Assembly: GCF_003148625.1 (NCBI RefSeq)
Contig: NZ_QGGO01000015.1
Span: 59,741-123,740 of the forward strand
DNA from: Arcicella aurantiaca
GTDB lineage: Bacteria > Bacteroidota > Bacteroidia > Cytophagales > Spirosomataceae
Direction of reading: 5' to 3'
Length of the DNA: 64,000 nucleotides
Below, piece by piece: positions 1 to 64,000 of the stretch. The first letter of the stretch is position 1, and the number at the start of each line of letters is the position of its first letter. A program made the position numbers and the translations under genes. The notes below the pieces were generated by a model that saw nothing but the letters and a program-made list of their open reading frames with translations, had not been told where the DNA came from and searched no databases.

Positions 1-42
1 AGTTAAGAGTTAAGAGTTAAGAGTTAAGAGTTAAGAGTTAAG
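1..42. repeat. Heptamer tandem repeat (AGTTAAG x6)
   Basis: Six exact copies of AGTTAAG open the window and decay into AAGAGTG. The tract may continue to the left of the window. It belongs to the class of 7-bp-register tracts seen in many spacers of this window. Confidence 0.95.
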
Positions 43-134
43 AAAGAGTGTGATTTTGCAACTTTAGTTCCTCAAAAACAATTTATTTTTGATTTTTTAT
101 TAACTTTTTCTGAAATCCACCCCTATTATTTTTT

Positions 135-170
135 CTCTATCATCTATTCTCTATCATCTATTCTCTATTC
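135..170. repeat. 14-bp direct repeat
   Basis: CTCTATCATCTATT occurs twice in a row (135-148 and 149-162), followed by a partial CTCTATT. Fourteen is two heptamers, so this fits the same 7-bp register as the other tracts. It ends right at the stop codon of the glycosyltransferase gene on the minus strand. Confidence 0.85.
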
Positions 171-1178
171 TCACATTTCATCAAATCTTTCTTTTCCTTT
201 AATAAAATGTTGCCAAACGATGTTGTGAGCAAATATTTGCCCTAAATTATCTCGCTTTTTTATCTTCTGACGCTTTTTGTACCATGAGCCAAAATTGGCG
301 TAAAAATTAAAATGGGCTCTGGCTACTGCCCAACAGTCTTCCCAAGTATCAAAAAGTAAGAATTTCACTCCTGCAACACCATCTAAAATCAACCTTGTCA
401 ATATCGTTTTAAAAAGCCCTTTGTCTGGATGATTTTTATAGAGCATTGCCAAACCATTTCTAAAATTCAAAAATGTTTTGTGTGGATTTGTCTTATGTAA
501 CGTTCCTCCTCCCACATGAAAAACTTCTGATTGTCCACAGGTATAAATCTGATAACCAGCGTGTTTCATTCTCCAACAAAGGTCAATTTCTTCCATGTGA
601 GCAAAGAAATCGCCATCAAAACCATCTAATTCGTGAAAAACATCTGCTCTTACAAACATACACGCACCCGTTGCCCAAAAAACTTCTACATTGTCGTTAT
701 ACTGCTCTAAATCCTCTTCCAAAGAAAGAAAGACTCTTCCTCTACAAAAAGGATAACCCAAACGGTCAATGTATCCACCTGCTGCTCCAGCGTATTCAAA
801 ATGTGTTTTTTCGTGATAAGCTTTTATTTTAGGTTGACAAGCAGCAATGTTTGAATTACTTTTCATCAACTGTAACACAGGTTCAATCCAATTGGGCGGT
901 ACTTCTACGTCTGAATTCAACAAAACATAATATTTATACTGACCTTTAATATGTTCCAATGCTTCATTATAACCTTGTGCAAAACCAAAATTTTGATTCA
1001 ATTTGATAATTTTCACTTGCGGAAACTGGCTTTCAAGAATGGCAATAGAATCATCTTTTGAAGCATTGTCTGCCACATAAATAGCTGCACCAGAAGAATT
1101 ACTAATGACAGATGGCAAGAAGTCGGATAAGTATTTTTGACCGTTGTAGTTCAGAATAACTACTGCTGTATGATTCAT
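171..1178 (-). CDS. Glycosyltransferase family 2 (rhamnosyltransferase-like)
   Basis: A 335-residue GT-A fold glycosyltransferase that would transfer a sugar from a nucleotide donor, probably during surface polysaccharide or O-antigen assembly in the cytoplasm. The N-terminus shows the GT2 pattern VVILNYNG (residues 6-13), DNAS near residue 37 for nucleotide binding, and the metal-binding NSDVE near residues 88-92. A conserved MEEIDLCWRM block near residue 194 is the usual acceptor-side acidic motif of WbbL-like rhamnosyltransferases. No transmembrane segment is obvious. The gene stands alone, divergent from the amino-acid permease across a 367-bp spacer, so no partner genes define its polysaccharide. 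Family assignment is firm; the sugar transferred is unknown. Confidence 0.9.
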   Translation of the reverse strand: MNHTAVVILNYNGQKYLSDFLPSVISNSSGAAIYVADNASKDDSIAILESQFPQVKIIKLNQNFGFAQGYNEALEHIKGQYKYYVLLNSDVEVPPNWIEPVLQLMKSNSNIAACQPKIKAYHEKTHFEYAGAAGGYIDRLGYPFCRGRVFLSLEEDLEQYNDNVEVFWATGACMFVRADVFHELDGFDGDFFAHMEEIDLCWRMKHAGYQIYTCGQSEVFHVGGGTLHKTNPHKTFLNFRNGLAMLYKNHPDKGLFKTILTRLILDGVAGVKFLLFDTWEDCWAVARAHFNFYANFGSWYKKRQKIKKRDNLGQIFAHNIVWQHFIKGKERFDEM

Positions 1179-1545
1179 GTGTAAGGATTAAATGAGCTAA
1201 TGAAGGAATGAGTGCAAAATGCTCATTCTAATCAAGGCAGTCAAAACATTTTTATTGGTTAAGTCTATAATTTGTAAAGTTAATTTGATTTTTCCGAAAA
1301 TTAAACAAATACAAGCGTTTCGCTTTATTTGAAGTTTTTCAGTAAATTAGCTTTTTAAGTTATAAATTATGAATGATGGGATAAGTAGGGATTGGGATTT
1401 AGGCATTAGGATTTACTATTAATCAACCCATGACTGCATAATCAAGCATGACCTGATTTTGCAGACAACTTATATGTAAAATTACAAACAAACTCATTGC
1501 TTATTATTCATAATTTATTAACTCATCACTCATAACTCAAACTAA
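1179..1545. other. Divergent intergenic spacer with heptamer tracts
   Basis: This 367-bp spacer separates divergent genes and should hold both promoters. No clear TTTG / TAnnTTTG promoter pair could be assigned. Two degenerate 7-bp-register tracts are visible: about 1383-1422 (units such as TAGGGAT, TGGGATT, TAGGCAT, TAGGATT) and about 1513-1540 (CTCATCA, CTCATAA, CTCAAAC). Nothing else is recognised. Confidence 0.6.
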
Positions 1546-3192
1546 ATGCCAAACAATTCTATTTTTAGACAAAAATCTATTTCTAATGTCTTAAAGCAAA
1601 GTGAAGACTCGCATGGGTCGGGCTTGGTCAAGATATTAGGAGTACGAGACTTAACTTCATTTGGTATTGCTGCTATTATTGGAGCAGGAATATTCAGTAC
1701 AATCGGACGAGCAAGTTTTGAAGGAGGTCCTGCGGTTTCGCTCTTATTCGTTTTTGTATCAATTGCCTGTATTTTCACGGCTTTATGCTACGCACAATTT
1801 GCTTCAATGGTTCCTGTATCGGGTAGTGCTTATACTTATGCTTATGTTTCTTTCGGAGAAATTTTTGCGTGGATAATCGGGTGGGCATTAATATTAGAAT
1901 ATGCCGTTTCAAATATGGTAGTGGCTATTTCATGGTCAGAATATTTCGTTTCTATGCTTGAAGGTTTTGGTATTCATTTTCCAGACTATTTAACTTTTGA
2001 CTACGGAACTGCTCACAAAGCCTTTTTAGCCAATCAAGATGGAAAAGCCGTTGGGGGGGATTTAGCTGCTGCCCAAGCTTATGAACACGCTCCTATTATT
2101 GCGGGTATAAAATTCTTGATAGATTTGCCTGCTGGCGTTATTACGATGTTGGTAACTTCATTGGTTTATATTGGTATTAAGGAATCAAGAACGGCGAGTA
2201 ATTTCTTGGTTGTTCTGAAATTAGTAGTTATTTTCTTGGTGATTTCGGTAGGTGCATTTTATGTAAAACCTGAAAACTGGTCGCCATTTGCTCCAAATGG
2301 TGCGAAGGGCGTTTTGGGAGGTGTAGCTTCGGTTTTCTTTGCCTTTATTGGTTTTGATTCTATTTCAACAACGGCTGAAGAATGTAAAAATCCACAAAGA
2401 GATTTACCACGAGCGATGATTTACTGCTTGGTAATTTGTGCCGTTTTATATGTCTGTATTACATTGGTTTTGACAGGAATGGTAAATTACACCGAATTGA
2501 AAGTTGACGACCCATTGGCGTATGTTTTCCAAAAAATCAACCTTGATTTTATGGCTGGGGTCATTTCAGTTTCGGCGGTTGTGGCTATTACGAGTGCCTT
2601 ATTGGTATATCAAATGGGACAACCCCGTATCTGGATGTCAATGAGTCGTGACGGTTTACTTTGGAAAAAATTCTCAGATATTCACCCAAAATACAAAACA
2701 CCAAGTTTTGCCACTATCATTACAGGTATTGTGGTTGCAGTTCCATCGTTGTTTTTGGATATGGGTTTTTTTGTGGATTTAACGAGTGTAGGAACATTCT
2801 TTGCCTTTATTTTAGTTTGTGGAGGCGTTTTATATTTAGATTATAAAGGAATGTCGAAAGATGCAAAGTTTAAAATTCCGTATCTGAATGGACAATATTT
2901 AGTTGGGGGATTATTAATTATCGCTTTGGCTTATTCGGTTTCACAAGGTTTTTTCTTTTCTGAAATTTCTGACAAACCCCTTTTAGTAGTTTTTTGGTTA
3001 GTTTGGGGAGCATTAGCTGTTATGGCTTTTAAATTTAAGTTTTCAATGTTGCCAGTTTTGGGTATTCTGACAAACCTTTATTTAATGACAGAATTAGGCA
3101 TAACCAACTGGACAATTTTTATCATTTGGTTGGCTATCGGATTAGTCATTTATTTCTCTTACGGTTATAAACATAGCAAATTGAGTAAATAA
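1546..3192 (+). CDS. APC-family amino acid permease (CAT-like)
   Basis: A 548-residue polytopic inner-membrane protein of the amino acid-polyamine-organocation family, expected to take up amino acids by cation symport. About 12 to 14 hydrophobic segments can be counted. The signature GAGIFSTIG lies near residues 42-50 in the first helix, where the family binds the substrate carboxyl and amino groups. A later block (QPRIWMSMSRDGLL, then HPKYKTPSFAT) is typical of cationic amino-acid transporter (CAT)-like permeases of Bacteroidota. There is a long periplasmic-type loop around residues 140-180. The gene is monocistronic, ending at a strong terminator 21 bp downstream. The substrate cannot be fixed from sequence. 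Confidence 0.9.
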   Translation: MPNNSIFRQKSISNVLKQSEDSHGSGLVKILGVRDLTSFGIAAIIGAGIFSTIGRASFEGGPAVSLLFVFVSIACIFTALCYAQFASMVPVSGSAYTYAYVSFGEIFAWIIGWALILEYAVSNMVVAISWSEYFVSMLEGFGIHFPDYLTFDYGTAHKAFLANQDGKAVGGDLAAAQAYEHAPIIAGIKFLIDLPAGVITMLVTSLVYIGIKESRTASNFLVVLKLVVIFLVISVGAFYVKPENWSPFAPNGAKGVLGGVASVFFAFIGFDSISTTAEECKNPQRDLPRAMIYCLVICAVLYVCITLVLTGMVNYTELKVDDPLAYVFQKINLDFMAGVISVSAVVAITSALLVYQMGQPRIWMSMSRDGLLWKKFSDIHPKYKTPSFATIITGIVVAVPSLFLDMGFFVDLTSVGTFFAFILVCGGVLYLDYKGMSKDAKFKIPYLNGQYLVGGLLIIALAYSVSQGFFFSEISDKPLLVVFWLVWGALAVMAFKFKFSMLPVLGILTNLYLMTELGITNWTIFIIWLAIGLVIYFSYGYKHSKLSK

Positions 3193-3533
3193 TGTTTGAA
3201 TAAAATATTGGAGGTCAGTCTTGAAAAAGGCTGACTTTTTTTGTTTTTTAACCGATATTAAAAAGTAGGTGATGTTTTCAAAATGATATTCAGTTTCTCT
3301 AAAAATAATTAATTAAAAGTAGGATAATAAAGGATATATTTGAGTAACAAAATAAGGAACTTTGATTTTAATCAGGAACTCTCTTAAAGCTAATCCATTA
3401 AGAATTTAATCAATTTCTAATCAAAATATATTCAATTTTATTCAAAAATTTAGACATTGATTAATCAGTAATTTTTTAAGTTTATATTACATTTCTTAAT
3501 AAACGAATATCCTTTAATTTAACCTAAAACACA
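3193..3533. other. Intergenic spacer, terminator plus AT-rich leader
   Basis: A 341-bp spacer. The first part holds the terminator of the permease gene. The remainder is very AT-rich and should carry the promoter of the dehydrogenase operon. A TAnnTTTG-type -7 element (TATATTTG at 3335-3342) is present, but no TTTG at the expected upstream distance, so no promoter is claimed. Confidence 0.5.
3214..3242 (+). terminator. Rho-independent terminator of the permease gene
   Basis: GTCAGTCTT and AAGGCTGAC form a 9-bp stem (one G-T pair) closed by a GAAA tetraloop at 3214-3235, followed directly by a run of seven T. It lies 21 bp after the permease stop codon. Confidence 0.92.
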
Positions 3534-5279
3534 ATGCTTGATTTTCAGATAAAAGAACAGTCAACCGAGTATGATGTAGTCATTATCGGCTCTGGTGCTG
3601 GTGGTGGTATGGCTGCATACGAACTCACTAAGGCTGGGGCAAAAGTTTGCGTATTAGAAGCAGGACAGTATTATGACCCTGCCGACCCAAAATATATTAC
3701 TCAATTAAAAGCTCCTTGGGAATCTCCTCGTCGTGGAGCAAGTTCAACTCGTGCTTTTGGTGACTTTGATGCTGCTTATGGAGGTTGGGACATCGACGGT
3801 GAGCCATATACCACTACAAAAGGTACTCAATTTCACTGGTTTCGTTCAAGAATGTTGGGAGGGCGTACCAACCACTGGGGACGTATTTCGCTACGTTTTG
3901 GACCAGATGATTTCAAGCGTAAATCTATTGATGGCTTAGGTGATGACTGGCCTATTGGTTATGATGACATCAAACCATATTACGATTATGTTGATAAATT
4001 AATCGGTGTTTTCGGGACAAATGAGGGGATGCACAACAATCCTGATGGATACTTTTTGCCTCCTCCCAAACAGCGTTTACATGAATTGATGCTCCAGAGA
4101 AGTAATAAGAAATTGGGGATTCCAACCATTCCTTCTCGTTTATCAATTCTTACAAAACCTGTCAATAAAGAGCGTGGACAATGTTTTTATTGTAGTCAAT
4201 GTAGTAGAGCGTGTCAGGCGTATGCCGATTTTTCTTCGTCGTCGGTTTTGATGATTCCTGCAATGAAAACAGGAAATTGCCATCTGATTACCTACGCAAT
4301 GGCTCGTGAAGTATTGACAGACCCAACTACGGGCTTGGCAACGGGTGTATCTTATGTGGATACCCAAACGATGACTGAAAAAGTAGTGAAAGGGAAAGTG
4401 GTTATTTTAGCAGCAAGTGCGGGAGAAACGGCTCGTTTGTTATTAAACTCAAAATCTGCTCGCTTCCCGAATGGTTTAGCCAATTCAAGCGGTATCGTTG
4501 GTCGTTATATCAATGACTCAACGGGGGCTTCTCGTGCAGGTATTATTCCAGCATTATTTGACAGAAAACGTTATAATGAAGACGGTGTTGGCGGTATGCA
4601 CGTTTATACGCCTTGGTGGTTGGATAACAAAAAATTAGACTTCCCAAGAGGTTATCACATTGAATACGGTGGAGGTATGGGAATGCCAGCTTATGGTTTT
4701 GGTTGGGGTATTGAAGGAATCAACGAAAAATATCCAACTCGTGAGGGTATCAAAAAAGCAGCAGGTGGTTACGGAGCATCTTTAAAAGAAGATTACCGTC
4801 GTTTCTATGGTGCTTATATTCACATGGCGGGACGTGGAGAACCTGTACCTGACTATAACAATTATTGTGAAATTGACCCGAATGTGGTTGATAAATATGG
4901 TATTCCTGTGTTGAGATTCAACTATAATTGGTCAGATTATGAAATTAAGCAGGCAAAACACATGCAAGATACTTTCGAGCAAATTATTCATGAAATTGGT
5001 GGTGTGCCATTAGGAGGAAAACCTGACGCTAAAAGCAATTATGGCTTAGCTGAACCTGGAAAAATCATCCACGAAGTAGGTACAGCTCGTATGGGTAACG
5101 ACCCTAAAACGTCGGTATTGAACAGTAATTGCCAAGCTCACGATGTGAAAAACTTATTTGTAGCCGATGCCGCTCCATTTGTTTCACAAGGAGATAAAAA
5201 TGCCACTTGGACGATTTTGGCGTTATCAGCACGTACTTCAAATTATATCATTGAACAAAAGAAAAAAGGCTCACTTTAA
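3534..5279 (+). CDS. GMC-family FAD dehydrogenase, large subunit (sugar/alcohol dehydrogenase)
   Basis: A 581-residue glucose-methanol-choline flavoprotein that oxidises a sugar, sugar acid or alcohol. The ADP-binding GSGAGG loop is at residues 19-24 with the acidic LEAG end near 42. RMLGGRTNHWGR near residues 106-116 and the C-terminal block HEVGTARMGND ... DAAPF complete the family pattern. Four cysteines are spaced C217-x2-C220-x2-C223-x3-C227, which suggests an iron-sulfur cluster; such a cluster is known in FAD-dependent glucose dehydrogenase alpha subunits. The next gene encodes the matching small subunit, so the two probably form a membrane-facing complex. A haem c subunit is not present nearby. 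No own signal peptide is seen, consistent with export piggy-backed on the small subunit (inference). Confidence 0.9.
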   Translation: MLDFQIKEQSTEYDVVIIGSGAGGGMAAYELTKAGAKVCVLEAGQYYDPADPKYITQLKAPWESPRRGASSTRAFGDFDAAYGGWDIDGEPYTTTKGTQFHWFRSRMLGGRTNHWGRISLRFGPDDFKRKSIDGLGDDWPIGYDDIKPYYDYVDKLIGVFGTNEGMHNNPDGYFLPPPKQRLHELMLQRSNKKLGIPTIPSRLSILTKPVNKERGQCFYCSQCSRACQAYADFSSSSVLMIPAMKTGNCHLITYAMAREVLTDPTTGLATGVSYVDTQTMTEKVVKGKVVILAASAGETARLLLNSKSARFPNGLANSSGIVGRYINDSTGASRAGIIPALFDRKRYNEDGVGGMHVYTPWWLDNKKLDFPRGYHIEYGGGMGMPAYGFGWGIEGINEKYPTREGIKKAAGGYGASLKEDYRRFYGAYIHMAGRGEPVPDYNNYCEIDPNVVDKYGIPVLRFNYNWSDYEIKQAKHMQDTFEQIIHEIGGVPLGGKPDAKSNYGLAEPGKIIHEVGTARMGNDPKTSVLNSNCQAHDVKNLFVADAAPFVSQGDKNATWTILALSARTSNYIIEQKKKGSL

Positions 5280-5287
5280 GCTGATGG

Positions 5288-5403
5288 AACACGGATTTTA
5301 CGGATTAGACACGGATTATAACAAATTTTATTTTTCAGAAAAGTTATAGCAATCATTTAATCAAAAAAGAAGAAATCCGTGTCCAATCCGTTCAATCTGT
5401 GTG
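5288..5403. repeat. Imperfect inverted repeat (ACACGGATT family)
   Basis: Left arm 5288-5317 and right arm 5374-5403 pair at about 25 of 30 positions. Core words are ACACGGATT and ACGGATT. It fills the gap between the two dehydrogenase genes. A related but longer inverted pair lies at 55936-56142 (CACAGATT / ACTGATT words), so this is a dispersed family. Confidence 0.85.
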
Positions 5404-5416
5404 CAATAAAATCATT

Positions 5417-6067
5417 ATGAAAAAGAGAGATTTTCTTAAAAATATAGGACTTTCATCGCTTGGATTGGCGGTAGTTAGTCAAGATGCGTTGGCAGGTGAA
5501 ATGTTAGATGGTCCAAAGCCGAAACCAAAAGCAGCAGCAGCTCCTACCACAACGCCAAAATACAATTATGGTAGAACAAAAGACGAAATGGCAAGAGACG
5601 CCAAACTCTTAGCCGAAAAGTTTTATACAGACCATGAAATGAAAACCATTACCGTTTTGTCAGATATTATTATTCCTGCTGATAAATTCTCGGGAAGTGC
5701 TTCTCAGGCGGGTGTTCCTGCTTTTATTGAGTTCATCACGAAAGACAAACCAGAATTCAAAACGCCTATGCGTGGTGGTTTACGTTGGTTAGATTCTACG
5801 GCAATCAAGCGTTTCGGGAAAGATTTTGTGGCTTGTACTGCTAAAGAACAAATCAATATTGTTGATGATATTGCGTATCCAGAACAGGCGAAAAAAGAAT
5901 TTTCACAAGGTGTAAATTTCTTTACATTAATGAGAAATTTAACTGCATCAGGTTTTTATTCTTCTGAAATGGGACATAAAGACATGGATTATCAAGGAAA
6001 CCGTCCTAACAATTGGGAAGGCGTTCCAGACGATGTTTTGAAACAATATGGATTGAGTTATTCGTAG
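5417..6067 (+). CDS. Gluconate 2-dehydrogenase subunit 3 family protein
   Basis: The small subunit partner of the GMC dehydrogenase upstream. From the ATG at 5417 it is 216 residues and begins MKKRDFLKNIGLSSLG, a Tat-like signal in which KR replaces the twin arginine, followed by an Ala-rich cleavage region. An upstream in-frame ATG at 5399 adds six residues but lies inside the inverted repeat and is less likely. The body matches the Gluconate_2-dh3 family (LSDIIIPADKFSGSASQAGVPAFIEFI, near residues 75-100). In known dehydrogenases this subunit is needed for folding and Tat export of the flavoprotein. The KR instead of RR is unusual but tolerated in some Tat substrates. Confidence 0.88.
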   Translation: MKKRDFLKNIGLSSLGLAVVSQDALAGEMLDGPKPKPKAAAAPTTTPKYNYGRTKDEMARDAKLLAEKFYTDHEMKTITVLSDIIIPADKFSGSASQAGVPAFIEFITKDKPEFKTPMRGGLRWLDSTAIKRFGKDFVACTAKEQINIVDDIAYPEQAKKEFSQGVNFFTLMRNLTASGFYSSEMGHKDMDYQGNRPNNWEGVPDDVLKQYGLSYS

Positions 6068-6383
6068 TTTTGGGCTGTATGCCATAGGCAATAGGCTAAT
6101 TTTACGAATAGGATTAGAAAAGAGTCGGTAGGAAAAAATTTCTTATCGACTCTTTTTTGCATTGAGGAAGAAGCAGATACGAACGCAGGCAGTGTTGAAT
6201 CCTGCCTGCATTATAAATTATAGAAGAACATATTTTAAATAGATTCAATACCATAGACCTCGTGCAACTTACTTTTCGTTTACATATACATCATCAATGA
6301 GTAAATAAACGCCTGCCTTGTCTTTTCCATACAACTCCCAAAATTGAGTTTTTTACTTTCATTTCCTTAACAAATCCTCATAT
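6068..6383. other. Intergenic spacer with terminator and a GC-rich hairpin
   Basis: A 316-bp spacer. It holds a heptamer-like stretch (CCATAGG CAATAGG near 6080), the operon terminator at 6121, and a further hairpin GCAGGCA / TGCCTGC at 6185-6209 that has no T-run. The last 150 bp should carry the GH105 promoter; none was assigned. Confidence 0.55.
6121..6159 (+). terminator. Rho-independent terminator of the dehydrogenase operon
   Basis: AGAGTCG (6121-6127) pairs with CGACTCT (6147-6153), followed by a T-run. The stem interior is partly paired. The A-run on the left makes weaker termination on the other strand possible. Confidence 0.85.
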
Positions 6384-8345
6384 ATGAACCCTAAAAAGTC
6401 TATATTATTTCTTCTGCTTTTAGCAAGCCCTTCGCTTTTTGCACAACGCAATTATGCAGAAAAACTGGCAGAAACTATCATGAAAACCTATCAAGATTCG
6501 ATGGTGGTGATGAAATACGCCAGTCATTTAGAACAAGATAAACAAATTCCTGCGGGTATGACGGTTGAACAAGCACAAAAAGCTCGTCCTGCCAACTGGA
6601 ACTATGAAATGGGTGTAGTATTAGAAGGAATGGAACGTTTATGGCGTACTTCTGGAGATGCTCGTTATCTTCAATATATGCGTAGAATTGTTGATAAATT
6701 TATCTTGCCAGATGGTAACATTCGTACCTTCAAAATGGATGATTATAATTTGGATAATATTCCATCGGGACGTCAATTATTGACACTTTATCAAACTTTC
6801 CACGACAATAAATATAAACTTGCCGCTGATTTATTATACAAGCAATTAGGAGTTCAACCACGTAATAAAGTAGGCGGTTTTTGGCATAAATTAAAATATC
6901 CATCGCAAATGTGGTTGGATGGACTTTACATGGCTGAACCTTTTTACGCTGAATATTCATTGATGACAGGTAAAAAAGAAAACTTCGATGACATTGTAAA
7001 TCAATTTGTTTGGATGGAACGCTACGCACGTGATGAAAAAACAGGTTTACTTTATCATGGTTGGGACGAAAGTCGTCAGCAAAAATGGGCGAATCCGCAG
7101 AATGGAAAATCTCCAGAATTTTGGAGTCGTGCAATGGGTTGGTACATCATGGGTTTAGTAGATGTTTTGGATTATTTACCAAAAGACCACCCTCGTCGTG
7201 CTGAATTAATTGCCGTTTTAGAACGTACCTCAGCAGGAATCGTAAAATATCAAGACCCAGCTTCGGGTGTTTGGTGGCAAGTAACCGACAAAGGAGGTCA
7301 AGCAGGCAATTACCTTGAATCTTCTGGTTCATCCATGTTTATCTATGGATTAGCAAAAGCCGCTCGTATGGGTTACATCAGTGATTCTTATTTACCTGCT
7401 ATCAAAAAAGGATATGATGGTTTAATAAAAACCTTCATTGAAACCGATGCACAAGGAAATACTCACTTAACAAAAGCAGTTGGTGGTGCAGGTTTAGGTG
7501 GCACGCCATACCGTGACGGAACGTATGATTATTACGTAAAAGAACCAACAAGAACAGATGATTTGAAGGCAGCAGGACCTTTTATGGAAGCTTGTATTGA
7601 GGCAGAATTATTAAGTTCATTAACGGTTGGAAAAGGAAAAACGGTTATGCTTGATAACTATTTCAATAACGAATACAGAAAAGATAACGGTTTGAAATTT
7701 CACTATACTTGGGAAGACCGTTTCGACTCTGGTTTTGCTTGGTTTGGAAGTGTTTTCAATGATTTTGGTGCAAAAACTTCAACTTTGACTTCTGCTCCAA
7801 CCGCTCAAAATTTAAAATCAGCAAATGTTTACATTATCGTTGACCCAGATTCTAAGAAAGAAACGGCTTCTCCAAATTATATGAGTGCGAAGGATGTTCA
7901 AGAAATTAGCAATTGGGTAAAAGCGGGTGGAACATTGGTTATGATGGCAAATGATACGTCAAATTGTGAAATTCCAAAATTTAACCAATTAGCTCAGGCG
8001 TTCGGAATTGAATTTACTACTAAAAATAGAAATATGGTTCAAGGAGTTCAGTTTGAACAAGGTCGTTTGGATATTCCTGCAAACAATTTGATTTTCAAAA
8101 ATACGAAATCAATTTATGTGAAAGAATTGGCAACACTTGCTTTAAAAGTTCCTGCTCAGTCAGTTTTAACAGACAAAGGCGATGTTATTATGGCAGTTGC
8201 CAATGTTGGAAAAGGACGAGTTTTTGCTATTGGCGACCCTTGGTTGTACAATGAATATGTAAATGCACATAAAATTCCGATGAGTTTTGAAAACTTCAAC
8301 GCTGCAAAAGACTTAGCAAAATGGTTGCTTGAAGCTAAAAAGTAA
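6384..8345 (+). CDS. GH105 unsaturated rhamnogalacturonyl hydrolase with C-terminal DUF4350
   Basis: A 653-residue exported enzyme. A signal peptide (MNPKKSILFLLLLASPSLFAQ) is followed by an (alpha/alpha)6 barrel of the GH105 / YteR type, roughly residues 25-410. MWLDGLYMAEPFYAEY contains the expected catalytic Asp (D179). GH105 enzymes remove the unsaturated uronic acid left at the end of oligosaccharides by pectate or rhamnogalacturonan lyases. Residues about 420-650 look like DUF4350, a Rossmann-like non-catalytic domain (VGKGRVFAIGDPWLYN) often fused to GH105 in Bacteroidota. It is the first of four glycan-hydrolase genes on this strand, with 94 bp to the next start. No SusC/SusD pair is in the window, so uptake must be encoded elsewhere. 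Confidence 0.9.
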   Translation: MNPKKSILFLLLLASPSLFAQRNYAEKLAETIMKTYQDSMVVMKYASHLEQDKQIPAGMTVEQAQKARPANWNYEMGVVLEGMERLWRTSGDARYLQYMRRIVDKFILPDGNIRTFKMDDYNLDNIPSGRQLLTLYQTFHDNKYKLAADLLYKQLGVQPRNKVGGFWHKLKYPSQMWLDGLYMAEPFYAEYSLMTGKKENFDDIVNQFVWMERYARDEKTGLLYHGWDESRQQKWANPQNGKSPEFWSRAMGWYIMGLVDVLDYLPKDHPRRAELIAVLERTSAGIVKYQDPASGVWWQVTDKGGQAGNYLESSGSSMFIYGLAKAARMGYISDSYLPAIKKGYDGLIKTFIETDAQGNTHLTKAVGGAGLGGTPYRDGTYDYYVKEPTRTDDLKAAGPFMEACIEAELLSSLTVGKGKTVMLDNYFNNEYRKDNGLKFHYTWEDRFDSGFAWFGSVFNDFGAKTSTLTSAPTAQNLKSANVYIIVDPDSKKETASPNYMSAKDVQEISNWVKAGGTLVMMANDTSNCEIPKFNQLAQAFGIEFTTKNRNMVQGVQFEQGRLDIPANNLIFKNTKSIYVKELATLALKVPAQSVLTDKGDVIMAVANVGKGRVFAIGDPWLYNEYVNAHKIPMSFENFNAAKDLAKWLLEAKK

Positions 8346-8439
8346 TTCATTGACTATTTTCAATTATTAAGAATCTAATGGGATGTCGGTACTTAAATCG
8401 GCATCCTATTATTTATTAATCTCAAAACTAAATCTATCA

Positions 8440-9378
8440 ATGAAAAACACATTTCATAAAACATTATTTCTCTTCATTTTATTGGTTGCCAATAGCAGTT
8501 TGGGACAACAAAAAGACGTTTATTTATTCTCTTATTTTACCAATAACGGACAAGACGGGCTACATTTTGCGTACAGCAAAGACGGGCTTTCTTGGGAAAC
8601 CGTAAAAGATGGCAAGTCATATTTAAAACCCGAAATTGGCAAAGACAAACTCATGCGTGACCCATGTTTGATACAAGCCAATGATGGCACATTCCACATG
8701 GTTTGGACGAGTGGTTGGTATGATAAAATCATTGGTTATGCTTCTTCAAAAGACCTAATCAATTGGTCAGAACAAAAAGCAATTCCTGTAATGGAACACG
8801 AACCAACTGCCAAAAACTCTTGGGCTCCCGAAGTTTTTTATGATGATAAGAAAAAAGAATATCTTATTTTTTGGGCAACTACCATTCCGGGAAGACACGG
8901 CGATGTAGCAGAATCTGAGAAAGAAAAAGGCTTAAATCACAGAATTTATTATACAAAAACCAAAGATTTTAAGACTTTCAGTAAAACAGAAATGTTTTTT
9001 AACCCAGATTTTAGTGCAATTGATGCAACGATTCTGAAAGATGGAAAATCGTATTTTATGTTTGTCAAAAATGAAAATCCGAATCCTCCACAAAAGAACA
9101 TTCGAGTGATAGAATCTAAAAAGGCAAGTTCGTTTTCTACTAATGTTTCTGCTCCAATTACAGGTAATTATTGGGCAGAAGGTCCAACTTCCATTAGAAT
9201 TGGCGAATATGTTTATGTGTATTTCGACAAATACCGTGACCACAAATACGGAGCAATTCGCTCAAAAGACTTAAAAACATGGGAAGATATTTCGGACAAA
9301 GTTAGTTTTCCGAAGGGTTTACGTCACGGAACAGTTTTGAAAGTTTCGGAGGCGGTTTTTGAGGGGTTGGGGAAATGA
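8440..9378 (+). CDS. Exported GH43-like glycosidase
   Basis: A 312-residue five-bladed beta-propeller enzyme with the signal peptide MKNTFHKTLFLFILLVANSSLG, hence the start at 8440 rather than the in-frame ATG at 8383. LMRDPCLI carries the RDP motif of GH43, APEVFYDD and YWAEGPTSI give candidate acidic residues including the acid/base Glu in AEGPT. GH43 members remove arabinose, xylose or galactose side chains. It lies 94 bp after the GH105 gene; a hairpin between them (GGATGTCG 8381-8388 with CGGCATCC 8399-8406) lacks a T-run and may modulate rather than stop transcription. The repeat array begins 30 bp downstream. Family call is good; exact subfamily and substrate are not determined. Confidence 0.82.
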   Translation: MKNTFHKTLFLFILLVANSSLGQQKDVYLFSYFTNNGQDGLHFAYSKDGLSWETVKDGKSYLKPEIGKDKLMRDPCLIQANDGTFHMVWTSGWYDKIIGYASSKDLINWSEQKAIPVMEHEPTAKNSWAPEVFYDDKKKEYLIFWATTIPGRHGDVAESEKEKGLNHRIYYTKTKDFKTFSKTEMFFNPDFSAIDATILKDGKSYFMFVKNENPNPPQKNIRVIESKKASSFSTNVSAPITGNYWAEGPTSIRIGEYVYVYFDKYRDHKYGAIRSKDLKTWEDISDKVSFPKGLRHGTVLKVSEAVFEGLGK

Positions 9379-9408
9379 AATTTTGAATGAATTAAAATTT
9401 CAAAATTT

Positions 9409-10225
9409 CGGTAGATTAAAATCTACCGCTACAAAATGCTCCGAGCCGACGGCTCTTGTAAAAAACCAAGCTCAACAAGTTCCGTAGGAACGGACAATTG
9501 GGTAAAAACGGATTTTAATCCGTTGAATATTTAACATTTCGGTAGATTAAAATCTACCGCTACAAAATGCTCCGAGCCGACGGCTCTTGTAAAAAACCAA
9601 GCTCAACAAGTTCCGTAGGAACGGACAATTGGGTAAAAACGGATTTTAATCCGTTGAATATTTAACATTTCGGTAGATTAAAATCTACCGCTACAAAATG
9701 CTCCGAGCCTAAGGCTCTTGAAAAATTATGAATAGCAGACCAACAAGTTCCGTAGGAACGGACAATTTGGTAGCAACGGATTTTAATCCGTTGACGATTA
9801 TAAAATCAGCAGACCAACAAGTTCCGTAGGAACGGACAATTGGGTAACAACGGATTTTAATCCGTTGGTAATTATAAAATAAGCAGCCCTACAAGTTCCG
9901 TAGGAACGGACAATTGGGTACCAACGGATTTTAATCCGTTGGTAATTATAAAATAAGCAGCCCTACAAGTTCCATAGGAACGGACAATTGGGTAACAACG
10001 GATTTTAATCCGTTGGTAATTATAAAATAAGCAGCCCTACAAGTTCCGTAGGAACGGACAATTGGGTACCAACGGATTTTAATCCGTTGGTAATTATAAA
10101 ATAAGCAGCCCTACAAGTTCCATAGGAACGGACAATTGGGTAACAACGGATTTTAATCCGTTGACGATTATAAATTAGAATTCCAACGGACAATTTGGTA
10201 ACAACGGATTTTAATCCGTTGATTG
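9409..10225. repeat. Hairpin-rich tandem array, 131-bp and 74-bp units
   Basis: Two identical 131-bp units (9409-9539, 9540-9670) and a diverged third start at 9671 are followed by a 74-bp register with unit starts at 9744, 9818, 9892, 9966, 10040 and 10114, then a truncated unit to 10225. Each unit is a string of short palindromes: GGTAGATTAAAATCTACC, GAGCCGACGGCTC, GTTCCGTAGGAAC and CAACGGATTTTAATCCGTTG. The 74-bp units alternate (GTTCCG with GGTACC, GTTCCA with GGTAAC), showing that a 148-bp dimer (9892-10039) was itself duplicated. The array ends 45 bp before an IS200-like transposase and contains no credible gene. Confidence 0.95.
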
Positions 10226-10270
10226 ACGATGCAATACATTACAACTCTTCACACTTAATAAAATTAAAAA

Positions 10271-10732
10271 ATGGCAAATACCTATCATCAAATCTATCTA
10301 CAAACAGTTTTTGCAGTAAAATATCGAAACGCAGTAATTGACAAATCTTGGCAAAGCGAATTATTTGCTGTCATTGGAAATTTAATAAATGAAACAGGAT
10401 GTAAAACAATCATTGTTAACGGCGTAGAAGACCATGTTCATTGTTTTTTGGGATTAAAACCAGTTGTTTCCGTTTCAGAATTAATGAAAACGGTCAAAGC
10501 TAAATCATCAAAACATATAAATGACCATTCCTTAACACCAGAAAGATTTGAATGGCAAGAAGGTTACGGTGTATTTTCTTATGGACAATCACAAATTGAC
10601 AATGTTTATAAATACATTCAAAATCAAGAAGAGCATCATAAAAAGCAAACCTTTGAACAGGAGTATCTAAATTTTCTTAACAAATTCAATGTGCCTTATG
10701 ATGAACAATATATTTTTAAAGAATTAGCATAA
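10271..10732 (+). CDS. tnpA: IS200/IS605-type Y1 transposase (TnpA-like)
   Basis: A 153-residue single-strand HUH transposase. The metal-binding HUH motif is DHVHCFLGL (H55, H57). The nucleophile is predicted to be Y115 in KYIQNQ, with Q119 four residues later, matching the Y/Q pair of characterised IS200/IS605 TnpA proteins. Length and the closing YDEQYIF are typical of a very common Bacteroidota variant. It appears intact. No tnpB follows, and the downstream 51 bp hold no hairpin, so a standard IS200 left/right end pair is not evident. The only hairpins are in the array upstream, which I infer to be its substrate or product. It sits between glycosidase genes on the same strand. Confidence 0.92.
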   Translation: MANTYHQIYLQTVFAVKYRNAVIDKSWQSELFAVIGNLINETGCKTIIVNGVEDHVHCFLGLKPVVSVSELMKTVKAKSSKHINDHSLTPERFEWQEGYGVFSYGQSQIDNVYKYIQNQEEHHKKQTFEQEYLNFLNKFNVPYDEQYIFKELA

Positions 10733-10783
10733 ATATCTTACAGAACTACGGAAGGTTTCAATTTATCATCTAAACAAAACGCT

Positions 10784-12460
10784 ATGAAAAAAATAACCTT
10801 AATCTTATTCGCATTGATTGGTAGTTATCAATCTTTTGCTCAAAAAACAAGCACTATCAATGTTGATTTCAATAAAAACATTGGCGAAATGTATCCATTT
10901 TGGGCATTTTTTGGAGCAGACGAACCCAATTATGCCTACATGAAAGACGGCAAAAAGTTGCTTTCCGAATTATCGACATTAAGTCCCGTTCCTGTTTATT
11001 TTCGAGCTCATAATCTGTTAACTTCTGGACATGATACACTCACTTTAAAATGGGGTTCAACCAATGTTTATACCGAAGATGCCAAAGGAAACCCCATTTA
11101 TGACTGGACGATTGTTGATAAAATCTTTGATACGTATTTACAAAGAGGTATAAAACCAGTGGCTCAATTTAGTTTTATGCCCGAAGTTTTATCAACCAAA
11201 CCACAACCTTACGAACATCATTGGCAACCCGGAATGCCTTATAATGATATTTATAAAGGTTGGACTTACCCGCCAAAAGATTATAAAAAATGGGCAAATT
11301 TAGTCTATGAATGGGTAAAACACTCTGTGGCACGATACGGAAAAGCGGAGGTTGAAACGTGGTATTGGGAGCTTTGGAATGAACCCAATATTGGCTATTG
11401 GAGCGGAACAGTTCAAGAATATTGTAAATTGTACGACTATACTGCCGACGCCGCCAAACGTGCCTTGCCAACTATTAGAATGGGAGGTCCAGAAACCACA
11501 GGACCAAGCTGGAATAAAGCCGCTGATTTCTTAAATATTTTTCTAAAACACTGTGTGTCGGATACGAATTATGTAACAGGTAAAATCGGTTCTCCTTTAG
11601 ATTTTATCTCTTTTCATGCCAAAGGTGCTCCCAAAATTGTGGATGGACACGTGCAAATGAACATGGGAACGCAATTGCGTGATATTTCGGAAGGTTTCAG
11701 AATTGTAACTTCTTATCCAACGCTTAAAAACTTGCCCATCATCATTGGCGAGTCTGACCCAGAAGGTTGTGCGGCTTGTGGTATGAAAACGAACCCACAA
11801 AATGCTTACCGAAATGGCACCATGTATTCAAGTTATACGGCCGCTTCTTTTGCCCGAAAATATGCCCTTGCCGACTTCCACAAAGCCAATCTTTTAGGAG
11901 CAGTCAGTTGGTCTTTCGAGTTTGAAAATCAGCCTTATTTCTACGGATTCCGTGATTTGGCGACCAATGGCATTGATAAACCTGTGTTGAATGTGTTCCG
12001 AATGTTCGGAATGATGTCGGGAAAAAGAGTAGAAGTTAAAGGCAATCAAAACTATAATTTCACGATGGTCAGAGATTCAAGCGTTCGAGGTAAAAACGCT
12101 GATATTGACGCTCTTGCCAGTAAAGATGCACATTCGGCAGCAGTTATGCTTTGGCATTATCATGATGATGACGTGCAAGCTCCTAATGCAAATATTGAGG
12201 TAAATTTGAAGGGATTTCCAGCTAAACAAGTCAATTTTCACCATTACAGAATTGACAACGAAAACAGTAATTCTTACGAAGTTTGGAAGAAAATGGGTTC
12301 ACCCGAAAACCCAACGAAAGAGCAAATTGCAATCTTAGAGAAAGCGGGACAATTAACTTTATTGACTTCGCCAAGCTACGTAAAAACACAAAATGGCGAA
12401 CTAAAAATGACTATTTCTTTACCAAGACAAGGCGTTTCATTGTTGAAATTTGACTGGTAA
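10784..12460 (+). CDS. Exported GH39-like glycosidase
   Basis: A 558-residue protein with signal peptide MKKITLILFALIGSYQSFAQ and a TIM barrel of clan GH-A. ELWNEPN supplies the acid/base Glu (E200) and IIIGESDPEG the nucleophile Glu (E323), in the order and spacing of GH39 (beta-xylosidase / alpha-iduronidase / alpha-arabinosidase type). The C-terminal 130 residues are likely a beta-sandwich. It lies 51 bp after the transposase stop and shares strand with the GH105, GH43 and six-hairpin genes, so it probably belongs to the same plant cell-wall programme interrupted by the repeat array and transposase. Substrate cannot be assigned from sequence. Confidence 0.85.
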   Translation: MKKITLILFALIGSYQSFAQKTSTINVDFNKNIGEMYPFWAFFGADEPNYAYMKDGKKLLSELSTLSPVPVYFRAHNLLTSGHDTLTLKWGSTNVYTEDAKGNPIYDWTIVDKIFDTYLQRGIKPVAQFSFMPEVLSTKPQPYEHHWQPGMPYNDIYKGWTYPPKDYKKWANLVYEWVKHSVARYGKAEVETWYWELWNEPNIGYWSGTVQEYCKLYDYTADAAKRALPTIRMGGPETTGPSWNKAADFLNIFLKHCVSDTNYVTGKIGSPLDFISFHAKGAPKIVDGHVQMNMGTQLRDISEGFRIVTSYPTLKNLPIIIGESDPEGCAACGMKTNPQNAYRNGTMYSSYTAASFARKYALADFHKANLLGAVSWSFEFENQPYFYGFRDLATNGIDKPVLNVFRMFGMMSGKRVEVKGNQNYNFTMVRDSSVRGKNADIDALASKDAHSAAVMLWHYHDDDVQAPNANIEVNLKGFPAKQVNFHHYRIDNENSNSYEVWKKMGSPENPTKEQIAILEKAGQLTLLTSPSYVKTQNGELKMTISLPRQGVSLLKFDW

Positions 12461-12513
12461 ATATCAATAATGTAAGTACCAACAATAAATATTTAATAGT
12501 ATTGATTTCGTTT

Positions 12514-12584
12514 ATTTGGTAGTGGCGTATAGCATACGCCAATGTTATGGCGATGTTGGCGTATGCTATACGCCACTACCAAAT
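12514..12584. repeat. REPIN-like paired palindrome, GGCGTATAGCATACGCC family
   Basis: Two 29-bp arms (12514-12542 and 12556-12584) are perfect reverse complements with a 13-bp spacer. Each arm contains its own palindrome, GGCGTA-TAGCA-TACGCC, preceded by GTAGT. A GTAG tag 5' of a hairpin is the known signature of REP sequences recognised by RAYT transposases. No T-run follows, so it is not a typical terminator. A decayed relative lies at 20101-20127. Confidence 0.92.
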
Positions 12585-12633
12585 GTCAAATAATATATTG
12601 CTAATATTTATCCTAAAATAAAAATCTATTTTA

Positions 12634-14772
12634 ATGAAGAAAAACATTTTCAAAGCACTTGCTTATTCAGCTTTTTTATATTTCCCCCTGTCCATTTCTG
12701 CTCAAAAAATTGACAGAAAAGCAGTTGTAGAACGCCATCAAGTTCATGTCAATAAACTTGATACTTTGTCATCTTTATCCGTTGGAAATGGCGGTTTTGC
12801 GTTCACGGTTGATGCTACGGGTTTACAAACTTTTCCTGATTTTTATGCCAATGGAATGTCACTCGGCACACAGTCGGAATGGGGTTGGCATAAATTCCCA
12901 AATGTGGGTAATTACAAAATCGAAGAAACACTAAAAGACCTTGAATCTCACGGACGAAAAGTGCCTTATGCTGCACAATGGAATGAACCTAAACGTAAAA
13001 AAGAGGCTTCTGATTTTCTTCGTCAAAATCCGCATCGTTTGCAATTAGGAAATCTTGGTTTTGAGTTATTCAAAAAAGACAATTCAAAAGGTCAACCTTC
13101 TGATATTCAAAATGTTTCACAAACATTAAATCCATTTACGGGAGAAATAAAAAGTCATTTTACTTTTGATGGTGAAGCAGTTGATGTTCAAACTTTTTGT
13201 CATCAGCAAAAGGATATTATTGCGGTAAAGGTAAAGTCTAATTTAGTGAAAACAGGACAGTTGAAAATTCGTTTACGCCTGCCCTACCCTACCGATAAAT
13301 TTGTAGATGCAGGAAATAATTGGAAGAATTCGGAGAAACATAGTTCAAAAATTACGGCTTATTCTCAAACCCAAGCAACGGTTAATCATACTTTAGACCA
13401 AGACCAATATTTCGTTCATTTATCGTGGAACAATAGCGGAAAATTACAAGAGACAGAACCTCATTATTTTGTATTTGAGCCGTCAAAATCTTCGGATATT
13501 TTGATGTTAAATTGTCAGTTTTCAGAAAAGAATATTGCTCAAAAAATCAATTTTAGTGCTGTTCAAAACAATAGTATTTTCAGTTGGTTTAACTTCTGGA
13601 ATTCGGGCGGAGCAATTGACTTTACAGGAAGCACCGACCCACGAGCGAATGAATTGGAACGTCAAATTATCCTTTCTGAATATCTTACTAAAATACAATG
13701 TGCAGGTTCTGCTCCTCCGCAAGAAACTGGGCTAACTTATAATTCATGGTTTGGAAAACCGCACCTCGAAATGCACTGGTGGCATGGGGTACATTTTGCC
13801 CTTTGGGGACGAGTAGATTTATTAGAAAAAAGTTTAGCTTGGTATAAAAAAGCATTGCCAACTGCCCGAACAATAGCCAAAAGACAAGGTTTTGCAGGAG
13901 CAAGATGGGCTAAAATGACGGATAATGACGGCGGAGAAACATCGTCGTCGGTGGGTTCTTATTTGATTTGGCAAGAACCACATATTATTACGTTTTCAGA
14001 ATTGGTTTATCGTCAGAAACCCAACCGCCAAACCTTAGAAAAATACAAACAGGTTGTTTTTGAAACCGCTGATTTTATGGCTTCATTTGCGTATTTTGAT
14101 AAAGATAAGGGAAAGTATATTTTAGGAAAAGGGATTATTTCGGCTCAAGAAAGATTTAAACCTGAGGATACTTTTAACCCAACTTATGAGTTAAACTATT
14201 GGTATCAGACTTTAACAATTGCCCAAAATTGGCGTAAAAGATTAGGCTTGAAACCTAATGAAAACTGGCAAAAAGTGATTGACAATTTATCGCCGTTACC
14301 CACTAAAGACGGCGTTTATTTAGCCACTGAAAACGCTCAGGATTCTTATACAAATCCTAAATATTTGACTGACCACCCAGCGGTTTTATGTACACTCGGA
14401 ATGTTGCCAGAAACGCCAATGCTTGACAAGCCAACGATGAAAAGAACTTTTGAAAAAGTTTGGGAAATATGGGATTGGCAAGACACTTGGGGCTGGGACT
14501 TCCCAATGGTTGCTATGACTGCCACACGTTTGGATATGCCCGAAAAAGCTATCGACGGATTGATGATGAAAATTAGAACAAATACGTATTTAGCAAATGG
14601 TCATAATTTTCAAGATGGTCGTTTACGTCTTTATTTACCGGGAAATGGGGGACTTTTAACCGCCGTTGCCTTGATGTGTGCAGGTTATGACGACTGCAAA
14701 ACACAAAATCCCGGTTTTCCAAAAGATGGTTCTTGGAAGGTTAAATGGGAAGGTTTGGAGAAGTTTTTTTAG
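12634..14772 (+). CDS. Exported six-hairpin glycosidase-like protein (GH65-like)
   Basis: A 712-residue protein with a signal peptide (to about SISAQ, residue 23). The N-terminal half (about residues 25-310) looks like a beta-sandwich with SVGNGGFAFTVD near residues 47-58, and the C-terminal half is an (alpha/alpha)6 barrel with HLEMHWWHGVHFALWGR, GFAGARWAKMTDNDGGE and a Trp/Asp-rich WDWQDTWGWDFP block. This order resembles GH65-type glycosidases and phosphorylases, but I cannot confirm the catalytic Glu. It is the last gene of the glycosidase run; 173 bp including the palindrome pair separate it from the GH39 gene. Alternative: a related uncharacterised six-hairpin family acting on pectic fragments. 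Confidence 0.7.
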   Translation: MKKNIFKALAYSAFLYFPLSISAQKIDRKAVVERHQVHVNKLDTLSSLSVGNGGFAFTVDATGLQTFPDFYANGMSLGTQSEWGWHKFPNVGNYKIEETLKDLESHGRKVPYAAQWNEPKRKKEASDFLRQNPHRLQLGNLGFELFKKDNSKGQPSDIQNVSQTLNPFTGEIKSHFTFDGEAVDVQTFCHQQKDIIAVKVKSNLVKTGQLKIRLRLPYPTDKFVDAGNNWKNSEKHSSKITAYSQTQATVNHTLDQDQYFVHLSWNNSGKLQETEPHYFVFEPSKSSDILMLNCQFSEKNIAQKINFSAVQNNSIFSWFNFWNSGGAIDFTGSTDPRANELERQIILSEYLTKIQCAGSAPPQETGLTYNSWFGKPHLEMHWWHGVHFALWGRVDLLEKSLAWYKKALPTARTIAKRQGFAGARWAKMTDNDGGETSSSVGSYLIWQEPHIITFSELVYRQKPNRQTLEKYKQVVFETADFMASFAYFDKDKGKYILGKGIISAQERFKPEDTFNPTYELNYWYQTLTIAQNWRKRLGLKPNENWQKVIDNLSPLPTKDGVYLATENAQDSYTNPKYLTDHPAVLCTLGMLPETPMLDKPTMKRTFEKVWEIWDWQDTWGWDFPMVAMTATRLDMPEKAIDGLMMKIRTNTYLANGHNFQDGRLRLYLPGNGGLLTAVALMCAGYDDCKTQNPGFPKDGSWKVKWEGLEKFF

Positions 14773-14786
14773 AATTAAAAGGTCTT

Positions 14787-14893
14787 AGGTTTTAGGGATT
14801 AGTTGTTAGTAAAAAACGCATGATTCATAAAAACACTAACATAAATTACTAAAACCTAAAACCCAACCCCTAAAACCCAACCCCTAAAACCTC
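14787..14893. repeat. Heptamer-register inverted tract
   Basis: Left part reads TAGGTTT TAGGGAT TAGTTGT TAGTAAA; right part reads CCTAAAA CCCAACC CCTAAAA CCCAACC CCTAAAA. Both keep a 7-bp register, and the right part is roughly the reverse complement of the left. It lies just after the glycosidase stop codon. Confidence 0.8.
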
Positions 14894-14993
14894 AAAATAT
14901 ACTCTTTTACAAAATTTACATGAACAAATATTCTTTGTGATAAATCGGGCGTAAAGTTTTATATAACTTTATGAAAATATAGCAAACAAAACC

Positions 14994-15392
14994 ATGCAAC
15001 ACGTAGAACATATTGGCATTGCCGTTAAGAGTTTAGCATTTTCAAACGATTTATTCACGAAATTATTAGGCGTTGCTCCGTACAAGCAAGAAGGCGTTGA
15101 ATCGGAAGGAGTTATGACTTCTTTTTTTCAGACGGGACAAACCAAAATTGAGCTTTTAGAAGCCACAAATCCTGATAGTCCCATTGCAAAATTTATTGAG
15201 AAAAAAGGGGAAGGCATCCATCATATTGCCTTTGAGGTAGCAGATATAATTTCGGAAATGGCAAGGTTAAAATCAGAGGGTTTTACGCTTTTGAACGAAA
15301 CGCCTAAACCTGGAGCAGATAATAAATTAGTGTGTTTCCTGCACCCTAAAGGTACAAATTCGGTTTTGATAGAACTTTGTCAGGGAATGTAA
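14994..15392 (+). CDS. mce: Methylmalonyl-CoA epimerase
   Basis: A 132-residue vicinal-oxygen-chelate protein that interconverts (2R)- and (2S)-methylmalonyl-CoA in propionate metabolism. The start HVEHIGIAVKSL carries the first metal-binding His, GEGIHHIAFEV the second, and the C-terminal VLIELCQ the Glu ligand. Length is normal for the family. The mutase genes are not nearby, so it stands alone. Its TAA stop is part of the GTAAC end of the palindrome pair that follows, so the repeat sits exactly at the end of the coding region. Confidence 0.93.
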   Translation: MQHVEHIGIAVKSLAFSNDLFTKLLGVAPYKQEGVESEGVMTSFFQTGQTKIELLEATNPDSPIAKFIEKKGEGIHHIAFEVADIISEMARLKSEGFTLLNETPKPGADNKLVCFLHPKGTNSVLIELCQGM

Positions 15393-15447
15393 CACGATGC
15401 TTCCGCATCGAAACTTTAATAAGTTCGATGCGGAAGCATCGTGTTAC
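15389..15447. repeat. REPIN-like paired palindrome, CGATGCGGAAGCATCG family
   Basis: Arms 15389-15412 and 15424-15447 are perfect 24-bp reverse complements with an 11-bp spacer; each begins at its outer end with GTAACAC and contains CGATGC-TTCC-GCATCG. The left GTAAC contains the TAA stop of mce, and the right arm ends 3 bp before the stop of the convergent LiaF-like gene. It could also act as a bidirectional terminator, although no T-run follows. Copies of the same family flank the RAYT gene at 43 kb. Confidence 0.95.
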
Positions 15448-15450
15448 ATT

Positions 15451-16428
15451 TTAATATCTTCTAACTTTCAAAGACTGTAAACCGCCTTCAAATTTTAGGT
15501 TGATTTTCTTGGTTGACTTGTCAAAATTTGGTGTTTCCCAATGACCATTTTTCTGAATAAATCCGTCAAAATCTTTGTCATTCAAACCTCCATCAATATC
15601 AATTCTACAACCAACAGATTCTGGAACTTGAAATTCAATATCGGTCAAACCTGATTCAATTTTAACGTCTAAATTATCCGTTTTATCACCCAATTTCACG
15701 TCCGTTTCAGTCAAACCTGTTTTGATAGAGAGATTTTTGATTTTATACTGACTTAAATCAAAATCTGCTTTCCCTGCTCCAAATTCAAAATTCATATCCC
15801 AAATTACTTCAGGATTCAATTTCAAATTTACCTTGTTGTGGTTATCTTCATCAATATTGATGTTATTGGTTTTTCCTTTCAAGGCAAAATCTACTTTCGG
15901 ACTATCGGCATCACCTGTTTTTTTCAAAGAAATATTGCCAAAATTAAGCTCTGCATCTGCTTCAACTAAATCTTTTGACGTTTCTTTAATATCAAACTCA
16001 GCAGCCCCACCCGAGAAATTCAAAGTTGCACTTTTAATGCTTGCATTCATGGGTTCTACCAAATTTTGTTTAGAACCTTTAAAGGCATAATCTTTATCAT
16101 CATCGTCATCGTCGTTATTGTCATGGTCATCATCGTCGTCATCCATGTCAATGTGGATTCCGTTATGGTCAAAAGCATCACCAACTTTTTCTTGACAACT
16201 TCTCACAATAACCGTTGGAATGGCAATACATAAAAGCACAATAGTAATAACTGTTGCCGAACGATTTGTCTTTCCTAACAAAGCTACCAAACCAAGATAT
16301 ATCAACAATAAAGGCCATAATCGAGAGATTTCGTGCCAATTGATATGAAACCAGCCCCATTCTTTACCCAAGAACAAGATACCGAGCAGAATCAAAAATC
16401 CACCCGCAAAAATATTTTTAGAGTTCAT
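15451..16428 (-). CDS. LiaF-like membrane protein with toast-rack domain
   Basis: A 325-residue protein. The first 75 residues are a LiaF-type transmembrane module with three to four hydrophobic helices (FLILLGILFLG, LWPLLLIYLGLVALLG, VITIVLLCIAIP). Residues 94-113 are an extreme acidic linker, mostly Asp with a few His and Asn. The remaining 200 residues are a repetitive beta-rich domain of the DUF4097 / toast-rack kind. Such proteins are thought to sense envelope stress together with PspC-domain proteins, and the PspC gene lies 192 bp upstream on the same strand. The Asp run may bind cations (inference). No two-component genes are adjacent. Confidence 0.82.
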   Translation of the reverse strand: MNSKNIFAGGFLILLGILFLGKEWGWFHINWHEISRLWPLLLIYLGLVALLGKTNRSATVITIVLLCIAIPTVIVRSCQEKVGDAFDHNGIHIDMDDDDDDHDNNDDDDDDKDYAFKGSKQNLVEPMNASIKSATLNFSGGAAEFDIKETSKDLVEADAELNFGNISLKKTGDADSPKVDFALKGKTNNINIDEDNHNKVNLKLNPEVIWDMNFEFGAGKADFDLSQYKIKNLSIKTGLTETDVKLGDKTDNLDVKIESGLTDIEFQVPESVGCRIDIDGGLNDKDFDGFIQKNGHWETPNFDKSTKKINLKFEGGLQSLKVRRY

Positions 16429-16434
16429 GTTATT

Positions 16435-16619
16435 TCAGTGAACAGTTAGCAATTAACAGTGAACAATTAACAGGTACGTAATCACAAAAGATAGAATAAG
16501 CTGAAAAGGATACAACAGTTTGATACATAACGAGTTTCAATACTAAATACCCAAAACTTAACTCTTACTTTAAAGTATGACGAATATCTGTTAATTGTTC
16601 ACTGATAACTGTCAACTGA
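16435..16619. repeat. Inverted pair of heptamer tracts (CAGTGAA / TGTTCAC)
   Basis: The left tract (16435-16473) reads CAGTGAA CAGTTAG CAATTAA CAGTGAA CAATTAA; the right tract (16588-16619) reads TGTTAAT TGTTCAC TGATAAC TGTCAAC. Seventeen bp (16457-16473 and 16588-16604) are perfect reverse complements. It fills the gap between the LiaF-like and PspC genes. Confidence 0.88.
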
Positions 16620-16620
16620 T

Positions 16621-17070
16621 TTAGAGGTTACTATTATTACTATCGTTATGAAAATCAATTTTGTCTTTATCCTTGAAGATGATATAACCACCTACTCCGA
16701 TTAAAATTAGCGGCCAAAATTTACCAAAATCAAAATCTGGAATCCATTCATCTAAAAGGAAAATTGTACCGAGGATGATTAAGACAATCCCCCAAACTTT
16801 GCTTGAATCTTTTTTCATGTTTGTTAGTGTTTCGTTAAAAGTAAATTCGTTAGAGGCATCTGCTCCGTTAGCGGTTTGCCATTGTTCTTGTACGGGTAAT
16901 GTTGCCCACAAGATAATATAAATCCAGAAAAAAATACCGTGTGTAAATATTAATCCGAGAAACAAAATGATTCTCATCACTGCGATGTCAATGCCAAAAC
17001 GTTCTGCTAATCCTGCGGCAACACCTCCTAATTGTCCTTTTGAAGGTATGCGATATAAGTTCTGATTCAT
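16621..17070 (-). CDS. PspC-domain membrane protein
   Basis: A 149-residue inner-membrane protein. Residues 4-62 are a PspC domain (LGGVAAGLAERFGIDIAVMRIILFL, then a second helix), the domain that in enterobacteria activates the phage-shock response. Residues about 90-140 add two more hydrophobic segments (VWGIVLIILGTIFLLDEW and FWPLILIGVGGYIIF) similar to the LiaF transmembrane module. It lies upstream of the LiaF-like gene on the same strand and probably acts with it in sensing membrane damage. No PspA homologue is in the window. The stop codon abuts the right heptamer tract. Confidence 0.9.
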   Translation of the reverse strand: MNQNLYRIPSKGQLGGVAAGLAERFGIDIAVMRIILFLGLIFTHGIFFWIYIILWATLPVQEQWQTANGADASNEFTFNETLTNMKKDSSKVWGIVLIILGTIFLLDEWIPDFDFGKFWPLILIGVGGYIIFKDKDKIDFHNDSNNSNL

Positions 17071-17300
17071 GGTTACTGTTGTTTAAAATTTGAATAATCA
17101 ATTGATTTAGAGAAATTCATTTCTTAAAACTTGATGCTAATATCTGAAAGTTTTCGCTACTTTACAATACATAGTACCTTGTTTTATGTCCGAAAGGTAT
17201 CATGACTTTTACAAACGGCAACTTGGAATTAAATAAACGGTAACGTAGAATTAAGAATGGATTAATTTTCATTTGAGATTAAGAACCTGTTTAAACAAAA

Positions 17301-17341
17301 AAGGGTTAAAAGGACTTATATCCTCTTAACCCTTTCCTTTT
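17301..17341 (-). terminator. Terminator downstream of the coiled-coil exported protein
   Basis: AAGGGTTAAAAGGA (17301-17314) and TCCTCTTAACCCTT (17321-17334) form a 14-bp stem with one mismatch and a 6-nt loop. On the minus strand it is followed by a T-run (the A-run at 17296-17302). It lies 10 bp after the stop of the 17352-18029 gene. Confidence 0.88.
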
Positions 17342-17351
17342 ACTTCTTCTA

Positions 17352-18029
17352 CTACTGTTTAGGAACTTTTGCTTTTGCTTCTTCTACTTTCTTCAGTTGT
17401 ACATTAGTATTTTCTCCTGCCGAAATTTGGTCTTTTTTATTTTGCTCAACATCAGTCAAAAGTTTCTCTAATTCTACCTTATTCTCTTCAATTTTCTTTA
17501 AAAGCTTTTCTTTCTCTCTTTTATTGTCTTCAATGGCACGGACTAACTTATCTCCTGTTTTGATAACTTTAGTCTGCTTGTCCTTCACATCTTCTAAATT
17601 TTTCTCTTCCACTCTTACTCCTTCTTGAAGATTAATTACCTCCACAAAATCATTCAAAATCTTTTCTGCCGAAGCATATTTTGGGTGAGTTGCTCCTACA
17701 TAAGCCTCATCGCCTAAGCCTAAAGATAAAAATATTTTTGTGCGTCCTTTCTCAGATGAAATACGACTTACCAACATTACAGGGTCACCAGAGATAGTCG
17801 GCATATTAGCTCCTGTTACTTTATAAGCACCACTTTTCCCAGATTCCACTTTACCATATTTGGCCAATTCTGCTTGCCAAGCTTGTTTTACATATTTATC
17901 ATCAATGGCAACTGATGTGTAAAGTCCTTCTTTATTTGCTTTCTCTACTTCCTGAGTTCCTGAGAATACCTGAGCGTTAACTGACTGTAAACCAGCCAAT
18001 AGCATAGCGGCTAATAATAGCTTTTTCAT
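17352..18029 (-). CDS. Exported protein with C-terminal coiled coil, unknown function
   Basis: Not recognised as a named family. The 225-residue product has a signal peptide (MKKLLLAAMLLAGLQSVNAQ), a compact globular region (about residues 25-135) with LVSRISSEKGRTKIFLSLGLGDEAYVG, and a highly charged helical C-terminus (about 140-225, Lys/Glu-rich) that should form a coiled coil. A periplasmic or outer-membrane-associated role is plausible. It is a single-gene unit with its own terminator, divergent from the MobA-like gene. Confidence 0.8.
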   Translation of the reverse strand: MKKLLLAAMLLAGLQSVNAQVFSGTQEVEKANKEGLYTSVAIDDKYVKQAWQAELAKYGKVESGKSGAYKVTGANMPTISGDPVMLVSRISSEKGRTKIFLSLGLGDEAYVGATHPKYASAEKILNDFVEVINLQEGVRVEEKNLEDVKDKQTKVIKTGDKLVRAIEDNKREKEKLLKKIEENKVELEKLLTDVEQNKKDQISAGENTNVQLKKVEEAKAKVPKQ

Positions 18030-18138
18030 AAATTTCTTTTAAATTTTAGATTTAATGACTCAAAATTGATTTATTGCAAGTTAAATAACAATACTATGAC
18101 TGCCAAAGGTTTCAAAAGTAACTTAATCAACATTTAAA

Positions 18139-18720
18139 ATGACATTTTCCATTCTTATTCTCGCCGCTGGTAATTCCAGTCGTTTAGGGCAACCCAAACA
18201 ACTCATAGAATTTCAAGGTGAAACTTTAATCCGAAGAATTACAAAAACGGCATTAACCATTTCAAAGGATGTTTTGATAGTATTAGGAGCAAATGCAGAA
18301 TTGATTGAAGCGAATTTGAAACCATTTACAGGACAAGTAAAAACGGTCTTTAATCCTGATTGGCAAGAAGGTATGGGAACTTCCATTAACATTGGGGTTC
18401 AACAATTAGCTAACAATACTGATGCTATTATGGTTTTATTGTGCGACCAACCTTTTGTTACTGCTGAAAAACTACAAGAAATCTTGCAAAGATTTGCAAA
18501 CTTTCATCAGCCAATTATAGCTTGCCAATATAAAAACCAATTGGGCGTACCCATGATATTTGATAAAACAATCTTTCCTGAACTACTAAAGCTAAAAGGA
18601 GATAGAGGTGCAAGAGCATTTTTGCATAAATATGAAGGTAAAATTGGAGTTATCGATTTTCAAGAAGGCAGTTTTGATATAGATACCTTAGAAGATTTAA
18701 AGCAACTAAATACGTTTTAA
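18139..18720 (+). CDS. MobA-like nucleotidyltransferase
   Basis: A 193-residue NTP-transferase fold protein. The N-terminal LILAAGNSSRLGQPKQLIEF is the nucleotide-binding signature of the MobA/MocA family (LAAGxSxRxGxxKxL), and VLLCDQPFV near residue 97 gives the catalytic acidic site. Members attach CMP or GMP to molybdopterin or act in related nucleotide transfers. The short length and signature resemble molybdenum cofactor cytidylyltransferase, but no xanthine-dehydrogenase-like genes are in the window, so the substrate is open. The gene ends directly at a bidirectional terminator. Confidence 0.88.
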   Translation: MTFSILILAAGNSSRLGQPKQLIEFQGETLIRRITKTALTISKDVLIVLGANAELIEANLKPFTGQVKTVFNPDWQEGMGTSINIGVQQLANNTDAIMVLLCDQPFVTAEKLQEILQRFANFHQPIIACQYKNQLGVPMIFDKTIFPELLKLKGDRGARAFLHKYEGKIGVIDFQEGSFDIDTLEDLKQLNTF

Positions 18721-18758
18721 AGCAAAAAAACCGAAAGAAATTCTTTCGGTTTTTTGCT
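18721..18758. terminator. Strong bidirectional terminator
   Basis: CCGAAAGAA and TTCTTTCGG pair without a mismatch, flanked by A-run and T-run, so the paired region reaches from 18721 to 18758. It begins at the base after the stop of the MobA-like gene. Confidence 0.95.
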
Positions 18759-19151
18759 TATTAACTTTTGATTATTGAAATGGCGGTTTCACAAAAACTA
18801 ATAACTGATAAAGTAATGTATAAATTGTGGTTAAGTATTCCGAAAACTGTGTGATTAGTAATATTTCAAATTTCGAAATAATGTAATAACATATAATATA
18901 TCTTGCAAAAGACACATTTGTTACTTTGCAAATATCTGCATAACCCCAACAAAAAGAAATAGCCAATTTGTCTATTTTATAAGTAAAATCACCTTATATT
19001 TGAAAACCACTCGCACATTCCATAAAAAATTATACAAATCTCCGAACCCTCATCAGTAATCCTACACAGTACGCAATTTTTAACAGGTAAAACTCAAAAA
19101 AAACAAGCAATCGTATTAACCAATCACTATCAATATATTTTAGTTTATTTT
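18759..19151. promoter_or_regulatory. Leader of the LuxR gene with a candidate Bacteroidota promoter
   Basis: This 393-bp region has no credible gene. TTTG at 18967-18970 and TATATTTG at 18995-19002 resemble the -33 TTTG and -7 TAnnTTTG elements of the Bacteroidota housekeeping sigma factor, with a 24-bp spacer that is slightly long. Transcription from here would leave a leader of about 140 nt before the LuxR start. Confidence 0.35.
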
Positions 19152-19955
19152 ATGCACAATATTCCTACTTACACGTTAGAGCAACTTTATCGTAAATGTT
19201 TGGAAGCTGTTAATCATATTTCTGGGGTAGCTTCTGAAAAATCAATAGAAAAGTATTTACAAGAAATGGGGTTTTTCAATAAAGATACTACTTATCTAAA
19301 TGCAGTTTATGGCATTATGGATATGAGTAATCTGTCTTTTAGGTACATTGCTAATACAGAAATCTCTTTGGGAATTTCCGAAGAAGATTTTATGCAGAAA
19401 GGGTTTAGCCAGTTTTTAAAAACAATGACTCCTGAGATGAAAAATATCTCTGCAATTCCTACGCTTTTTAGTTATATGATTGATTCCATTAAAGAAGCTC
19501 CTAAAGAAATCCAACAAAATTTTGTTGCCTACGGATACGGAATGAAACATTTTAGACCAAGCGGAAAAGCTTTCCATACAATGGTGCAAATATTTGGTTT
19601 AGAATATGACAGCAATGGTTTTCCTACTTTATGCTTTATTGTTGACCAAGATATTGACCATCTTATCAAACCTACCGACCAATATTGGGGAAGAATCAGT
19701 TTTAATAATGGCGACTTTATAACCACCTTTTCTTCAAAAGAAATGGAGATGAAAAAACAAGATATTTTTTCAAAAAGAGAATTGGATGTTCTTAAATTAT
19801 TACTGAAAGGGCAAGAATCTAAACAAATTGCAGACAAACTTTTTATCAGCCCAAATACGGTGGATAATCATCGAAAAAATATGATTCGGAAATTGGACGC
19901 CCGAGATACTACGGCATTGGTACAATTAACAAAGCAATTAGGAATTTTGAGGTGA
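19152..19955 (+). CDS. LuxR-type transcriptional regulator
   Basis: A 267-residue regulator. The C-terminal 65 residues are a LuxR/GerE helix-turn-helix (SKRELDVLKLLLKGQESKQIADKLF then SPNTVDNHRKNMIRKL). The N-terminal 190 residues have no receiver motif; they probably form a PAS-like sensor domain, as in many Bacteroidota LuxR proteins. It stands alone, so its targets are unknown. The stop codon TGA lies in the first GTGAGTT unit of the tandem tract that follows, so repeat growth touches the gene end. Confidence 0.88.
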   Translation: MHNIPTYTLEQLYRKCLEAVNHISGVASEKSIEKYLQEMGFFNKDTTYLNAVYGIMDMSNLSFRYIANTEISLGISEEDFMQKGFSQFLKTMTPEMKNISAIPTLFSYMIDSIKEAPKEIQQNFVAYGYGMKHFRPSGKAFHTMVQIFGLEYDSNGFPTLCFIVDQDIDHLIKPTDQYWGRISFNNGDFITTFSSKEMEMKKQDIFSKRELDVLKLLLKGQESKQIADKLFISPNTVDNHRKNMIRKLDARDTTALVQLTKQLGILR

Positions 19956-20028
19956 GTTGTGAGTTGTGAGTTGTGAGTTGTGAGTTGTGAGTTGTGAGTT
20001 GTGAGTTGTGAGTTGTGAGTTGTGAGTT
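19952..20028. repeat. Perfect heptamer tandem repeat (GTGAGTT x11)
   Basis: Eleven exact copies, 77 bp. The first copy supplies the TGA stop of the LuxR gene. Such a perfect array is likely to vary in copy number between strains. Confidence 0.97.
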
Positions 20029-20033
20029 AAAAA

Positions 20034-20072
20034 AAATGGCTTTTCTGGAAATGAGTTCCTGAAAAGCCATTT
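20034..20072 (-). terminator. Hairpin with A/T run, possible terminator
   Basis: AAATGGCTTTTC (20034-20045) and GAAAAGCCATTT (20061-20072) form a 12-bp perfect stem with partly paired loop. An A-run lies on the left, giving a T-run on the minus strand, so it could end leftward transcripts from the ABC operon. It may also end the LuxR transcript less efficiently. Confidence 0.75.
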
Positions 20073-20100
20073 AAACTTATAAATTATTTGACATTATGTT

Positions 20101-20127
20101 TGATGTATGCTACGCCACTACAAATCA
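20101..20127. repeat. Decayed half of the GGCGTATAGCATACGCC repeat
   Basis: TGTATGCTACGCCACTACAA resembles one arm of the palindrome pair at 12514-12584 (GTATGCTATACGCCACTACC) with a small deletion and substitutions. No second arm is visible. Confidence 0.6.
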
Positions 20128-20162
20128 ATGACATTAATATTATTAAATAATTTATTCTTGGT

Positions 20163-20298
20163 ACTTAATACACTGTTTAATAAGTTTTCTAAATAATTTT
20201 TATCCTAAAATCTTTGATTGTGGGAACTTCCCGAAAGTTTAACCCACAATGGAATTGTTTCGGGAAGTTGAAATAACTTATTAAACAGTGTACTTAAT
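20163..20298. mobile_element. 122-bp MITE-like element with 17-bp TIRs and 7-bp target duplication
   Basis: Terminal inverted repeats ACACTGTTTAATAAGTT (20170-20186) and its exact reverse complement (20275-20291) bound a 122-bp non-coding element. ACTTAAT occurs directly outside both ends (20163-20169 and 20292-20298), as expected of a 7-bp target-site duplication. The interior holds two interleaved inverted repeats, ATTGTGGG/CCCACAAT (20217-20224, 20243-20250) and AACTTCCCGAAA/TTTCGGGAAGTT (20225-20236, 20259-20270). No transposase is encoded, so it depends on one elsewhere. It lies 6 bp beyond the stop of the ABC permease gene. Confidence 0.9.
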
Positions 20299-20304
20299 TT
20301 CACC

Positions 20305-21630
20305 TTAGCCTTTATAAAAAACCCATTTTGAGATTTCTTTCCAAGATGGCTTTTTACCGTACATTAAAATACCTACACGATATACTTTTCCAGCTAACCA
20401 AGTTGTTCCTAAAAAACCAAGAATGAGCAAGGTTAAAGAGAGTGCAATTTGCCAATTGGGAACGCCAAATGGTAAGCGAACCATCATGTCAATTGGTGAT
20501 GTAAGTGGAAACATAGATGCCCAAAATGCCAACTGACTATCTGGTTCTTGGATAATTACTTGTCCTAAAACAAAAGATAAAATAATGGGAATGGTGACGG
20601 GAAACATGAATTGCTGAGCCTCGGATGCGTTTTCTACGGCTGAACCAATCGCTGCAAATAGCGAGCTATAAATCATGTAGCCACCAATATAAAACATTAA
20701 GAAACAGAAAATCAATTTTGCTAATGAGATATTTTCTACTGTTTGGGAAATACCCGAAAGTGGATTTTTTTCTTTAAAGTCTTTTTTGAACTTTGTAATT
20801 TCTTCCTGCGACTTTCCTGTTTTCTGCATGGTTTGTACTTTCTCCTCAATCTTGCCCGACATTAATTTGGTCGTTGCCGTCGAAGCCGTGAAAGTCAGAA
20901 TACCCCAAAGAAGAAACTGCGTAATACCCACCAAACCAACGCCAATAATTTTGCCCATCATCAACTGAAATGGTCTTACCGACGAAATCATTACTTCAAT
21001 AATACGGTTGCTTTTCTCTTCAATAACACCATTCATTACTTGAGAACCGTACAAAAGTGCCGAAATATAAAGAATCATTCCGAAAACTCCTGCCAAAATC
21101 ATTGCTCCGATAGAATTGCTACTTTGTTCTTTTCCATCTTCCTGCAAAGTATAAGTTTCAGCATTGACACTAACTTTATTATCTTCCAAAACTTTTAAGT
21201 CAATATTGGCTTTTTCAAGTTTAATATTGCGTAATTCACTTTGAATTGCCCCTTGAATATCCATTTGAGTACCCATTCCAATACTCTTTTTACCAACCAT
21301 TTTTACCCCATTGGGGTCTGAAATAATATCTTTCGGAATGTTTACCAAAATATCTGCATCACTTTTCAAAAGCCCTTTTTTAGCTTGTGCAAAAGGTTGA
21401 TTAATAAATTGATACACAATGTCTTTATCAGACTTTATTCTATTTTTAAACATCCCGCTTTCATCAACAATTTCAACGGTTTTGGTATCATTAGAATTAA
21501 GAATAAAATAAAGCGGAATTGCATAAACACCTGCTATCAAAAATGGTACAACGATAGAGGCAATCCAGAATGATTTTTTACGTACCCGTGTAAGGTATTC
21601 TCTTTGTATAATTAGTAATATTTTGTTCAT
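20305..21630 (-). CDS. ABC-2 type exporter permease (NatB-like)
   Basis: A 441-residue membrane protein from the ATG at 21630 (MNKILLIIQREYLTRVRKKSF). A start at 21654 would add eight residues read from the palindrome at 21640-21657 and is less likely. It has one N-terminal helix (FWIASIVVPFLIAGVYAIPLYFIL), a large extracytoplasmic domain to about residue 185, then about five helices, the layout of NatB / YhaP-type permeases. With the ATP-binding protein encoded just upstream on the same strand it forms an exporter, possibly for sodium or a small toxic molecule. The palindrome lies between the two genes, 61 bp apart. Confidence 0.88.
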   Translation of the reverse strand: MNKILLIIQREYLTRVRKKSFWIASIVVPFLIAGVYAIPLYFILNSNDTKTVEIVDESGMFKNRIKSDKDIVYQFINQPFAQAKKGLLKSDADILVNIPKDIISDPNGVKMVGKKSIGMGTQMDIQGAIQSELRNIKLEKANIDLKVLEDNKVSVNAETYTLQEDGKEQSSNSIGAMILAGVFGMILYISALLYGSQVMNGVIEEKSNRIIEVMISSVRPFQLMMGKIIGVGLVGITQFLLWGILTFTASTATTKLMSGKIEEKVQTMQKTGKSQEEITKFKKDFKEKNPLSGISQTVENISLAKLIFCFLMFYIGGYMIYSSLFAAIGSAVENASEAQQFMFPVTIPIILSFVLGQVIIQEPDSQLAFWASMFPLTSPIDMMVRLPFGVPNWQIALSLTLLILGFLGTTWLAGKVYRVGILMYGKKPSWKEISKWVFYKG

Positions 21631-21639
21631 GGTTATAGC

Positions 21640-21657
21640 CCGATGTTTCGACATCGG
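21640..21657. repeat. Single REP-like palindrome
   Basis: CCGATGT-TTCG-ACATCGG forms a 7-bp hairpin 9 bp upstream of the ABC permease start. It resembles the CGATGCGGAAGCATCG family in core (CCGATG...CATCGG) but has only one half. It lies between two genes of one operon and could affect relative expression. Confidence 0.75.
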
Positions 21658-21691
21658 ATAAAATGTTTATGACCAATTTAGAAGCGTCAAT

Positions 21692-22615
21692 TTATAATAA
21701 GGCATTGGCTTCTCCGCCAACAACTTTAATGAAAATATCGTTAAAAGAAGGAATATTCTCATTAAATGCTTTCAACTCTACTTGTTGAATCAAATTCCCA
21801 ATCAATTGATTTACAGGCAATTCATTGATATTTCGAATATGAGCTTTCGTAATTCCGTCTTCTAAAGGATAGGTATCTAAAAGTTCAAAAACTCCCTCTG
21901 TATTGGTTAAATTTCCAGTAAATTCTACGGTATAAGAATTGTCTTTGAAACGATTTTTCACTTCTTTTTTTGCACCATGAAGCACTACTTGCGACTTGTT
22001 TATGAGAGCAATATGGTCGCAAAGTTCTTCTACCGATTCCATTCTGTGAGTAGAAAAAATAATGGTTGTGCCACGTTCTTTCAACTCCAAAATTTCGTCT
22101 TTCAACAAATTAGCATTGATAGGGTCAAAACCAGAAAAAGGTTCATCTAAAATTATCAGTTTAGGTTCATGAACGATGGTTGCGATAAACTGTGTTTTTT
22201 GTTGCATACCTTTTGAAAGGTCTTCCACATTTTTATCCCACCAATCTTTAATATTGAACTTAATAAACCACTTTTTTAGCTTTTCAAGAGCTTCGGCTTT
22301 GTTCATTCCTTTGAGCTGAGCAAGATACAAAAGTTGTTCGCCTACTTTCATTTTCTTGTAAAGCCCACGTTCTTCGGGTAAATACCCGATGTCTTCAATG
22401 TGTTTGGGTTGTAGTTTTTCACCAGCCAAGATAATTTGTCCTTCGTCGGGAGCTGTAATTTGATTGATGATACGGATAAGAGAGGTTTTGCCAGCACCAT
22501 TTGGACCTAACAGTCCAAAAATTGAACCCTGAGGAACTTCAATACTGACATCATTGAGTGCAGTATGCCCAGCGTATTTTTTCACAACGTGCTGAGCTTC
22601 TAAAATATTGGACAT
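21692..22615 (-). CDS. ABC transporter ATP-binding protein (NatA-like)
   Basis: A 307-residue ATPase. Walker A is GLLGPNGAGKTSL (about residues 33-45), the signature is LSKGMQQKTQF near residue 140, and Walker B is LIILDEPFSGFDP. The C-terminal 90 residues form the extra domain seen in NatA/CcmA-like exporters of the DUF4162 type. It precedes the permease gene in transcription and must work with it. The upstream spacer contains the terminator of the histone-like gene, so the ABC pair has its own promoter between 22616 and 22681. Confidence 0.92.
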   Translation of the reverse strand: MSNILEAQHVVKKYAGHTALNDVSIEVPQGSIFGLLGPNGAGKTSLIRIINQITAPDEGQIILAGEKLQPKHIEDIGYLPEERGLYKKMKVGEQLLYLAQLKGMNKAEALEKLKKWFIKFNIKDWWDKNVEDLSKGMQQKTQFIATIVHEPKLIILDEPFSGFDPINANLLKDEILELKERGTTIIFSTHRMESVEELCDHIALINKSQVVLHGAKKEVKNRFKDNSYTVEFTGNLTNTEGVFELLDTYPLEDGITKAHIRNINELPVNQLIGNLIQQVELKAFNENIPSFNDIFIKVVGGEANALL

Positions 22616-22681
22616 AATTTAAAGGTTTTGGTTTATGTAACCTCTGAGCGTATGCGAGTTACATTTCGCTACAAAACAAAA

Positions 22682-22720
22682 AGAGTTTGTCAAAAATGAT
22701 ATTTATTTTTGACAAACTCT
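22682..22720 (-). terminator. Strong terminator of the histone-like gene
   Basis: AGAGTTTGTCAAAAAT (22682-22697) and ATTTTTGACAAACTCT (22705-22720) form a 16-bp perfect stem with a 7-nt loop. On the minus strand the stem is followed by TTTTTGTTTTG. Next to it (22637-22662) is a GTAAC...GTTAC imperfect hairpin that recalls the REP tags. Confidence 0.93.
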
Positions 22721-22746
22721 CTATTTGATTGATAATCGGTAGTTTT

Positions 22747-23142
22747 TTATGCTTTCGTTTCTTCTGCAGTTGCAACTTTAGCTGTTTCGGCAGTTTTTTT
22801 AGCAGATGTCGCTTTCGGAGCTACTACTTTTGGCGTTTCTTCTGCTCTGTCATTAGTAACAATTGCAATTTTAGCATCTAAAGCTGCTTTTTCTGTGGCT
22901 TTTTCTTTTGCTTTTGCTACTTTTTTAGCTTTTTCAGCAGCTTTTTTTAATGCTTTTTTAGCATCTTTTTCCTGCACATCTGCTTCATCTTTCTGTAATT
23001 TTGCAAATTTCTTTACAATATCTTTCGATGCTTCATCAACTGCTTTAACTAATTTCTTAGCACTTTTAGCATTTAAGCCATGTAATTTTCCTAAAACTAC
23101 AGATGATATTTCGTTGGCGAGGCTCTTGTTATCTGATTTCAT
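22747..23142 (-). CDS. Histone H1-like DNA-binding protein
   Basis: A 131-residue Lys/Ala-rich protein. The first 50 residues form a short helical head (LVKAVDEASKDIVKKFAKLQ), followed by a low-complexity tail with repeated AEKAKK / AKEKATEKA motifs (residues 60-95) and a Pro/Thr/Ala tail rich in AKKTAE. This resembles histone H1-like proteins widespread in Bacteroidota and chlamydial Hc1, which compact the nucleoid. It has its own terminator and, on the upstream side, the long GAG/CTC repeat tract. Function by composition and family resemblance, not by motif. Confidence 0.82.
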   Translation of the reverse strand: MKSDNKSLANEISSVVLGKLHGLNAKSAKKLVKAVDEASKDIVKKFAKLQKDEADVQEKDAKKALKKAAEKAKKVAKAKEKATEKAALDAKIAIVTNDRAEETPKVVAPKATSAKKTAETAKVATAEETKA

Positions 23143-23242
23143 ATCGAGGATTAATTTAATATTAACAAATTGTTATGTTTATGCAACGAAAGTATGAAGA
23201 AGCATTTACTCTAAAAAATTTTTCGTGTTAAGTTTTCAATAA

Positions 23243-23693
23243 GAATGAGGAAAGTCAGGGAAATGAGGGGATGAGGATTTGAGTTTATGAGGATATGAGT
23301 GATGAGTCTATGAGTCTATGAGTCTATGAGTCTATGAGTCTATGAGTATGTGAGGATATGAGTGATGAGTATATGAGTCTATGAGTATTTGAGTGATGAG
23401 GATATGAGTATATGAGTATATGAGTGATGAGTATATGAGGATATGAGTGATGAGTATATGAGGATATGAGTGATGAGTATATGAGTATATGAGTATATGA
23501 GTGATGACCTCCTCCATCACCCCTTAATCCTTAATCCATAAACTCAAATCCTCACATACTCAAATCATCAAATCATCACATACTCAAATCATCACATACT
23601 CAAATCCTCATAGACTCACATACTCAAATCTTCAAATACTCAAATCATCAAATACTCAAATCATCAAATCCTCATAGACTCACATCCTCCCTA
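23243..23693. repeat. Long imperfect tandem tract with inverted halves (ATGAG / CTCAT)
   Basis: About 450 bp of degenerate 7- and 8-bp units. The left half (to about 23507) reads TATGAGTC, TATGAGTA, GATATGAG and TGATGAG; the right half (about 23519-23693) reads CTCAAATC, CTCACATA and CTCATAGA, roughly the reverse complement. The strand switch is at 23507-23520 (CCTCCTCCATCACC). Folded back, it could form a very long imperfect hairpin. The TGA stop of the TrmH-type gene (23680-23682) lies inside the tract. Confidence 0.92.
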
Positions 23694-24216
23694 AAACCTT
23701 ACTCACAAAATCCCAAGAAACGACACCTGCCGTTACCGAAATATTTAATGAATGCTTTGTGCCATATTGAGGAATTTCTAAACAAAAATCTGATTGCTCA
23801 ACTACACTTTGATTTACGCCAAAAACCTCATTCCCAAATACAAAAGCATATTTTTTATTAGCTTCGGGCTGAAAATCAAGTAATGAAACGCTATTTTCTA
23901 CCTGTTCAACGGCTGCGACAGTATAACCTTCTGATTGTAAGTTTTTCACTAATTGTAAAACATCTTCAACGTGTTCCCAAGCTACGGTTTCGTCTGCTCC
24001 GAGTGCCGTTTTTTGAATTTCTCGATGTGGTGGCGTTGCCGTAATTCCACACAAATACACTTTTTCAACCTTAAAAGCATCACTCGTTCTGAAAACTGAA
24101 CCGATATTATTCATACTTCGTATATCATCTAAAACAAGTACATAAGGAAATTTATCCGATTCTTTAAACTCTTCAACTGAAAGACGATTCAATTCGTCCA
24201 TTGATAATTTTTTCAT
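23680..24216 (-). CDS. SpoU/TrmH-family RNA methyltransferase
   Basis: A 178-residue knotted (SPOUT) methyltransferase that uses S-adenosylmethionine to 2'-O-methylate RNA. Three family motifs are visible: LDDIRSMNNIGSVFRTSDAF (motif 1, about residues 30-49), YAFVFGNEVFGV (motif 2, about 128-139) and LNISVTAGVVSWDF (motif 3, near 157-170). No extra N-terminal substrate-binding domain is present, so it is of the small TrmL/TrmH-like type; tRNA or rRNA target not determinable. It follows the DUF922 gene by 11 bp, suggesting one transcript. The last codons and stop come from the repeat tract. Confidence 0.92.
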   Translation of the reverse strand: MKKLSMDELNRLSVEEFKESDKFPYVLVLDDIRSMNNIGSVFRTSDAFKVEKVYLCGITATPPHREIQKTALGADETVAWEHVEDVLQLVKNLQSEGYTVAAVEQVENSVSLLDFQPEANKKYAFVFGNEVFGVNQSVVEQSDFCLEIPQYGTKHSLNISVTAGVVSWDFVSKVLGRM

Positions 24217-24227
24217 TTATATTTAAT

Positions 24228-25325
24228 TTATCTAATTCCTAAATTTCGCATTTCTTCCATCGTTTTATTTTGCCATTTCTGCTGACTAAAAGTATTTATG
24301 CTATGGTTGCTTTCATCATCATATTCTTTCTGAACACGATTCATTTCTCGGTACATTTCGATAAATAGCATTTGTAGTTCGCTATCATAATTATCGACCG
24401 TAAGAATTTGTTTTGCCTTCTCTTTAAAGCGTTCAGCGATAAGTTTTGTCAAATCAAAATGCAGTTGTTCATGAGCTATACTATAATCAGAAAGGCTCGT
24501 GGAAGAAGTCCAAGAAGCACTTTTCAACATATACACTTTCATTTGCAAATCTATGGTCAATATTCCGTCTTCCAATTTCAGCGGGGCAGAATACTCAAAA
24601 TTATTAAATATTTGGGCTGAATATTTGGTACTTTTAGGCATTTGACCTTTAAAATCACTCCAAGTCATTTTTCGGTTTGGCGACCAAAATATGGTATCTC
24701 CTTTTTCAGGATTATCCAATAAATAATCTGGCTTAACAACCAAATTAATAGATTTTATCAGTTTGGGATTTTTATCATAATTTTCCTCCATCCATTCATC
24801 AAAATAATTAACGGATTTTTCGAGGACTTTACTCAACAAAATTTCATAATTATTGTATTCACCCAATGAACGAGTGTAAGTAATTGCCGTTTGGAAATCT
24901 GTCAATTCAACCTCCGTAGTATCTCTAATAAAACTATACGCAATTTTAATTTTACATTTCCCCTTAATTTTTGAATTATCCAGATTTTCATCAACAAATA
25001 ACTCTTTGATTTTAAATACAATCGAATATTCATTGGCATTTTTGAAAAAGGCTTTTGATAAATAAGATTGAATCGTTTTTACGGTACCTCCGCTCAATTT
25101 CAACTGCTTTTCAAGTTGATTAGCTCCATAAACCTCTCCTATTTTGGTTCTATCTTTTCGTTCATCAATAATTTTAGAGAAATAAAAATGGTTGGGTCTA
25201 TGTCTTACAGATTCGTACTTCAGTGAAATCCATTTATCGGAATATTGACCCAATACATTTACAGAATGATAGAAAAAAATAGATAGAAAAAACAAAACAA
25301 GCTTGGAATTTTTACATTTATTCAT
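24228..25325 (-). CDS. DUF922-like putative zinc metalloprotease, exported
   Basis: A 365-residue protein with an N-terminal hydrophobic signal (LVLFFLSIFFYHSVNVLG). Near the C-terminus, SIAHEQLHFDLTKLIAERF contains HExxH (H285, E286, H289), preceded by MTWSDFKGQMP, a pairing typical of the DUF922 family of predicted zinc proteases. The N-terminal 190 residues have no clear family. The protein would act in the periplasm. It is co-directional with the TrmH-type gene, 11 bp apart. Activity is predicted only from the motif. Confidence 0.78.
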   Translation of the reverse strand: MNKCKNSKLVLFFLSIFFYHSVNVLGQYSDKWISLKYESVRHRPNHFYFSKIIDERKDRTKIGEVYGANQLEKQLKLSGGTVKTIQSYLSKAFFKNANEYSIVFKIKELFVDENLDNSKIKGKCKIKIAYSFIRDTTEVELTDFQTAITYTRSLGEYNNYEILLSKVLEKSVNYFDEWMEENYDKNPKLIKSINLVVKPDYLLDNPEKGDTIFWSPNRKMTWSDFKGQMPKSTKYSAQIFNNFEYSAPLKLEDGILTIDLQMKVYMLKSASWTSSTSLSDYSIAHEQLHFDLTKLIAERFKEKAKQILTVDNYDSELQMLFIEMYREMNRVQKEYDDESNHSINTFSQQKWQNKTMEEMRNLGIR

Positions 25326-25403
25326 ATCTTAGTGTAATTTATAACAATTGAGTGTGTTAAATATAAAATTGAACATTATCCTTTAATTCTTAAATCAAAA
25401 ACT

Positions 25404-25592
25404 ATGTCAGCATCACAACAAAGTCACCAAGACAATAACGAACTTACTACTTTTCAACTTGTTGCTTTATTTTGCGTATTTGCATTTATTCTCATTTGGT
25501 TAGGCGATACATTTACGGCAATTGTAGGCATCCTTGGCGAAATTATCATATTTGCCGTTGCATACAACGAAAAACATAAATTAGTGGATTGA
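25404..25592 (+). CDS. Small single-pass membrane protein
   Basis: A 62-residue product: polar N-terminus (MSASQQSHQDNNELTT), then hydrophobic stretches LVALFCVFAFILIWLG and ITAIVGILGEIIIFAVAY-like sequence, and a charged tail. It is followed by a convincing terminator at 25721, and the start is well spaced from the divergent DUF922 gene, which supports it being real. Function unknown. A heptamer tract (CAATAAG CGATAAG TGATTTG) starts right after the stop codon. Confidence 0.6.
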   Translation: MSASQQSHQDNNELTTFQLVALFCVFAFILIWLGDTFTAIVGILGEIIIFAVAYNEKHKLVD

Positions 25593-25720
25593 TTTACAAT
25601 AAGCGATAAGTGATTTGCGACAAGCGAAAAACATAAATCACTAATAAACAAACAGTTAACGTTTTATAAATTATTAGTAGCCAATAGCTAAAATTATTTA
25701 TAGTAGAAAATAAACTAATA

Positions 25721-25763
25721 AAAAAGTGAGCTAAATAGACAAATTATTTGGCTCACTTTTTTT
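25721..25763. terminator. Rho-independent terminator
   Basis: AAAAAGTGAGC (25721-25731) pairs with GCTCACTTTTT (25751-25761), with partly paired interior and a T-run. It is symmetric enough to work on both strands, but only the small membrane protein gene runs into it. Confidence 0.88.
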
Positions 25764-25864
25764 ATTGACCAACATCTGAATTTAAATTGAAGCATACAGC
25801 TTTTTAGAATTTATTGATTTTATTTTGTTAATTCGCACCGATGAAAAACTAACAAAACCTCCTT

Positions 25865-26143
25865 ATGCCTTACGATATAACCATGTGCGGGGGCGGTGAT
25901 TGCCCAATAAAAAAGCTTTGCTACCGTTATACTGCCGAAATTGAAGGGCGACAAGATTTTTTCGGAAATATTCCTTTTGATTTTGCCTTAAATAATTGTG
26001 AGCATTTCTGGAAAGATGCCCAAATTGATGCCAAAATTCGTTTGAGAGCTTACCAAATTTGGGAATCATCAGGACGAAACTCTCAGACTGATTCAGTGGC
26101 TCATTGGCAACAAGCAGAACGGGAGTTTTTGGATTCAGAATAA
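25865..26143 (+). CDS. Small Cys-motif protein with DUF2934-like C-terminus
   Basis: A 92-residue protein of two parts. Residues 1-47 hold four cysteines (C8, C13, C19, C45) in the arrangement C-x4-C-P-x-K-x2-C-Y-R, which suggests a small metal site, zinc or iron-sulfur. Residues 57-88 (RLRAYQIWESSGR ... AHWQQAERE) match the short helical DUF2934 motif. No function is established for either part. It lies 41 bp before the thioredoxin-fold gene and may share its transcript. Confidence 0.75.
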   Translation: MPYDITMCGGGDCPIKKLCYRYTAEIEGRQDFFGNIPFDFALNNCEHFWKDAQIDAKIRLRAYQIWESSGRNSQTDSVAHWQQAEREFLDSE

Positions 26144-26184
26144 ATCTTTCGCTAAGTTAAAAACATTAAATTTTATCATATATC

Positions 26185-27216
26185 ATGTTAAAAAACATAA
26201 CCTTATTCATTGCTATTTTATTAACTCAAACGCTTCAAGCTCAAATAAAAGGCGTTTCTTTTGTAAAAACAGGACTTAAAAGTGCATTTGAAATTGCCAA
26301 GAAACAAAATAAACCCGTTTTTATAGAAATCTACGCAAATGGTTGTCCCCACTGTGAAAACTTCAAGAAAACGTTTGATAGCAATCCGAAAGTAGCAGCG
26401 TATTATAACCAACGTTTTGTGTCGTACCAAGTAGAGGTTAACTCTCCAGAGGGGCGTGCTTTACGTCAAAAACACAATATTTATGTGGTGGCAACGCCAA
26501 CAATGACGTTTTGGGATAAAGACGAAAATCTGCTTCACATTCAACCTGCGGGCGACGAACAGAACAACGAAGCATATCTAAAAACAATGGCTGACCGTGC
26601 CGTTGACCCTACCAAAAATACGGCTTCATACAAAGGATATTTTGAGCAAGGTGTTCAAGAAGACAATTTTTTGATTGAATATGGCTATATGTGCCGTATG
26701 ATTTGTGATACAACGCACAACATTGCAGCCATGAATGCTTATGCAATAAAACAAGAAGCAGCAGGATTCAGTAATCCAAGTAATTTTTTGGTATTACAAA
26801 AAGTGGTCATCGACGACGAGAATCCACTATTCAAACACGTAGTAAATAATTTGGAAAGTTATTATGCCAAATACGGTAAAAAAGACGTGGTTTCTACCGT
26901 AGAAAATATCGTAATGTACAGTTTGTATTGTAGTCGTGCCAGCAATTATTCTTTAGAAAAACTGGCAACAATGAAGGAGAATTTACGTAAAATTGGCGTT
27001 GATAAACAATCTATTGCAGGACGCTTTTTATTGATTGAAACTCGTGCCTTATTCAAAGCAAATCAGCCCGAAAAAGCCATTGATTTAATTGATGAATTTT
27101 ATAAAGCTGTGAAAAATATCGACAAAAAAGATGCTGAATTTATTGAAAAATATGTGCGTGGATATGTACAAGACAATACACAATTGAGCAAAATTAATTG
27201 GATATTTAAAAAATAA
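26185..27216 (+). CDS. Exported thioredoxin-fold protein with helical C-terminus
   Basis: A 343-residue protein with signal peptide MLKNITLFIAILLTQTLQAQ. Residues 25-140 form a thioredoxin fold with the redox pair C54-P-H-C57 and the cis-proline loop VATPTMTF. The remaining 200 residues are helical and resemble the TPR-like tail of DUF255/thioredoxin-related periplasmic proteins in this phylum. It likely reduces or isomerises disulfides in the periplasm. The partial gene at the right edge of the window has a similar helical tail, so two related proteins may be present. Confidence 0.85.
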   Translation: MLKNITLFIAILLTQTLQAQIKGVSFVKTGLKSAFEIAKKQNKPVFIEIYANGCPHCENFKKTFDSNPKVAAYYNQRFVSYQVEVNSPEGRALRQKHNIYVVATPTMTFWDKDENLLHIQPAGDEQNNEAYLKTMADRAVDPTKNTASYKGYFEQGVQEDNFLIEYGYMCRMICDTTHNIAAMNAYAIKQEAAGFSNPSNFLVLQKVVIDDENPLFKHVVNNLESYYAKYGKKDVVSTVENIVMYSLYCSRASNYSLEKLATMKENLRKIGVDKQSIAGRFLLIETRALFKANQPEKAIDLIDEFYKAVKNIDKKDAEFIEKYVRGYVQDNTQLSKINWIFKK

Positions 27217-27361
27217 AGGTTTTTCTACAATTTATAGTTGAACCAACACAAATTGAGTTTATTCCTCAAGGAGTAAAGCAATTAATTTATTGATATTTAA
27301 CACTTTACACAAACCAATAAACCAATTAACCAGTAACTAATTTCCAATAACTACTTAAAAT

Positions 27362-28261
27362 ATGAAACTTTGGGGTATAGATTTAGGCGGAACAAAAATT
27401 GAATGTGCCGTATTAGACAATGAAAATAATTTATCAGTAATTGCCAGAAAACGTTTACCAACTGAGGCTGACCAAGGTTATGAACACATCATTAGCCAAA
27501 TTGTAAAATTGGTAAATTTAGTTTCAGAAGAATTAGGCGAAAAACCTGCTAAAATAGGTTTTGCCACACCGGGTGTTCTCGACCCTGAAACGCAAACCAT
27601 GAAAAATTGCAATACGGTTTGTATGAATGGGAATCCGATGCACAAAGATTTAGAAGAAGCATTGGGTATTCCTGTAAAAATTGCCAACGATGCCAACAGT
27701 TTTGCTTTGGCAGAAGCATTGATGGGTGCAGGTAAAAATTATCCAAATGCTGAGTTAGTTTTTGGCGTAATTATGGGAACGGGCGTTGGTGGAGGTTTAG
27801 TTGTTCACGGAAAAGTAATTGGTGGACATCATGGAATCGGTGGCGAATGGGGACATAATATTTTGGAAGAAAATGGCGACGCTTGTTATTGTGGGAAATC
27901 AGGTTGTGCCGAGAAAGTAATTTCTGGAAGTGGTTTAGAAAATTTCTACGAAAAACAAACAGGTACTCGCTTAAAATTGAAAGAGATTTTAGAAAGATAC
28001 GAAGCCAAATCTGACGTTTATGCAGAAGCAACCATAGACAGAATGTTGGAATATTACGGTCGTGGGATTTCAACTTTAATTAATGTGCTTGACCCAGATT
28101 TAATTGTGATTGGTGGTGGCGTTGGCAATATTGATTTGCTTTATACTGAAGGTTATGAGCGTATTAAAAAATACATTTTCAATAATAAAAAAGTAACTAC
28201 GCCAATCGTAAAACCGCTTTTAGGGGACAGTGCAGGCGTTTTTGGAGCTGCGTTGTTGTAG
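27362..28261 (+). CDS. ROK-family sugar kinase
   Basis: A 299-residue ROK kinase that phosphorylates a hexose or N-acetylhexosamine with ATP. The phosphate loop is GIDLGGTKIECAVLD (residues 4-18); FGVIMGTGVGGGLVVHG follows near residue 137; and the zinc-binding CYCGKSGCAEK near residue 178 is the ROK signature, with the substrate Glu-His pair in GIGGEWGH. There is no N-terminal helix-turn-helix, so it is an enzyme rather than a repressor. Glucose, fructose or an amino sugar are possible substrates; NamZ and a NanA/DapA-like gene nearby make an amino sugar attractive (inference). The TAG stop is 1 bp from the palindrome pair. Confidence 0.9.
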   Translation: MKLWGIDLGGTKIECAVLDNENNLSVIARKRLPTEADQGYEHIISQIVKLVNLVSEELGEKPAKIGFATPGVLDPETQTMKNCNTVCMNGNPMHKDLEEALGIPVKIANDANSFALAEALMGAGKNYPNAELVFGVIMGTGVGGGLVVHGKVIGGHHGIGGEWGHNILEENGDACYCGKSGCAEKVISGSGLENFYEKQTGTRLKLKEILERYEAKSDVYAEATIDRMLEYYGRGISTLINVLDPDLIVIGGGVGNIDLLYTEGYERIKKYIFNNKKVTTPIVKPLLGDSAGVFGAALL

Positions 28262-28262
28262 T

Positions 28263-28314
28263 AGTAACACAGACTTTAGTCTGTTTACATGAACAGACTA
28301 AAGTCTGTGTTACT
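28263..28314. repeat. REPIN-like paired palindrome, CAGACTTTAGTCTG family
   Basis: Arms 28263-28285 and 28292-28314 are perfect 23-bp reverse complements with a 6-bp spacer; each arm has AGTAAC at its outer end and the palindrome CAGACT-TT-AGTCTG. It fills the whole space between two convergent genes: 1 bp from the ROK stop and directly abutting the stop of the LolE-like gene. It could also serve as a terminator. Confidence 0.95.
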
Positions 28315-29535
28315 CTATTTCCGAAACACAATTGCTTTGACAGGCTCAATTCTGGTGATAACAAAAGTTGGAATCACTAAGACTAAAATCACTAATGAAA
28401 CCGTAGCGAGATTGAGCAAGAAAATTACTCGCCAATCTAACATAATCGGAACGGTATTCATGTAATAATTAGCGGCATCCAAAGGAATGATTTTATAATA
28501 TTTTTGAAGTAAACAAATACCAATTCCTAAGATATTTCCATAAGCTAATCCTCTGAAAATCATTGAAAATCCACTCCACAAAAAGACTTTTCTGATTTGC
28601 CAATCACTTCCTCCCAAAGCCTTCAAAACACCAATCATGGGCGTGCGTTCGAGCATCAAAACCAAGAGAATCGAAATCATATTGAAGCAAGCAACGAATA
28701 AAATCAAAGTTAAGAAAATGACCATGTTTCTATCCAACATTCCGAGCCAATCAAACAAACCCATAAACGTATCTGTGATTTTCTCCAACTTCATATCGGG
28801 CTGTAATTTATCTTGAATGACTTTAGCCGAAGCATTTAATTGGTCAAAATCTCTTACATAAATTTCATAACTTCCAACAGAATCCACTCCCCAACCGTTT
28901 ATTCGTTGAATCAAACCCATATCGCCAATAATTAGATTTTTATCAAACTCCTCCAAACTGGTTTCATAAATGCCTTTTACATTCAATTTTCGGGGACGGT
29001 CAGGAGCATTCAAGAAATAAATAATCGGGGAATCTCCTACTTTCAGTTGTAGTTTATTGGCTATAATTTTACTTATCAAAATGTCTTTTGAATAAGTTGT
29101 ATCTGAAAAAGAAATTTGTTGTCCTTCAATAATATTAGGCTGAAAACGCTCAAAATCGAAATCTTTACTAATACCTTTCATCACAACGCCCAAAATATCC
29201 TGACGAGTTTTTAGAATCCCTGCTTTTTGAATAACAGTCTGTAAATGAACTATATCAGGGATATTTTTATAATTTCTGAATAAATCTGTTTGCTTCGTAA
29301 TCGGGTATTCTTCGTAAGATTCGTTGGCAGAAAATTTCGCTACTTTAATATGCCCAGAAAGACTAAATAACTTCTGATTAATGGCATCTTTAAAGCCAAA
29401 CAAAACGGCAAAAGCAAGAATCATCACCGCTAATCCGACCGCAATACTACCCACGCCAATTTTGGTAACAGTACCCGAAAAAGAGGAAGTTTTAGTATTT
29501 TGAATACGTTGAGAAATGAAATAGGGAAAATTCAT
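28315..29535 (-). CDS. LolE/FtsX-like ABC permease
   Basis: A 406-residue protein of the MacB/FtsX-like permease fold. One N-terminal helix (SIAVGLAVMILAFAVLFGFKDAI, about residues 31-53) is followed by a large periplasmic MacB-like domain to about residue 260 and three C-terminal helices, with the FtsX block TPMIGVLKALGGSDWQIRKVFLWSG. This architecture matches LolC/LolE, the lipoprotein-releasing permease, and Bacteroidota have a single such type. No LolD ATPase lies adjacent. Convergent with the ROK gene and divergent from the Rpn remnant. Confidence 0.88.
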   Translation of the reverse strand: MNFPYFISQRIQNTKTSSFSGTVTKIGVGSIAVGLAVMILAFAVLFGFKDAINQKLFSLSGHIKVAKFSANESYEEYPITKQTDLFRNYKNIPDIVHLQTVIQKAGILKTRQDILGVVMKGISKDFDFERFQPNIIEGQQISFSDTTYSKDILISKIIANKLQLKVGDSPIIYFLNAPDRPRKLNVKGIYETSLEEFDKNLIIGDMGLIQRINGWGVDSVGSYEIYVRDFDQLNASAKVIQDKLQPDMKLEKITDTFMGLFDWLGMLDRNMVIFLTLILFVACFNMISILLVLMLERTPMIGVLKALGGSDWQIRKVFLWSGFSMIFRGLAYGNILGIGICLLQKYYKIIPLDAANYYMNTVPIMLDWRVIFLLNLATVSLVILVLVIPTFVITRIEPVKAIVFRK

Positions 29536-29598
29536 GCGGTATTTTGTAAATTTGTTTTATCGTACAAATGACGTTTATTTCATGTAAAAATCAAAAAG

Positions 29599-29904
29599 AT
29601 GCTTAAAGATAAATATATTAACCCTTTCGATTTTTCAAAACAAGAATTTGAACAATATGAGAGCAGCTTAAAATATTATCGAGATTTAACCAATGTAACA
29701 AACACTGCTTATTTAGAGGGAGAAAAGAAAGGGAAAGAAGAAGGAAGAGAAGAAGGAAGAGAAGAAGGAATAATAGAGGGAATGAAGTTGAAAAATATTG
29801 AAATTGCCCAAAAAGCAATTTCTGAAAATGTACCTGTGAATATTATTGCTATTTTAACAGGGCTTTCAGATGATGAAATAATCAAACTAAAAAATAATCT
29901 ATGA
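29599..29904 (+). pseudogene. C-terminal remnant of a Rpn / PD-(D/E)XK nuclease-transposase family protein
   Basis: This 101-residue reading frame matches only the tail of the Rpn/PDDEXK_2 family: KQEFEQYESSLKYYRDLTNV, then a Lys/Glu/Gly low-complexity run (GKEEGREEGREEG) and a short helical end (IAILTGLSDDEIIKLK). Full-length relatives are about 290 residues and carry the nuclease domain N-terminal to this; here it is missing, and only 63 bp separate the start from the LolE-like gene. I call it a truncated remnant. It is still an open frame, and its stop overlaps the NamZ start (ATGA), so it may still be translated and coupled to namZ. Confidence 0.75.
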
Positions 29905-31082
29905 AATTTCAAAGCATCAAAAACATTATCATCGCTTTCGTGTGCTTTATGGCTTCTGCCTGTGCATCGAGCCAAACTGAAACTAATAAAACCCTTAAAA
30001 CTGGAGCAGAGCAAACCAATCTTTATGTTGCTAATTTAAAAGGAAAAACGGTTGCTTTGGTTGTCAATCATACTTCTACAATTGGCAAAACACATTTAGC
30101 AGATTCTCTAATTTCTTTAGGCGTAAAAATTAAAACAATTTTTGCACCAGAACACGGTTTTAGAGGAACGGCAGATGCAGGAGAACACGTAAAAAATGGC
30201 ATTGATAAAAAAACAGGATTACCGATTGTTTCTTTGTATGGCTCAAACAAAAAGCCTTCTGCGGCTCAACTGGATGGTATTGACGTAATAATTTTTGACA
30301 TTCAAGACGTTGGAGCGAGATTTTACACATACACTTCTACCATGCACTATGTAATGGAAGCCTGTGCGGAACAATCGAAAGAATTATTGATTTTAGATCG
30401 CCCAAATCCAAATGGACACTATGTTGATGGAGAGGTTTTGAACAAAAAATTTGCTTCATTTGTGGGTTTAAATACTATTCCAGTTGTACACGGTTGTACA
30501 GTTGGCGAATTGGCTCAAATGATAAATGGCGAAGGCTGGTTAGGGGGCAACAAAAAATGTAACTTAAAGGTTATCAAGTGTTTAAACTACAAACATTCAA
30601 CGCCTTACTCCCCTCCTATTGCTCCATCGCCAAATTTACCAAACTTACAATCTATGCTTTTGTATCCATCAATTTGCTTTTTTGAAGGTACAGTAGTGAG
30701 TGTTGGTCGTGGAACAGATAAACAATTTCAAGTAATTGGTTCGCCAAATCCTAAAAACGGGAACTTTACTTTTACACCCGAAGATAAACCTGGAGCAAAT
30801 AATCCTCCGCAAGAAGGAAAATTATGTTATGGCTTAGACTTATCAAAAATCAATGCTCAAAGCACTGAAATTAACTTAAAATATCTGGTTGATTTTTACA
30901 ATAAATCAGAAGATAAAGCAAAGTTCTTTAGTAATATTTCATCTTTTGATAGATTAGCAGGGAGTGATTCTTTACGCAAACAAATCATTGCAGGGGTTTC
31001 GGAACAACAAATTAGAACTTCTTGGAAAAATGATTTAGATAAATACAAAGCTATTCGCAAAAAATACTTGATTTATGAATAA
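29901..31082 (+). CDS. namZ: NamZ-like exo-beta-N-acetylmuramidase (DUF1343)
   Basis: A 393-residue protein of the DUF1343 family, whose characterised member NamZ releases terminal N-acetylmuramic acid from peptidoglycan fragments (GH171). Typical blocks are VALVVNHTS, IFAPEHGFRGTADAGEHV (near residue 85), LPIVSLYG, IIFDIQDVGARFYTY, and the RPNPNG region. The N-terminus MKFQSIKNIIIAFVCFMASAC suggests a lipoprotein signal with C21, so it is probably anchored in the periplasm or outer membrane. Its ATG overlaps the stop of the Rpn remnant by 4 bp. The two SGNH genes and the MBOAT gene follow. Confidence 0.88.
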   Translation: MKFQSIKNIIIAFVCFMASACASSQTETNKTLKTGAEQTNLYVANLKGKTVALVVNHTSTIGKTHLADSLISLGVKIKTIFAPEHGFRGTADAGEHVKNGIDKKTGLPIVSLYGSNKKPSAAQLDGIDVIIFDIQDVGARFYTYTSTMHYVMEACAEQSKELLILDRPNPNGHYVDGEVLNKKFASFVGLNTIPVVHGCTVGELAQMINGEGWLGGNKKCNLKVIKCLNYKHSTPYSPPIAPSPNLPNLQSMLLYPSICFFEGTVVSVGRGTDKQFQVIGSPNPKNGNFTFTPEDKPGANNPPQEGKLCYGLDLSKINAQSTEINLKYLVDFYNKSEDKAKFFSNISSFDRLAGSDSLRKQIIAGVSEQQIRTSWKNDLDKYKAIRKKYLIYE

Positions 31083-31130
31083 CTAACAATAAATCAACAA
31101 CTTACAGAAAGAAAATAACACAATTTCATT

Positions 31131-32084
31131 TTGAAACTTATTCGTTTTTTTACAAAAATATTACTCATTGCCATTGTTCCTTTATTAGCAATTGATGGAC
31201 TTCGAAAGGCGGACTTAGCACTTGACCCACGTTCTGGAAACGCTTATTTGGCTACTTTCATTGATAAAATGCACTTGCTTGATTCTGTGCCTTCGCCACG
31301 ACTTATATTAATGAGTGGCTCAAGCATGGCTTTTGGCGTAGATAGCGATTTATTGTCAAAAGAATTAGAAATTCCAGTTGTAAATGCCGCCTTACACTTC
31401 AATTTGGGCAGTAAATTTATGATGGAGCAACTCAAATCAACTGTAAAAAAAGGCGATATTGTGCTGATTACCTTAGAATATATTACCACTTCACAAGGTC
31501 AGCATGAAGAGCAATTGATTGTTTCAGACTTTTATCCTTCCGCAAAAAAATGGGTTCATTTCAATTCAATTTCCAATGAAATTGGGGCTTATACTACCCA
31601 CAGACTTTCTGATTGTCGTTTATTAATCGGTGAATTTTGGGCAGGAACTCGAAGCAAACCTATCAGCATTGAAGATACAACTTCTGTATTTTTCAGAAAA
31701 TGTTTTGATAAAAATGGTGATTTGATTGGGCATTTAAACAATGCTCAGCCTACTTTTATTAACCCAGAATTATCAACTGCCACAGATTTTTCGGAACAAA
31801 TTAAGGACTTAAACGATTTTGCAACTTTCGCAAAACAAAAAGGTGTTACCGTACTCTTTACATTTCCGAGTTATATCGAAGCAGGTTATGAAAAAAACAT
31901 GGCAGTTGTTAAAAAAATTGAAAATCAATATAGAACACAGTTAAAGTTTCCAATTTTAGGAAGTCCAGAAAATTCTGTTTTAGACGATAGCTTTTTCTTT
32001 GATAATGTTTACCACTTAAATTCTCAAGGACGCAAAATTTTCACTTCCAGACTCATTCAACTATTAGAACAAGAAGGAGTATGA
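31131..32084 (+). CDS. SGNH-fold protein, probable O-acetylation partner (copy 1)
   Basis: A 317-residue protein with one N-terminal hydrophobic helix (LLIAIVPLLAIDG) that starts at a TTG codon; no in-frame ATG is available upstream. The block LILMSGSSMAFGVDSD has the Ser of an SGNH-type block I (GSS, residues 63-65), and DNVYHLNSQGRKIF near the end supplies the Asp-x-x-His pair. The fold is that of DltD/AlgJ-like proteins, which pass acyl groups from an MBOAT protein to surface polymers. The gene lies 48 bp after namZ and upstream of a paralogue and an MBOAT gene. Substrate unknown. Confidence 0.78.
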   Translation: MKLIRFFTKILLIAIVPLLAIDGLRKADLALDPRSGNAYLATFIDKMHLLDSVPSPRLILMSGSSMAFGVDSDLLSKELEIPVVNAALHFNLGSKFMMEQLKSTVKKGDIVLITLEYITTSQGQHEEQLIVSDFYPSAKKWVHFNSISNEIGAYTTHRLSDCRLLIGEFWAGTRSKPISIEDTTSVFFRKCFDKNGDLIGHLNNAQPTFINPELSTATDFSEQIKDLNDFATFAKQKGVTVLFTFPSYIEAGYEKNMAVVKKIENQYRTQLKFPILGSPENSVLDDSFFFDNVYHLNSQGRKIFTSRLIQLLEQEGV

Positions 32085-32180
32085 ATAATTGATAATTGGC
32101 AATTAATAATGAACAATTATTAACTGCCAATTATCAATTGTAGATTATCAATTAAAAATTATCAACTGTCAATTATTCTC
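32083..32180. repeat. Heptamer-register inverted tract between SGNH genes
   Basis: About thirteen consecutive 7-bp units of the form TnnnAAT (TGATAAT, TGGCAAT, TAATAAT, TATCAAT, TGTCAAT and so on). The first half (ATTGATAATTGGCAATTAAT) is complementary to the second (TGCCAATTATCAATTG), allowing a hairpin. It starts at the stop codon of the first SGNH gene and ends at the start of the second, so it fills the whole spacer within the operon. Confidence 0.9.
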
Positions 32181-32183
32181 GTT

Positions 32184-33113
32184 TTGCTTAATTTTTCTCT
32201 TAAAATAACTTTATTAACCATTTTGGTAGTGGCAACTATCATTGGCGTTATCCATTTTAGGGGCGACCTTGAAACGAATTATTTTGCTTCAATTGCCGAC
32301 AAACATAATTTTGCTCAAACAATTAAAAGTCCTAAAATTATCTTAGTGGGCGGTTCAAGTTTAGCGTTTGGAATAGACTCCGACTCCATTCAAAAAGCAA
32401 TGGGAATGCCCGTCACGAATCTGGGTTTATATGCTGGTTTCGGACTTGAATTTATTCTTCGTGAAGCCCTAAAAGAAGTCAAAAGTAACGATATATTAAT
32501 CCTCAGCCCAGAATATTATCTCAAAAAAGACGGAGATGATTATTCAAAAGAAATGGCGGCGTTTGCGTATCCTCCAGCTAAGGAATTTATCAATTATCCC
32601 AACTATTTTGACAGAGTGGAGAAAGAAAGTATCTTTTATGTAAGATACGCTCGCAACATGATTTTCTTTCCGAATCGTATAAAATCACCACAAATTAATG
32701 ATACCATTTCTGATTATTATCGGAAAGGTTTTTCTGAAAAAGGTGATTTATTGGCTCATTTGAATAATCCACCAATCAGACCACTTGGCGATTTGGTTTC
32801 TATTCAAAATGAAGACTACTCGACTGAAATACAATTAATTAACAATTTTATTGCCGATATTAATACAAAAAAAGCAAAAGTATTTTGGTACTTCCCTGCC
32901 TTTTCTGAAACTGGTTTTCAGTCTAATAAAAAAGCTTTAAGCATTTTTGAGCAACTTATTCAAAAAGAAGTTAACTGCCACAAAATCAACCGTTTAGCTG
33001 ATGACATTTACCCCGATGATTGTTTTTATGACACTCATTTTCATCTTTATAAAAATTGTAGAATTGAACGTACCCAAAAACTCATTAAGTCATTAAAGAA
33101 CACTATTCATTAA
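32184..33113 (+). CDS. SGNH-fold protein, probable O-acetylation partner (copy 2)
   Basis: A 309-residue paralogue of the preceding protein: same N-terminal helix (LTILVVATIIGVIHF), same block I (IILVGGSSLAFGIDSDS, Ser58/59) and a C-terminal DTHFHLYKN Asp/His pair. The two align along their length with low identity, so the duplication is old. It also uses a TTG start. Four bp separate its stop from the MBOAT gene, which makes co-translation likely. I infer that one or both transfer acetyl groups to a cell-surface glycan. Confidence 0.78.
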   Translation: MLNFSLKITLLTILVVATIIGVIHFRGDLETNYFASIADKHNFAQTIKSPKIILVGGSSLAFGIDSDSIQKAMGMPVTNLGLYAGFGLEFILREALKEVKSNDILILSPEYYLKKDGDDYSKEMAAFAYPPAKEFINYPNYFDRVEKESIFYVRYARNMIFFPNRIKSPQINDTISDYYRKGFSEKGDLLAHLNNPPIRPLGDLVSIQNEDYSTEIQLINNFIADINTKKAKVFWYFPAFSETGFQSNKKALSIFEQLIQKEVNCHKINRLADDIYPDDCFYDTHFHLYKNCRIERTQKLIKSLKNTIH

Positions 33114-33117
33114 TATT

Positions 33118-34593
33118 ATGCTTTTTAATTCCATCGAATTTTTAATTTTCTTCCCCATCGTTACGATTCTGTACTTTGTGCTTCCGTTTCGTTTTCGTTG
33201 GGCTTTATTATTGGCAGCGAGTTGCTATTTCTACATGGCATTCGTACCCATTTATATGCTCATTTTGGGTTTCACGATTGTTGTTGACTACTACGCAGGA
33301 ATTTACATTGAACAGTCCGAAGGGAAGAAACGAAAATTCTATCTTACCCTTAGTTTAATTGCGAACATCGGAGTTTTAGCAATCTTCAAATATTACAATT
33401 TTTTAAATGATAATGTTACGTGGCTTTTGAAAGGTTTTGCTCTCGAAAACCCAATTCCATACTTGAAAATATTATTACCAATTGGTTTGTCATTCCATAC
33501 GTTCCAAGCGATGTCTTACACCATTGAGGTTTATCGAGGAAATCAAAAAGCTGAACGTCATTTCGGGATTTATTCTTTGTATGTAATGTTTTATCCGCAA
33601 TTGGTAGCAGGTCCAATTGAACGACCGCAAAATGTACTTCATCAATTCTACGAAAAACATAGCTTTGATTATCAACGTGTTACAGACGGATTAAAATTAA
33701 TGGCATGGGGAATGTTTAAGAAAGTAGTCATTGCCGACCGTTTGGCAGTAATGGTAAATCAGGTTTATAACGACCCTTATCACCAAACAGGAATACCTTT
33801 AATTGTGGCTACTGCCTTATTTTCAATCCAGATTTTTTGTGATTTTTCGGGATATTCTGACATTGCTTTAGGCTCGGCACAAGTGATGGGATTTGAGTTA
33901 ATGAAGAACTTTGACCGACCATATTATTCAAAAACAATCTCCGAATTTTGGCGACGTTGGCACATTTCACTTTCCACTTGGTTCAGAGATTATTTATATT
34001 TTACGATGGGTGGAAACCGAGTGTCAAAATGGCGAAGAGAATATAATCTTTTCATTGTTTTCTTAGTTTCGGGTATTTGGCATGGAGCAAGTTGGAACTT
34101 TGTAATTTGGGGAGCAATTCACGGTTTTTATTTAGTTTTTGCCAATCAAACGGCAACATTCAGAAATAAAATTGTAAACGCCATCGGACTACCGAAATTT
34201 CCCACACTTTATAAAATTGTTCAAGTTATTACCATTTTCTGCTTGACTTCCTTTGCTTGGATTTTCTTCCGTGCAGTTGATTTCAAATCAGCATCTTACA
34301 TCGCTACGCACTTGTTTACGGGTTTAGGCGAGCAATTGCAACAAATTGGTACTAAAGCATTTATTGAGAAAAATATCTTTTTGGGACAAGGCATTACCAA
34401 TTTTGCAATGATAGTTTTTGCCTTATTCGTAATGGAAGTTGTTCACTTTTTTCAACGTGGTCAAAGTCTTAGAACTGTCATTAATCAAAAACCATTATTG
34501 GTACGTTGGGTTTTGTACTACGGCATTATTTTAGCCATTTTATTTTTAGGAATGTACGACGCACCTTCACAGTTTATTTATTTTCAGTTTTAG
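33118..34593 (+). CDS. MBOAT-family O-acyltransferase (AlgI/DltB-like)
   Basis: A 491-residue polytopic membrane protein. The family blocks are PQLVAGPIERP (residues 160-170), CDFSGYSDIALG (241-252), FWRRWHISLSTWFRDYLYF with H282, and SGIWHGASWNF with the catalytic His322. MBOAT proteins of this group move acyl groups across the inner membrane for O-acetylation of alginate, peptidoglycan or D-alanylation of teichoic acid. With two SGNH genes directly upstream it forms a typical acetyl-transfer set; NamZ upstream raises the possibility that the target is peptidoglycan or a related wall glycan (inference). Confidence 0.92.
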   Translation: MLFNSIEFLIFFPIVTILYFVLPFRFRWALLLAASCYFYMAFVPIYMLILGFTIVVDYYAGIYIEQSEGKKRKFYLTLSLIANIGVLAIFKYYNFLNDNVTWLLKGFALENPIPYLKILLPIGLSFHTFQAMSYTIEVYRGNQKAERHFGIYSLYVMFYPQLVAGPIERPQNVLHQFYEKHSFDYQRVTDGLKLMAWGMFKKVVIADRLAVMVNQVYNDPYHQTGIPLIVATALFSIQIFCDFSGYSDIALGSAQVMGFELMKNFDRPYYSKTISEFWRRWHISLSTWFRDYLYFTMGGNRVSKWRREYNLFIVFLVSGIWHGASWNFVIWGAIHGFYLVFANQTATFRNKIVNAIGLPKFPTLYKIVQVITIFCLTSFAWIFFRAVDFKSASYIATHLFTGLGEQLQQIGTKAFIEKNIFLGQGITNFAMIVFALFVMEVVHFFQRGQSLRTVINQKPLLVRWVLYYGIILAILFLGMYDAPSQFIYFQF

Positions 34594-34690
34594 GAAAACA
34601 TCATAATATCGTATAATATATCAGAAAAATACTATAAATTATTAATACATTCGTATGCTAATTTTGTAGAAAAACCTGATATACTTAACG

Positions 34691-36247
34691 ATGAAAAACT
34701 TGCCAATTCTTGATATTTCAATCATTGTCCTATACTTATTGGGCATGATATTGGTTGGTTTTTATTTTTCTCGTACCAACAAAAATTCAGAGCAATTCAC
34801 TACCGCTTCGGGTAAAATTCCGGGCTGGGCAATTGGAGCATCTATTTATGCCACTTTTTTGAGTAGCAATACATTTTTGGGAGTCCCAGGAAAGGCTTAC
34901 GGAGGCAATTGGAATGCCTTTGTCTTTAGTTTATCCATGCCTTTAGCCGCTTGGATTGCCTCAAAATCCTTCATTCCTTTTTATCGAAATACGGGCGAAG
35001 TTTCAGCTTATACCAATCTCGAAAAACGTTTTGGTACTTGGGCAAGAACTTATGCGGTCGTTTGTTTTTTATTCACTCAATTGGCTCGAATGGGGTCAAT
35101 TTTCTTCGGAATTGCCCTCAGTTTACAAGCATTAACGGGTTTCTCCATGGAACTCATCATGTTAATCATGGGAGTTTGCATCATTTTCTACACGGTATTA
35201 GGCGGAATTGAGGCGGTTATTTGGACGGAAGTTGTCCAAGCAGTTGTCAAAACTTTTGGAGCTTTATTGATTTTTTATTTAATCATTGAAGAAATGCCAA
35301 ACGGTATTTCAAATGTTATCGAAATTGGACAAGCTAATGATAAATTTAGTCTCGGAACATTCAAGCCAAACTTTGTAGAATCTTCTTTTTGGGTAGTGCT
35401 TTTGTACGGTTTTTTTATCAATCTCAACAACTTTGGGATGGACCAAAACTATGTTCAACGCTATCATACTACCAATTCAAACAAAAAAGCTACTCAATCT
35501 CTTTGGCTTTGTGTGTGGTTATATATTCCTGCTTCTTTGCTTTTTTTCATTATAGGTTCTTGCCTTTTTGCTTACTATCAATTACATCCAGAATTGATAG
35601 ATTTACTCAAACATCAGGTTGCTTTAGAAAAACTACCCAATGGCACACCCGATGAATTAAAAGCAATTATGGCAACGCTTCAACCTGTGGATTATGGAGA
35701 TAAAGTGATGCCTCATTTTATGGTGACAAAAATTCCAGCAGGATTAATGGGCTTAATAGTTTCGGCAATTTTATCGGCGGCTATGAGTACCATTAGCTCT
35801 GGAATGAATGCTTCGGCAACGGTATTTTCGGTAGATATTTATCAACGTTATTTCAAAAAAGACCTTAACGAAAAACAACATTTACGCTTGTTACATTTAG
35901 CTACGGTCGTTTTTGGTTTGCTTGGTATGGGTGCTGGTATTGCCATGATTGGCGTAAAAAGTGTTTTGGATGTTTGGTGGCAATTATCAGGCATTTTTGC
36001 GGCAGGAATGTTAGGGCTTTTTCTTTTGGGAATCATCAGTAAAAAAACGCAAAATCACGAAGCAATTTTAGCCACTATTATCGGCATTTTAGTCATTATT
36101 TGGATGACATTTTCAGTCGCTTTACCAGACGAATACGCTTATTTACGTAACCCTCTCCACAAAAATATGATTATTGTCGTTGGCACACTGACAATATTTT
36201 TAGTGGGTATCCTATTAACAAAATTCAGAAAAAGTAACTCAAAATAA
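34691..36247 (+). CDS. Sodium:solute symporter (SSS family)
   Basis: A 518-residue symporter with about 13 hydrophobic segments, the LeuT-like SSS fold. GWAIGASIYATFLSSNTFLGVPGKAYGGNW near residues 45-75 is the conserved first-helix region, and GLIVSAILSAAMSTISSGMNASATVFSVDIYQ near residues 355-386 is the sodium-binding helix. It lies 23 bp before a DapA/NanA-family gene, so I infer that it imports the substrate of that lyase, such as a sialic-acid-like or other 2-keto sugar acid. A TAATTTTG sequence at 34659-34666 could be a -7 element, but no matching -33 element is seen. Confidence 0.9.
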   Translation: MKNLPILDISIIVLYLLGMILVGFYFSRTNKNSEQFTTASGKIPGWAIGASIYATFLSSNTFLGVPGKAYGGNWNAFVFSLSMPLAAWIASKSFIPFYRNTGEVSAYTNLEKRFGTWARTYAVVCFLFTQLARMGSIFFGIALSLQALTGFSMELIMLIMGVCIIFYTVLGGIEAVIWTEVVQAVVKTFGALLIFYLIIEEMPNGISNVIEIGQANDKFSLGTFKPNFVESSFWVVLLYGFFINLNNFGMDQNYVQRYHTTNSNKKATQSLWLCVWLYIPASLLFFIIGSCLFAYYQLHPELIDLLKHQVALEKLPNGTPDELKAIMATLQPVDYGDKVMPHFMVTKIPAGLMGLIVSAILSAAMSTISSGMNASATVFSVDIYQRYFKKDLNEKQHLRLLHLATVVFGLLGMGAGIAMIGVKSVLDVWWQLSGIFAAGMLGLFLLGIISKKTQNHEAILATIIGILVIIWMTFSVALPDEYAYLRNPLHKNMIIVVGTLTIFLVGILLTKFRKSNSK

Positions 36248-36270
36248 GCTCACTGCTTATTGAATCTATC

Positions 36271-37203
36271 ATGGAAAATACAACAAAAAAGGGGTTTATT
36301 CCCGTAATGCTCACGCCTTTTAAAGACAATGGAGCAATAGATTTTGACGGATTAACTCGCCTCACAGAACTTTATTTAGAAGCAGGAGCAAGTGGTTTAT
36401 TTGCCAATTGTCTTTCGAGCGAAATGTTTGAATTGACTGAAAATGAACGTCTCCAAACCATCGAACATATTATAAAAACTACCAATGGAGCGGTTCCTGT
36501 GGTGGCAACAGGGACTTTTGAAGGAAGCATCGAAACTCAAGCCGATTTCATCAAAAAAGTACATAATACAGGTACACAGGCGGTTATTTTGTTAGCAGGA
36601 TTGATAGCGAAAGAATCAGATTCGGATGCAGTTTTTAATGATAACGTGTTTAGTTTATTAGACAAAACAGAGAATATTCCTGTTGGCTTTTATGAATGTC
36701 CTGTACCTTATAAACGTCTATTATCGCCAGAGCAATTACAGTTATTTGTCGAGACGGGTAGAGTAATTTATCACAAAGATACTTGCTTGAATCTTGATAC
36801 TATCAAGCAAAAATTAGCCGTAACTGCCAATGCTCCTGCATTTGGTTTATACGATGCTTATATGGTTCATGCGGTAGATACGTTAAAGGCAGGTTCGGCA
36901 GGGTTATCGTGTATTCAAGGCAATTATTTTCCAGAATTAATCGTCTGGTTATGTGACAATTACAACAATTCTGACTTACAAGAAGAAGTTGCTAATGTTC
37001 AAAAATTCTTGATTGAAAATATGGATGTGATGCACCATGTTTATCCAACAGTCTCTAAGTATTTCTTACAAAAAAGAGGCTTTGACATCTCAACTTTTAC
37101 TCGTCGAGAAGTGGGAGTTTTTACGCCAAACATTGCAAAGCAAATTGAACAACTTTATGATTCATATACGCAATTACAGAATACTTTGGAGTTGGTGAGT
37201 TAG
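36271..37203 (+). CDS. DapA/NanA-family aldolase
   Basis: A 310-residue (beta/alpha)8 class I aldolase of the dihydrodipicolinate synthase / N-acetylneuraminate lyase family. The Schiff-base lysine is K169 in IYHKDTCLN, and Y141 in FYECP is the proton-relay tyrosine. The start GFIPVMLTPFKDNGAIDFDGL is typical. The substrate-loop is not the classic GTTGE of DapA (here NCLSSE near residue 46), so it is not the lysine-pathway enzyme; a sugar-acid lyase role with the co-transcribed symporter is more likely (inference). Confidence 0.85.
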   Translation: MENTTKKGFIPVMLTPFKDNGAIDFDGLTRLTELYLEAGASGLFANCLSSEMFELTENERLQTIEHIIKTTNGAVPVVATGTFEGSIETQADFIKKVHNTGTQAVILLAGLIAKESDSDAVFNDNVFSLLDKTENIPVGFYECPVPYKRLLSPEQLQLFVETGRVIYHKDTCLNLDTIKQKLAVTANAPAFGLYDAYMVHAVDTLKAGSAGLSCIQGNYFPELIVWLCDNYNNSDLQEEVANVQKFLIENMDVMHHVYPTVSKYFLQKRGFDISTFTRREVGVFTPNIAKQIEQLYDSYTQLQNTLELVS

Positions 37204-37208
37204 TTTTG

Positions 37209-37507
37209 TCTGAACTATGATTTGTTGGATTGGATGATTTTAGGAGTATTTATCTATCTGAACTATAATTTGTTGGATTAAATAATTTTAGGATTTTAAA
37301 AAACAGAAATCCAAAAATCTTTAAATCTAATAAATCATAGTTCTAATATTTACTACTTTGATGATGAAAGATTATTTTCAAAAAACAGAAATCCAAAAAT
37401 CTTTAAATCTAATAAATCATAGTTCTAATATTTACTACTTCGATGAAAGATTATTTTCAAAAAACAGAAATCCAAAAATCTTTAAATCTAATAAATCATA
37501 GTTCAGA
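37209..37507. repeat. Complex repeat: inverted TCTGAACTATGATTT ends around an 82-bp tandem
   Basis: TCTGAACTATGATTTGTTGG (37209-) and a second TCTGAACTATAATTTG (37257-) face three right-hand copies ending in AAATCATAGTTC. The right-hand part is a tandem unit with CAGAAATCCAAAAATC at 37304, 37386 and 37465 (spacing 82 then 79 bp, the latter lacking GAT). The outermost arms 37209-37231 and 37485-37507 pair at 21 of 23 positions. It fills the 308-bp gap between convergent genes. Confidence 0.9.
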
Positions 37508-37511
37508 GAAT

Positions 37512-37883
37512 TTACACCCCACTCTGCAATCTCTGCACCAACAAATTCACCATTCTTTTAGTCAATTCTTCTTCATTTTTCAGAAAATTTTGATATTCTT
37601 CCAAAGTAAAAACCCCTGTAATGATACCTTCAAGATAATGCTTAAATTTCATGTCTTTTCTAACGGCTTGGTCGATGTAAATGAGCTTATCTTTATCGGA
37701 AAGTTTGTAAAATGTACCTTTTCGTTTATCGCAATAGGTTTTAAAAATTTGTTTTAATAATTCATGTTGAAGCTTTAAAATTGGTCGTAAAACTTCGTTC
37801 TGAAATTTCTCTAATTCGCCTTCCGCTTCAATCTCAAAAGTTAATATTGGGCGAATGTTTTTTATGTCGGTTTCTCTATTCAT
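37512..37883 (-). CDS. Conserved hypothetical helical protein
   Basis: A 123-residue, highly charged, probably all-helical cytoplasmic protein (VLRPILKLQHELLKQIFKTYCDKRKG, then LSDKDKLIYIDQAVRKD). The opening (MNRETDIKNIRPILTFEI) and overall layout look like a small family common in Bacteroidota and sometimes mislabelled glyoxalase; no glyoxalase metal ligands are visible. It is enclosed by repeat structures on both sides: the TCTGAACTATGATTT element downstream and an ATTGGTTATTGG tract upstream. Function unknown. Confidence 0.75.
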   Translation of the reverse strand: MNRETDIKNIRPILTFEIEAEGELEKFQNEVLRPILKLQHELLKQIFKTYCDKRKGTFYKLSDKDKLIYIDQAVRKDMKFKHYLEGIITGVFTLEEYQNFLKNEEELTKRMVNLLVQRLQSGV

Positions 37884-37889
37884 TAATTT

Positions 37890-38078
37890 GTTATTGGTTA
37901 TTGGTCACTGGTGTATTAGTTATTGGTAACTGGAAGCTTCGTATGCAATGCAAACAGTCTGTTTTTGAGAAAGTTTGTAAAGACTTTTAAATAAATACAT
38001 ATTAGAATGTGTAAAATCACCAATAACTATTTAACCAATAACCAATCAACCACCTTAACCAATAACTAATCAACCACC
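37890..38078. repeat. Inverted pair of heptamer tracts (TTATTGG / CCAATAA)
   Basis: Left tract 37890-37932 reads TTATTGG TTATTGG TCACTGG ... TTATTGG TAACTGG; right tract 38020-38078 reads CCAATAA, CCAATAA, CCAATCA, CCAATAA with 7-8 bp spacing. The halves are complementary. The right tract reaches the stop codon of the DUF5916 gene. Confidence 0.88.
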
Positions 38079-40330
38079 TAAAACTGTTTTAAATAGGAAA
38101 CTTTAATAATGCTTTGTTGTTCATTTTGACGAGATAATTCATTGGTTTTTATACGACTTAAACCGTCATTTGACAAATACGTGCGATAATCGTCGTATCC
38201 ACGTTTATTAAGAACCAAATATATGAATGAAAGCGGGCGATATTCCCAAGAAAAACGCACATTCCAAACATCAAAATTATTGATAGAATTATGCTGATAA
38301 AATCCAATCAACTGTACTCTTGGGTTTAGTGCAAATCGTCCAGAAATAGTGTATAATTGTGTACTTCCAGACTCAGACTTTAAGCCTAAACCACTATAAC
38401 TATTATTAGTGATGCGTCCATCTAAAGCAATATGAGGAATTGGGGCAATCCTTATATTCGCCGAAATGGTCGTTAAATCTCCGTTGTAATATTTCCCTGT
38501 TTCTGCAATTAACGAATATGAAACCTTTTTCGACCTATCACTAAACCAAGCTCCGCTGTAACGGGTGTAATTATATTTGCCTTGTGGAATGGCAACATTG
38601 AAAAATGAAAGCGGACTACTTCCATCCGAATAATCTAATAACTGATAGTATGTATCCGTAAAAACGCCAATTCCTGCTCCGCTTTGTAAGCCAAACCAAA
38701 TAGGGTTAAAATTCAGTCGTTCTTCTACTAACTTACCAGTTGTGACAGCATAGTAATTATTATAATACCCGCCCGGTTCAAAACTTCTAACAAATTTTGG
38801 CAACCATTTTCCACGATTTAACCAATAAGCTCCTATTGAATTTTCAACTACATCGGGACGAGAAACAAAGCCCATTTCTGGGTTAAAATCTTTGGTATTG
38901 ATATTTTGACTTAACCAATAAATCCAATTAATTCCTTTATGCAATAATTGATAATGACCTGCAAAACCCATGTTTTGGACAGTTCCACCCGAAAACATCG
39001 CCATTGTATTAAGGTTTGTACTTTCATTTATTCTAAAAAAACCATCAGCCGAAGCAGTTGCGTTATTATGAAGTGCATCGTTTTTCCAAGTACCAATTAA
39101 GCCGATTCTGTTTTGTTTACCGATGTTTTTAGAGTAACGACCCACAAAAAAATTAGTCGCCAAATTAGCATCAACCTCACGCTGACGAACATATAAAAAT
39201 CCAGAATTACTTTTTAAAGAGCGATTTACCAATCTAAATCCAACATCAATTGGAATGGGAGTTCCATTGCTATTCAAACCAATACTTCTACTAAAAAAGG
39301 GTTGGATAATTTGTTGTCCGCCAAAATTATCATCAATTGGAGAAATTCCTGCGGCAAATAAAGAGGCATTTTCCAAGAAAAATTGACGACGTTCTGGGAA
39401 AAACACAGAAAGTCGGCTCAAATTATTCACTTGTCGGTCGGCATCGGCTTGAGCAAAATCAGTATTATACGTCAAATCCATTACGGTATTTGGCGTAACT
39501 GCCCACTTAATTTCACCGCCTACTTTTACGGAAGAACCGTCCTTTTTCTCGTATAATTCTGAACCATTATAACGATTATCTGATACCAAAAAATACGGTT
39601 GAACTCTAATGTTTGTTGAAGGTGGCGGAGCTTGTAAATTTGTCAATTTGCCCGCATACTGCATTCTTGACGGTGAAAAAGCACGTGGCAAGGCTGACCA
39701 AACAGTTTGTTCATTGGTCATTCTTCGTAAACGGAAAAAGTTAATACTCCACGTTTGTAAATCTTTATTGGGCTGATAACGAAGCGTTTGCCACGGAATG
39801 GCAAATTCTGCTATCCATGCAGTGTCGGTACGAGTTGTACGCACACGCCAAAGTCCATCCCAATTGGTATCAAAAACTTGGTCATCAAAGCTCAATAAAT
39901 CTCGTTGTGAGCCATACGGATTTGCCATAAAAATCATGGCATTTCGTTCGTCATTAAAACCGTCGATGGTAATACCGATTTGGTCGCTTCCTCCATAATC
40001 AAAGTCACGTTGAAGATTAGGAACACGAAGTGCTTTTTTCCCTTCGGGTTCATACATAATTGCTCCAACGTACAAATAATCAGCATTATAAAGAAGTTTA
40101 AAAACTGTTTTTTGGTTTGCAGGTTCTTTTTGTTTGGGTTCAACTTGTACAAAATCTGTAATCATTTTTGCTTGATTCCAGACAGATTCGTCCAGTTTTC
40201 CATCAACTTTTAAATGAGTGTCAATACGAGTAGCTTCAACATTTTTTTTGATTGAATCAGGCAAGAAAATATCTTGAGCAGAAATTTTAAAAGTTAACAA
40301 GAGGAAGGTTAGAAGGTAAAATTTATTCAT
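38078..40330 (-). CDS. DUF5916 protein with N-terminal CBM9-like domain
   Basis: A 750-residue exported protein. After the signal peptide (MNKFYLLTFLLLTFKISAQ), residues about 30-225 form a carbohydrate-binding family 9-like beta-sandwich (ATRIDTHLKVDGKLDESVWNQA, with DWDGLW-type motifs near NWDGLWRVRT). The rest is DUF5916, predicted to be an outer-membrane beta-barrel by its alternating aromatic and polar strands (ending in NEQQSIIKVSYLKQF). Such proteins are common in Cytophagia, with no proven function; binding or transport of glycans is suggested by the CBM9-like part. Single gene, 164 bp from the symporter terminator region. Confidence 0.85.
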   Translation of the reverse strand: MNKFYLLTFLLLTFKISAQDIFLPDSIKKNVEATRIDTHLKVDGKLDESVWNQAKMITDFVQVEPKQKEPANQKTVFKLLYNADYLYVGAIMYEPEGKKALRVPNLQRDFDYGGSDQIGITIDGFNDERNAMIFMANPYGSQRDLLSFDDQVFDTNWDGLWRVRTTRTDTAWIAEFAIPWQTLRYQPNKDLQTWSINFFRLRRMTNEQTVWSALPRAFSPSRMQYAGKLTNLQAPPPSTNIRVQPYFLVSDNRYNGSELYEKKDGSSVKVGGEIKWAVTPNTVMDLTYNTDFAQADADRQVNNLSRLSVFFPERRQFFLENASLFAAGISPIDDNFGGQQIIQPFFSRSIGLNSNGTPIPIDVGFRLVNRSLKSNSGFLYVRQREVDANLATNFFVGRYSKNIGKQNRIGLIGTWKNDALHNNATASADGFFRINESTNLNTMAMFSGGTVQNMGFAGHYQLLHKGINWIYWLSQNINTKDFNPEMGFVSRPDVVENSIGAYWLNRGKWLPKFVRSFEPGGYYNNYYAVTTGKLVEERLNFNPIWFGLQSGAGIGVFTDTYYQLLDYSDGSSPLSFFNVAIPQGKYNYTRYSGAWFSDRSKKVSYSLIAETGKYYNGDLTTISANIRIAPIPHIALDGRITNNSYSGLGLKSESGSTQLYTISGRFALNPRVQLIGFYQHNSINNFDVWNVRFSWEYRPLSFIYLVLNKRGYDDYRTYLSNDGLSRIKTNELSRQNEQQSIIKVSYLKQF

Positions 40331-40446
40331 AATTTATCGATGATTATAGTTTTGATTAACAAAGTTAACAATTTAGACAAGTCTAAAAAAAGCAAAAAAC
40401 GATAAAGTAATGTTAATGGCAGAAAATTTATTGTAATATAAAAAAA

Positions 40447-40475
40447 ATAGCATCGAAAAATTCGATGCTATCTAT
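40447..40475 (-). terminator. Terminator of the SGLT-like symporter gene
   Basis: ATAGCATCGAA (40447-40457) and TTCGATGCTAT (40461-40471) form an 11-bp stem with a 3-nt loop. On the minus strand it is followed by a T-run (the A-run at 40440-40447). Confidence 0.9.
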
Positions 40476-40494
40476 CTTTTTGAAAATCAGATTT

Positions 40495-42120
40495 TTACCA
40501 GAACACAGTATAAAGTGTTACAATTGCAACTAAAACGATAGCGGCACCAATAGCAAAACCTCTTGTAGTTTTAAACATTGAAGCGTCAATTTCTAAACCT
40601 TTGTGTTCTTCAGGCAATACAAAACTTAACACAAACATTACTGACACACAAATTACAAATACCCAACCCATACGGTCAAGGAATGGAACTTGCGTCCAAT
40701 CTGTTCCCGGTAATAAGTTTAAGTGCATCGACAAAGCGATTAAGAACCCGCCCACGATAGCAAAAAATGCTCCTGCCGAGTTTGTTCTTTTCCAGAAGAA
40801 ACCCATAATAAATGCCGCAAAAATACCCGGAGAAAGTAAACCTGTCATTTCTTGAATGAATTGGAAACCACCTTTTTTGTCAATACCCATGAATGGAGAA
40901 ATAACAATTGCCAAAATCATTGACACGATGATAACGATTCTTCCTGTCCAAACTAATTTTTGTTCACTCATATCTTTTGCAAAATATGGTCTGAAAACAT
41001 CCAAGGTAAAAATGGTAGAAATACTGTTTGCTTTACCCGCTAATGAAGCCACAACTGCCGCCGTAAGAGCTGCAAATGATAAACCTTTTAATCCCGCAGG
41101 TAATAAATTTAACAATACTGGATAAGCTCTATCTTGATTAAATTGCCCAGTTGCATCTAACATTTCTTGTTGGAACAATCCTTTTTGATATAAAGCGTAA
41201 GCCGCAATACCCGGTAGGGTTACAATAATTGGCATTAATAATTTCAAGAAAGCGGCAAATAATAAACCTTTACGAGCAGTGTCCAAATCTGCACCTAATG
41301 CACGTTGGGTAATGTATTGATTACATCCCCAATAGTTAAGGTTTACAATCCACATACCGCCAAAAAGAACTGTTAAACCTGGCAAAGCCATATAATTAGA
41401 ATTTCCTTTTGGATAAATCATGTGGAAGTGGTCATCGTGATTTTGAGTCATTAATTTAAATCCATTCACTAAACCTTCCATTTCGTATTTTTCAGATACT
41501 AAATTGACTGCCAAATAAGTAGCTGCCAAACCTCCAATTACTAAGAAAAACACTTGAATAACGTCCGTAAAACCGATAACTTTCATACCACCAATAGTGA
41601 TAATTACGGCAAAAACAGCTAAGAAAACCATACAAGTATAAAAATCAATACCAGAGATTCCAGAAACTGCTAACGCTCCTAAATACAAAATTGACGTTAA
41701 ATTCACGGCAATGTAAAGTATCAACCAAAAAATTGCCATAATCAAACTCACCGTTTTGTTATAACGTTGACTCAAAAACTGAGGCATGGTCGAAATTTTA
41801 TTTTTTAGATAAATTGGCATGAAAAACACTGCAACAACAATAAGTGTAGCCGCTGCCATCCATTCGTAAGTTGAAATACCAAGTCCCATCAAAAAACCAT
41901 TTCCCGACATACCAATCATTTGTTCTGCCGAAATATTTGATGCAATCAATGATGAACCAATTGCCCACCAAGTAAGTGAACCTTCAGCTAAAAAGAAATC
42001 TTGTGTATTGGTCTCCTTTGATTTTTTCTTGTTATAAATCCAGTAGCCGTAAAATGACACCACCACGAAGTAAAATAAAAATACTCCATAGTCAAGTGCT
42101 TGTAAACCTTGTTGTTGCAT
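40495..42120 (-). CDS. SGLT-type sodium:solute symporter
   Basis: A 541-residue SSS-family transporter from the ATG at 42120 (MQQQGLQALDYGVFLFYF); an in-frame ATG at 42225 adds 35 residues with no helix and is unlikely. About 14 hydrophobic segments; WWAIGSSLIASNISAEQMIGMSGNGF and LNYWGCNQYITQRALGA are typical of sodium/glucose (vSGLT-like) members. It probably imports a sugar with sodium. It differs from the symporter at 34.7 kb, which belongs to another branch. No sugar enzymes are adjacent. Confidence 0.9.
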   Translation of the reverse strand: MQQQGLQALDYGVFLFYFVVVSFYGYWIYNKKKSKETNTQDFFLAEGSLTWWAIGSSLIASNISAEQMIGMSGNGFLMGLGISTYEWMAAATLIVVAVFFMPIYLKNKISTMPQFLSQRYNKTVSLIMAIFWLILYIAVNLTSILYLGALAVSGISGIDFYTCMVFLAVFAVIITIGGMKVIGFTDVIQVFFLVIGGLAATYLAVNLVSEKYEMEGLVNGFKLMTQNHDDHFHMIYPKGNSNYMALPGLTVLFGGMWIVNLNYWGCNQYITQRALGADLDTARKGLLFAAFLKLLMPIIVTLPGIAAYALYQKGLFQQEMLDATGQFNQDRAYPVLLNLLPAGLKGLSFAALTAAVVASLAGKANSISTIFTLDVFRPYFAKDMSEQKLVWTGRIVIIVSMILAIVISPFMGIDKKGGFQFIQEMTGLLSPGIFAAFIMGFFWKRTNSAGAFFAIVGGFLIALSMHLNLLPGTDWTQVPFLDRMGWVFVICVSVMFVLSFVLPEEHKGLEIDASMFKTTRGFAIGAAIVLVAIVTLYTVFW

Positions 42121-42363
42121 GGGGTTAATGTGTTTTAAATTAGTTTTAGGGAACGATATGAAATAATTGCTTAATTTCGACTTCGAAATTACCATTTTTT
42201 TACAATTTTTTCTAATAAAATACACATTTCAATTTCTGTAAATTTTGATTTCAAAAAATTATATTTCGTTTTATCATTTCTAATCAAAATATTTTGTCGT
42301 TCTGTAAAAACTTTACAGTATATTTTATAAAATTGCTCTTGCTAATTTCAAAAACGTTCTAAA

Positions 42364-42972
42364 ATGTTATCAATCTTAAATATCGTCTTTTGTCTAATCG
42401 GAATCGCCGCAGGTTTCGGGATTTTTTCTGTCTATAATAAATTCACTAATAAAGAAGGAATGCTCATCAAAAATGAGTCAACCGTTTTGTTAGAGAAGAT
42501 AGAGAAAGTTTTTAAAATCGTTTTGGCAGAAGGACATTTCTCTGAAATTTACGACCATACTTCTGAAAAAGAAGTCTTATTTGGCTTGCATACACTCAAC
42601 AAAAAAGCCCTAATTGTAGCAAAAGCGAAGGTTTTGGTAGGATTTGACTTTGCAAAAGTGAAAGTGCGTTGGGAAGAAGGTTCTCGTAAAATGATTATTG
42701 AAGAGTTTCCAGAACCTGAAATTCTGAGTACCGATTCGGACTATAAGTTTTATGACATCGACCAAGGACTTTTTAATAAGTTCAAAAATGAAGAATATAC
42801 TGCCCTCCTCGCCGATGCAAAACAGACAATGCAAAACAAAGCAATTGCCAGTGAATTACCCAAAATTGCCAAGAAACAAGCGGTGGTAATGCTTACGCAA
42901 ATGGCAAGCTCAATGGGTTGGGATATTGATTTTCGTTTACCTTCGGCTGAACAAAAATTGTTAGAATTGTAA
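42364..42972 (+). CDS. DUF4230 protein
   Basis: A 202-residue protein with an N-terminal membrane anchor (LNIVFCLIGIAAGFGIFSVY) and a periplasmic or cytoplasmic domain of the DUF4230 family (VLVGFDFAKVKVRWEEGSRKMIIEEFPEPEILSTD). No function is known. Its TAA stop is part of the GTAAC tag of the palindrome that follows, as in mce. Confidence 0.82.
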   Translation: MLSILNIVFCLIGIAAGFGIFSVYNKFTNKEGMLIKNESTVLLEKIEKVFKIVLAEGHFSEIYDHTSEKEVLFGLHTLNKKALIVAKAKVLVGFDFAKVKVRWEEGSRKMIIEEFPEPEILSTDSDYKFYDIDQGLFNKFKNEEYTALLADAKQTMQNKAIASELPKIAKKQAVVMLTQMASSMGWDIDFRLPSAEQKLLEL

Positions 42973-43074
42973 CCCGATGCTGGGCGGCACTCCGCTTCCG
43001 CATCGGATAATAATAATAAGACTACATAATTTAAAAAGTATTTACACAATGCCGATGCGGAAGCATCGGGCTAC
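42969..43074. repeat. REPIN-like palindrome pair upstream of the RAYT gene
   Basis: Left half GTAACCCGATGC...TTCCGCATCGG (42969-43006) carries a 15-bp insertion (TGGGCGGCACTCCGC) inside the palindrome; the right half CCGATGCGGAAGCATCGGGC (43052-43071) is intact and in inverse orientation, 45 bp away. The left GTAAC contains the stop of the DUF4230 gene; the right half ends 5 bp before the RAYT start. Confidence 0.9.
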
Positions 43075-43078
43075 ATTT

Positions 43079-43723
43079 ATGATGAAACTTGAATTTAAAC
43101 CGTTCTACGAGAGAAATCTGCCTCATTTTCAGAAAAATGATGTTTATTATTTCATTACCATGCGATTGAGTGGTAGTTTACCTCTTGAGGTTATTTTGCA
43201 ACTCCAAAAAGAGCAAAGAGAGAGATTAAATGAGATTTCAGAGCTATCTGATAAATCGTATGTTGAAAAACGACAATTAGTAGATGAACAACATCGACGA
43301 TATTTTGGAAAATTTGACAAGCTTCTTGATAACCCTAAATCTGGTCCAACTTGGCTAATTCTTCCTGCCATTGCCAAATTAGTTAAACATTCTATCCATT
43401 TTTATGATGACAAAAAGTATGAGCTTCTGTGCTATACCATTATGTCAAATCATGTTCATCTTGTTTTCAGAATTTTGCAAGAAGATTATCCTTTGCACCA
43501 AATCCTGAAGTTTTTAAAGGGATATTCTGGCAAAAAAGCAAATGAAATTTTGCGAAGAAACGGAGAGTTTTGGCAACACGAAAGCTACGATAGAATTGTG
43601 AGAGATGGTAAAGAGTGCGAAAGAATTATTACTTATATTTTGAACAATCCAGTGAAAATTGGTTTAGTTGAAAAATGGCAAGATTATGAATATTCTTATG
43701 TAAATGAAAAGTATTATTTGTAA
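43079..43723 (+). CDS. rayT: REP-associated tyrosine transposase (RAYT)
   Basis: A 214-residue Y1 transposase-like protein of the TnpA_REP type. The HUH motif is MSNHVHLVFRI (H124 and H126 counted from the second Met), and the nucleophile is predicted to be Y185 in TYILNNPVKIGLVEKW, a typical RAYT C-terminal block. Two adjacent ATGs (43079, 43082) are possible; the in-frame ATG at 42977 would translate the palindrome and is rejected. RAYTs are single-copy, domesticated relatives of IS200 TnpA that process REP hairpins. Here the gene is bracketed by two copies of the CGATGCGGAAGCATCG palindrome pair, the standard RAYT-REP arrangement. The protein looks complete. Confidence 0.93.
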   Translation: MMKLEFKPFYERNLPHFQKNDVYYFITMRLSGSLPLEVILQLQKEQRERLNEISELSDKSYVEKRQLVDEQHRRYFGKFDKLLDNPKSGPTWLILPAIAKLVKHSIHFYDDKKYELLCYTIMSNHVHLVFRILQEDYPLHQILKFLKGYSGKKANEILRRNGEFWQHESYDRIVRDGKECERIITYILNNPVKIGLVEKWQDYEYSYVNEKYYL

Positions 43724-43781
43724 CCCGATGCTTCCGCATCGGACTGCTATATTTTGTTCCGATGCAGAAGCATCGGGTTAC
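43720..43781. repeat. REPIN-like palindrome pair downstream of the RAYT gene
   Basis: Arms 43720-43743 and 43758-43781 are reverse complements with one mismatch; both outer ends are GTAACCCGATGC. The left GTAAC provides the TAA stop of the RAYT gene (43721-43723) and the right GTTAC provides the TAA stop of the convergent RqcH gene (43778-43780). The repeat thus spans exactly from stop to stop. Confidence 0.95.
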
Positions 43782-45325
43782 AATTGTGGCTCAATCATAA
43801 TCACCTCTTCTTTCTCAACAATTACTTGTCCTTCGCCCAAATCACGAGTTTTTCTGACGAATTTTTTGGGCGTTACAATCACAGGGCAAAGCGTATCATT
43901 TCTACGTTTTGAGTAATAAGCTGCCAAACCCGCCGCCCGTTCAATGACTCTTACGGGAAAATTCTTGCCTGCTTGCTTACGTATAACTACATGAGAACCA
44001 GACACATCACGTGCGTGAAGCCATAAATCTTCTTTACGTGCATAGCGTTGAGTGAGTAAATCGTTATTTTTAGCATTGCGACCGACCAAAATTTCATACC
44101 CTTCAAAATGATAATATTTAAACAAATCTTGTACAGTGTCAATCGCTTTTGGAGAAACTTCCAACTGATTTGCTTTTTGATATTTTCTAAATTCTTTGAG
44201 TGTTTCTATTTGTTCGATAATTAAAATTTGTTGGTCTATTTCTGCTAAATCTTCTTCTTTTGCCGAAATATTTTCCATCAATTTCTGGATTTCTATCTTT
44301 TCATTTTTTGATTTTCGATAGTAATTTTCGGCATTTTTTTGTGGTGATAAATCCGATTTTAATCTGACCTTCAAAGGCTTGTCACGATAAAAATCATAAA
44401 GTTCTATTACTTCCGTTCGCTCTGGAATTGCATGAAGATTTGCCATGATGATATTGGCAATTTCATCGTGTTTTACTCCTGAATCTAATCCATTTAATTG
44501 CTGATAATTTTTCTCAATATACGTCTGAGTTCTACTTTTTCGCTTCAAAAGTGCTTTAATGACTTGCCCTTTTTCTTTGTCAAAAACATTGATTCGGGTA
44601 TAAGCATAGTAAAAATTATTGCTTGCTTCTATCGCATCATCAAATGTTTTTTGAACTTCCTCTCCTGTATCAATCAAAGATAAAACTGGCTGATAATCAA
44701 TCGTTTTTAAATAATAAATCGGGTTATCTACTTGCGTTAAAACTGCTTGAATATCTTGCCAAGTTACGGTCGATTTTGTCTGTAAATAAGAAGCTATTTC
44801 TTTCCCGAAAGTTGGGAAAAGTGCCTTCCAACCTTTTTCACTAAAAGCCGTTTCAGATTGGTCAATTGGGCGGTCGAGATTATCAAGGTCAAGATTATTA
44901 TCTACCACCAATTTATTATGCAGTAAATCAATCACCTTATTTTCATGGAGTAGAATAACGTTTGAGCGATTGCCATACATTTTGAAAAGCAACACAAAAT
45001 CATTTTCAAAATAAAGTCCAAATGCACGCTCATTTAAAAATTGACGAACACTAACTACTTTCAAATCAATCAATTCTTTGAATAAATCCACCGAGTTTCG
45101 CCCTGCTCTTCTGAAATCATTAGGGAAATTTAAACAGGCAAAATCAGGATGTAATGCCGCTTTGATATAGAAATCTCTTTTCTGTCGCCATTGTTTTCCA
45201 TCGTTACAAAAACCCAATAAAAGTTCGTCTTTTTCTTGCGAAAAACATTCCGCCAAGACCATTCCAACTAATTCTTTTTCAAGACGTTTTGATAATTGAC
45301 GAAGAAAATAATAATTGTTTTGCAC
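43778..45325 (-). CDS. rqcH: RqcH / NFACT-family ribosome quality control protein
   Basis: A 515-residue NFACT protein. The N-terminal domain (residues about 1-180, NNYYFLRQLSKRLEKELVGMVLAECF) is followed by a coiled coil (KNEKIEIQKLMENISAKEEDLAEIDQQILIIEQ, near 340-375) and the NFACT-R RNA-binding domain with DLWLHARDVSGSHVVIRKQ near residue 430. RqcH binds stalled 50S subunits and adds alanine tails to nascent chains. It is sometimes labelled fibronectin-binding protein. Its stop lies in the repeat that separates it from the RAYT gene. Single gene. Confidence 0.9.
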   Translation of the reverse strand: MQNNYYFLRQLSKRLEKELVGMVLAECFSQEKDELLLGFCNDGKQWRQKRDFYIKAALHPDFACLNFPNDFRRAGRNSVDLFKELIDLKVVSVRQFLNERAFGLYFENDFVLLFKMYGNRSNVILLHENKVIDLLHNKLVVDNNLDLDNLDRPIDQSETAFSEKGWKALFPTFGKEIASYLQTKSTVTWQDIQAVLTQVDNPIYYLKTIDYQPVLSLIDTGEEVQKTFDDAIEASNNFYYAYTRINVFDKEKGQVIKALLKRKSRTQTYIEKNYQQLNGLDSGVKHDEIANIIMANLHAIPERTEVIELYDFYRDKPLKVRLKSDLSPQKNAENYYRKSKNEKIEIQKLMENISAKEEDLAEIDQQILIIEQIETLKEFRKYQKANQLEVSPKAIDTVQDLFKYYHFEGYEILVGRNAKNNDLLTQRYARKEDLWLHARDVSGSHVVIRKQAGKNFPVRVIERAAGLAAYYSKRRNDTLCPVIVTPKKFVRKTRDLGEGQVIVEKEEVIMIEPQL

Positions 45326-45533
45326 GTTATTAGCGATTAGATTTTAGAGGATAAATTACAGAAAATAAATGAGGCATTATGACCATATAAAATTTAAAAA
45401 CATGCAACATTTGAAAAATCTCTATGCTACATATTCACAAATTTATCCTGTTTAAAGTACAGAAGATATAGCTTGAATGAGCAGATAGATTAAATTCTAA
45501 CCTTTATGCTCTTATTACTATCCTTGATAAAAT

Positions 45534-46463
45534 CTATTTTCCTAATTTTCGATATGCTTCCGAATTGGTTGGGTCAAGTGATGTAAGCAATGAAACGATT
45601 TTTTTACGTTCATCTAAAGGAGCGTCTCCGTAGATATTCAATAATTCTGGCGATTTTGCTTCAAAGAAAAGTCGATACCAAATTTGTCCAGGGCGTGACT
45701 GGCTGATTTGTTTTATTTGATTCAAATACTCCGTAATTTTCTTGCGACCATCAGCAGGATTGGTAACGTAATTGTCCATCGCTAAACGATGATACGTATA
45801 AAAACCCTCACGAAGTGGCTGTAATTGCTGATTAAGTAAGTTTTCAGAAACCCAATAACGATTACGAATGTCATTGGTAGAAGCCCAACCTCCACCTGCT
45901 GTCTGTGCGAGATTTACGACGTTTAAGGCTTTTTGGGCAAAATTAGTCCCTCCCATTTTCCCGAAAGAATCATAGTCGAATGCCAACGCTACATAAGCGT
46001 AAAATGCCAACATTTGGGTCAAATTATCATTGAAGTTATTGTCATTATAAGTCAAAGGTGTGCCTGCTACGTACTTGAAAGTGAAGTTTTTATCTACATA
46101 ATTTAACAAAACTGTTTCGTAAGCTGTGCCATAAACGGGTCTTCGTACTTGAAAGTTAGCCGTTCCTTCATAGTCTCCACCTGACGAAGCTTTGGTAAGA
46201 ATTACCGATAATGAACAGTTTATTTTCTCTTCGGTAGAAAAATTATCATTCGACCAACGACGGTTATTTAAAAACTCCTGCATCACGTTCTGAATCTCAT
46301 TATAGACATTTGAGCCACGTTGTTCATTCACTTGCAATTGGTCGGTCGATAAACTAACCTTACAATTAAGTTCTTGAGCTTTGATACAGTTACCAGTTAT
46401 CAGTAAACAGTAAGCAGTAAATAGAAGGAATATTTTATTTGTAAACATTTGATATTTTTTCAT
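45534..46463 (-). CDS. DUF4835 exported protein
   Basis: A 309-residue protein of the Bacteroidota family DUF4835 (NCKVSLSTDQLQVNEQR, then FNNRRWSNDNFSTEEKI-type region and FDYDSFGKMGGTNFAQKALNVVNLAQ). The signal peptide reads FLLFTAYCLLITGNCIKAQ; it is encoded by five degenerate heptamers of the NCAGTWA type on the opposite strand (46386-46420), the same words found in spacer tracts. The gene follows coaBC by 68 bp, the usual order in this phylum. Its role is unknown; an envelope function is likely. Confidence 0.88.
   Translation of the reverse strand: MKKYQMFTNKIFLLFTAYCLLITGNCIKAQELNCKVSLSTDQLQVNEQRGSNVYNEIQNVMQEFLNNRRWSNDNFSTEEKINCSLSVILTKASSGGDYEGTANFQVRRPVYGTAYETVLLNYVDKNFTFKYVAGTPLTYNDNNFNDNLTQMLAFYAYVALAFDYDSFGKMGGTNFAQKALNVVNLAQTAGGGWASTNDIRNRYWVSENLLNQQLQPLREGFYTYHRLAMDNYVTNPADGRKKITEYLNQIKQISQSRPGQIWYRLFFEAKSPELLNIYGDAPLDERKKIVSLLTSLDPTNSEAYRKLGK
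46386..46420. repeat. Five degenerate heptamers inside a signal peptide
   Basis: Read on the plus strand: ACAGTTA CCAGTTA TCAGTAA ACAGTAA GCAGTAA, exactly 35 bp. They encode, on the minus strand, most of the hydrophobic core of the DUF4835 signal peptide. Confidence 0.9.
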
Positions 46464-46496
46464 AAATCAATGAGTGTTTCTATAAAAATCAAGTAT

Positions 46497-46550
46497 GCGT
46501 TAATCCAACACTAACCCCTAACAACTAAATCCTAACCCCTACTTACTGAT
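46497..46550. repeat. Heptamer tract overlapping the 3' end of coaBC
   Basis: Read on the minus strand: CAGTTAT CAGTAAG TAGGGGT TAGGATT TAGTTGT TAGGGGT TAGTGTT, a 7-bp register of TAGnnnT words. The TAG stop of coaBC (46532-46534) is one of these words and the last residues (SQLSVSRG) come from the tract. Confidence 0.85.
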
Positions 46551-47743
46551 AACTGTGAGATAATTGCCTCCATAATATCTTGGGCTACGTCTTGTTTCGA
46601 CTTCAAATCAAAGTCAATCATCGTGCCATCACGTTTGATAATACTGATTTTATTGGTATCATGCCCAAAACCTGCTCCTGCATTTTGCAAAGAATTGAGA
46701 ACAATCATATCCAAATTCTTTGATTTTATTTTGCCTAAAGCATTTTCAACTTCATTATCAGTTTCTAAAGCAAAACCAATCATTAATTGGTCTGAACGTT
46801 TTTGTTGCCCTAAAGTTTTGGCAATATCAGTCGTTTTGGTCAGTTCTATATTAAACGTATCTTCTTTCTTCTTTATTTTCTTGTCGGCAACTACGGCAGG
46901 AGTATAATCAGCAACGGCTGCGGCTAAAATGATTACATCGGCTTGTTCAAATGCTTTTTGCGAAGCTTCGTACATTTCTTTGGCAGAACGTACTTTTACC
47001 AAATTAATACTCGAATCTGGAGATTTTAAAGCTACGTGTCCGCTCACAAGTGTCACATTTGCCCCTGCTTTTGCTAATTTATTGGCTATGGCATAACCCA
47101 TTTTCCCTGTTGAATGATTACTGATAAAACGAACAGGGTCAATTGGTTCTTGGGTTGGTCCCGCAGTTATCAATACATTTTTGCCTTTTAAAATAGCGTT
47201 TTCAGAAAAATGCTTTGTCAAAATCTCCACTAATTCTTCTGGTTCAGCCATACGCCCTTCACCAACCAAACCACTTGCTAATTCTCCAAAATTCGACTTT
47301 ACAATCTGATTTCCAAATGAGTGTAATTTCCTCAAATTTTCCAACGTACTCGGATGTTGATACATATCCAAATCCATCGCAGGGGCAAACATCACGGGGC
47401 ATTTAGCAGAAAGATAGACGGCAGTTAATAAATCATCACAAATACCATTAGCACATTTTGCGAGTGTATGTGCGGTTGCTGGGGCAATCAAAATAACGTC
47501 TGCCCAAAGTCCCAAATCTACATGATTATTCCAAGTGCCAGTTTGGTCTTTCACAAATTCAGCAAGAGCAGGCTTTTTTGATAGCGTCGCCAAGGTTAAA
47601 GGTGTAATAAATTCTTTGGCGACTTGGGTCATTACAATTTGAACTTCAGCTCCTTCTTTTACCAAAAGTCGGGTTAAACTTGCCACTTTATAGGCAGCAA
47701 TACTTCCTGTTACTCCGAGTATTATTTTTTTATTTTTAAGCAT
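46532..47743 (-). CDS. coaBC: Bifunctional phosphopantothenoylcysteine decarboxylase / synthetase
   Basis: A 403-residue fused enzyme of coenzyme A synthesis, from the ATG at 47743 (MLKNKKIILGVTGSIAAYK); an in-frame ATG at 47803 adds 20 residues outside the family and is rejected. The N-terminal CoaC flavoprotein has NHVDLGLWADVILIAPATA with the active-site His and FAPAMDLDMYQHP for the substrate clamp. The C-terminal CoaB part starts with NVLITAGPTQEPIDPVRFISNHSTGKMGYA-like sequence. The pathway adds cysteine to phosphopantothenate and decarboxylates it. The C-terminal tail is derived from a heptamer tract. Followed by the DUF4835 gene. Confidence 0.95.
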   Translation of the reverse strand: MLKNKKIILGVTGSIAAYKVASLTRLLVKEGAEVQIVMTQVAKEFITPLTLATLSKKPALAEFVKDQTGTWNNHVDLGLWADVILIAPATAHTLAKCANGICDDLLTAVYLSAKCPVMFAPAMDLDMYQHPSTLENLRKLHSFGNQIVKSNFGELASGLVGEGRMAEPEELVEILTKHFSENAILKGKNVLITAGPTQEPIDPVRFISNHSTGKMGYAIANKLAKAGANVTLVSGHVALKSPDSSINLVKVRSAKEMYEASQKAFEQADVIILAAAVADYTPAVVADKKIKKKEDTFNIELTKTTDIAKTLGQQKRSDQLMIGFALETDNEVENALGKIKSKNLDMIVLNSLQNAGAGFGHDTNKISIIKRDGTMIDFDLKSKQDVAQDIMEAIISQLSVSRG

Positions 47744-47969
47744 TGAGACGTTATCTATTAAAAACAGGTCAAATTTAATAAGCAAAAAGTAAAAACTGTT
47801 CAAATGCTTTAAACATAAAGAATTGGTATAACAAAAAACACGCTAATACTTGCATTCAAACGTTCAACCTAAAAGCAAAATTTGCTTAAAAAACACTCAA
47901 AAAAAAACCTACTTTTACTGATAAACCATGCTTTTTAGCTCCTATATTTTCCACTAACGCATTAATTTT

Positions 47970-49028
47970 ATGATAGTAAATCTGGTATCAAAAAAACAAG
48001 AATCCATTTTTTGGAAATTACATCTCACATGGTGGGTTATTTATATTGCCTACCGCACCCTACCAACCTGTAAACTCCCTGAAGGCTCAGCTACAACCAT
48101 AATCTTTTTTTATGTGCTAAATTTTAGCTCAATGGTAATTTTAACTTATATATACAGGGTTTTTTATTTGAAAGTCGATTTAGATTCTCAGGAAAAATAC
48201 TGGCAATTTTTATCTCTTCTAATAGGTGTTATTATATGCGGAAGCATTTTTTTCTTGATAAATTCTCATGGTTTTATCTATCATTATAAACTTTGGGAAC
48301 ATCAAAAAATCACCACCGAAATGCGTTTTGACTATCTCTTAGAATGTATTTGGAATGCTTTTCCGTGGTTTTTGGGATTTCACCTTTTCAGATATGGACA
48401 CATTTTGAAGGAACGAGAAAGCAATTTATTACAATCTTTACACGATTCTGAACTTGACCGTTTACGAAAACAATTAAATCCTCATTTTCTTTTTAATGCC
48501 CTCAATGGAATTAGGGCTTTGGTACTGATTGAACCCCATTCTGCACGAGAAGCTATTGCTCAACTTTCTGATTTACTGCGACTTTCTCTTAAAACAAAAT
48601 TAGATGAAAACATTCAACTTAGTGAAGAAATTGAAATTTTAGAAAATTATCTCTCTATCGAAAAAATTAGATTTCATGAACGTCTGAATGTAGAAATCAA
48701 TATTCCTAACGAACTGCGATACTATAAAGTGATGCCATTCTGCTTACAAATATTAGCAGAAAATGCAATTAAACATGGAATTGGGCAACAAAAAAAAGGA
48801 GGAATCATTAGAATTTTGGGTGATAAAACCGCAACTCACTTACAATTAAAAGTTATGAATGAAGGAACTTTAGAAAACAAATCAAATTCCTTAGATGAAA
48901 GTACAGGAATAGGGATAGAAAATCTCCAAAAACGCTTAAAAATTAACTTTGGAGAAAAAGCATACTTCAAACTTGAAGAACAAAATTTTATGGTAACGGC
49001 TTCTTTAGGATTTCCTTTAGAAAATTAA
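47970..49028 (+). CDS. LytS-type sensor histidine kinase
   Basis: A 352-residue sensor kinase. The N-terminal 145 residues hold four or five hydrophobic helices. The His_kinase (LytS/YehU) domain has the phosphoacceptor in LRKQLNPHFLFNALNGIRAL (H172), and the ATPase domain has LAENAIKHGIGQ (N box) and GIGIENLQKRL (G box). These kinases pair with LytTR response regulators, but no such regulator is adjacent; the downstream gene is convergent. It must work with a regulator encoded elsewhere. Signal unknown. Confidence 0.92.
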   Translation: MIVNLVSKKQESIFWKLHLTWWVIYIAYRTLPTCKLPEGSATTIIFFYVLNFSSMVILTYIYRVFYLKVDLDSQEKYWQFLSLLIGVIICGSIFFLINSHGFIYHYKLWEHQKITTEMRFDYLLECIWNAFPWFLGFHLFRYGHILKERESNLLQSLHDSELDRLRKQLNPHFLFNALNGIRALVLIEPHSAREAIAQLSDLLRLSLKTKLDENIQLSEEIEILENYLSIEKIRFHERLNVEINIPNELRYYKVMPFCLQILAENAIKHGIGQQKKGGIIRILGDKTATHLQLKVMNEGTLENKSNSLDESTGIGIENLQKRLKINFGEKAYFKLEEQNFMVTASLGFPLEN

Positions 49029-49029
49029 C

Positions 49030-49121
49030 GAGTATCCGAAAAGTCTTTAAGTTGTAAGTCGCAAAAAAATATTATTTCGTTTAAAATTCTTGCGACTTAT
49101 GACTTTTCGGACACTCTTTTT
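49030..49121. terminator. Large inverted repeat acting as bidirectional terminator
   Basis: Outer arms TCCGAAAAGTC (49035-49045) and GACTTTTCGGA (49101-49111), extended by GAGT/ACTC, and inner arms TAAGTCGCAA (49055-49064) and TTGCGACTTA (49090-49099) pair between convergent genes, with TTTTT directly after. Left side has a 9-nt extra loop. Positioned 2 bp after the kinase stop codon and 7 bp before the hexosaminidase stop. Confidence 0.88.
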
Positions 49122-49127
49122 AAATTC

Positions 49128-51032
49128 TTACTTTTTTGCCCTTTTCTCCAATTCTGCTCTCGGAATACTCAACATTCTTCCTAAAGGTTGTCCATTACGT
49201 AAAGTGATTACTTTCAGAGTAATATCTCCTTTCGGAACTTCAAATGTCGTTGTATATTTTGTAGCAAATTTATCTGGGAAAGAATCGTCCATCGAATAAT
49301 AAATTTCTGTATTTGGAATGTCACAAGCCATTTCACAAATGATTTTATCACCATCTTTTTTCGTCGTAACAATGGCATCATAAACGGCTTTGCTCACTTT
49401 CAAATTGGCAGCATCAAAACGAGCAAAATGATTTTCTGTTCTTTCTAAAAAGTTCGTATAATTTTTCTTCTCTTTCGGACTCCAAACTGATTCTGCAATT
49501 GCCCACGCTCTTGGGTATGTCATATACAAAGCATGGCGGTAGTTTTGTACTTGTTCTGTCCATAAATTGCCTTGTCCCCCCAAAATATATTTAGCGTCCG
49601 TACTATCTGGAACAGGCTCAAATTGATATGATTTTCTCAAAGACAAACTGGCATAAATTGGCTTTTCAACCGTTGGGTCGCCCTGCACATAGTCTAAATA
49701 CGCAAAAGTTGTTGGGGTCATTACCACATCATGTTTTTGACGAGCAGCTTCAATACCGCCTTTCATTCCTCTCCAACTCATTACAGTTGCATTTGGAGCA
49801 AGACCTCCTTCCAAAATTTCGTCCCAACCAATCATGGTTTTACCTTTTTTATTGATAATTTTCTCAACTCTTTTCACAAAATAACTTTGCAATTCATGAA
49901 CATCTTTTAAGTTATTTTTCTTCATAAAAGCCTGACAACCTGCATCTTCTTCCCAATAGCCATGATAACATTCATCACCACCCATGTGAATATATTTATT
50001 CGGGAAAAGAGCCGCAACTTCTGTAAAAACTTTATCCAAAAACTCATATACTTTTTCATCGGAAGGATTCAAAGTATTTTCAATTTTCATTTTGAAAGTT
50101 CCGTTCGGAAACCAATCGGCAAACTCAGTTCCGGGATTTACATATCGCTTTACATCTTTCTTGGTTGAAAGCTCAGGATAAGCCGCTAACACCGCCATAC
50201 TATGCCCCGGAACATCAATTTCTGGAACAATCGTAACGTTTCTTTCATTCGCATATTGAATTACCTCTTTTACTTCTTCTTGGGTATAAAAACCGCCATA
50301 AGTAGCTGCTTCGCCTTCTTTTGGGTCTTCACGTTTTCCAAAACCACCTACTCTTGGTACACGCCAAGCTCCGATTTCTGTCAATTTTGGCAATGATTTT
50401 ATTTCCAATCTCCAACCATTATCGTCTGCTAAATGCCAATGTAAAGTATTGAATTTATAGCGAGCCATTAAATCAATATAGCTTTTCACTTCATCTTTCG
50501 TAAAAAAATGACGACTAACATCTAACATCAACCCACGCCATCCAAAACGTGGATAATCCGTAATCTTACATCCCATAATAGGAAACATTCCCATTGAAAA
50601 TTCTTTATTTTCTGCTTGTGGTGGCATCATTTGACGAAGCGTCTGAATGGCATAGAAAAGTCCCGCAGGTTTGTTTGCAGCACATTTAATGGTTGTTCCA
50701 TCTACCTCCAATGTATAACCTTCATTACCCAACTTTGCATCAGCATTTTTATTGATGGTAAAAATCATCACTTTATCTTGCATCGTTGGCGTTGCTACTT
50801 TTTTGAACGCTGGTTTTTGTCCAGCCATAAATCCCAAAGAATTAACAAAATTCTCTGCAATTCTTTTCGCATCAGGATTATCATCGGTTACATCAATACT
50901 TGTACGAGAATCAAGCATAAACATATTCATACCCGAAGATGTTGATACTTCATAACTCACAGGAGCAGGAATAATATTATTTTGGGCAAATACCGAAAAG
51001 GAACTGAGTAACAATAAAAAGATTTTCTTCAT
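49128..51032 (-). CDS. GH20 beta-N-acetylhexosaminidase, exported
   Basis: A 634-residue enzyme from the ATG at 51032, giving the signal peptide MKKIFLLLLSSFSVFAQ. An N-terminal alpha/beta domain (GH20b, to about residue 155) precedes the TIM barrel, with WRGLMLDVSRHFF near 165-177 and the catalytic pair D353-E354 in YIHMGGDECYHGYW. The C-terminal 90 residues form a small beta domain (EIYYSMDDSFPDKFATKY). It removes terminal GlcNAc or GalNAc from glycans such as chitin or peptidoglycan fragments. Its presence in the same region as NamZ fits amino-sugar scavenging, although they are 18 kb apart. Confidence 0.93.
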   Translation of the reverse strand: MKKIFLLLLSSFSVFAQNNIIPAPVSYEVSTSSGMNMFMLDSRTSIDVTDDNPDAKRIAENFVNSLGFMAGQKPAFKKVATPTMQDKVMIFTINKNADAKLGNEGYTLEVDGTTIKCAANKPAGLFYAIQTLRQMMPPQAENKEFSMGMFPIMGCKITDYPRFGWRGLMLDVSRHFFTKDEVKSYIDLMARYKFNTLHWHLADDNGWRLEIKSLPKLTEIGAWRVPRVGGFGKREDPKEGEAATYGGFYTQEEVKEVIQYANERNVTIVPEIDVPGHSMAVLAAYPELSTKKDVKRYVNPGTEFADWFPNGTFKMKIENTLNPSDEKVYEFLDKVFTEVAALFPNKYIHMGGDECYHGYWEEDAGCQAFMKKNNLKDVHELQSYFVKRVEKIINKKGKTMIGWDEILEGGLAPNATVMSWRGMKGGIEAARQKHDVVMTPTTFAYLDYVQGDPTVEKPIYASLSLRKSYQFEPVPDSTDAKYILGGQGNLWTEQVQNYRHALYMTYPRAWAIAESVWSPKEKKNYTNFLERTENHFARFDAANLKVSKAVYDAIVTTKKDGDKIICEMACDIPNTEIYYSMDDSFPDKFATKYTTTFEVPKGDITLKVITLRNGQPLGRMLSIPRAELEKRAKK

Positions 51033-51269
51033 GGTTTTGTTGATTTGGGGCAATTTTAAAATTTCAGAAAATTAAAGTTAGTCAAATTTTCAAATTCAAT
51101 TATCCTGTTTTTTTCATTTAACGTCTTAAAATTAATTATTCGGAATTATGCTACCGATATCATAACAATTAGATAAGTAATGATAGATTTTACCTCCTTG
51201 TCAATCACTATTCTCTCGCTATATTTCCTTAAACATTTGTATTTTTACATCTCAATTTTAGATACTTAT

Positions 51270-51833
51270 ATGCAAACTAACATTTACTTAGGAATCGCTT
51301 GGCTCATTTATGGTGCAATCCATTCTCTTTTAGCAACAGAAATATTAAAAAAAGCCTTCCCATCAAAATATTATAGACTGATTTACAACTCATTAGCGAT
51401 AGTATTAATCATTCCTATACTTTATTTACAAGTAACCTTACCATCTGTAAATATGATGCAAAGTTCTCTTTTAAGCCAAATCCTTAGTGGAATGATGATG
51501 TTATCAGGCATTTATTTGGTGTATGTCTCTTTCAGAAATTATGATTTAAAAGCGTTTTTAGGAATCGATTTTAACGACGCAAAGAAAAAAAGTGATTTAC
51601 AGATTGAAGGCGTTTCAAGCGTAGTTCGCCATCCAATTTATACAGGTATTTTGTTGTTTTTATGGGGAACATTCGGATATTTCACCACAGAATCTTACTT
51701 GGTAACAGCCATTGCGTTAACTCTTTACATAAGAATTGGAATCTATTTTGAAGAGAAAAAATTAGTACAAGAATTTGGAAAACAATATGAAAAATATCAA
51801 AAAGAAGTACCCATGTTAATTCCAAAGTTTTAA
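51270..51833 (+). CDS. Membrane methyltransferase-like protein (ICMT/NnrU-type)
   Basis: A 187-residue polytopic protein from the ATG at 51270 (MQTNIYLGIAWLIYGAIHSLLA). The longer frame from 51180 would add 30 residues; the shorter start places the first helix as in homologues. VVRHPIYTGILLFLWGTFG and YFEEKKLVQEFGKQYEKYQKEV match the catalytic C-terminus of isoprenylcysteine carboxyl methyltransferase-like / PEMT families. The substrate is unknown in bacteria. Confidence 0.75.
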   Translation: MQTNIYLGIAWLIYGAIHSLLATEILKKAFPSKYYRLIYNSLAIVLIIPILYLQVTLPSVNMMQSSLLSQILSGMMMLSGIYLVYVSFRNYDLKAFLGIDFNDAKKKSDLQIEGVSSVVRHPIYTGILLFLWGTFGYFTTESYLVTAIALTLYIRIGIYFEEKKLVQEFGKQYEKYQKEVPMLIPKF

Positions 51834-51837
51834 AAAT

Positions 51838-51874
51838 AAAAGAGGCTACATTCGTTATGAACATAGCCTCTTTT
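51838..51874. terminator. Bidirectional terminator
   Basis: AAAAGAGGCTA (51838-51848) and TAGCCTCTTTT (51864-51874) form an 11-bp stem between the convergent methyltransferase-like and T9SS cargo genes. Confidence 0.92.
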
Positions 51875-51895
51875 AGTTTCGTTAAATCTTACTTA

Positions 51896-52534
51896 TTATT
51901 GATGTCTTACTAATAACTTCTTTGTAACCAACGACTTACCGTCTGCTGATAATTGATAAAGATAAATTCCATTGTTCCAGTCTTTCGTTGATACTCTTAC
52001 TTTTCTTTGGTCTTTCTCTAAAACTTCCTCTTTCATTTCATTTCCCAAAATATTGTAAAAAGTAATTTTTGCCTCTCCAACTTGCGACGAAATCACATAA
52101 TCAATATCAGCGTGGTCATCGGCAGGGTTTGGATAAATATTTGAAACGGTCAATTTCTCGTTTGAAAATAATCTATCTTCCGAAGAAATAAATTCATCAA
52201 CCTTGCTTTCTGCATTCACAACAGGCTGAGCCACTGCTTCATTTCTGATAGCCTGTGTTTTGGCAGGTTGTAATAAAAATGAATTCGTAAAATATTGATT
52301 AATATAAGCCGAACGTTGATAATTGATATTTCTATCCAACGTTAAAGATGATGGCTGAAAAAGCGAAAAAGATGTTTTCTTAAACAATACCGACGACGAT
52401 AATGTCGTTTTAGCCTTAGGTTTTATATCCAAACGGCTTTTATGTTTATTGTCTGTTTGTGCATGAGTCGTTAAGCCCGATAGCGTAACTATCGTCATTA
52501 AAAACATCAGCGTATTTCTTAGTATAGGTTTCAT
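51896..52534 (-). CDS. Type IX secretion cargo protein (T9SS type A sorting domain)
   Basis: A 212-residue protein with signal peptide MKPILRNTLMFLMTIVTLSGLTTHAQ, a low-complexity middle region without a recognised domain, and a C-terminal Por sorting domain of about 80 residues (VSNIYPNPADDHADIDYVIS to YLYQLSADGKSLVTKKLLVRHQ). The sorting domain directs passage through the type IX secretion system, so the protein is secreted or surface-attached. The mature part is small, so it may be little more than an adhesin stalk. This is direct evidence for T9SS in this organism. Confidence 0.9.
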   Translation of the reverse strand: MKPILRNTLMFLMTIVTLSGLTTHAQTDNKHKSRLDIKPKAKTTLSSSVLFKKTSFSLFQPSSLTLDRNINYQRSAYINQYFTNSFLLQPAKTQAIRNEAVAQPVVNAESKVDEFISSEDRLFSNEKLTVSNIYPNPADDHADIDYVISSQVGEAKITFYNILGNEMKEEVLEKDQRKVRVSTKDWNNGIYLYQLSADGKSLVTKKLLVRHQ

Positions 52535-52803
52535 TGCATTGTAAATATTCTCTTCAGATATTCTTATTTTACGCCTCTTAAATAAATTAATTAGCTTGTT
52601 TATACTTTACAAAAATCGTGCGAAGATTATCTTTTACTTCGTTTATATTCTTTAGACTACAAAATTACGTAAAAGGTTGCACCTCGGACTCTTAAAAATT
52701 GTTAATTATTTTTAATTAATCACATAAGTATTTGATTATATGCTGATTACCAAATACTTATTTTTCAACATTTGAACAAAAATATATTAAAATTATTCAA
52801 TTT

Positions 52804-54459
52804 TCAAAGTTTTGACCTTAATTTTTTCTTAGAATTATTTAATGGGGTTTTCTTGACTTCTTTTTCTTCTTTTTTAATTATTACCGAATCTTTCTTCACT
52901 TGTGGAATTTTTACTTCAATTGGCGGAGCAACCACTTTCATAATCATTTCTTTGGTTGGTCTTTCTGCCAATCGCCATCTGAAACCGTCCAATTCTTTAT
53001 CATCAGGTTTTATTTCTTTGGGAGGAATAAACTTGCCGTCTGGCTTGGCTAAAAAGGCAATTCGACTCACTTTATTTTTGGCAAAATTAAGATTCATCTT
53101 TCCGCATTGTACCCGATTCATGCCTGTAACGGTATTTTTTTCGTCAATGGCATAGTAAATACTTTCTCCATTTCCTTCAACAGTTACCTTTTCTACTCGT
53201 GAACTATCGGTAAAATTCACCACCATTTTACGTCCTTTTATTTGGTTATAATTCACCAAAGTATCAATCGAAATCACGAAAGATTTACCTTTCATATTCA
53301 TGATTTTGATTTTATTATGTCTCAATCCAATATTAATTGAATCGGCTTCTGACTGATTTTTGGTATTCCAGAGAATCGGCTTTTGGTAGAAATAAATCGT
53401 GGAATCTGACACATTGTAACTCAAAGAATCACACTTTGCCGACATATCAGATTTGTACATCAGCACCTTTTTGTAGGCATATAATTTCTTGACTTTCGTT
53501 TCTTTATTGTCCAATGAAACCAAGGTATCAGCGTTCAAAAAGAGCGTATCATTTTCAAAAATATTCTTCAATAAGGCATGACCAAATACTCTTGTGATGC
53601 CTGTTTTTTTAGAATAACGACCTTTATCGCCCGTCAAAATGGCTTTATCTTTCTTTGAAATAAATAAAATATTACCGTTTGCCACGCCAATTTCGGTGGG
53701 TGGGTCATAAATCATGGTATCGGCAGTCATGACGTAATCTTCAGTTTTTACCGTTGAACGTCCTTTCAAATTAGAAATCTTGGTGAGGGTATTATACTGA
53801 CTTCCAGGATTGGCGTAGGTTGTATCCTTTTTATTAACAATGAGCGTTGGAGCTACAAAAAACGCCTCTTTTGACAATGTACTATATCGAAGTGAATCCG
53901 CCGATAAGTTTCCGTCTTTATCCAAAACTTTTACATTGGTCTTGAAATTTACCAATTTTGTAACTGTATTGTAATAGGCTTCTTTACTGGTCAGGGTACT
54001 TTTTTTGTCTAAAACTTTTCCGCCTGTATTATAAAAAGCTACGCTTGAATTAAGGTCGTAATCTAATTTATTGGTATTCAGAATAATTGTTTTATCATCT
54101 AATTTCACTCGACCATTAATTTTGGCTTTTCTTTCATTTCCAAAATAATAGGCGGTATCTCCAGTAATGGTTACGGTATCAGCTTGAATAATTTTCACTT
54201 TTCCATACGCTTCCAAAATATTGGTTGTCTCATTTAAAATTGCCAAATTACAGTAAAGAAGCGTTGTTCCTTGTCGCAAACCAACATTTCCCATGAGCTT
54301 TCTGATTTGCATAAACGGCAAATTCATTCCAACTAAACTATCCGCTTTGATAATTTCTAATTGATTAGGATTGGTAGGCATTGCGGGTACTTGTGCCTGT
54401 GTATTTAGCGAAAAAAACAGCAGAAATAAGGCAAAGCAACTCAATAAATATCGAGACAT
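52804..54459 (-). CDS. OstA-like / LptA-related outer-membrane assembly protein
   Basis: A 551-residue protein from the ATG at 54459, which gives a signal peptide (MSRYLLSCFALFLLFFSLNTQAQ); an in-frame start at 54573 would bury it. The body is a long run of beta-jellyroll repeats of the OstA/LptA type (GNVGLRQGTTLLYCNLAILNE, INGRVKLDDKTIILNTNKLDYD), the fold that carries lipopolysaccharide across the periplasm. The C-terminus is Lys/Glu-rich. In Bacteroidota such proteins are predicted to take part in LPS transport. The gene is divergent from tilS with a 142-bp gap. Confidence 0.85.
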   Translation of the reverse strand: MSRYLLSCFALFLLFFSLNTQAQVPAMPTNPNQLEIIKADSLVGMNLPFMQIRKLMGNVGLRQGTTLLYCNLAILNETTNILEAYGKVKIIQADTVTITGDTAYYFGNERKAKINGRVKLDDKTIILNTNKLDYDLNSSVAFYNTGGKVLDKKSTLTSKEAYYNTVTKLVNFKTNVKVLDKDGNLSADSLRYSTLSKEAFFVAPTLIVNKKDTTYANPGSQYNTLTKISNLKGRSTVKTEDYVMTADTMIYDPPTEIGVANGNILFISKKDKAILTGDKGRYSKKTGITRVFGHALLKNIFENDTLFLNADTLVSLDNKETKVKKLYAYKKVLMYKSDMSAKCDSLSYNVSDSTIYFYQKPILWNTKNQSEADSINIGLRHNKIKIMNMKGKSFVISIDTLVNYNQIKGRKMVVNFTDSSRVEKVTVEGNGESIYYAIDEKNTVTGMNRVQCGKMNLNFAKNKVSRIAFLAKPDGKFIPPKEIKPDDKELDGFRWRLAERPTKEMIMKVVAPPIEVKIPQVKKDSVIIKKEEKEVKKTPLNNSKKKLRSKL

Positions 54460-54601
54460 ATTTTTGGTAATAAAGCTCAAAAAAGTACACCCAACTTTGG
54501 TCTGTAAAACCAGAGTGTTATCTAAAATTGATTTTATTTGATGTATTTTTGTTGAATATTTCATAATAATCATTGTGGTACAAAATTACCTAAATAAAAC
54601 G

Positions 54602-55933
54602 ATGCTCGACGAGTTTTTAACCTTTATTAACAAACAAAACCTGATTCAACCTACGCAAAAAACGCTTTTGGCGGTAAGTGGTGGCATGGATTCGGTTGTT
54701 ATGTGCGACCTTTTTAGCAAAGCAAAACTTGATTTTGTGATTGCTCATTGCAATTTTGGACTTCGTGGCGAAGAGTCTAATGAGGACGAAATGTTTGTTA
54801 AAAAGTTGTCTATCAAATATAAAGTTCCTTTCATTACAACGACTTTTCAGACGTCTGATTTTGCGGAAAATGAAAAAATTTCTACGCAAATGGCTGCCCG
54901 AATCTTGCGTTATGAATGGTTTGAAAAAATCAGAAAAGAACAAAATTGTGATTATATCGCAACAGCACACCATCAAAATGACGTGTTAGAAACGGTTTTA
55001 TTGAACCTCACAAAAGGCACAGGCATTGCAGGTTTGCACGGTATTAGAGCGAAAAATGGATTTGTTATTCGTCCGCTGTTATTTGCTGAAAAAGAAATAA
55101 TTTTTGATTATGTTGTTGAAAATCAAATTATTTGGAGAGAAGATTCTTCTAATGAATCTAATAAATATCAACGTAATTTGATTCGGAATGAGGTGGTGCC
55201 TTTATTGAAACAAATTAATCCAAATCTGGAAAATACCATTCAACAAACCGTTGAACGAATTTCGGCAGTTGAAGATATTTTTGAACAAGAAATGGAAATG
55301 TTGCGTAAACAAATTACATGGTCAGACGCTCAGGCGACTTTTGTCAATTATAAAGCTATTCAAACGCTTTCGCAGCCTGTTATTAAATTGGCGGAATTGT
55401 TGAAACCGTACAATTTTACGTATCAACAAAGTCAAGATATTTTTGAGGCTTTCGACAAAGAAGCTGGACGTTGTTTCCTGACGCCTACGCATACGTTGGT
55501 GAAAGACAGAACGGAGTTGGTTATTACGCCAAAAAATCTAAAAACATTTGAAAGTCAAATCATTACGACCGAAGATGAGCTTTTAGAAATTAATCATTTG
55601 AAATTATCATTCGGGAAACCATTTGATAAACCTGAAGATTTTACTGTGCCAACGGCTAAAAAAATAGCGTGTTTAGATGCTACTAAAGTTCGCTTTCCGT
55701 TACAGATTAGAAAGTGGAAAGAAGGCGATTGGTTTTGTCCTTTGGGAATGAATAAAAAGAAATTAATTAGTGATTTTCTTATCGACCAAAAAGTACCGTT
55801 AAACCTCAAAAAAGACGTTTATTTATTAACTTCAAATGGCTCGGTGGTTTGGGTTATCGGCATGAGAATCGACGATAGATTTAAAGTGACGGATAAAACC
55901 GAGAAAGTAATTTTGTTTGAAAATATTAAGTAA
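54602..55933 (+). CDS. tilS: tRNA(Ile)-lysidine synthetase
   Basis: A 443-residue N-type ATP pyrophosphatase that converts the wobble cytidine of tRNA-Ile(CAU) to lysidine. The PP-loop SGGMDSVV is at residues 26-33, and HCNFGLRGEES and TAHHQNDVLETVLLNL follow in the usual order. The C-terminal TilS domain (IRKWKEGDWFCPLGM) is present. The ATG at 54602 is chosen; the in-frame one at 54575 adds nine residues close to the divergent gene. Essential gene in most bacteria. Followed by the inverted repeat at 55936. Confidence 0.95.
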   Translation: MLDEFLTFINKQNLIQPTQKTLLAVSGGMDSVVMCDLFSKAKLDFVIAHCNFGLRGEESNEDEMFVKKLSIKYKVPFITTTFQTSDFAENEKISTQMAARILRYEWFEKIRKEQNCDYIATAHHQNDVLETVLLNLTKGTGIAGLHGIRAKNGFVIRPLLFAEKEIIFDYVVENQIIWREDSSNESNKYQRNLIRNEVVPLLKQINPNLENTIQQTVERISAVEDIFEQEMEMLRKQITWSDAQATFVNYKAIQTLSQPVIKLAELLKPYNFTYQQSQDIFEAFDKEAGRCFLTPTHTLVKDRTELVITPKNLKTFESQIITTEDELLEINHLKLSFGKPFDKPEDFTVPTAKKIACLDATKVRFPLQIRKWKEGDWFCPLGMNKKKLISDFLIDQKVPLNLKKDVYLLTSNGSVVWVIGMRIDDRFKVTDKTEKVILFENIK

Positions 55934-55935
55934 AT

Positions 55936-56142
55936 TTTTAGACCACAGATTTTACTGATTAAACAGATTTACACTGATTTTTATGTGATTTTATATTTTT
56001 GGAGATGACCTTTAAACAGGATTACGAGTTATTTTAACTTAAAAAATCATGAAATTATCTTCATTCCTACAAATCATGGTTCTGACTAAAATATCAAAAA
56101 TCAGTGTAAATCCGTCTAATCTGTAAAATCTGTGGTCTAAAA
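55936..56142. repeat. 47-bp inverted repeat pair (GACCACAGATT family)
   Basis: Arms 55936-55982 and 56096-56142 pair at 44 of 47 positions around a 113-bp spacer. Words such as CACAGATTTTACTGATT resemble the element at 5288-5403 (CACGGATTTTACGGATT), so both belong to one dispersed family. It lies 2 bp after the tilS stop codon and 58 bp before the sigma-factor start. Confidence 0.92.
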
Positions 56143-56200
56143 TATTATTTTGTAATTCTACGCCCTTCTTTACGACTAATCTCCTAAAAACCTCAAGAAA

Positions 56201-56701
56201 TTGAATCAATCCACTGAAAATCAATTTATTGAAATCTTCAAAACGCATCAAGGTATCGTACATAAAGTGTGCGGTATGTATCGGCATGACCCTGATGATA
56301 AAAAGGATTTGTTTCAAGAAATTGTAATTCAATTGTGGCGTGCCTTCCCAAAATTCAGACAAGAATCCAAAATCTCTACTTGGATTTATCAAATTGCGTT
56401 AAATGTTGCCATTTCAGATTTCAGAAAAGAAAGTCGCCGTCCCCAACGAGTTGAATTAAGCGAAAATATCCTTAATATTTCTGATGAAAGTTATGACAAT
56501 ACAACCGACGAAAAACTCAAAACTTTACATCATGCTATTGCTCAACTTTCAGAAATTGAAAAGGCAATTGTGATGCTTTATTTTGAAGAAAAAGACAATG
56601 AAGAAATCGCTGAAATTGTGGGTATTACGCAAAATAATGTACGAGTAAAAATGACCCGAATTAGGGAGAAATTAAGAACGATGTTAGTTAAAAATGAATA
56701 A
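56201..56701 (+). CDS. ECF-type RNA polymerase sigma factor
   Basis: A 166-residue extracytoplasmic-function sigma factor that starts at a TTG codon; the first in-frame ATG would remove part of region 2. Region 2 spans about residues 8-75 (DKKDLFQEIVIQLWRAFPKF, STWIYQIALNVAISDFRK), and region 4 about residues 105-160 (LSEIEKAIVMLYFEEKDNEEIAEIVGI). A membrane protein without a catalytic domain follows (105 bp) and may be its anti-sigma factor, and TraB/GumN comes next, suggesting an envelope-stress role (inference). Confidence 0.92.
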   Translation: MNQSTENQFIEIFKTHQGIVHKVCGMYRHDPDDKKDLFQEIVIQLWRAFPKFRQESKISTWIYQIALNVAISDFRKESRRPQRVELSENILNISDESYDNTTDEKLKTLHHAIAQLSEIEKAIVMLYFEEKDNEEIAEIVGITQNNVRVKMTRIREKLRTMLVKNE

Positions 56702-56805
56702 CTAATAGAGAATAATTATAACATATCTGTTTATTATTCGTACTTAAAATTTCAGTAAATCAATTCAAGTATTAATTATTACATCTTCATTTTTAATTAA
56801 TAAAT

Positions 56806-57399
56806 ATGGAATTAGACGATTTAAAAAATATTTGGCAAGAGTCGCAAGTTATGTATCAAGAAGACCTTGATAGTAAAGAAATTGAGTCTCTCACTCAACA
56901 AAAATCAAAAGCAATTTCTGATAAATTATATCAAAATTTAAAATTTGATGTAATGGTTAGTTGCTTGCTAATTTTGCCATTATTGTACATCATTTTTGGA
57001 ACAAATATTCAATTTTATCATAAATCAATTGCCTTTTTGTTTCTGGTTTCCACAAGTATTGGGATAATTTTCTATTTGATTAATCAGAAAAAATATCAAG
57101 AATTTTCCACAAAAAACGATTTAGTTTCTACCTTAAATTTCACCGTTAAAAAGTTTGAAAAACAAATCAAAACGATTACTATTCTGAATAATATTTTGCT
57201 ATTACCTTTGATGTTTTATGGAACAGTTGTAGCTGCCGAAATAGCCAAAATAGAAATTGAGTTGCGAGAATTGGTAATTTTGCCTTTAATAATCAGCCCG
57301 ATTGCTTATTTTTACAATAAATATTTAATTAAAACTTTGTATAGAAATCATCTCGAAAAGCTAAAATCTCACCTTTCTGAATTACAAATCCAATCTTAA
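56806..57399 (+). CDS. Membrane protein, candidate anti-sigma partner
   Basis: A 197-residue protein with a soluble N-terminus (MELDDLKNIWQESQVMYQ, about 50 residues) followed by two helical hairpins (VMVSCLLILPLLYIIFG, SIAFLFLVSTSIGIIFYLI, and two more near residues 125-170). The N-terminal LDDLKNIWQ pattern and position directly after an ECF gene are typical of small membrane proteins paired with ECF sigma factors in Bacteroidota. No zinc anti-sigma motif is visible. Function is inferred from position only. Confidence 0.75.
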   Translation: MELDDLKNIWQESQVMYQEDLDSKEIESLTQQKSKAISDKLYQNLKFDVMVSCLLILPLLYIIFGTNIQFYHKSIAFLFLVSTSIGIIFYLINQKKYQEFSTKNDLVSTLNFTVKKFEKQIKTITILNNILLLPLMFYGTVVAAEIAKIEIELRELVILPLIISPIAYFYNKYLIKTLYRNHLEKLKSHLSELQIQS

Positions 57400-57424
57400 A
57401 CCAATAGTATAATCCTTACATAAA

Positions 57425-58300
57425 ATGACCAATCCTATTAAATTTTTCATCATCTCGCTGATTTTCAGCTCCTTGTATTTTACCAAAATTTACGCTCAAA
57501 AAGAAGACAAGTCTTTGCTTTATGAAATTTCGGGCAATGGACTTTCTCAGCCTTCTTATTTATACGGTACGATTCATGCCATTTGTAAAAAAGATTTTAT
57601 CATGACGGAAGCTACGAAAAAAGCTTTTTCTGAAAGTCAGCAGATTTATCTTGAATTGGATATGGACGACCCACAAATGATGACTGAAATGCAAAAGAAT
57701 TTGATGATGACAGACGGTTCAACATTAAAAACTTTATTATCAGAATCTGACTATCAAAAAGTTAGCACATTTTTCAAGGATTCTTTAAAAACGAACATTT
57801 CAATGTTTGAGCAAATGAAGCCTTTTGTTTTGAGTTCTTTTACCATTCCCAAAATGTTAAATTGCCCGATGCAGGGCTACGAAGAAGTTTTCGTAAAAAT
57901 GGCGAGCCAAGAACATAAAGAAGTTTTAGGACTGGAAACGGTACAAGAACAATTTGCGGCAATTGATAAAATGGGGATGAAAAAACAAGCAGAAGAAATG
58001 CTTGTACAACTGATTGCAAATTGGAACGAAGGCAAAGCGGAACTGAAAAAGTTGATTTCAGATTATAAAAAACAAGACGTTGATTTGATGATAGAAGATA
58101 TGGCAAATTCTAAATTTGCGGGTGATGGTTTTGAAAAAGACGTTTTAGAAACTCGTAATCAAAATTGGATTAGTAGAATTGAAAAAATCTCAAAAGAAAA
58201 ACCAACTTTCTTTGCCGTTGGAGCTGGTCATTTAGGCGGTTCAAAAGGAGTGATTGCTCTCTTAAAAAAACAAGGATATACCGTAAAAGCAGTTAAGTAA
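57425..58300 (+). CDS. TraB/GumN family protein, exported
   Basis: A 291-residue protein with an N-terminal signal (FFIISLIFSSLYFTKIYAQ). YEISGNGLSQPSYLYGTIHAICKKDF carries the GTIH motif, and the closing FFAVGAGHLGGSKGVIALLKKQGYTVKAV carries the second, GAGHL; these two pieces mark the TraB/GumN/PrgY family of predicted metal-dependent hydrolases. It is 25 bp after the membrane-protein gene and probably in the sigma-factor operon. Function in bacteria is not established. Confidence 0.87.
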   Translation: MTNPIKFFIISLIFSSLYFTKIYAQKEDKSLLYEISGNGLSQPSYLYGTIHAICKKDFIMTEATKKAFSESQQIYLELDMDDPQMMTEMQKNLMMTDGSTLKTLLSESDYQKVSTFFKDSLKTNISMFEQMKPFVLSSFTIPKMLNCPMQGYEEVFVKMASQEHKEVLGLETVQEQFAAIDKMGMKKQAEEMLVQLIANWNEGKAELKKLISDYKKQDVDLMIEDMANSKFAGDGFEKDVLETRNQNWISRIEKISKEKPTFFAVGAGHLGGSKGVIALLKKQGYTVKAVK

Positions 58301-58301
58301 G

Positions 58302-58421
58302 TTGTTATTGAGAACTGGGTAATTGGTTATTGGTTTACATAATAATTTCACTAAAAAATAACTACCTAATTTATTTTTCAAATTACCAACTATTCGCATT
58401 TCGCAAAATCGCTTTTCGCTT
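58302..58421. repeat. Degenerate heptamer tracts
   Basis: Two short 7-bp-register tracts bracket this spacer: TTGTTAT TGAGAAC TGGGTAA TTGGTTA TTGGTTT at the left and TCGCATT TCGCAAAA TCGCTTT TCGCTTA at the right (one unit is 8 bp). The first begins next to the stop codon of the TraB gene, the second ends 6 bp before the MOSC start. Confidence 0.7.
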
Positions 58422-58427
58422 AGAATT

Positions 58428-59264
58428 ATGTTAAAATTATCAGAAATATACATTTATCCTGTAAAATCTTTAGGCGGAATTGCTCTTTCAAAAGCTAATA
58501 TAACCGACCGAGGACTTGAAAATGACCGCCGTTTTATGTTGGTTGATGAAAATGGACGCTTTTTGAGTCAGCGAGAATTTTCTGTTCTGGCAATTTTTCA
58601 GACGGAAATTATTGATAATTCACTCATCATTACCAATCGTAAAACAGGTAAAGAATTGGTTATCAACCTTAGTCAACCGTCATCAACCAATGCCATACAA
58701 GCTACTGTTTGGGACGATACCGTTGAGGCTTTAGAAGTTAGTAAAGAAGCTTCACAATGGTTTACAGAGGCGTTATCGTTTCAAGCTCGTTTGGTGTATA
58801 TGCCAGAAGAAAGTCATAGAAAAACAGATGCTCAATATTCATTAAAAGGCGACGAAATCACTTCATTTTCTGATGGTTATCCAATTTTAATTGCGGGACA
58901 AGCATCACTTGATGATTTGAATAATCGTTTAGCATCAGCCATAAATATCAACCGTTTTAGACCCAATTTGGTCTTCACGGGCGGAGAACCCTTTGAAGAA
59001 GATGCTTGGCACGAATTCACCGTTGGCGATGTGCGTTTCTTTGGCGTAAAACCTTGTGCAAGATGTATCATGACGACCATTGACCAAGCGACGGGTGAAA
59101 AAGCAGGTAAAGAGCCACTTTTGACTTTAAATAAATTTAGAAAAGCAGGTAATAAAATTTTATTCGGACAAAATGTGTTAATAAGTCAGTTAGGTGAAAT
59201 TGCCGTTGGAGATTCGATAGAAGTGAAAAGTCGTCAGAAATTAGCCAAATTTGAAATTGTTTAA
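58428..59264 (+). CDS. MOSC-domain protein
   Basis: A 278-residue protein with an N-terminal MOSC beta-barrel domain (LSEIYIYPVKSLGGIALSKA, residues 4-23) and the C-terminal MOSC domain (FRPNLVFTGGEPFEEDAWHEF; FFGVKPCARCIMTTIDQATGE with candidate cofactor Cys). Relatives such as mARC and YcbX bind molybdenum cofactor and reduce N-hydroxylated compounds. Its last 14 bp overlap the next gene. The MobA-like gene at 18 kb is the only other possible cofactor gene in the window. Confidence 0.9.
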   Translation: MLKLSEIYIYPVKSLGGIALSKANITDRGLENDRRFMLVDENGRFLSQREFSVLAIFQTEIIDNSLIITNRKTGKELVINLSQPSSTNAIQATVWDDTVEALEVSKEASQWFTEALSFQARLVYMPEESHRKTDAQYSLKGDEITSFSDGYPILIAGQASLDDLNNRLASAININRFRPNLVFTGGEPFEEDAWHEFTVGDVRFFGVKPCARCIMTTIDQATGEKAGKEPLLTLNKFRKAGNKILFGQNVLISQLGEIAVGDSIEVKSRQKLAKFEIV

Positions 59265-60078
59265 ATTACTAAAAATAGCCCATTTGTTGAGTTTAGATGT
59301 AGTTTTTGGGGCAATGATTTGTAATATCATGTTCTGGAAACTATCTCTTTCCAACGCTCAAATTTCAACTCCAATTGTTTCGATTTTAGGATTTTCGGTT
59401 TGGATTATCTACATTTTAGATAGATTATTGGATAATCAAAAAACAAGTCAAATTAAAACAGAACGGCACTTTTTTCACCAAAAACACCGCAAAATCTTAA
59501 CAGTCTGCCTATTTATTTCGATTATTTTTTGTGCGATTTTGTTATTTTATCTTCCTTACAACATTCTCATTTTAGGCATATTAACAACGTCAACAACAGC
59601 TATTTATCTCTATCTTACCAATCGGTTTTCTGCTGACAATAATTTCCAACATTATAAAGAACCCATTACCTCAGTCGTATATACAATGGGCGTATTTAGT
59701 ACCACCATTTTAAACAGTTTTTCCATTTCAAATTTGTTTGTTGGACTTCTTTTTTTACTCATTACGTTTCAGAATCTTCTTCTCTTTTCGCTCTCAGAAT
59801 TTAAAAAAAATCCAGATTGTCATAATCTTGCCAGTTATTGGGGAACTAAAAAATCCCATAACATTATTATCCTTATAAGTGCCGTTGTGATGACAATTGC
59901 TTTTTATTGGATTATCACAAATGAGTTTACTTATCTTAGTAAAGTATTTTTTATTGAAATATTGATGAGTTTTATTCTTTTAATAATCAGTAGATTCAAT
60001 GATATTTTTCTGCTAAATGACCGCTACCGTTGGGTAGGAGACGGCATTTTTTTATTACCTTTATTTATTATTTTTTGA
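59251..60078 (+). CDS. UbiA-like polytopic membrane protein
   Basis: A 275-residue protein with about eight hydrophobic helices. It starts at TTG inside the end of the MOSC gene (14-bp overlap); the first in-frame ATG would cost 30 residues and a helix. VWIIYILDRLLDNQKT near residue 50 resembles the first Asp-rich motif of UbiA prenyltransferases (NDxxDxxxD) only partly, and ISRFNDIFLLNDRYRWVGD near the end could be the second. I am not sure it is catalytically active; it may be a diverged member. The overlap suggests coupling with the MOSC gene. Confidence 0.65.
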   Translation: MKLFKLLKIAHLLSLDVVFGAMICNIMFWKLSLSNAQISTPIVSILGFSVWIIYILDRLLDNQKTSQIKTERHFFHQKHRKILTVCLFISIIFCAILLFYLPYNILILGILTTSTTAIYLYLTNRFSADNNFQHYKEPITSVVYTMGVFSTTILNSFSISNLFVGLLFLLITFQNLLLFSLSEFKKNPDCHNLASYWGTKKSHNIIILISAVVMTIAFYWIITNEFTYLSKVFFIEILMSFILLIISRFNDIFLLNDRYRWVGDGIFLLPLFIIF

Positions 60079-60106
60079 AAAATCAGCATCCCCAATCATT
60101 CAACAA

Positions 60107-61357
60107 ATGAATCAAACCGAAACCAAACAGTCGCCATACATTGCCCTCAAATACCCCCAATTTGTTGCTTTTATTTTTGCCAATAGCTTTGTTACAATGG
60201 CTTTGCTTATCCAAGAAGTTGTCTTGGGGTACGCCATTTACAAAATCACCCACGACCCACTTGCTTTAGGTTTAGTTGGTTTAGCAGAAGCCTTACCTTA
60301 TATATCATTAGCTCTTTTTGGTGGGCATTTGGCCGACCGTCGCAATAAAAAAACGCTTATGCAAGCAAGTCTTGCTTTTGTTATTGTTGGTTCTTTAGTA
60401 TTAATTTGGGCAACATCACCCAATTCTGGACTTTCTCAAACACAATTATTGACCGTAGTTTATGGCGTAATTATGTTGATTGGTTTTGCCAGAGGATTTT
60501 ATAGTCCTGCATCTTCATCACTCAATCCATTTTTAATTCCGAAAGAGGTTTTTGCTAACGCAGCCACTTGGCAAAGTTCATTTTGGCAAGCAGGAGCAAT
60601 TTTAGGCCCGGGGTTAGCAGGTTTTTTATATGCTTATTTGGGTTTAACCAATACGCTTTGGGTAGTTGTAGGGCTTTTTGGCGTAGTTATGTTATTAATT
60701 TCGACGATAACCTCCCCTCCTATTCCTGCACAAAACGAACAGAAAGTGAATATTTTTTATTCTTTGCGTGAAGGAATTGCTTACGTTTTCAAAACAAAAG
60801 TGATTTTGTATTCTATTTCATTAGATTTATTCTCGGTGCTTTTTGGTGGCGTAATTGCCTTATTACCCGTTTATTCAGAAGATATTTTACATGTCGGAGC
60901 TGAAGGCTTGGGGATTCTTCGGGCAGCACCATCTATCGGGGCAGTCCTCACGATGTTGGTTATGGTTTATTTTCCTCCACTAAATAATGCTTGGAGAAAT
61001 CTACTTTTGGCAATTGCAGGTTTTGGCATTGCCACTTTGGTTTTTGCTCTTTCCACAAACGTCTGGTTATCAGCAGTGGCGTTATTCTTGACAGGAGCGT
61101 TTGATAGTGTGAGCGTAATTATTCGCCAAACAGTTTTACGTTATTTCACCCCCGACGAAATGCGTGGGAGAGTTTCTTCGGTAAATGGTATTTTCGTAAG
61201 TTCATCAAACGAATTAGGGGCTTTTGAATCTGGACTTGCCGCAAAATTATTAGGAACAGTTCCTTCGGTAGTTTTCGGCGGAGCAATGACCATGATTATC
61301 GTAACCATCGTATGGTTTCGTTCAAAAGAATTATTTAATTTGAAATTCGACAAGTAA
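60107..61357 (+). CDS. MFS transporter (EntS-like)
   Basis: A 416-residue major facilitator with 12 predicted helices. GGHLADRRNKKTLMQAS near residue 73 is the loop 2-3 signature (GxLaDrxxRk), and the second half has the matching TPDEMRGRVSSVNGIFVSSSNELGAFESG near residue 350, typical of the MFS_3 / EntS drug or siderophore exporter group. Substrate unknown. Located 28 bp after the UbiA-like gene on the same strand. The stop is followed by an inverted pair of TTGTGAATT words. Confidence 0.9.
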   Translation: MNQTETKQSPYIALKYPQFVAFIFANSFVTMALLIQEVVLGYAIYKITHDPLALGLVGLAEALPYISLALFGGHLADRRNKKTLMQASLAFVIVGSLVLIWATSPNSGLSQTQLLTVVYGVIMLIGFARGFYSPASSSLNPFLIPKEVFANAATWQSSFWQAGAILGPGLAGFLYAYLGLTNTLWVVVGLFGVVMLLISTITSPPIPAQNEQKVNIFYSLREGIAYVFKTKVILYSISLDLFSVLFGGVIALLPVYSEDILHVGAEGLGILRAAPSIGAVLTMLVMVYFPPLNNAWRNLLLAIAGFGIATLVFALSTNVWLSAVALFLTGAFDSVSVIIRQTVLRYFTPDEMRGRVSSVNGIFVSSSNELGAFESGLAAKLLGTVPSVVFGGAMTMIIVTIVWFRSKELFNLKFDK

Positions 61358-61358
61358 A

Positions 61359-61443
61359 TAGTTGTGAATTAGAGAGTTGCGAATTGTGATTAAAATCATC
61401 TTTAACAAAACTCACCAATTCACAACTTACTAATTCACAACTC
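61359..61443. repeat. Inverted repeat of AGTTGTGAATT words
   Basis: AGTTGTGAATTAGAGAGTTG at the left and CAACTTACTAATTCACAACT at the right (ends 61443) pair almost completely, with a spacer of about 25 bp. The unit is again close to 7 bp (AGTTGTG, AATTAGAG, AGTTGCG). It spans the gap between the MFS and oxidoreductase genes. Confidence 0.85.
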
Positions 61444-61450
61444 CAAAAAC

Positions 61451-62449
61451 ATGATTAATACACAAGTAAAATTAGCAGCTCGTCCCGTTGGCAATCCTAA
61501 AGAAAGTGATTTGCTGATTGAAGAATCAGCCACTCCATCAATTCAAGAAGGTGAAGTGCTTATCAAAACTAAATATATTTCTCTCGACCCTGCCATGCGT
61601 GGTTGGATGAACGAAGGGAAATCTTACATAAAACCCATTCAAATTGGGGAGGTTTTCAGAGCAGGAACAGCAGGGCAAATCATTGAATCAAATAATCCAG
61701 ATTTTGTAGTTGGTCAATACGTGACAGGCGGTTGGGGCGTGCAAGAATATGCTGTTTCTACGGGAAAAGATTTGGTCAAAGTAGATACCAATATTGCTCC
61801 TCTTACTACCTACTTGGCAACTTTAGGAATGCCGGGAATGACGGCTTATTTCGGATTATTAGATACAGGACTACCCAAAGAAGGAGAAACCGTTGTAGTG
61901 TCGGGTGCGTCTGGTGCGGTGGGCAGTGTGGTTGGACAAATTGCAAAAATCAAAGGTTGTAAAGTGGTTGGTATTGCAGGCGACCAAGAAAAATGTGACT
62001 ATTGCGTAAATGAATTAGGTTTCGATGCTTGTATCAATTATAAAACTGAAGACGTAAGAAAAGCTCTAAAAACGGCTTGCCCAGAAGGAATTGACATTTA
62101 TTTTGACAACGTTGGCGGTGAAATTTTAGATATTGTTTTAGGACAAATCAGAATGAAAGCCCGTATTGTTATTTGCGGAGCGATTTCTCAATATAATAAT
62201 ACAGAACCTGTGAAAGGACCTTCAAATTACCTTGCACTATTGGTCAATCGTGCCAAAATGGAAGGTATTGTTGTATTTGACAATGCTGCAAACTACGGAA
62301 AAGCAGCCCGTGAAATGGCAGGTTGGATTCACGAAGGAAAATTGCAATCAAAAGTACACATCGAAAAAGGAATTCGTAATTTCTTACCAACAATGATGAT
62401 GTTATTCTCTGGGAAAAATTTTGGGAAATTGATTTTGGAGGTTGAATAG
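61451..62449 (+). CDS. NADP-dependent oxidoreductase (MDR family, CurA-like)
   Basis: A 332-residue zinc-independent medium-chain dehydrogenase/reductase. The Rossmann motif GASGAVGSVVGQIAKIKG near residues 151-168 binds NADPH. LDPAMRGWMNEGKSYIKPIQIGEVFRAG near the start is typical of the leukotriene B4 12-hydroxydehydrogenase / prostaglandin reductase branch (CurA, YncB). It reduces alpha,beta-unsaturated carbonyls in the cytoplasm. Single gene. Confidence 0.93.
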   Translation: MINTQVKLAARPVGNPKESDLLIEESATPSIQEGEVLIKTKYISLDPAMRGWMNEGKSYIKPIQIGEVFRAGTAGQIIESNNPDFVVGQYVTGGWGVQEYAVSTGKDLVKVDTNIAPLTTYLATLGMPGMTAYFGLLDTGLPKEGETVVVSGASGAVGSVVGQIAKIKGCKVVGIAGDQEKCDYCVNELGFDACINYKTEDVRKALKTACPEGIDIYFDNVGGEILDIVLGQIRMKARIVICGAISQYNNTEPVKGPSNYLALLVNRAKMEGIVVFDNAANYGKAAREMAGWIHEGKLQSKVHIEKGIRNFLPTMMMLFSGKNFGKLILEVE

Positions 62450-62491
62450 AATACAAAATGATGTATTTTTGAAGTATAAAATAACAATGCA

Positions 62492-63139
62492 ATGATAAAA
62501 AGTAATTTAAGAGATTGGACATTAGACACCATCGAAGAAAGTTTCGGTTTGTTACAAGTACGTTCATTACCGATTTTAGATGAATTACTGGCTCATAAAC
62601 ACGAAGCAGATGCTTATGAACAAAGATATTTAGGAAGTCTTCGTGAAGATTATCTTATGCTTGGAGGCGATGACTGGAACGAAGTTGAACTTGAAAACAA
62701 ACTAATTAGTCCCTTAATCGTCTTTTCAGGAATTTCAAATCAAAAATATTCCTATTTTTTAGAAAGAGAACTTGGTGCTACAATCAACGATATAGAACTT
62801 TCTGGAAGAGTTGATGGCATGATTGCATCTGGTTTTAGAAATCCCAAAAAACCCTATTTTTGTTTGAGTGAATATAAGCGTGGCACTGACCCCAATGGCG
62901 ACCCCAAAGGGCAGGCTCTAATTGCGATGCTTGTTGCACAACATCTAAATCATGATGCAAATCGAAATGACGACCGACCTATTTTTGGTAGTTATATCAT
63001 TGGACGAAATTGGTGTTTTATGGCTTTGGTAGGTAAAGAATATGCTATTAGTACGGATTTTTCTTGCGTTGACGATGAAATTTTTGATATTTTTAGAATT
63101 ATGAAAGGACTTCGTGTACAAATAGAAAAATTGATTTAA
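62492..63139 (+). CDS. Predicted PD-(D/E)XK nuclease-fold protein
   Basis: I do not recognise a named family. The 215-residue protein shows the spaced signature of the PD-(D/E)XK fold: an N-terminal helix Glu (E67 in VELENKL), D108 in SGRVDGMI, E127-x-K129 in LSEYKRG and Q141 in PKGQAL, in the right order and with beta-strand-like surroundings. The later part (FGSYIIGRNWCFMALVGKEYAIS) is hydrophobic beta. A nuclease activity is a prediction from these residues. It stands alone between the oxidoreductase and a convergent gene, with no partner methylase or toxin. Confidence 0.65.
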   Translation: MIKSNLRDWTLDTIEESFGLLQVRSLPILDELLAHKHEADAYEQRYLGSLREDYLMLGGDDWNEVELENKLISPLIVFSGISNQKYSYFLERELGATINDIELSGRVDGMIASGFRNPKKPYFCLSEYKRGTDPNGDPKGQALIAMLVAQHLNHDANRNDDRPIFGSYIIGRNWCFMALVGKEYAISTDFSCVDDEIFDIFRIMKGLRVQIEKLI

Positions 63140-63164
63140 GCTCCTTTATCAGTATTTTAAAAAT

Positions 63165-63203
63165 AAAAATGGTCTTTGAAATTTAATTTCAAAGACCATT
63201 TTT
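63165..63203. terminator. Bidirectional terminator
   Basis: AAAAATGGTCTTTGAAAT (63165-63182) and its reverse complement (63186-63203) give an 18-bp perfect stem with a 3-nt loop between two convergent genes. A heptamer-like tract (ATCAATC GTCAATT TATAATT ATCAATT) follows to 63235, close to the stop of the next gene. Confidence 0.95.
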
Positions 63204-63236
63204 ATTATCAATCGTCAATTTATAATTATCAATTAA

Positions 63237-64000
63237 TTACCTCATTTTTTCTAAAGCTGCGGTAAATTTTTGCGTATCTAATTTCTCTCGCAAAGCCACA
63301 TCATAAGCTTTTTGTTCAATGTCTAAAGCCATTTGCTTATCACCAAGCTTCAACATCAATTGTGCGTAAGAGTGATAACTGTCAGGCGTTTCTACCAATT
63401 CTAACGAACGTTTTGCCCACTCAACGGCTTTTTTCAATTTAGCTTTATCATCCACTTGGTCATAAAATGCTTTTACCACTTCGTTCAACTCATTAGCCGT
63501 CAAACGAGCCATTGTATATTTTGCATTTTTCTTTAAGTTTTGATAAAGTGCAGCTCCTGCTCCAACCGAATCACGAATACCTAATTTATAATTCTGCATA
63601 ATTTTTTCGTATTCCCACAAATCTTGCTTGCGAATACTTTCAACTTGCACAAACATTACATATTGGTCAAGATATTGTTCTGCCGCTTCTGAAAACTTAT
63701 TAACGTCTTTCATCGCTAAATAAAATGCCAATTTATTTTTGTCATTTACTCTATCCGCAGTATTGGGCAATGCTTTCAAATTGGCAGCTAAAGCTTTATC
63801 AAACATCGCCTGATTCTTCGTTTTCAAGGCAACATCAAATACTTCATTGATACTTTGAGAAAATGCTCTATTAACTTTTTCAACGCCACCTTCAAATAAA
63901 CTCTCTGCTTTTTCACGGAATTTTAGCAATAATTCAAAAGCTTTTCCGTCAATTTTGAAACCATTATTAACAATGATACGAAGCGTTTTGTCTGACGAAT
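63237..64000 (-). CDS. Partial exported-type repeat protein (helical tail of a thioredoxin-related protein?)
   Basis: The reading frame runs off the right edge of the window, so only the C-terminal 254 residues are seen; no start is present (the frame continues through SSDKTLRIIVNNGFKIDGK). The visible part is helical with TPR-like spacing (AVEWAKRSLELVETPDSYHSYAQLMLKLGDKQMALDIEQKAY). Its layout resembles the helical tail of the thioredoxin-fold protein at 26.2 kb, so the missing N-terminus may be a thioredoxin domain (inference). The stop codon follows a heptamer-like tract. Confidence 0.7.
   Translation of the reverse strand, partial: SSDKTLRIIVNNGFKIDGKAFELLLKFREKAESLFEGGVEKVNRAFSQSINEVFDVALKTKNQAMFDKALAANLKALPNTADRVNDKNKLAFYLAMKDVNKFSEAAEQYLDQYVMFVQVESIRKQDLWEYEKIMQNYKLGIRDSVGAGAALYQNLKKNAKYTMARLTANELNEVVKAFYDQVDDKAKLKKAVEWAKRSLELVETPDSYHSYAQLMLKLGDKQMALDIEQKAYDVALREKLDTQKFTAALEKMR

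Follow-up and report, generated by a model that had tools for sequence, protein, structure and literature searches.

The window analysed here, a stretch of 64,000 nucleotides from Arcicella aurantiaca, carries an array of short palindromes immediately upstream of an intact transposase gene of the Y1 (HUH) type. This arrangement raises the question of whether the array and the enzyme belong together, as the original prediction held, and of what each would be to the other. The evidence that array and transposase type are linked is strong: it comes from position, from specificity with respect to other Y1 genes, from co-variation along the transposase tree and from joint absence in one sister genome. 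The link extends to relatives of the gene. The reading favored below, to which a probability of about 0.7 can be given, is that of a REPtron-like cassette in which an IS200-like single-stranded DNA transposase is accompanied by an array of its own putative recognition units.

The array and its transposase in the window

The hairpin array spans approximately positions 9405 to 10221 and comprises three minus-strand and eight plus-strand units, all upstream of tnpA. A single type of unit recurs throughout, in which hairpin A, with a 5-bp stem and a 3-nt loop, is separated by 10 nt from a four-base tag, and the tag is followed by the roughly 20-nt palindrome called hairpin B. In the minus-strand units, hairpin A is GAGCC-GTC-GGCTC (9443-9455, with copies at 9574-9586 and 9705-9717), GTAG follows after 10 nt and hairpin B comes directly after it (9409-9428, with copies at 9540-9559 and 9671-9690). 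In the plus-strand units, hairpin A is GTTCC-GTA-GGAAC (9747-9759, the others starting at 9479, 9610, 9821, 9895, 9969, 10043 and 10117). The GTAG at 9770-9773, 10 nt after hairpin A, abuts hairpin B, CAACGGATTTTAATCCGTTG (9774-9793), which is present in nine copies, the last at 10202-10221. The tag reads GTAG in 3/3 minus units; among the eight plus units it reads GTAG once, GTAA five times and GTAC twice. When folded as single-stranded DNA, the plus unit (9743-9796) and the minus unit (9405-9462) reached z scores of -4.7 and -4.0, respectively, with 0/200 shuffles as good, and a one-hairpin unit taken from a relative (L032) reached only -1.9 (9/200 shuffles as good).

The nested periods of the array are simply explained by this unit, since the 74-bp repeat is one plus unit and each 131-bp repeat is one minus and one plus unit, an inverted pair as in a BIME. 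The claims first made about these repeats largely stand. The four kinds of palindrome were recovered, namely GTTCC-NNN-GGAAC (eight times), AACGG..CCGTT (nine times), GAGCC-NNN-GGCTC and CGGTAG..CTACCG (three times each). The 131-bp repeat (9405-9709, unstranded) was scored by Tandem Repeats Finder at 3.0 copies with 93% matches (score 656). Shifted by 131, the sequence is identical to itself over 9405-9578 (174 nt), so that two 131-bp units are indeed identical and a third matches over its first 43 nt or so before diverging. Six 74-bp repeats were also found as described (9734-10177, plus strand; 6.0 copies, 95% matches, score 763); repeats 3 and 5 are identical, and 4 positions distinguish repeat 4 from repeat 6. 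The proposed copying of a 148-bp dimer is real, with a perfect run at a shift of 148 over 9827-10015 (189 nt), but the blocks assigned to it, 9892-10039 and 10040-10187, differ at 12 positions. Elsewhere in the window, units of 7, 8 and 14 bp and their multiples form simple tandem arrays that are unrelated to the hairpin array (1-43, 133-172, 14855-14891, 19952-20028, 23271-23686 and 32114-32177), and a 79-bp repeat lies at 37293-37504 (2.6 copies, 96% matches).

Between the end of the last palindrome (10221) and tnpA (10271-10732, plus strand) lie 49 bp, which confirms the adjacency first observed. The gene is intact and codes for a Y1/HUH transposase of 153 residues (PF01797 Y1_Tnp, E 5.8e-28). 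Its motifs DHVH, WQ and YIQNQEEHH agree with the pattern DH[IV]H, WQ and Y---Q--HH, and on these motifs the protein would fall into TnpA-Y1 subclass 1.2. According to the parts of Quentin et al. 2018 relied on here, the median length in this subclass is 148 residues and Bacteroidetes are among the hosts (PMC6006769), so length, motifs and host all agree. Residues H55, H57, Y115, Q119, H122 and H123 are invariant in 9 aligned sequences and invariant or at least 90% conserved in 31. Sequence comparison relates the protein to IS200-type entries of the PDB, among them IS608 and ISDra2. The AlphaFold2 model (pLDDT 92.2) has the IS608 and ISDra2 TnpA proteins as its top PDB fold matches; TnpA-REP 4er8 comes 30th among the fold matches and is absent from the 8 PDB sequence matches at E 0.001. 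A search of phage records gave 9, all with less than 60% identity.

The whole-genome search for units that had been suggested was fruitful: the array sequence recurs at 16 other sites of the same genome, several of which are inverted pairs. The strict window-type pattern gave 13 matches in this genome, of which 10 lie beyond the array. The remaining 149 genomes of the family yielded 3 single matches against 4 for the reversed control, a number not above that control, and none of the 150 family genomes was matched when the spacer was one base shorter (an unplanned spacer control). By protein search, the genome holds one other relative of tnpA, 42% identical, beside a different hairpin array that has only 3 weak matches elsewhere in the genome.

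In the sister genome (G003), the orthologue of the downstream gene (96% identical protein) lies in the same neighbourhood and both the array and the transposase gene are absent, only 10 nt separating the stretches (L190) that match the window flanks with 86% and 90% identity. The cassette formed by array and gene (9398-10768, unstranded, with approximate ends) is missing as one piece, which may reflect either a gain in the window or a loss in the sister genome. The edges of the cassette do not fall on GTAG.

Hairpin units beside related transposases

It had been proposed to look for arrays beside the same transposase type in related genomes, and most of the relatives surveyed do have hairpin units of similar form with sequences of their own. 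Among 80 named loci, the best 80 of at least 564 relatives, the common unit consists of a hairpin (stem of 5 bp, loop of 3-4 nt) followed after 9 or 10 nt by NTA(A/G). At these best 80 loci, repeated hairpins occupy 89/157 gene-side windows (up to 800 bp) against 26/412 distant windows, hairpin density irrespective of repetition is 9.4 per kb near the gene and 1.18 per kb far from it, and GTAG at offset 9 after a hairpin was counted 93 times near and once far. Strict units (GTAG at 9 or 10 nt, within 1 kb of the gene) were present at 40/80 loci (125 units) and in 0/273 far windows, loose units (NTA(A/G) at 9 or 10 nt) at 78/80 loci and in 18/273 far windows, and at least two loose units at 73/80 loci and in 3/273 far windows. 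These three comparisons, all on the best 80 of at least 564 loci, set up to 2 kb per locus against far windows of 1 kb each that are more coding. As controls, GTAG at 13 or 14 nt gave 2/80 loci against 3/273 far windows, GATG 6/80 against 4/273 and GATC 5/80 against 3/273; TAGG, which overlaps a shifted GTAG, gave 15/80 against 1/273. When loop, spacer and tag were anchored and the arms left free, full pairing was found in 37/124, 42/124 and 16/42 cases near the gene against 0/52, 0/52 and 0/46 far from it, and at stem positions 1 to 4 compensatory changes replace one type of base pair by another.

Loose units were lacking at two of the 80 loci, L056 and L068, although the latter does have a repeated unit, whose A/T-rich stem was dropped by the filter. 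No units were found at the deep-branching relatives L036-L038; L036, L039 and L040 are 33-38% identical in the protein alignment. Other arrangements were seen at L036-L040 and L144, all deep-branching, and at L039 the gene is bracketed by long, nearly perfect palindromes. Two relatives are plasmid-borne, one with two GTAG units (L194) and one with none (L195).

Among the Y1 loci compared, the strict units are specific to this transposase type. They were found at none of the 32 other Y1 loci (0/5 in the same genome and 0/27 in genomes of the family f18, where class 1 relatives may account for a few of the 27), and at none of the 8 IS200/IS605 control loci. Loose-tag matches occurred at 4/32 and 3/8 of these loci, respectively, none of the latter with GTAG. 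The three f18 loci that do have units are those of close relatives of the window TnpA. Many Y1 genes at the f18 loci L163-L188 have open frames of about 300-350 codons and lack strict units.

The form of the unit also changes with the protein. In the window's clade of the transposase tree (27 rows), 23 rows have a spacer of 10 nt, 3 one of 9 nt and 1 none; in the neighbouring group (78 rows), 74 have one of 9 nt, 2 one of 10 nt and 2 none. A second palindrome follows GTAG at 9/9 ten-nt loci and at 1/31 nine-nt loci. At some ten-nt loci (e.g. L049, L054), the leading unit picked by the script is the second palindrome itself. By Mantel tests on 80 loci with a protein of more than 100 residues and a leading unit present at least twice, a sample that differs from the best-80 set, protein identity is followed by the stem (r 0.40) and the spacer (r 0.37; 0/2000 permutations as high for both) and by the tag (r 0.18, 2/2000); loop length does not follow it (141/2000). 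These Mantel and tree figures overstate the certainty because related sequences are not independent. Less open to this bias is the contrast between paralogues of the same genome, 4/4 pairs of which differ in stem, spacer or tag, one pair sharing the stem; the count omits five same-genome pairs that join a close relative to a deep-branching one. Rows were omitted for L132, L137 and L138 (gene not located), for L121 and L035 (duplicate and near-duplicate) and for L051 (dropped by the tree program). Two loci from contigs labelled Anaerolineales (L090) and Thalassobius (L099) fall inside the Bacteroidota group of the tree, pointing to transfer or mis-binned contigs. A pairing between guide and cut site of the IS608 type was rejected as a candidate: regardless of the tag, A predominates among the four bases 5' of the hairpin, and no guide clearly changing with the tag was detected.

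Could the units be the decayed ends of an IS200/IS605 element, multiplied by replication slippage only and devoid of any REP-like role? The nearest relatives of the window TnpA in both sequence and fold are the IS608 and ISDra2 proteins, array length differs between near relatives, and at 3/8 IS200/IS605 controls (L199 (2055), L201 (2062) and L202 (2032)) a hairpin is followed by 9-10 nt and TTAG about 115-130 nt after the gene, in two cases on the strand of the gene and in one on the opposite strand, with the spacing seen in the array units. Decayed ends are hard to reconcile, however, with several units of the same type per locus, with dispersed units that have no gene beside them and with stems kept paired by compensatory changes. 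Near-identical copies with matching ends, a trait of IS200/IS605 elements, were not found in the Arcicella genome either, its two gene copies being only 42% identical, although up to 12 matches per genome occur in the family. This explanation is rather unlikely.

Unlikely too is a role at the RNA level, the hairpins attenuating or stabilising the mRNA of the transposase or of its neighbours instead of serving as DNA substrates. Eight of the 11 units of the window lie upstream of tnpA on its strand, and conserved pairing suits RNA as well as single-stranded DNA. Against this, the GTAG units of the 80 loci are distributed about equally over both sides of the gene and both strands (33 upstream plus, 25 upstream minus, 33 downstream plus, 34 downstream minus), dispersed copies lie far from the gene, a fixed unpaired tag is hard to square with termination, and a scan of Rfam returned no family at gathering score, the weak matches being judged chance.

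Units and genes across the phylum

Relatives of the gene were found at E 0.001 in 192/395 genomes sampled from the phylum, a count for which at most 9 candidates were scored per genome and 'without' means every genome absent from the match list, and in 114/150 family genomes. Units with an RYCCC stem occur in 72/395 genomes and their reversed control in none. The original prediction was to be judged by units in genomes devoid of the gene. Outside f18, the association it foresaw was found, with RYCCC units in 40/168 genomes with the gene against 3/141 without it (Fisher 5e-9). Inside f18, it failed (7/24 against 22/62, p 0.62), and 157/265 RYCCC matches of this family lie in genomes without the gene. 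Over all 395 genomes the association is much weaker than outside f18 (47/192 against 25/203, p 0.0025), and f18 was set apart only after the counts were known. The f18 genomes are small and, judging by the gene content of one stretch, presumably those of green sulfur bacteria. Three of them (G361, G357 and G377) have 19, 4 and 5 pattern matches and no detected Y1 gene, so that their repeats are orphans.

The f18 counts are the chief result against a simple reading, the units of this family either outliving the gene or coming from another source. That another enzyme spreads the units, which would merely gather beside tnpA, is nevertheless very improbable: it would account for the f18 genomes with units and no gene, but the other Y1 genes of the same genomes lack strict units, units vary with the transposase clade rather than with the genome, and the association outside f18 is pronounced.

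Relation to REPtrons and IS200/IS605 elements

The cassette of the window shares much with REPtrons, which associate a RAYT (class 2 TnpA-REP) with REP, BIME or REPIN sequences. In both, short hairpin repeats bearing a GTAG-like tag flank a Y1 transposase, the repeats are dispersed and arranged in inverted pairs, and each transposase has its own repeat family. The differences are threefold. The window protein carries a class 1 type Y...Q..HH motif, YIQNQEEHH, where a class 2 Y motif would end in NP. The REP tag, GT[AG]G, stands at the 5' foot of its hairpin, whereas here 9-10 nt separate hairpin A from a tag on its 3' side. Finally, a long tandem array adjoins the window gene. The cassette is therefore REPtron-like and not a member of the REPtrons, because the class 2 motif is absent and the geometry of hairpin A and tag looks mirrored. 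In the window's clade, the tag and the abutting second palindrome, taken alone, resemble a canonical GTAG REP.

With IS200/IS605 elements such as IS608 and ISDra2, the window TnpA has the HUH/Y1 fold and motifs in common. It had been noted that the gene lacks ordinary ends of its own, and indeed no single pair of left and right ends was seen, in contrast to IS200/IS605; many repeated units take their place. IS200/IS605 elements are cleaved as single-stranded DNA 3' of a tetranucleotide that a guide selects, but no guide/cut pairing was detected here. That claim needs a qualification, as a hairpin followed at a fixed distance by a short motif recalls a right end, here repeated. Hairpin A, spacer and tag would by analogy correspond to the right end of an IS200/IS605 element and hairpin B, after the tag, to its left end. 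Since a right-end-like part would precede a left-end-like one, a tandem array would consist of successive junctions of a right with a left end.

Subclass 1.2 itself generally lacks typical terminal IS200 structures, and its entry under REP in the table of Quentin et al. 2018 is 'no', as far as the parts drawn upon here go (PMC6006769). Units are in contrast the rule at the relatives surveyed here (loose at 78 and GTAG at 40 of the best 80 of at least 564 loci). No earlier description of such units with subclass 1.2 was found in the literature covered, mainly open-access and including parts of PMC3733652, PMC6006769, PMC8266576, PMC12306157, PMC5934647 and PMC2817692.

In the REPtron-like cassette proposed here, TnpA would bind the hairpin on the single-stranded DNA of the lagging strand, with the tag as its cut site or close to it. 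Units would in this way be copied, inserted, multiplied or removed, which would account for the tandem arrays next to the gene as well as for the dispersed or inverted copies at other places. The unit recognized would have a 10-nt spacer and a second palindrome right after the tag in the window's clade, and a 9-nt spacer in the other relatives. We infer that TnpA binds the hairpin and cuts at or near the tag by analogy with IS608, for which cut sites and guides are given in part of PMC5934647, and with TnpA-REP, for which the portions of PMC8266576 relied on describe a GTAG tag and CT/CA cut sites; that the protein would also spread the units is likewise proposed. Tandem growth may alternatively result from replication slippage. 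The array-length differences between near relatives are compatible with more than one cut point, because a tandem duplication can be placed in several registers.

Extended to the subclass as a whole, this proposal is still probable: subclass 1.2 would be a separate class of REPtron with a mirrored geometry, the hairpin preceding the tag by 9-10 nt. Repeatedly within Bacteroidota, the stem, the spacer and the tag would have diverged alongside the protein, forming a natural library of matched single-stranded DNA hairpin endonucleases and their targets. The biochemistry of REP spread stems from three class 2 enzymes, from E. coli, Stenotrophomonas and Marinomonas, according to the sections of PMC8266576 relied on. 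The spread of REP sequences is unsettled, and a separate Y1 lineage with co-varying units would test the REPtron idea independently. If the proposal is true, the presence of relatives in about half of the sampled genomes of the phylum would offer many matched enzyme-target pairs from which to learn how HUH enzymes read hairpins, and part of the intergenic palindromes of Bacteroidota may be explained by such units.
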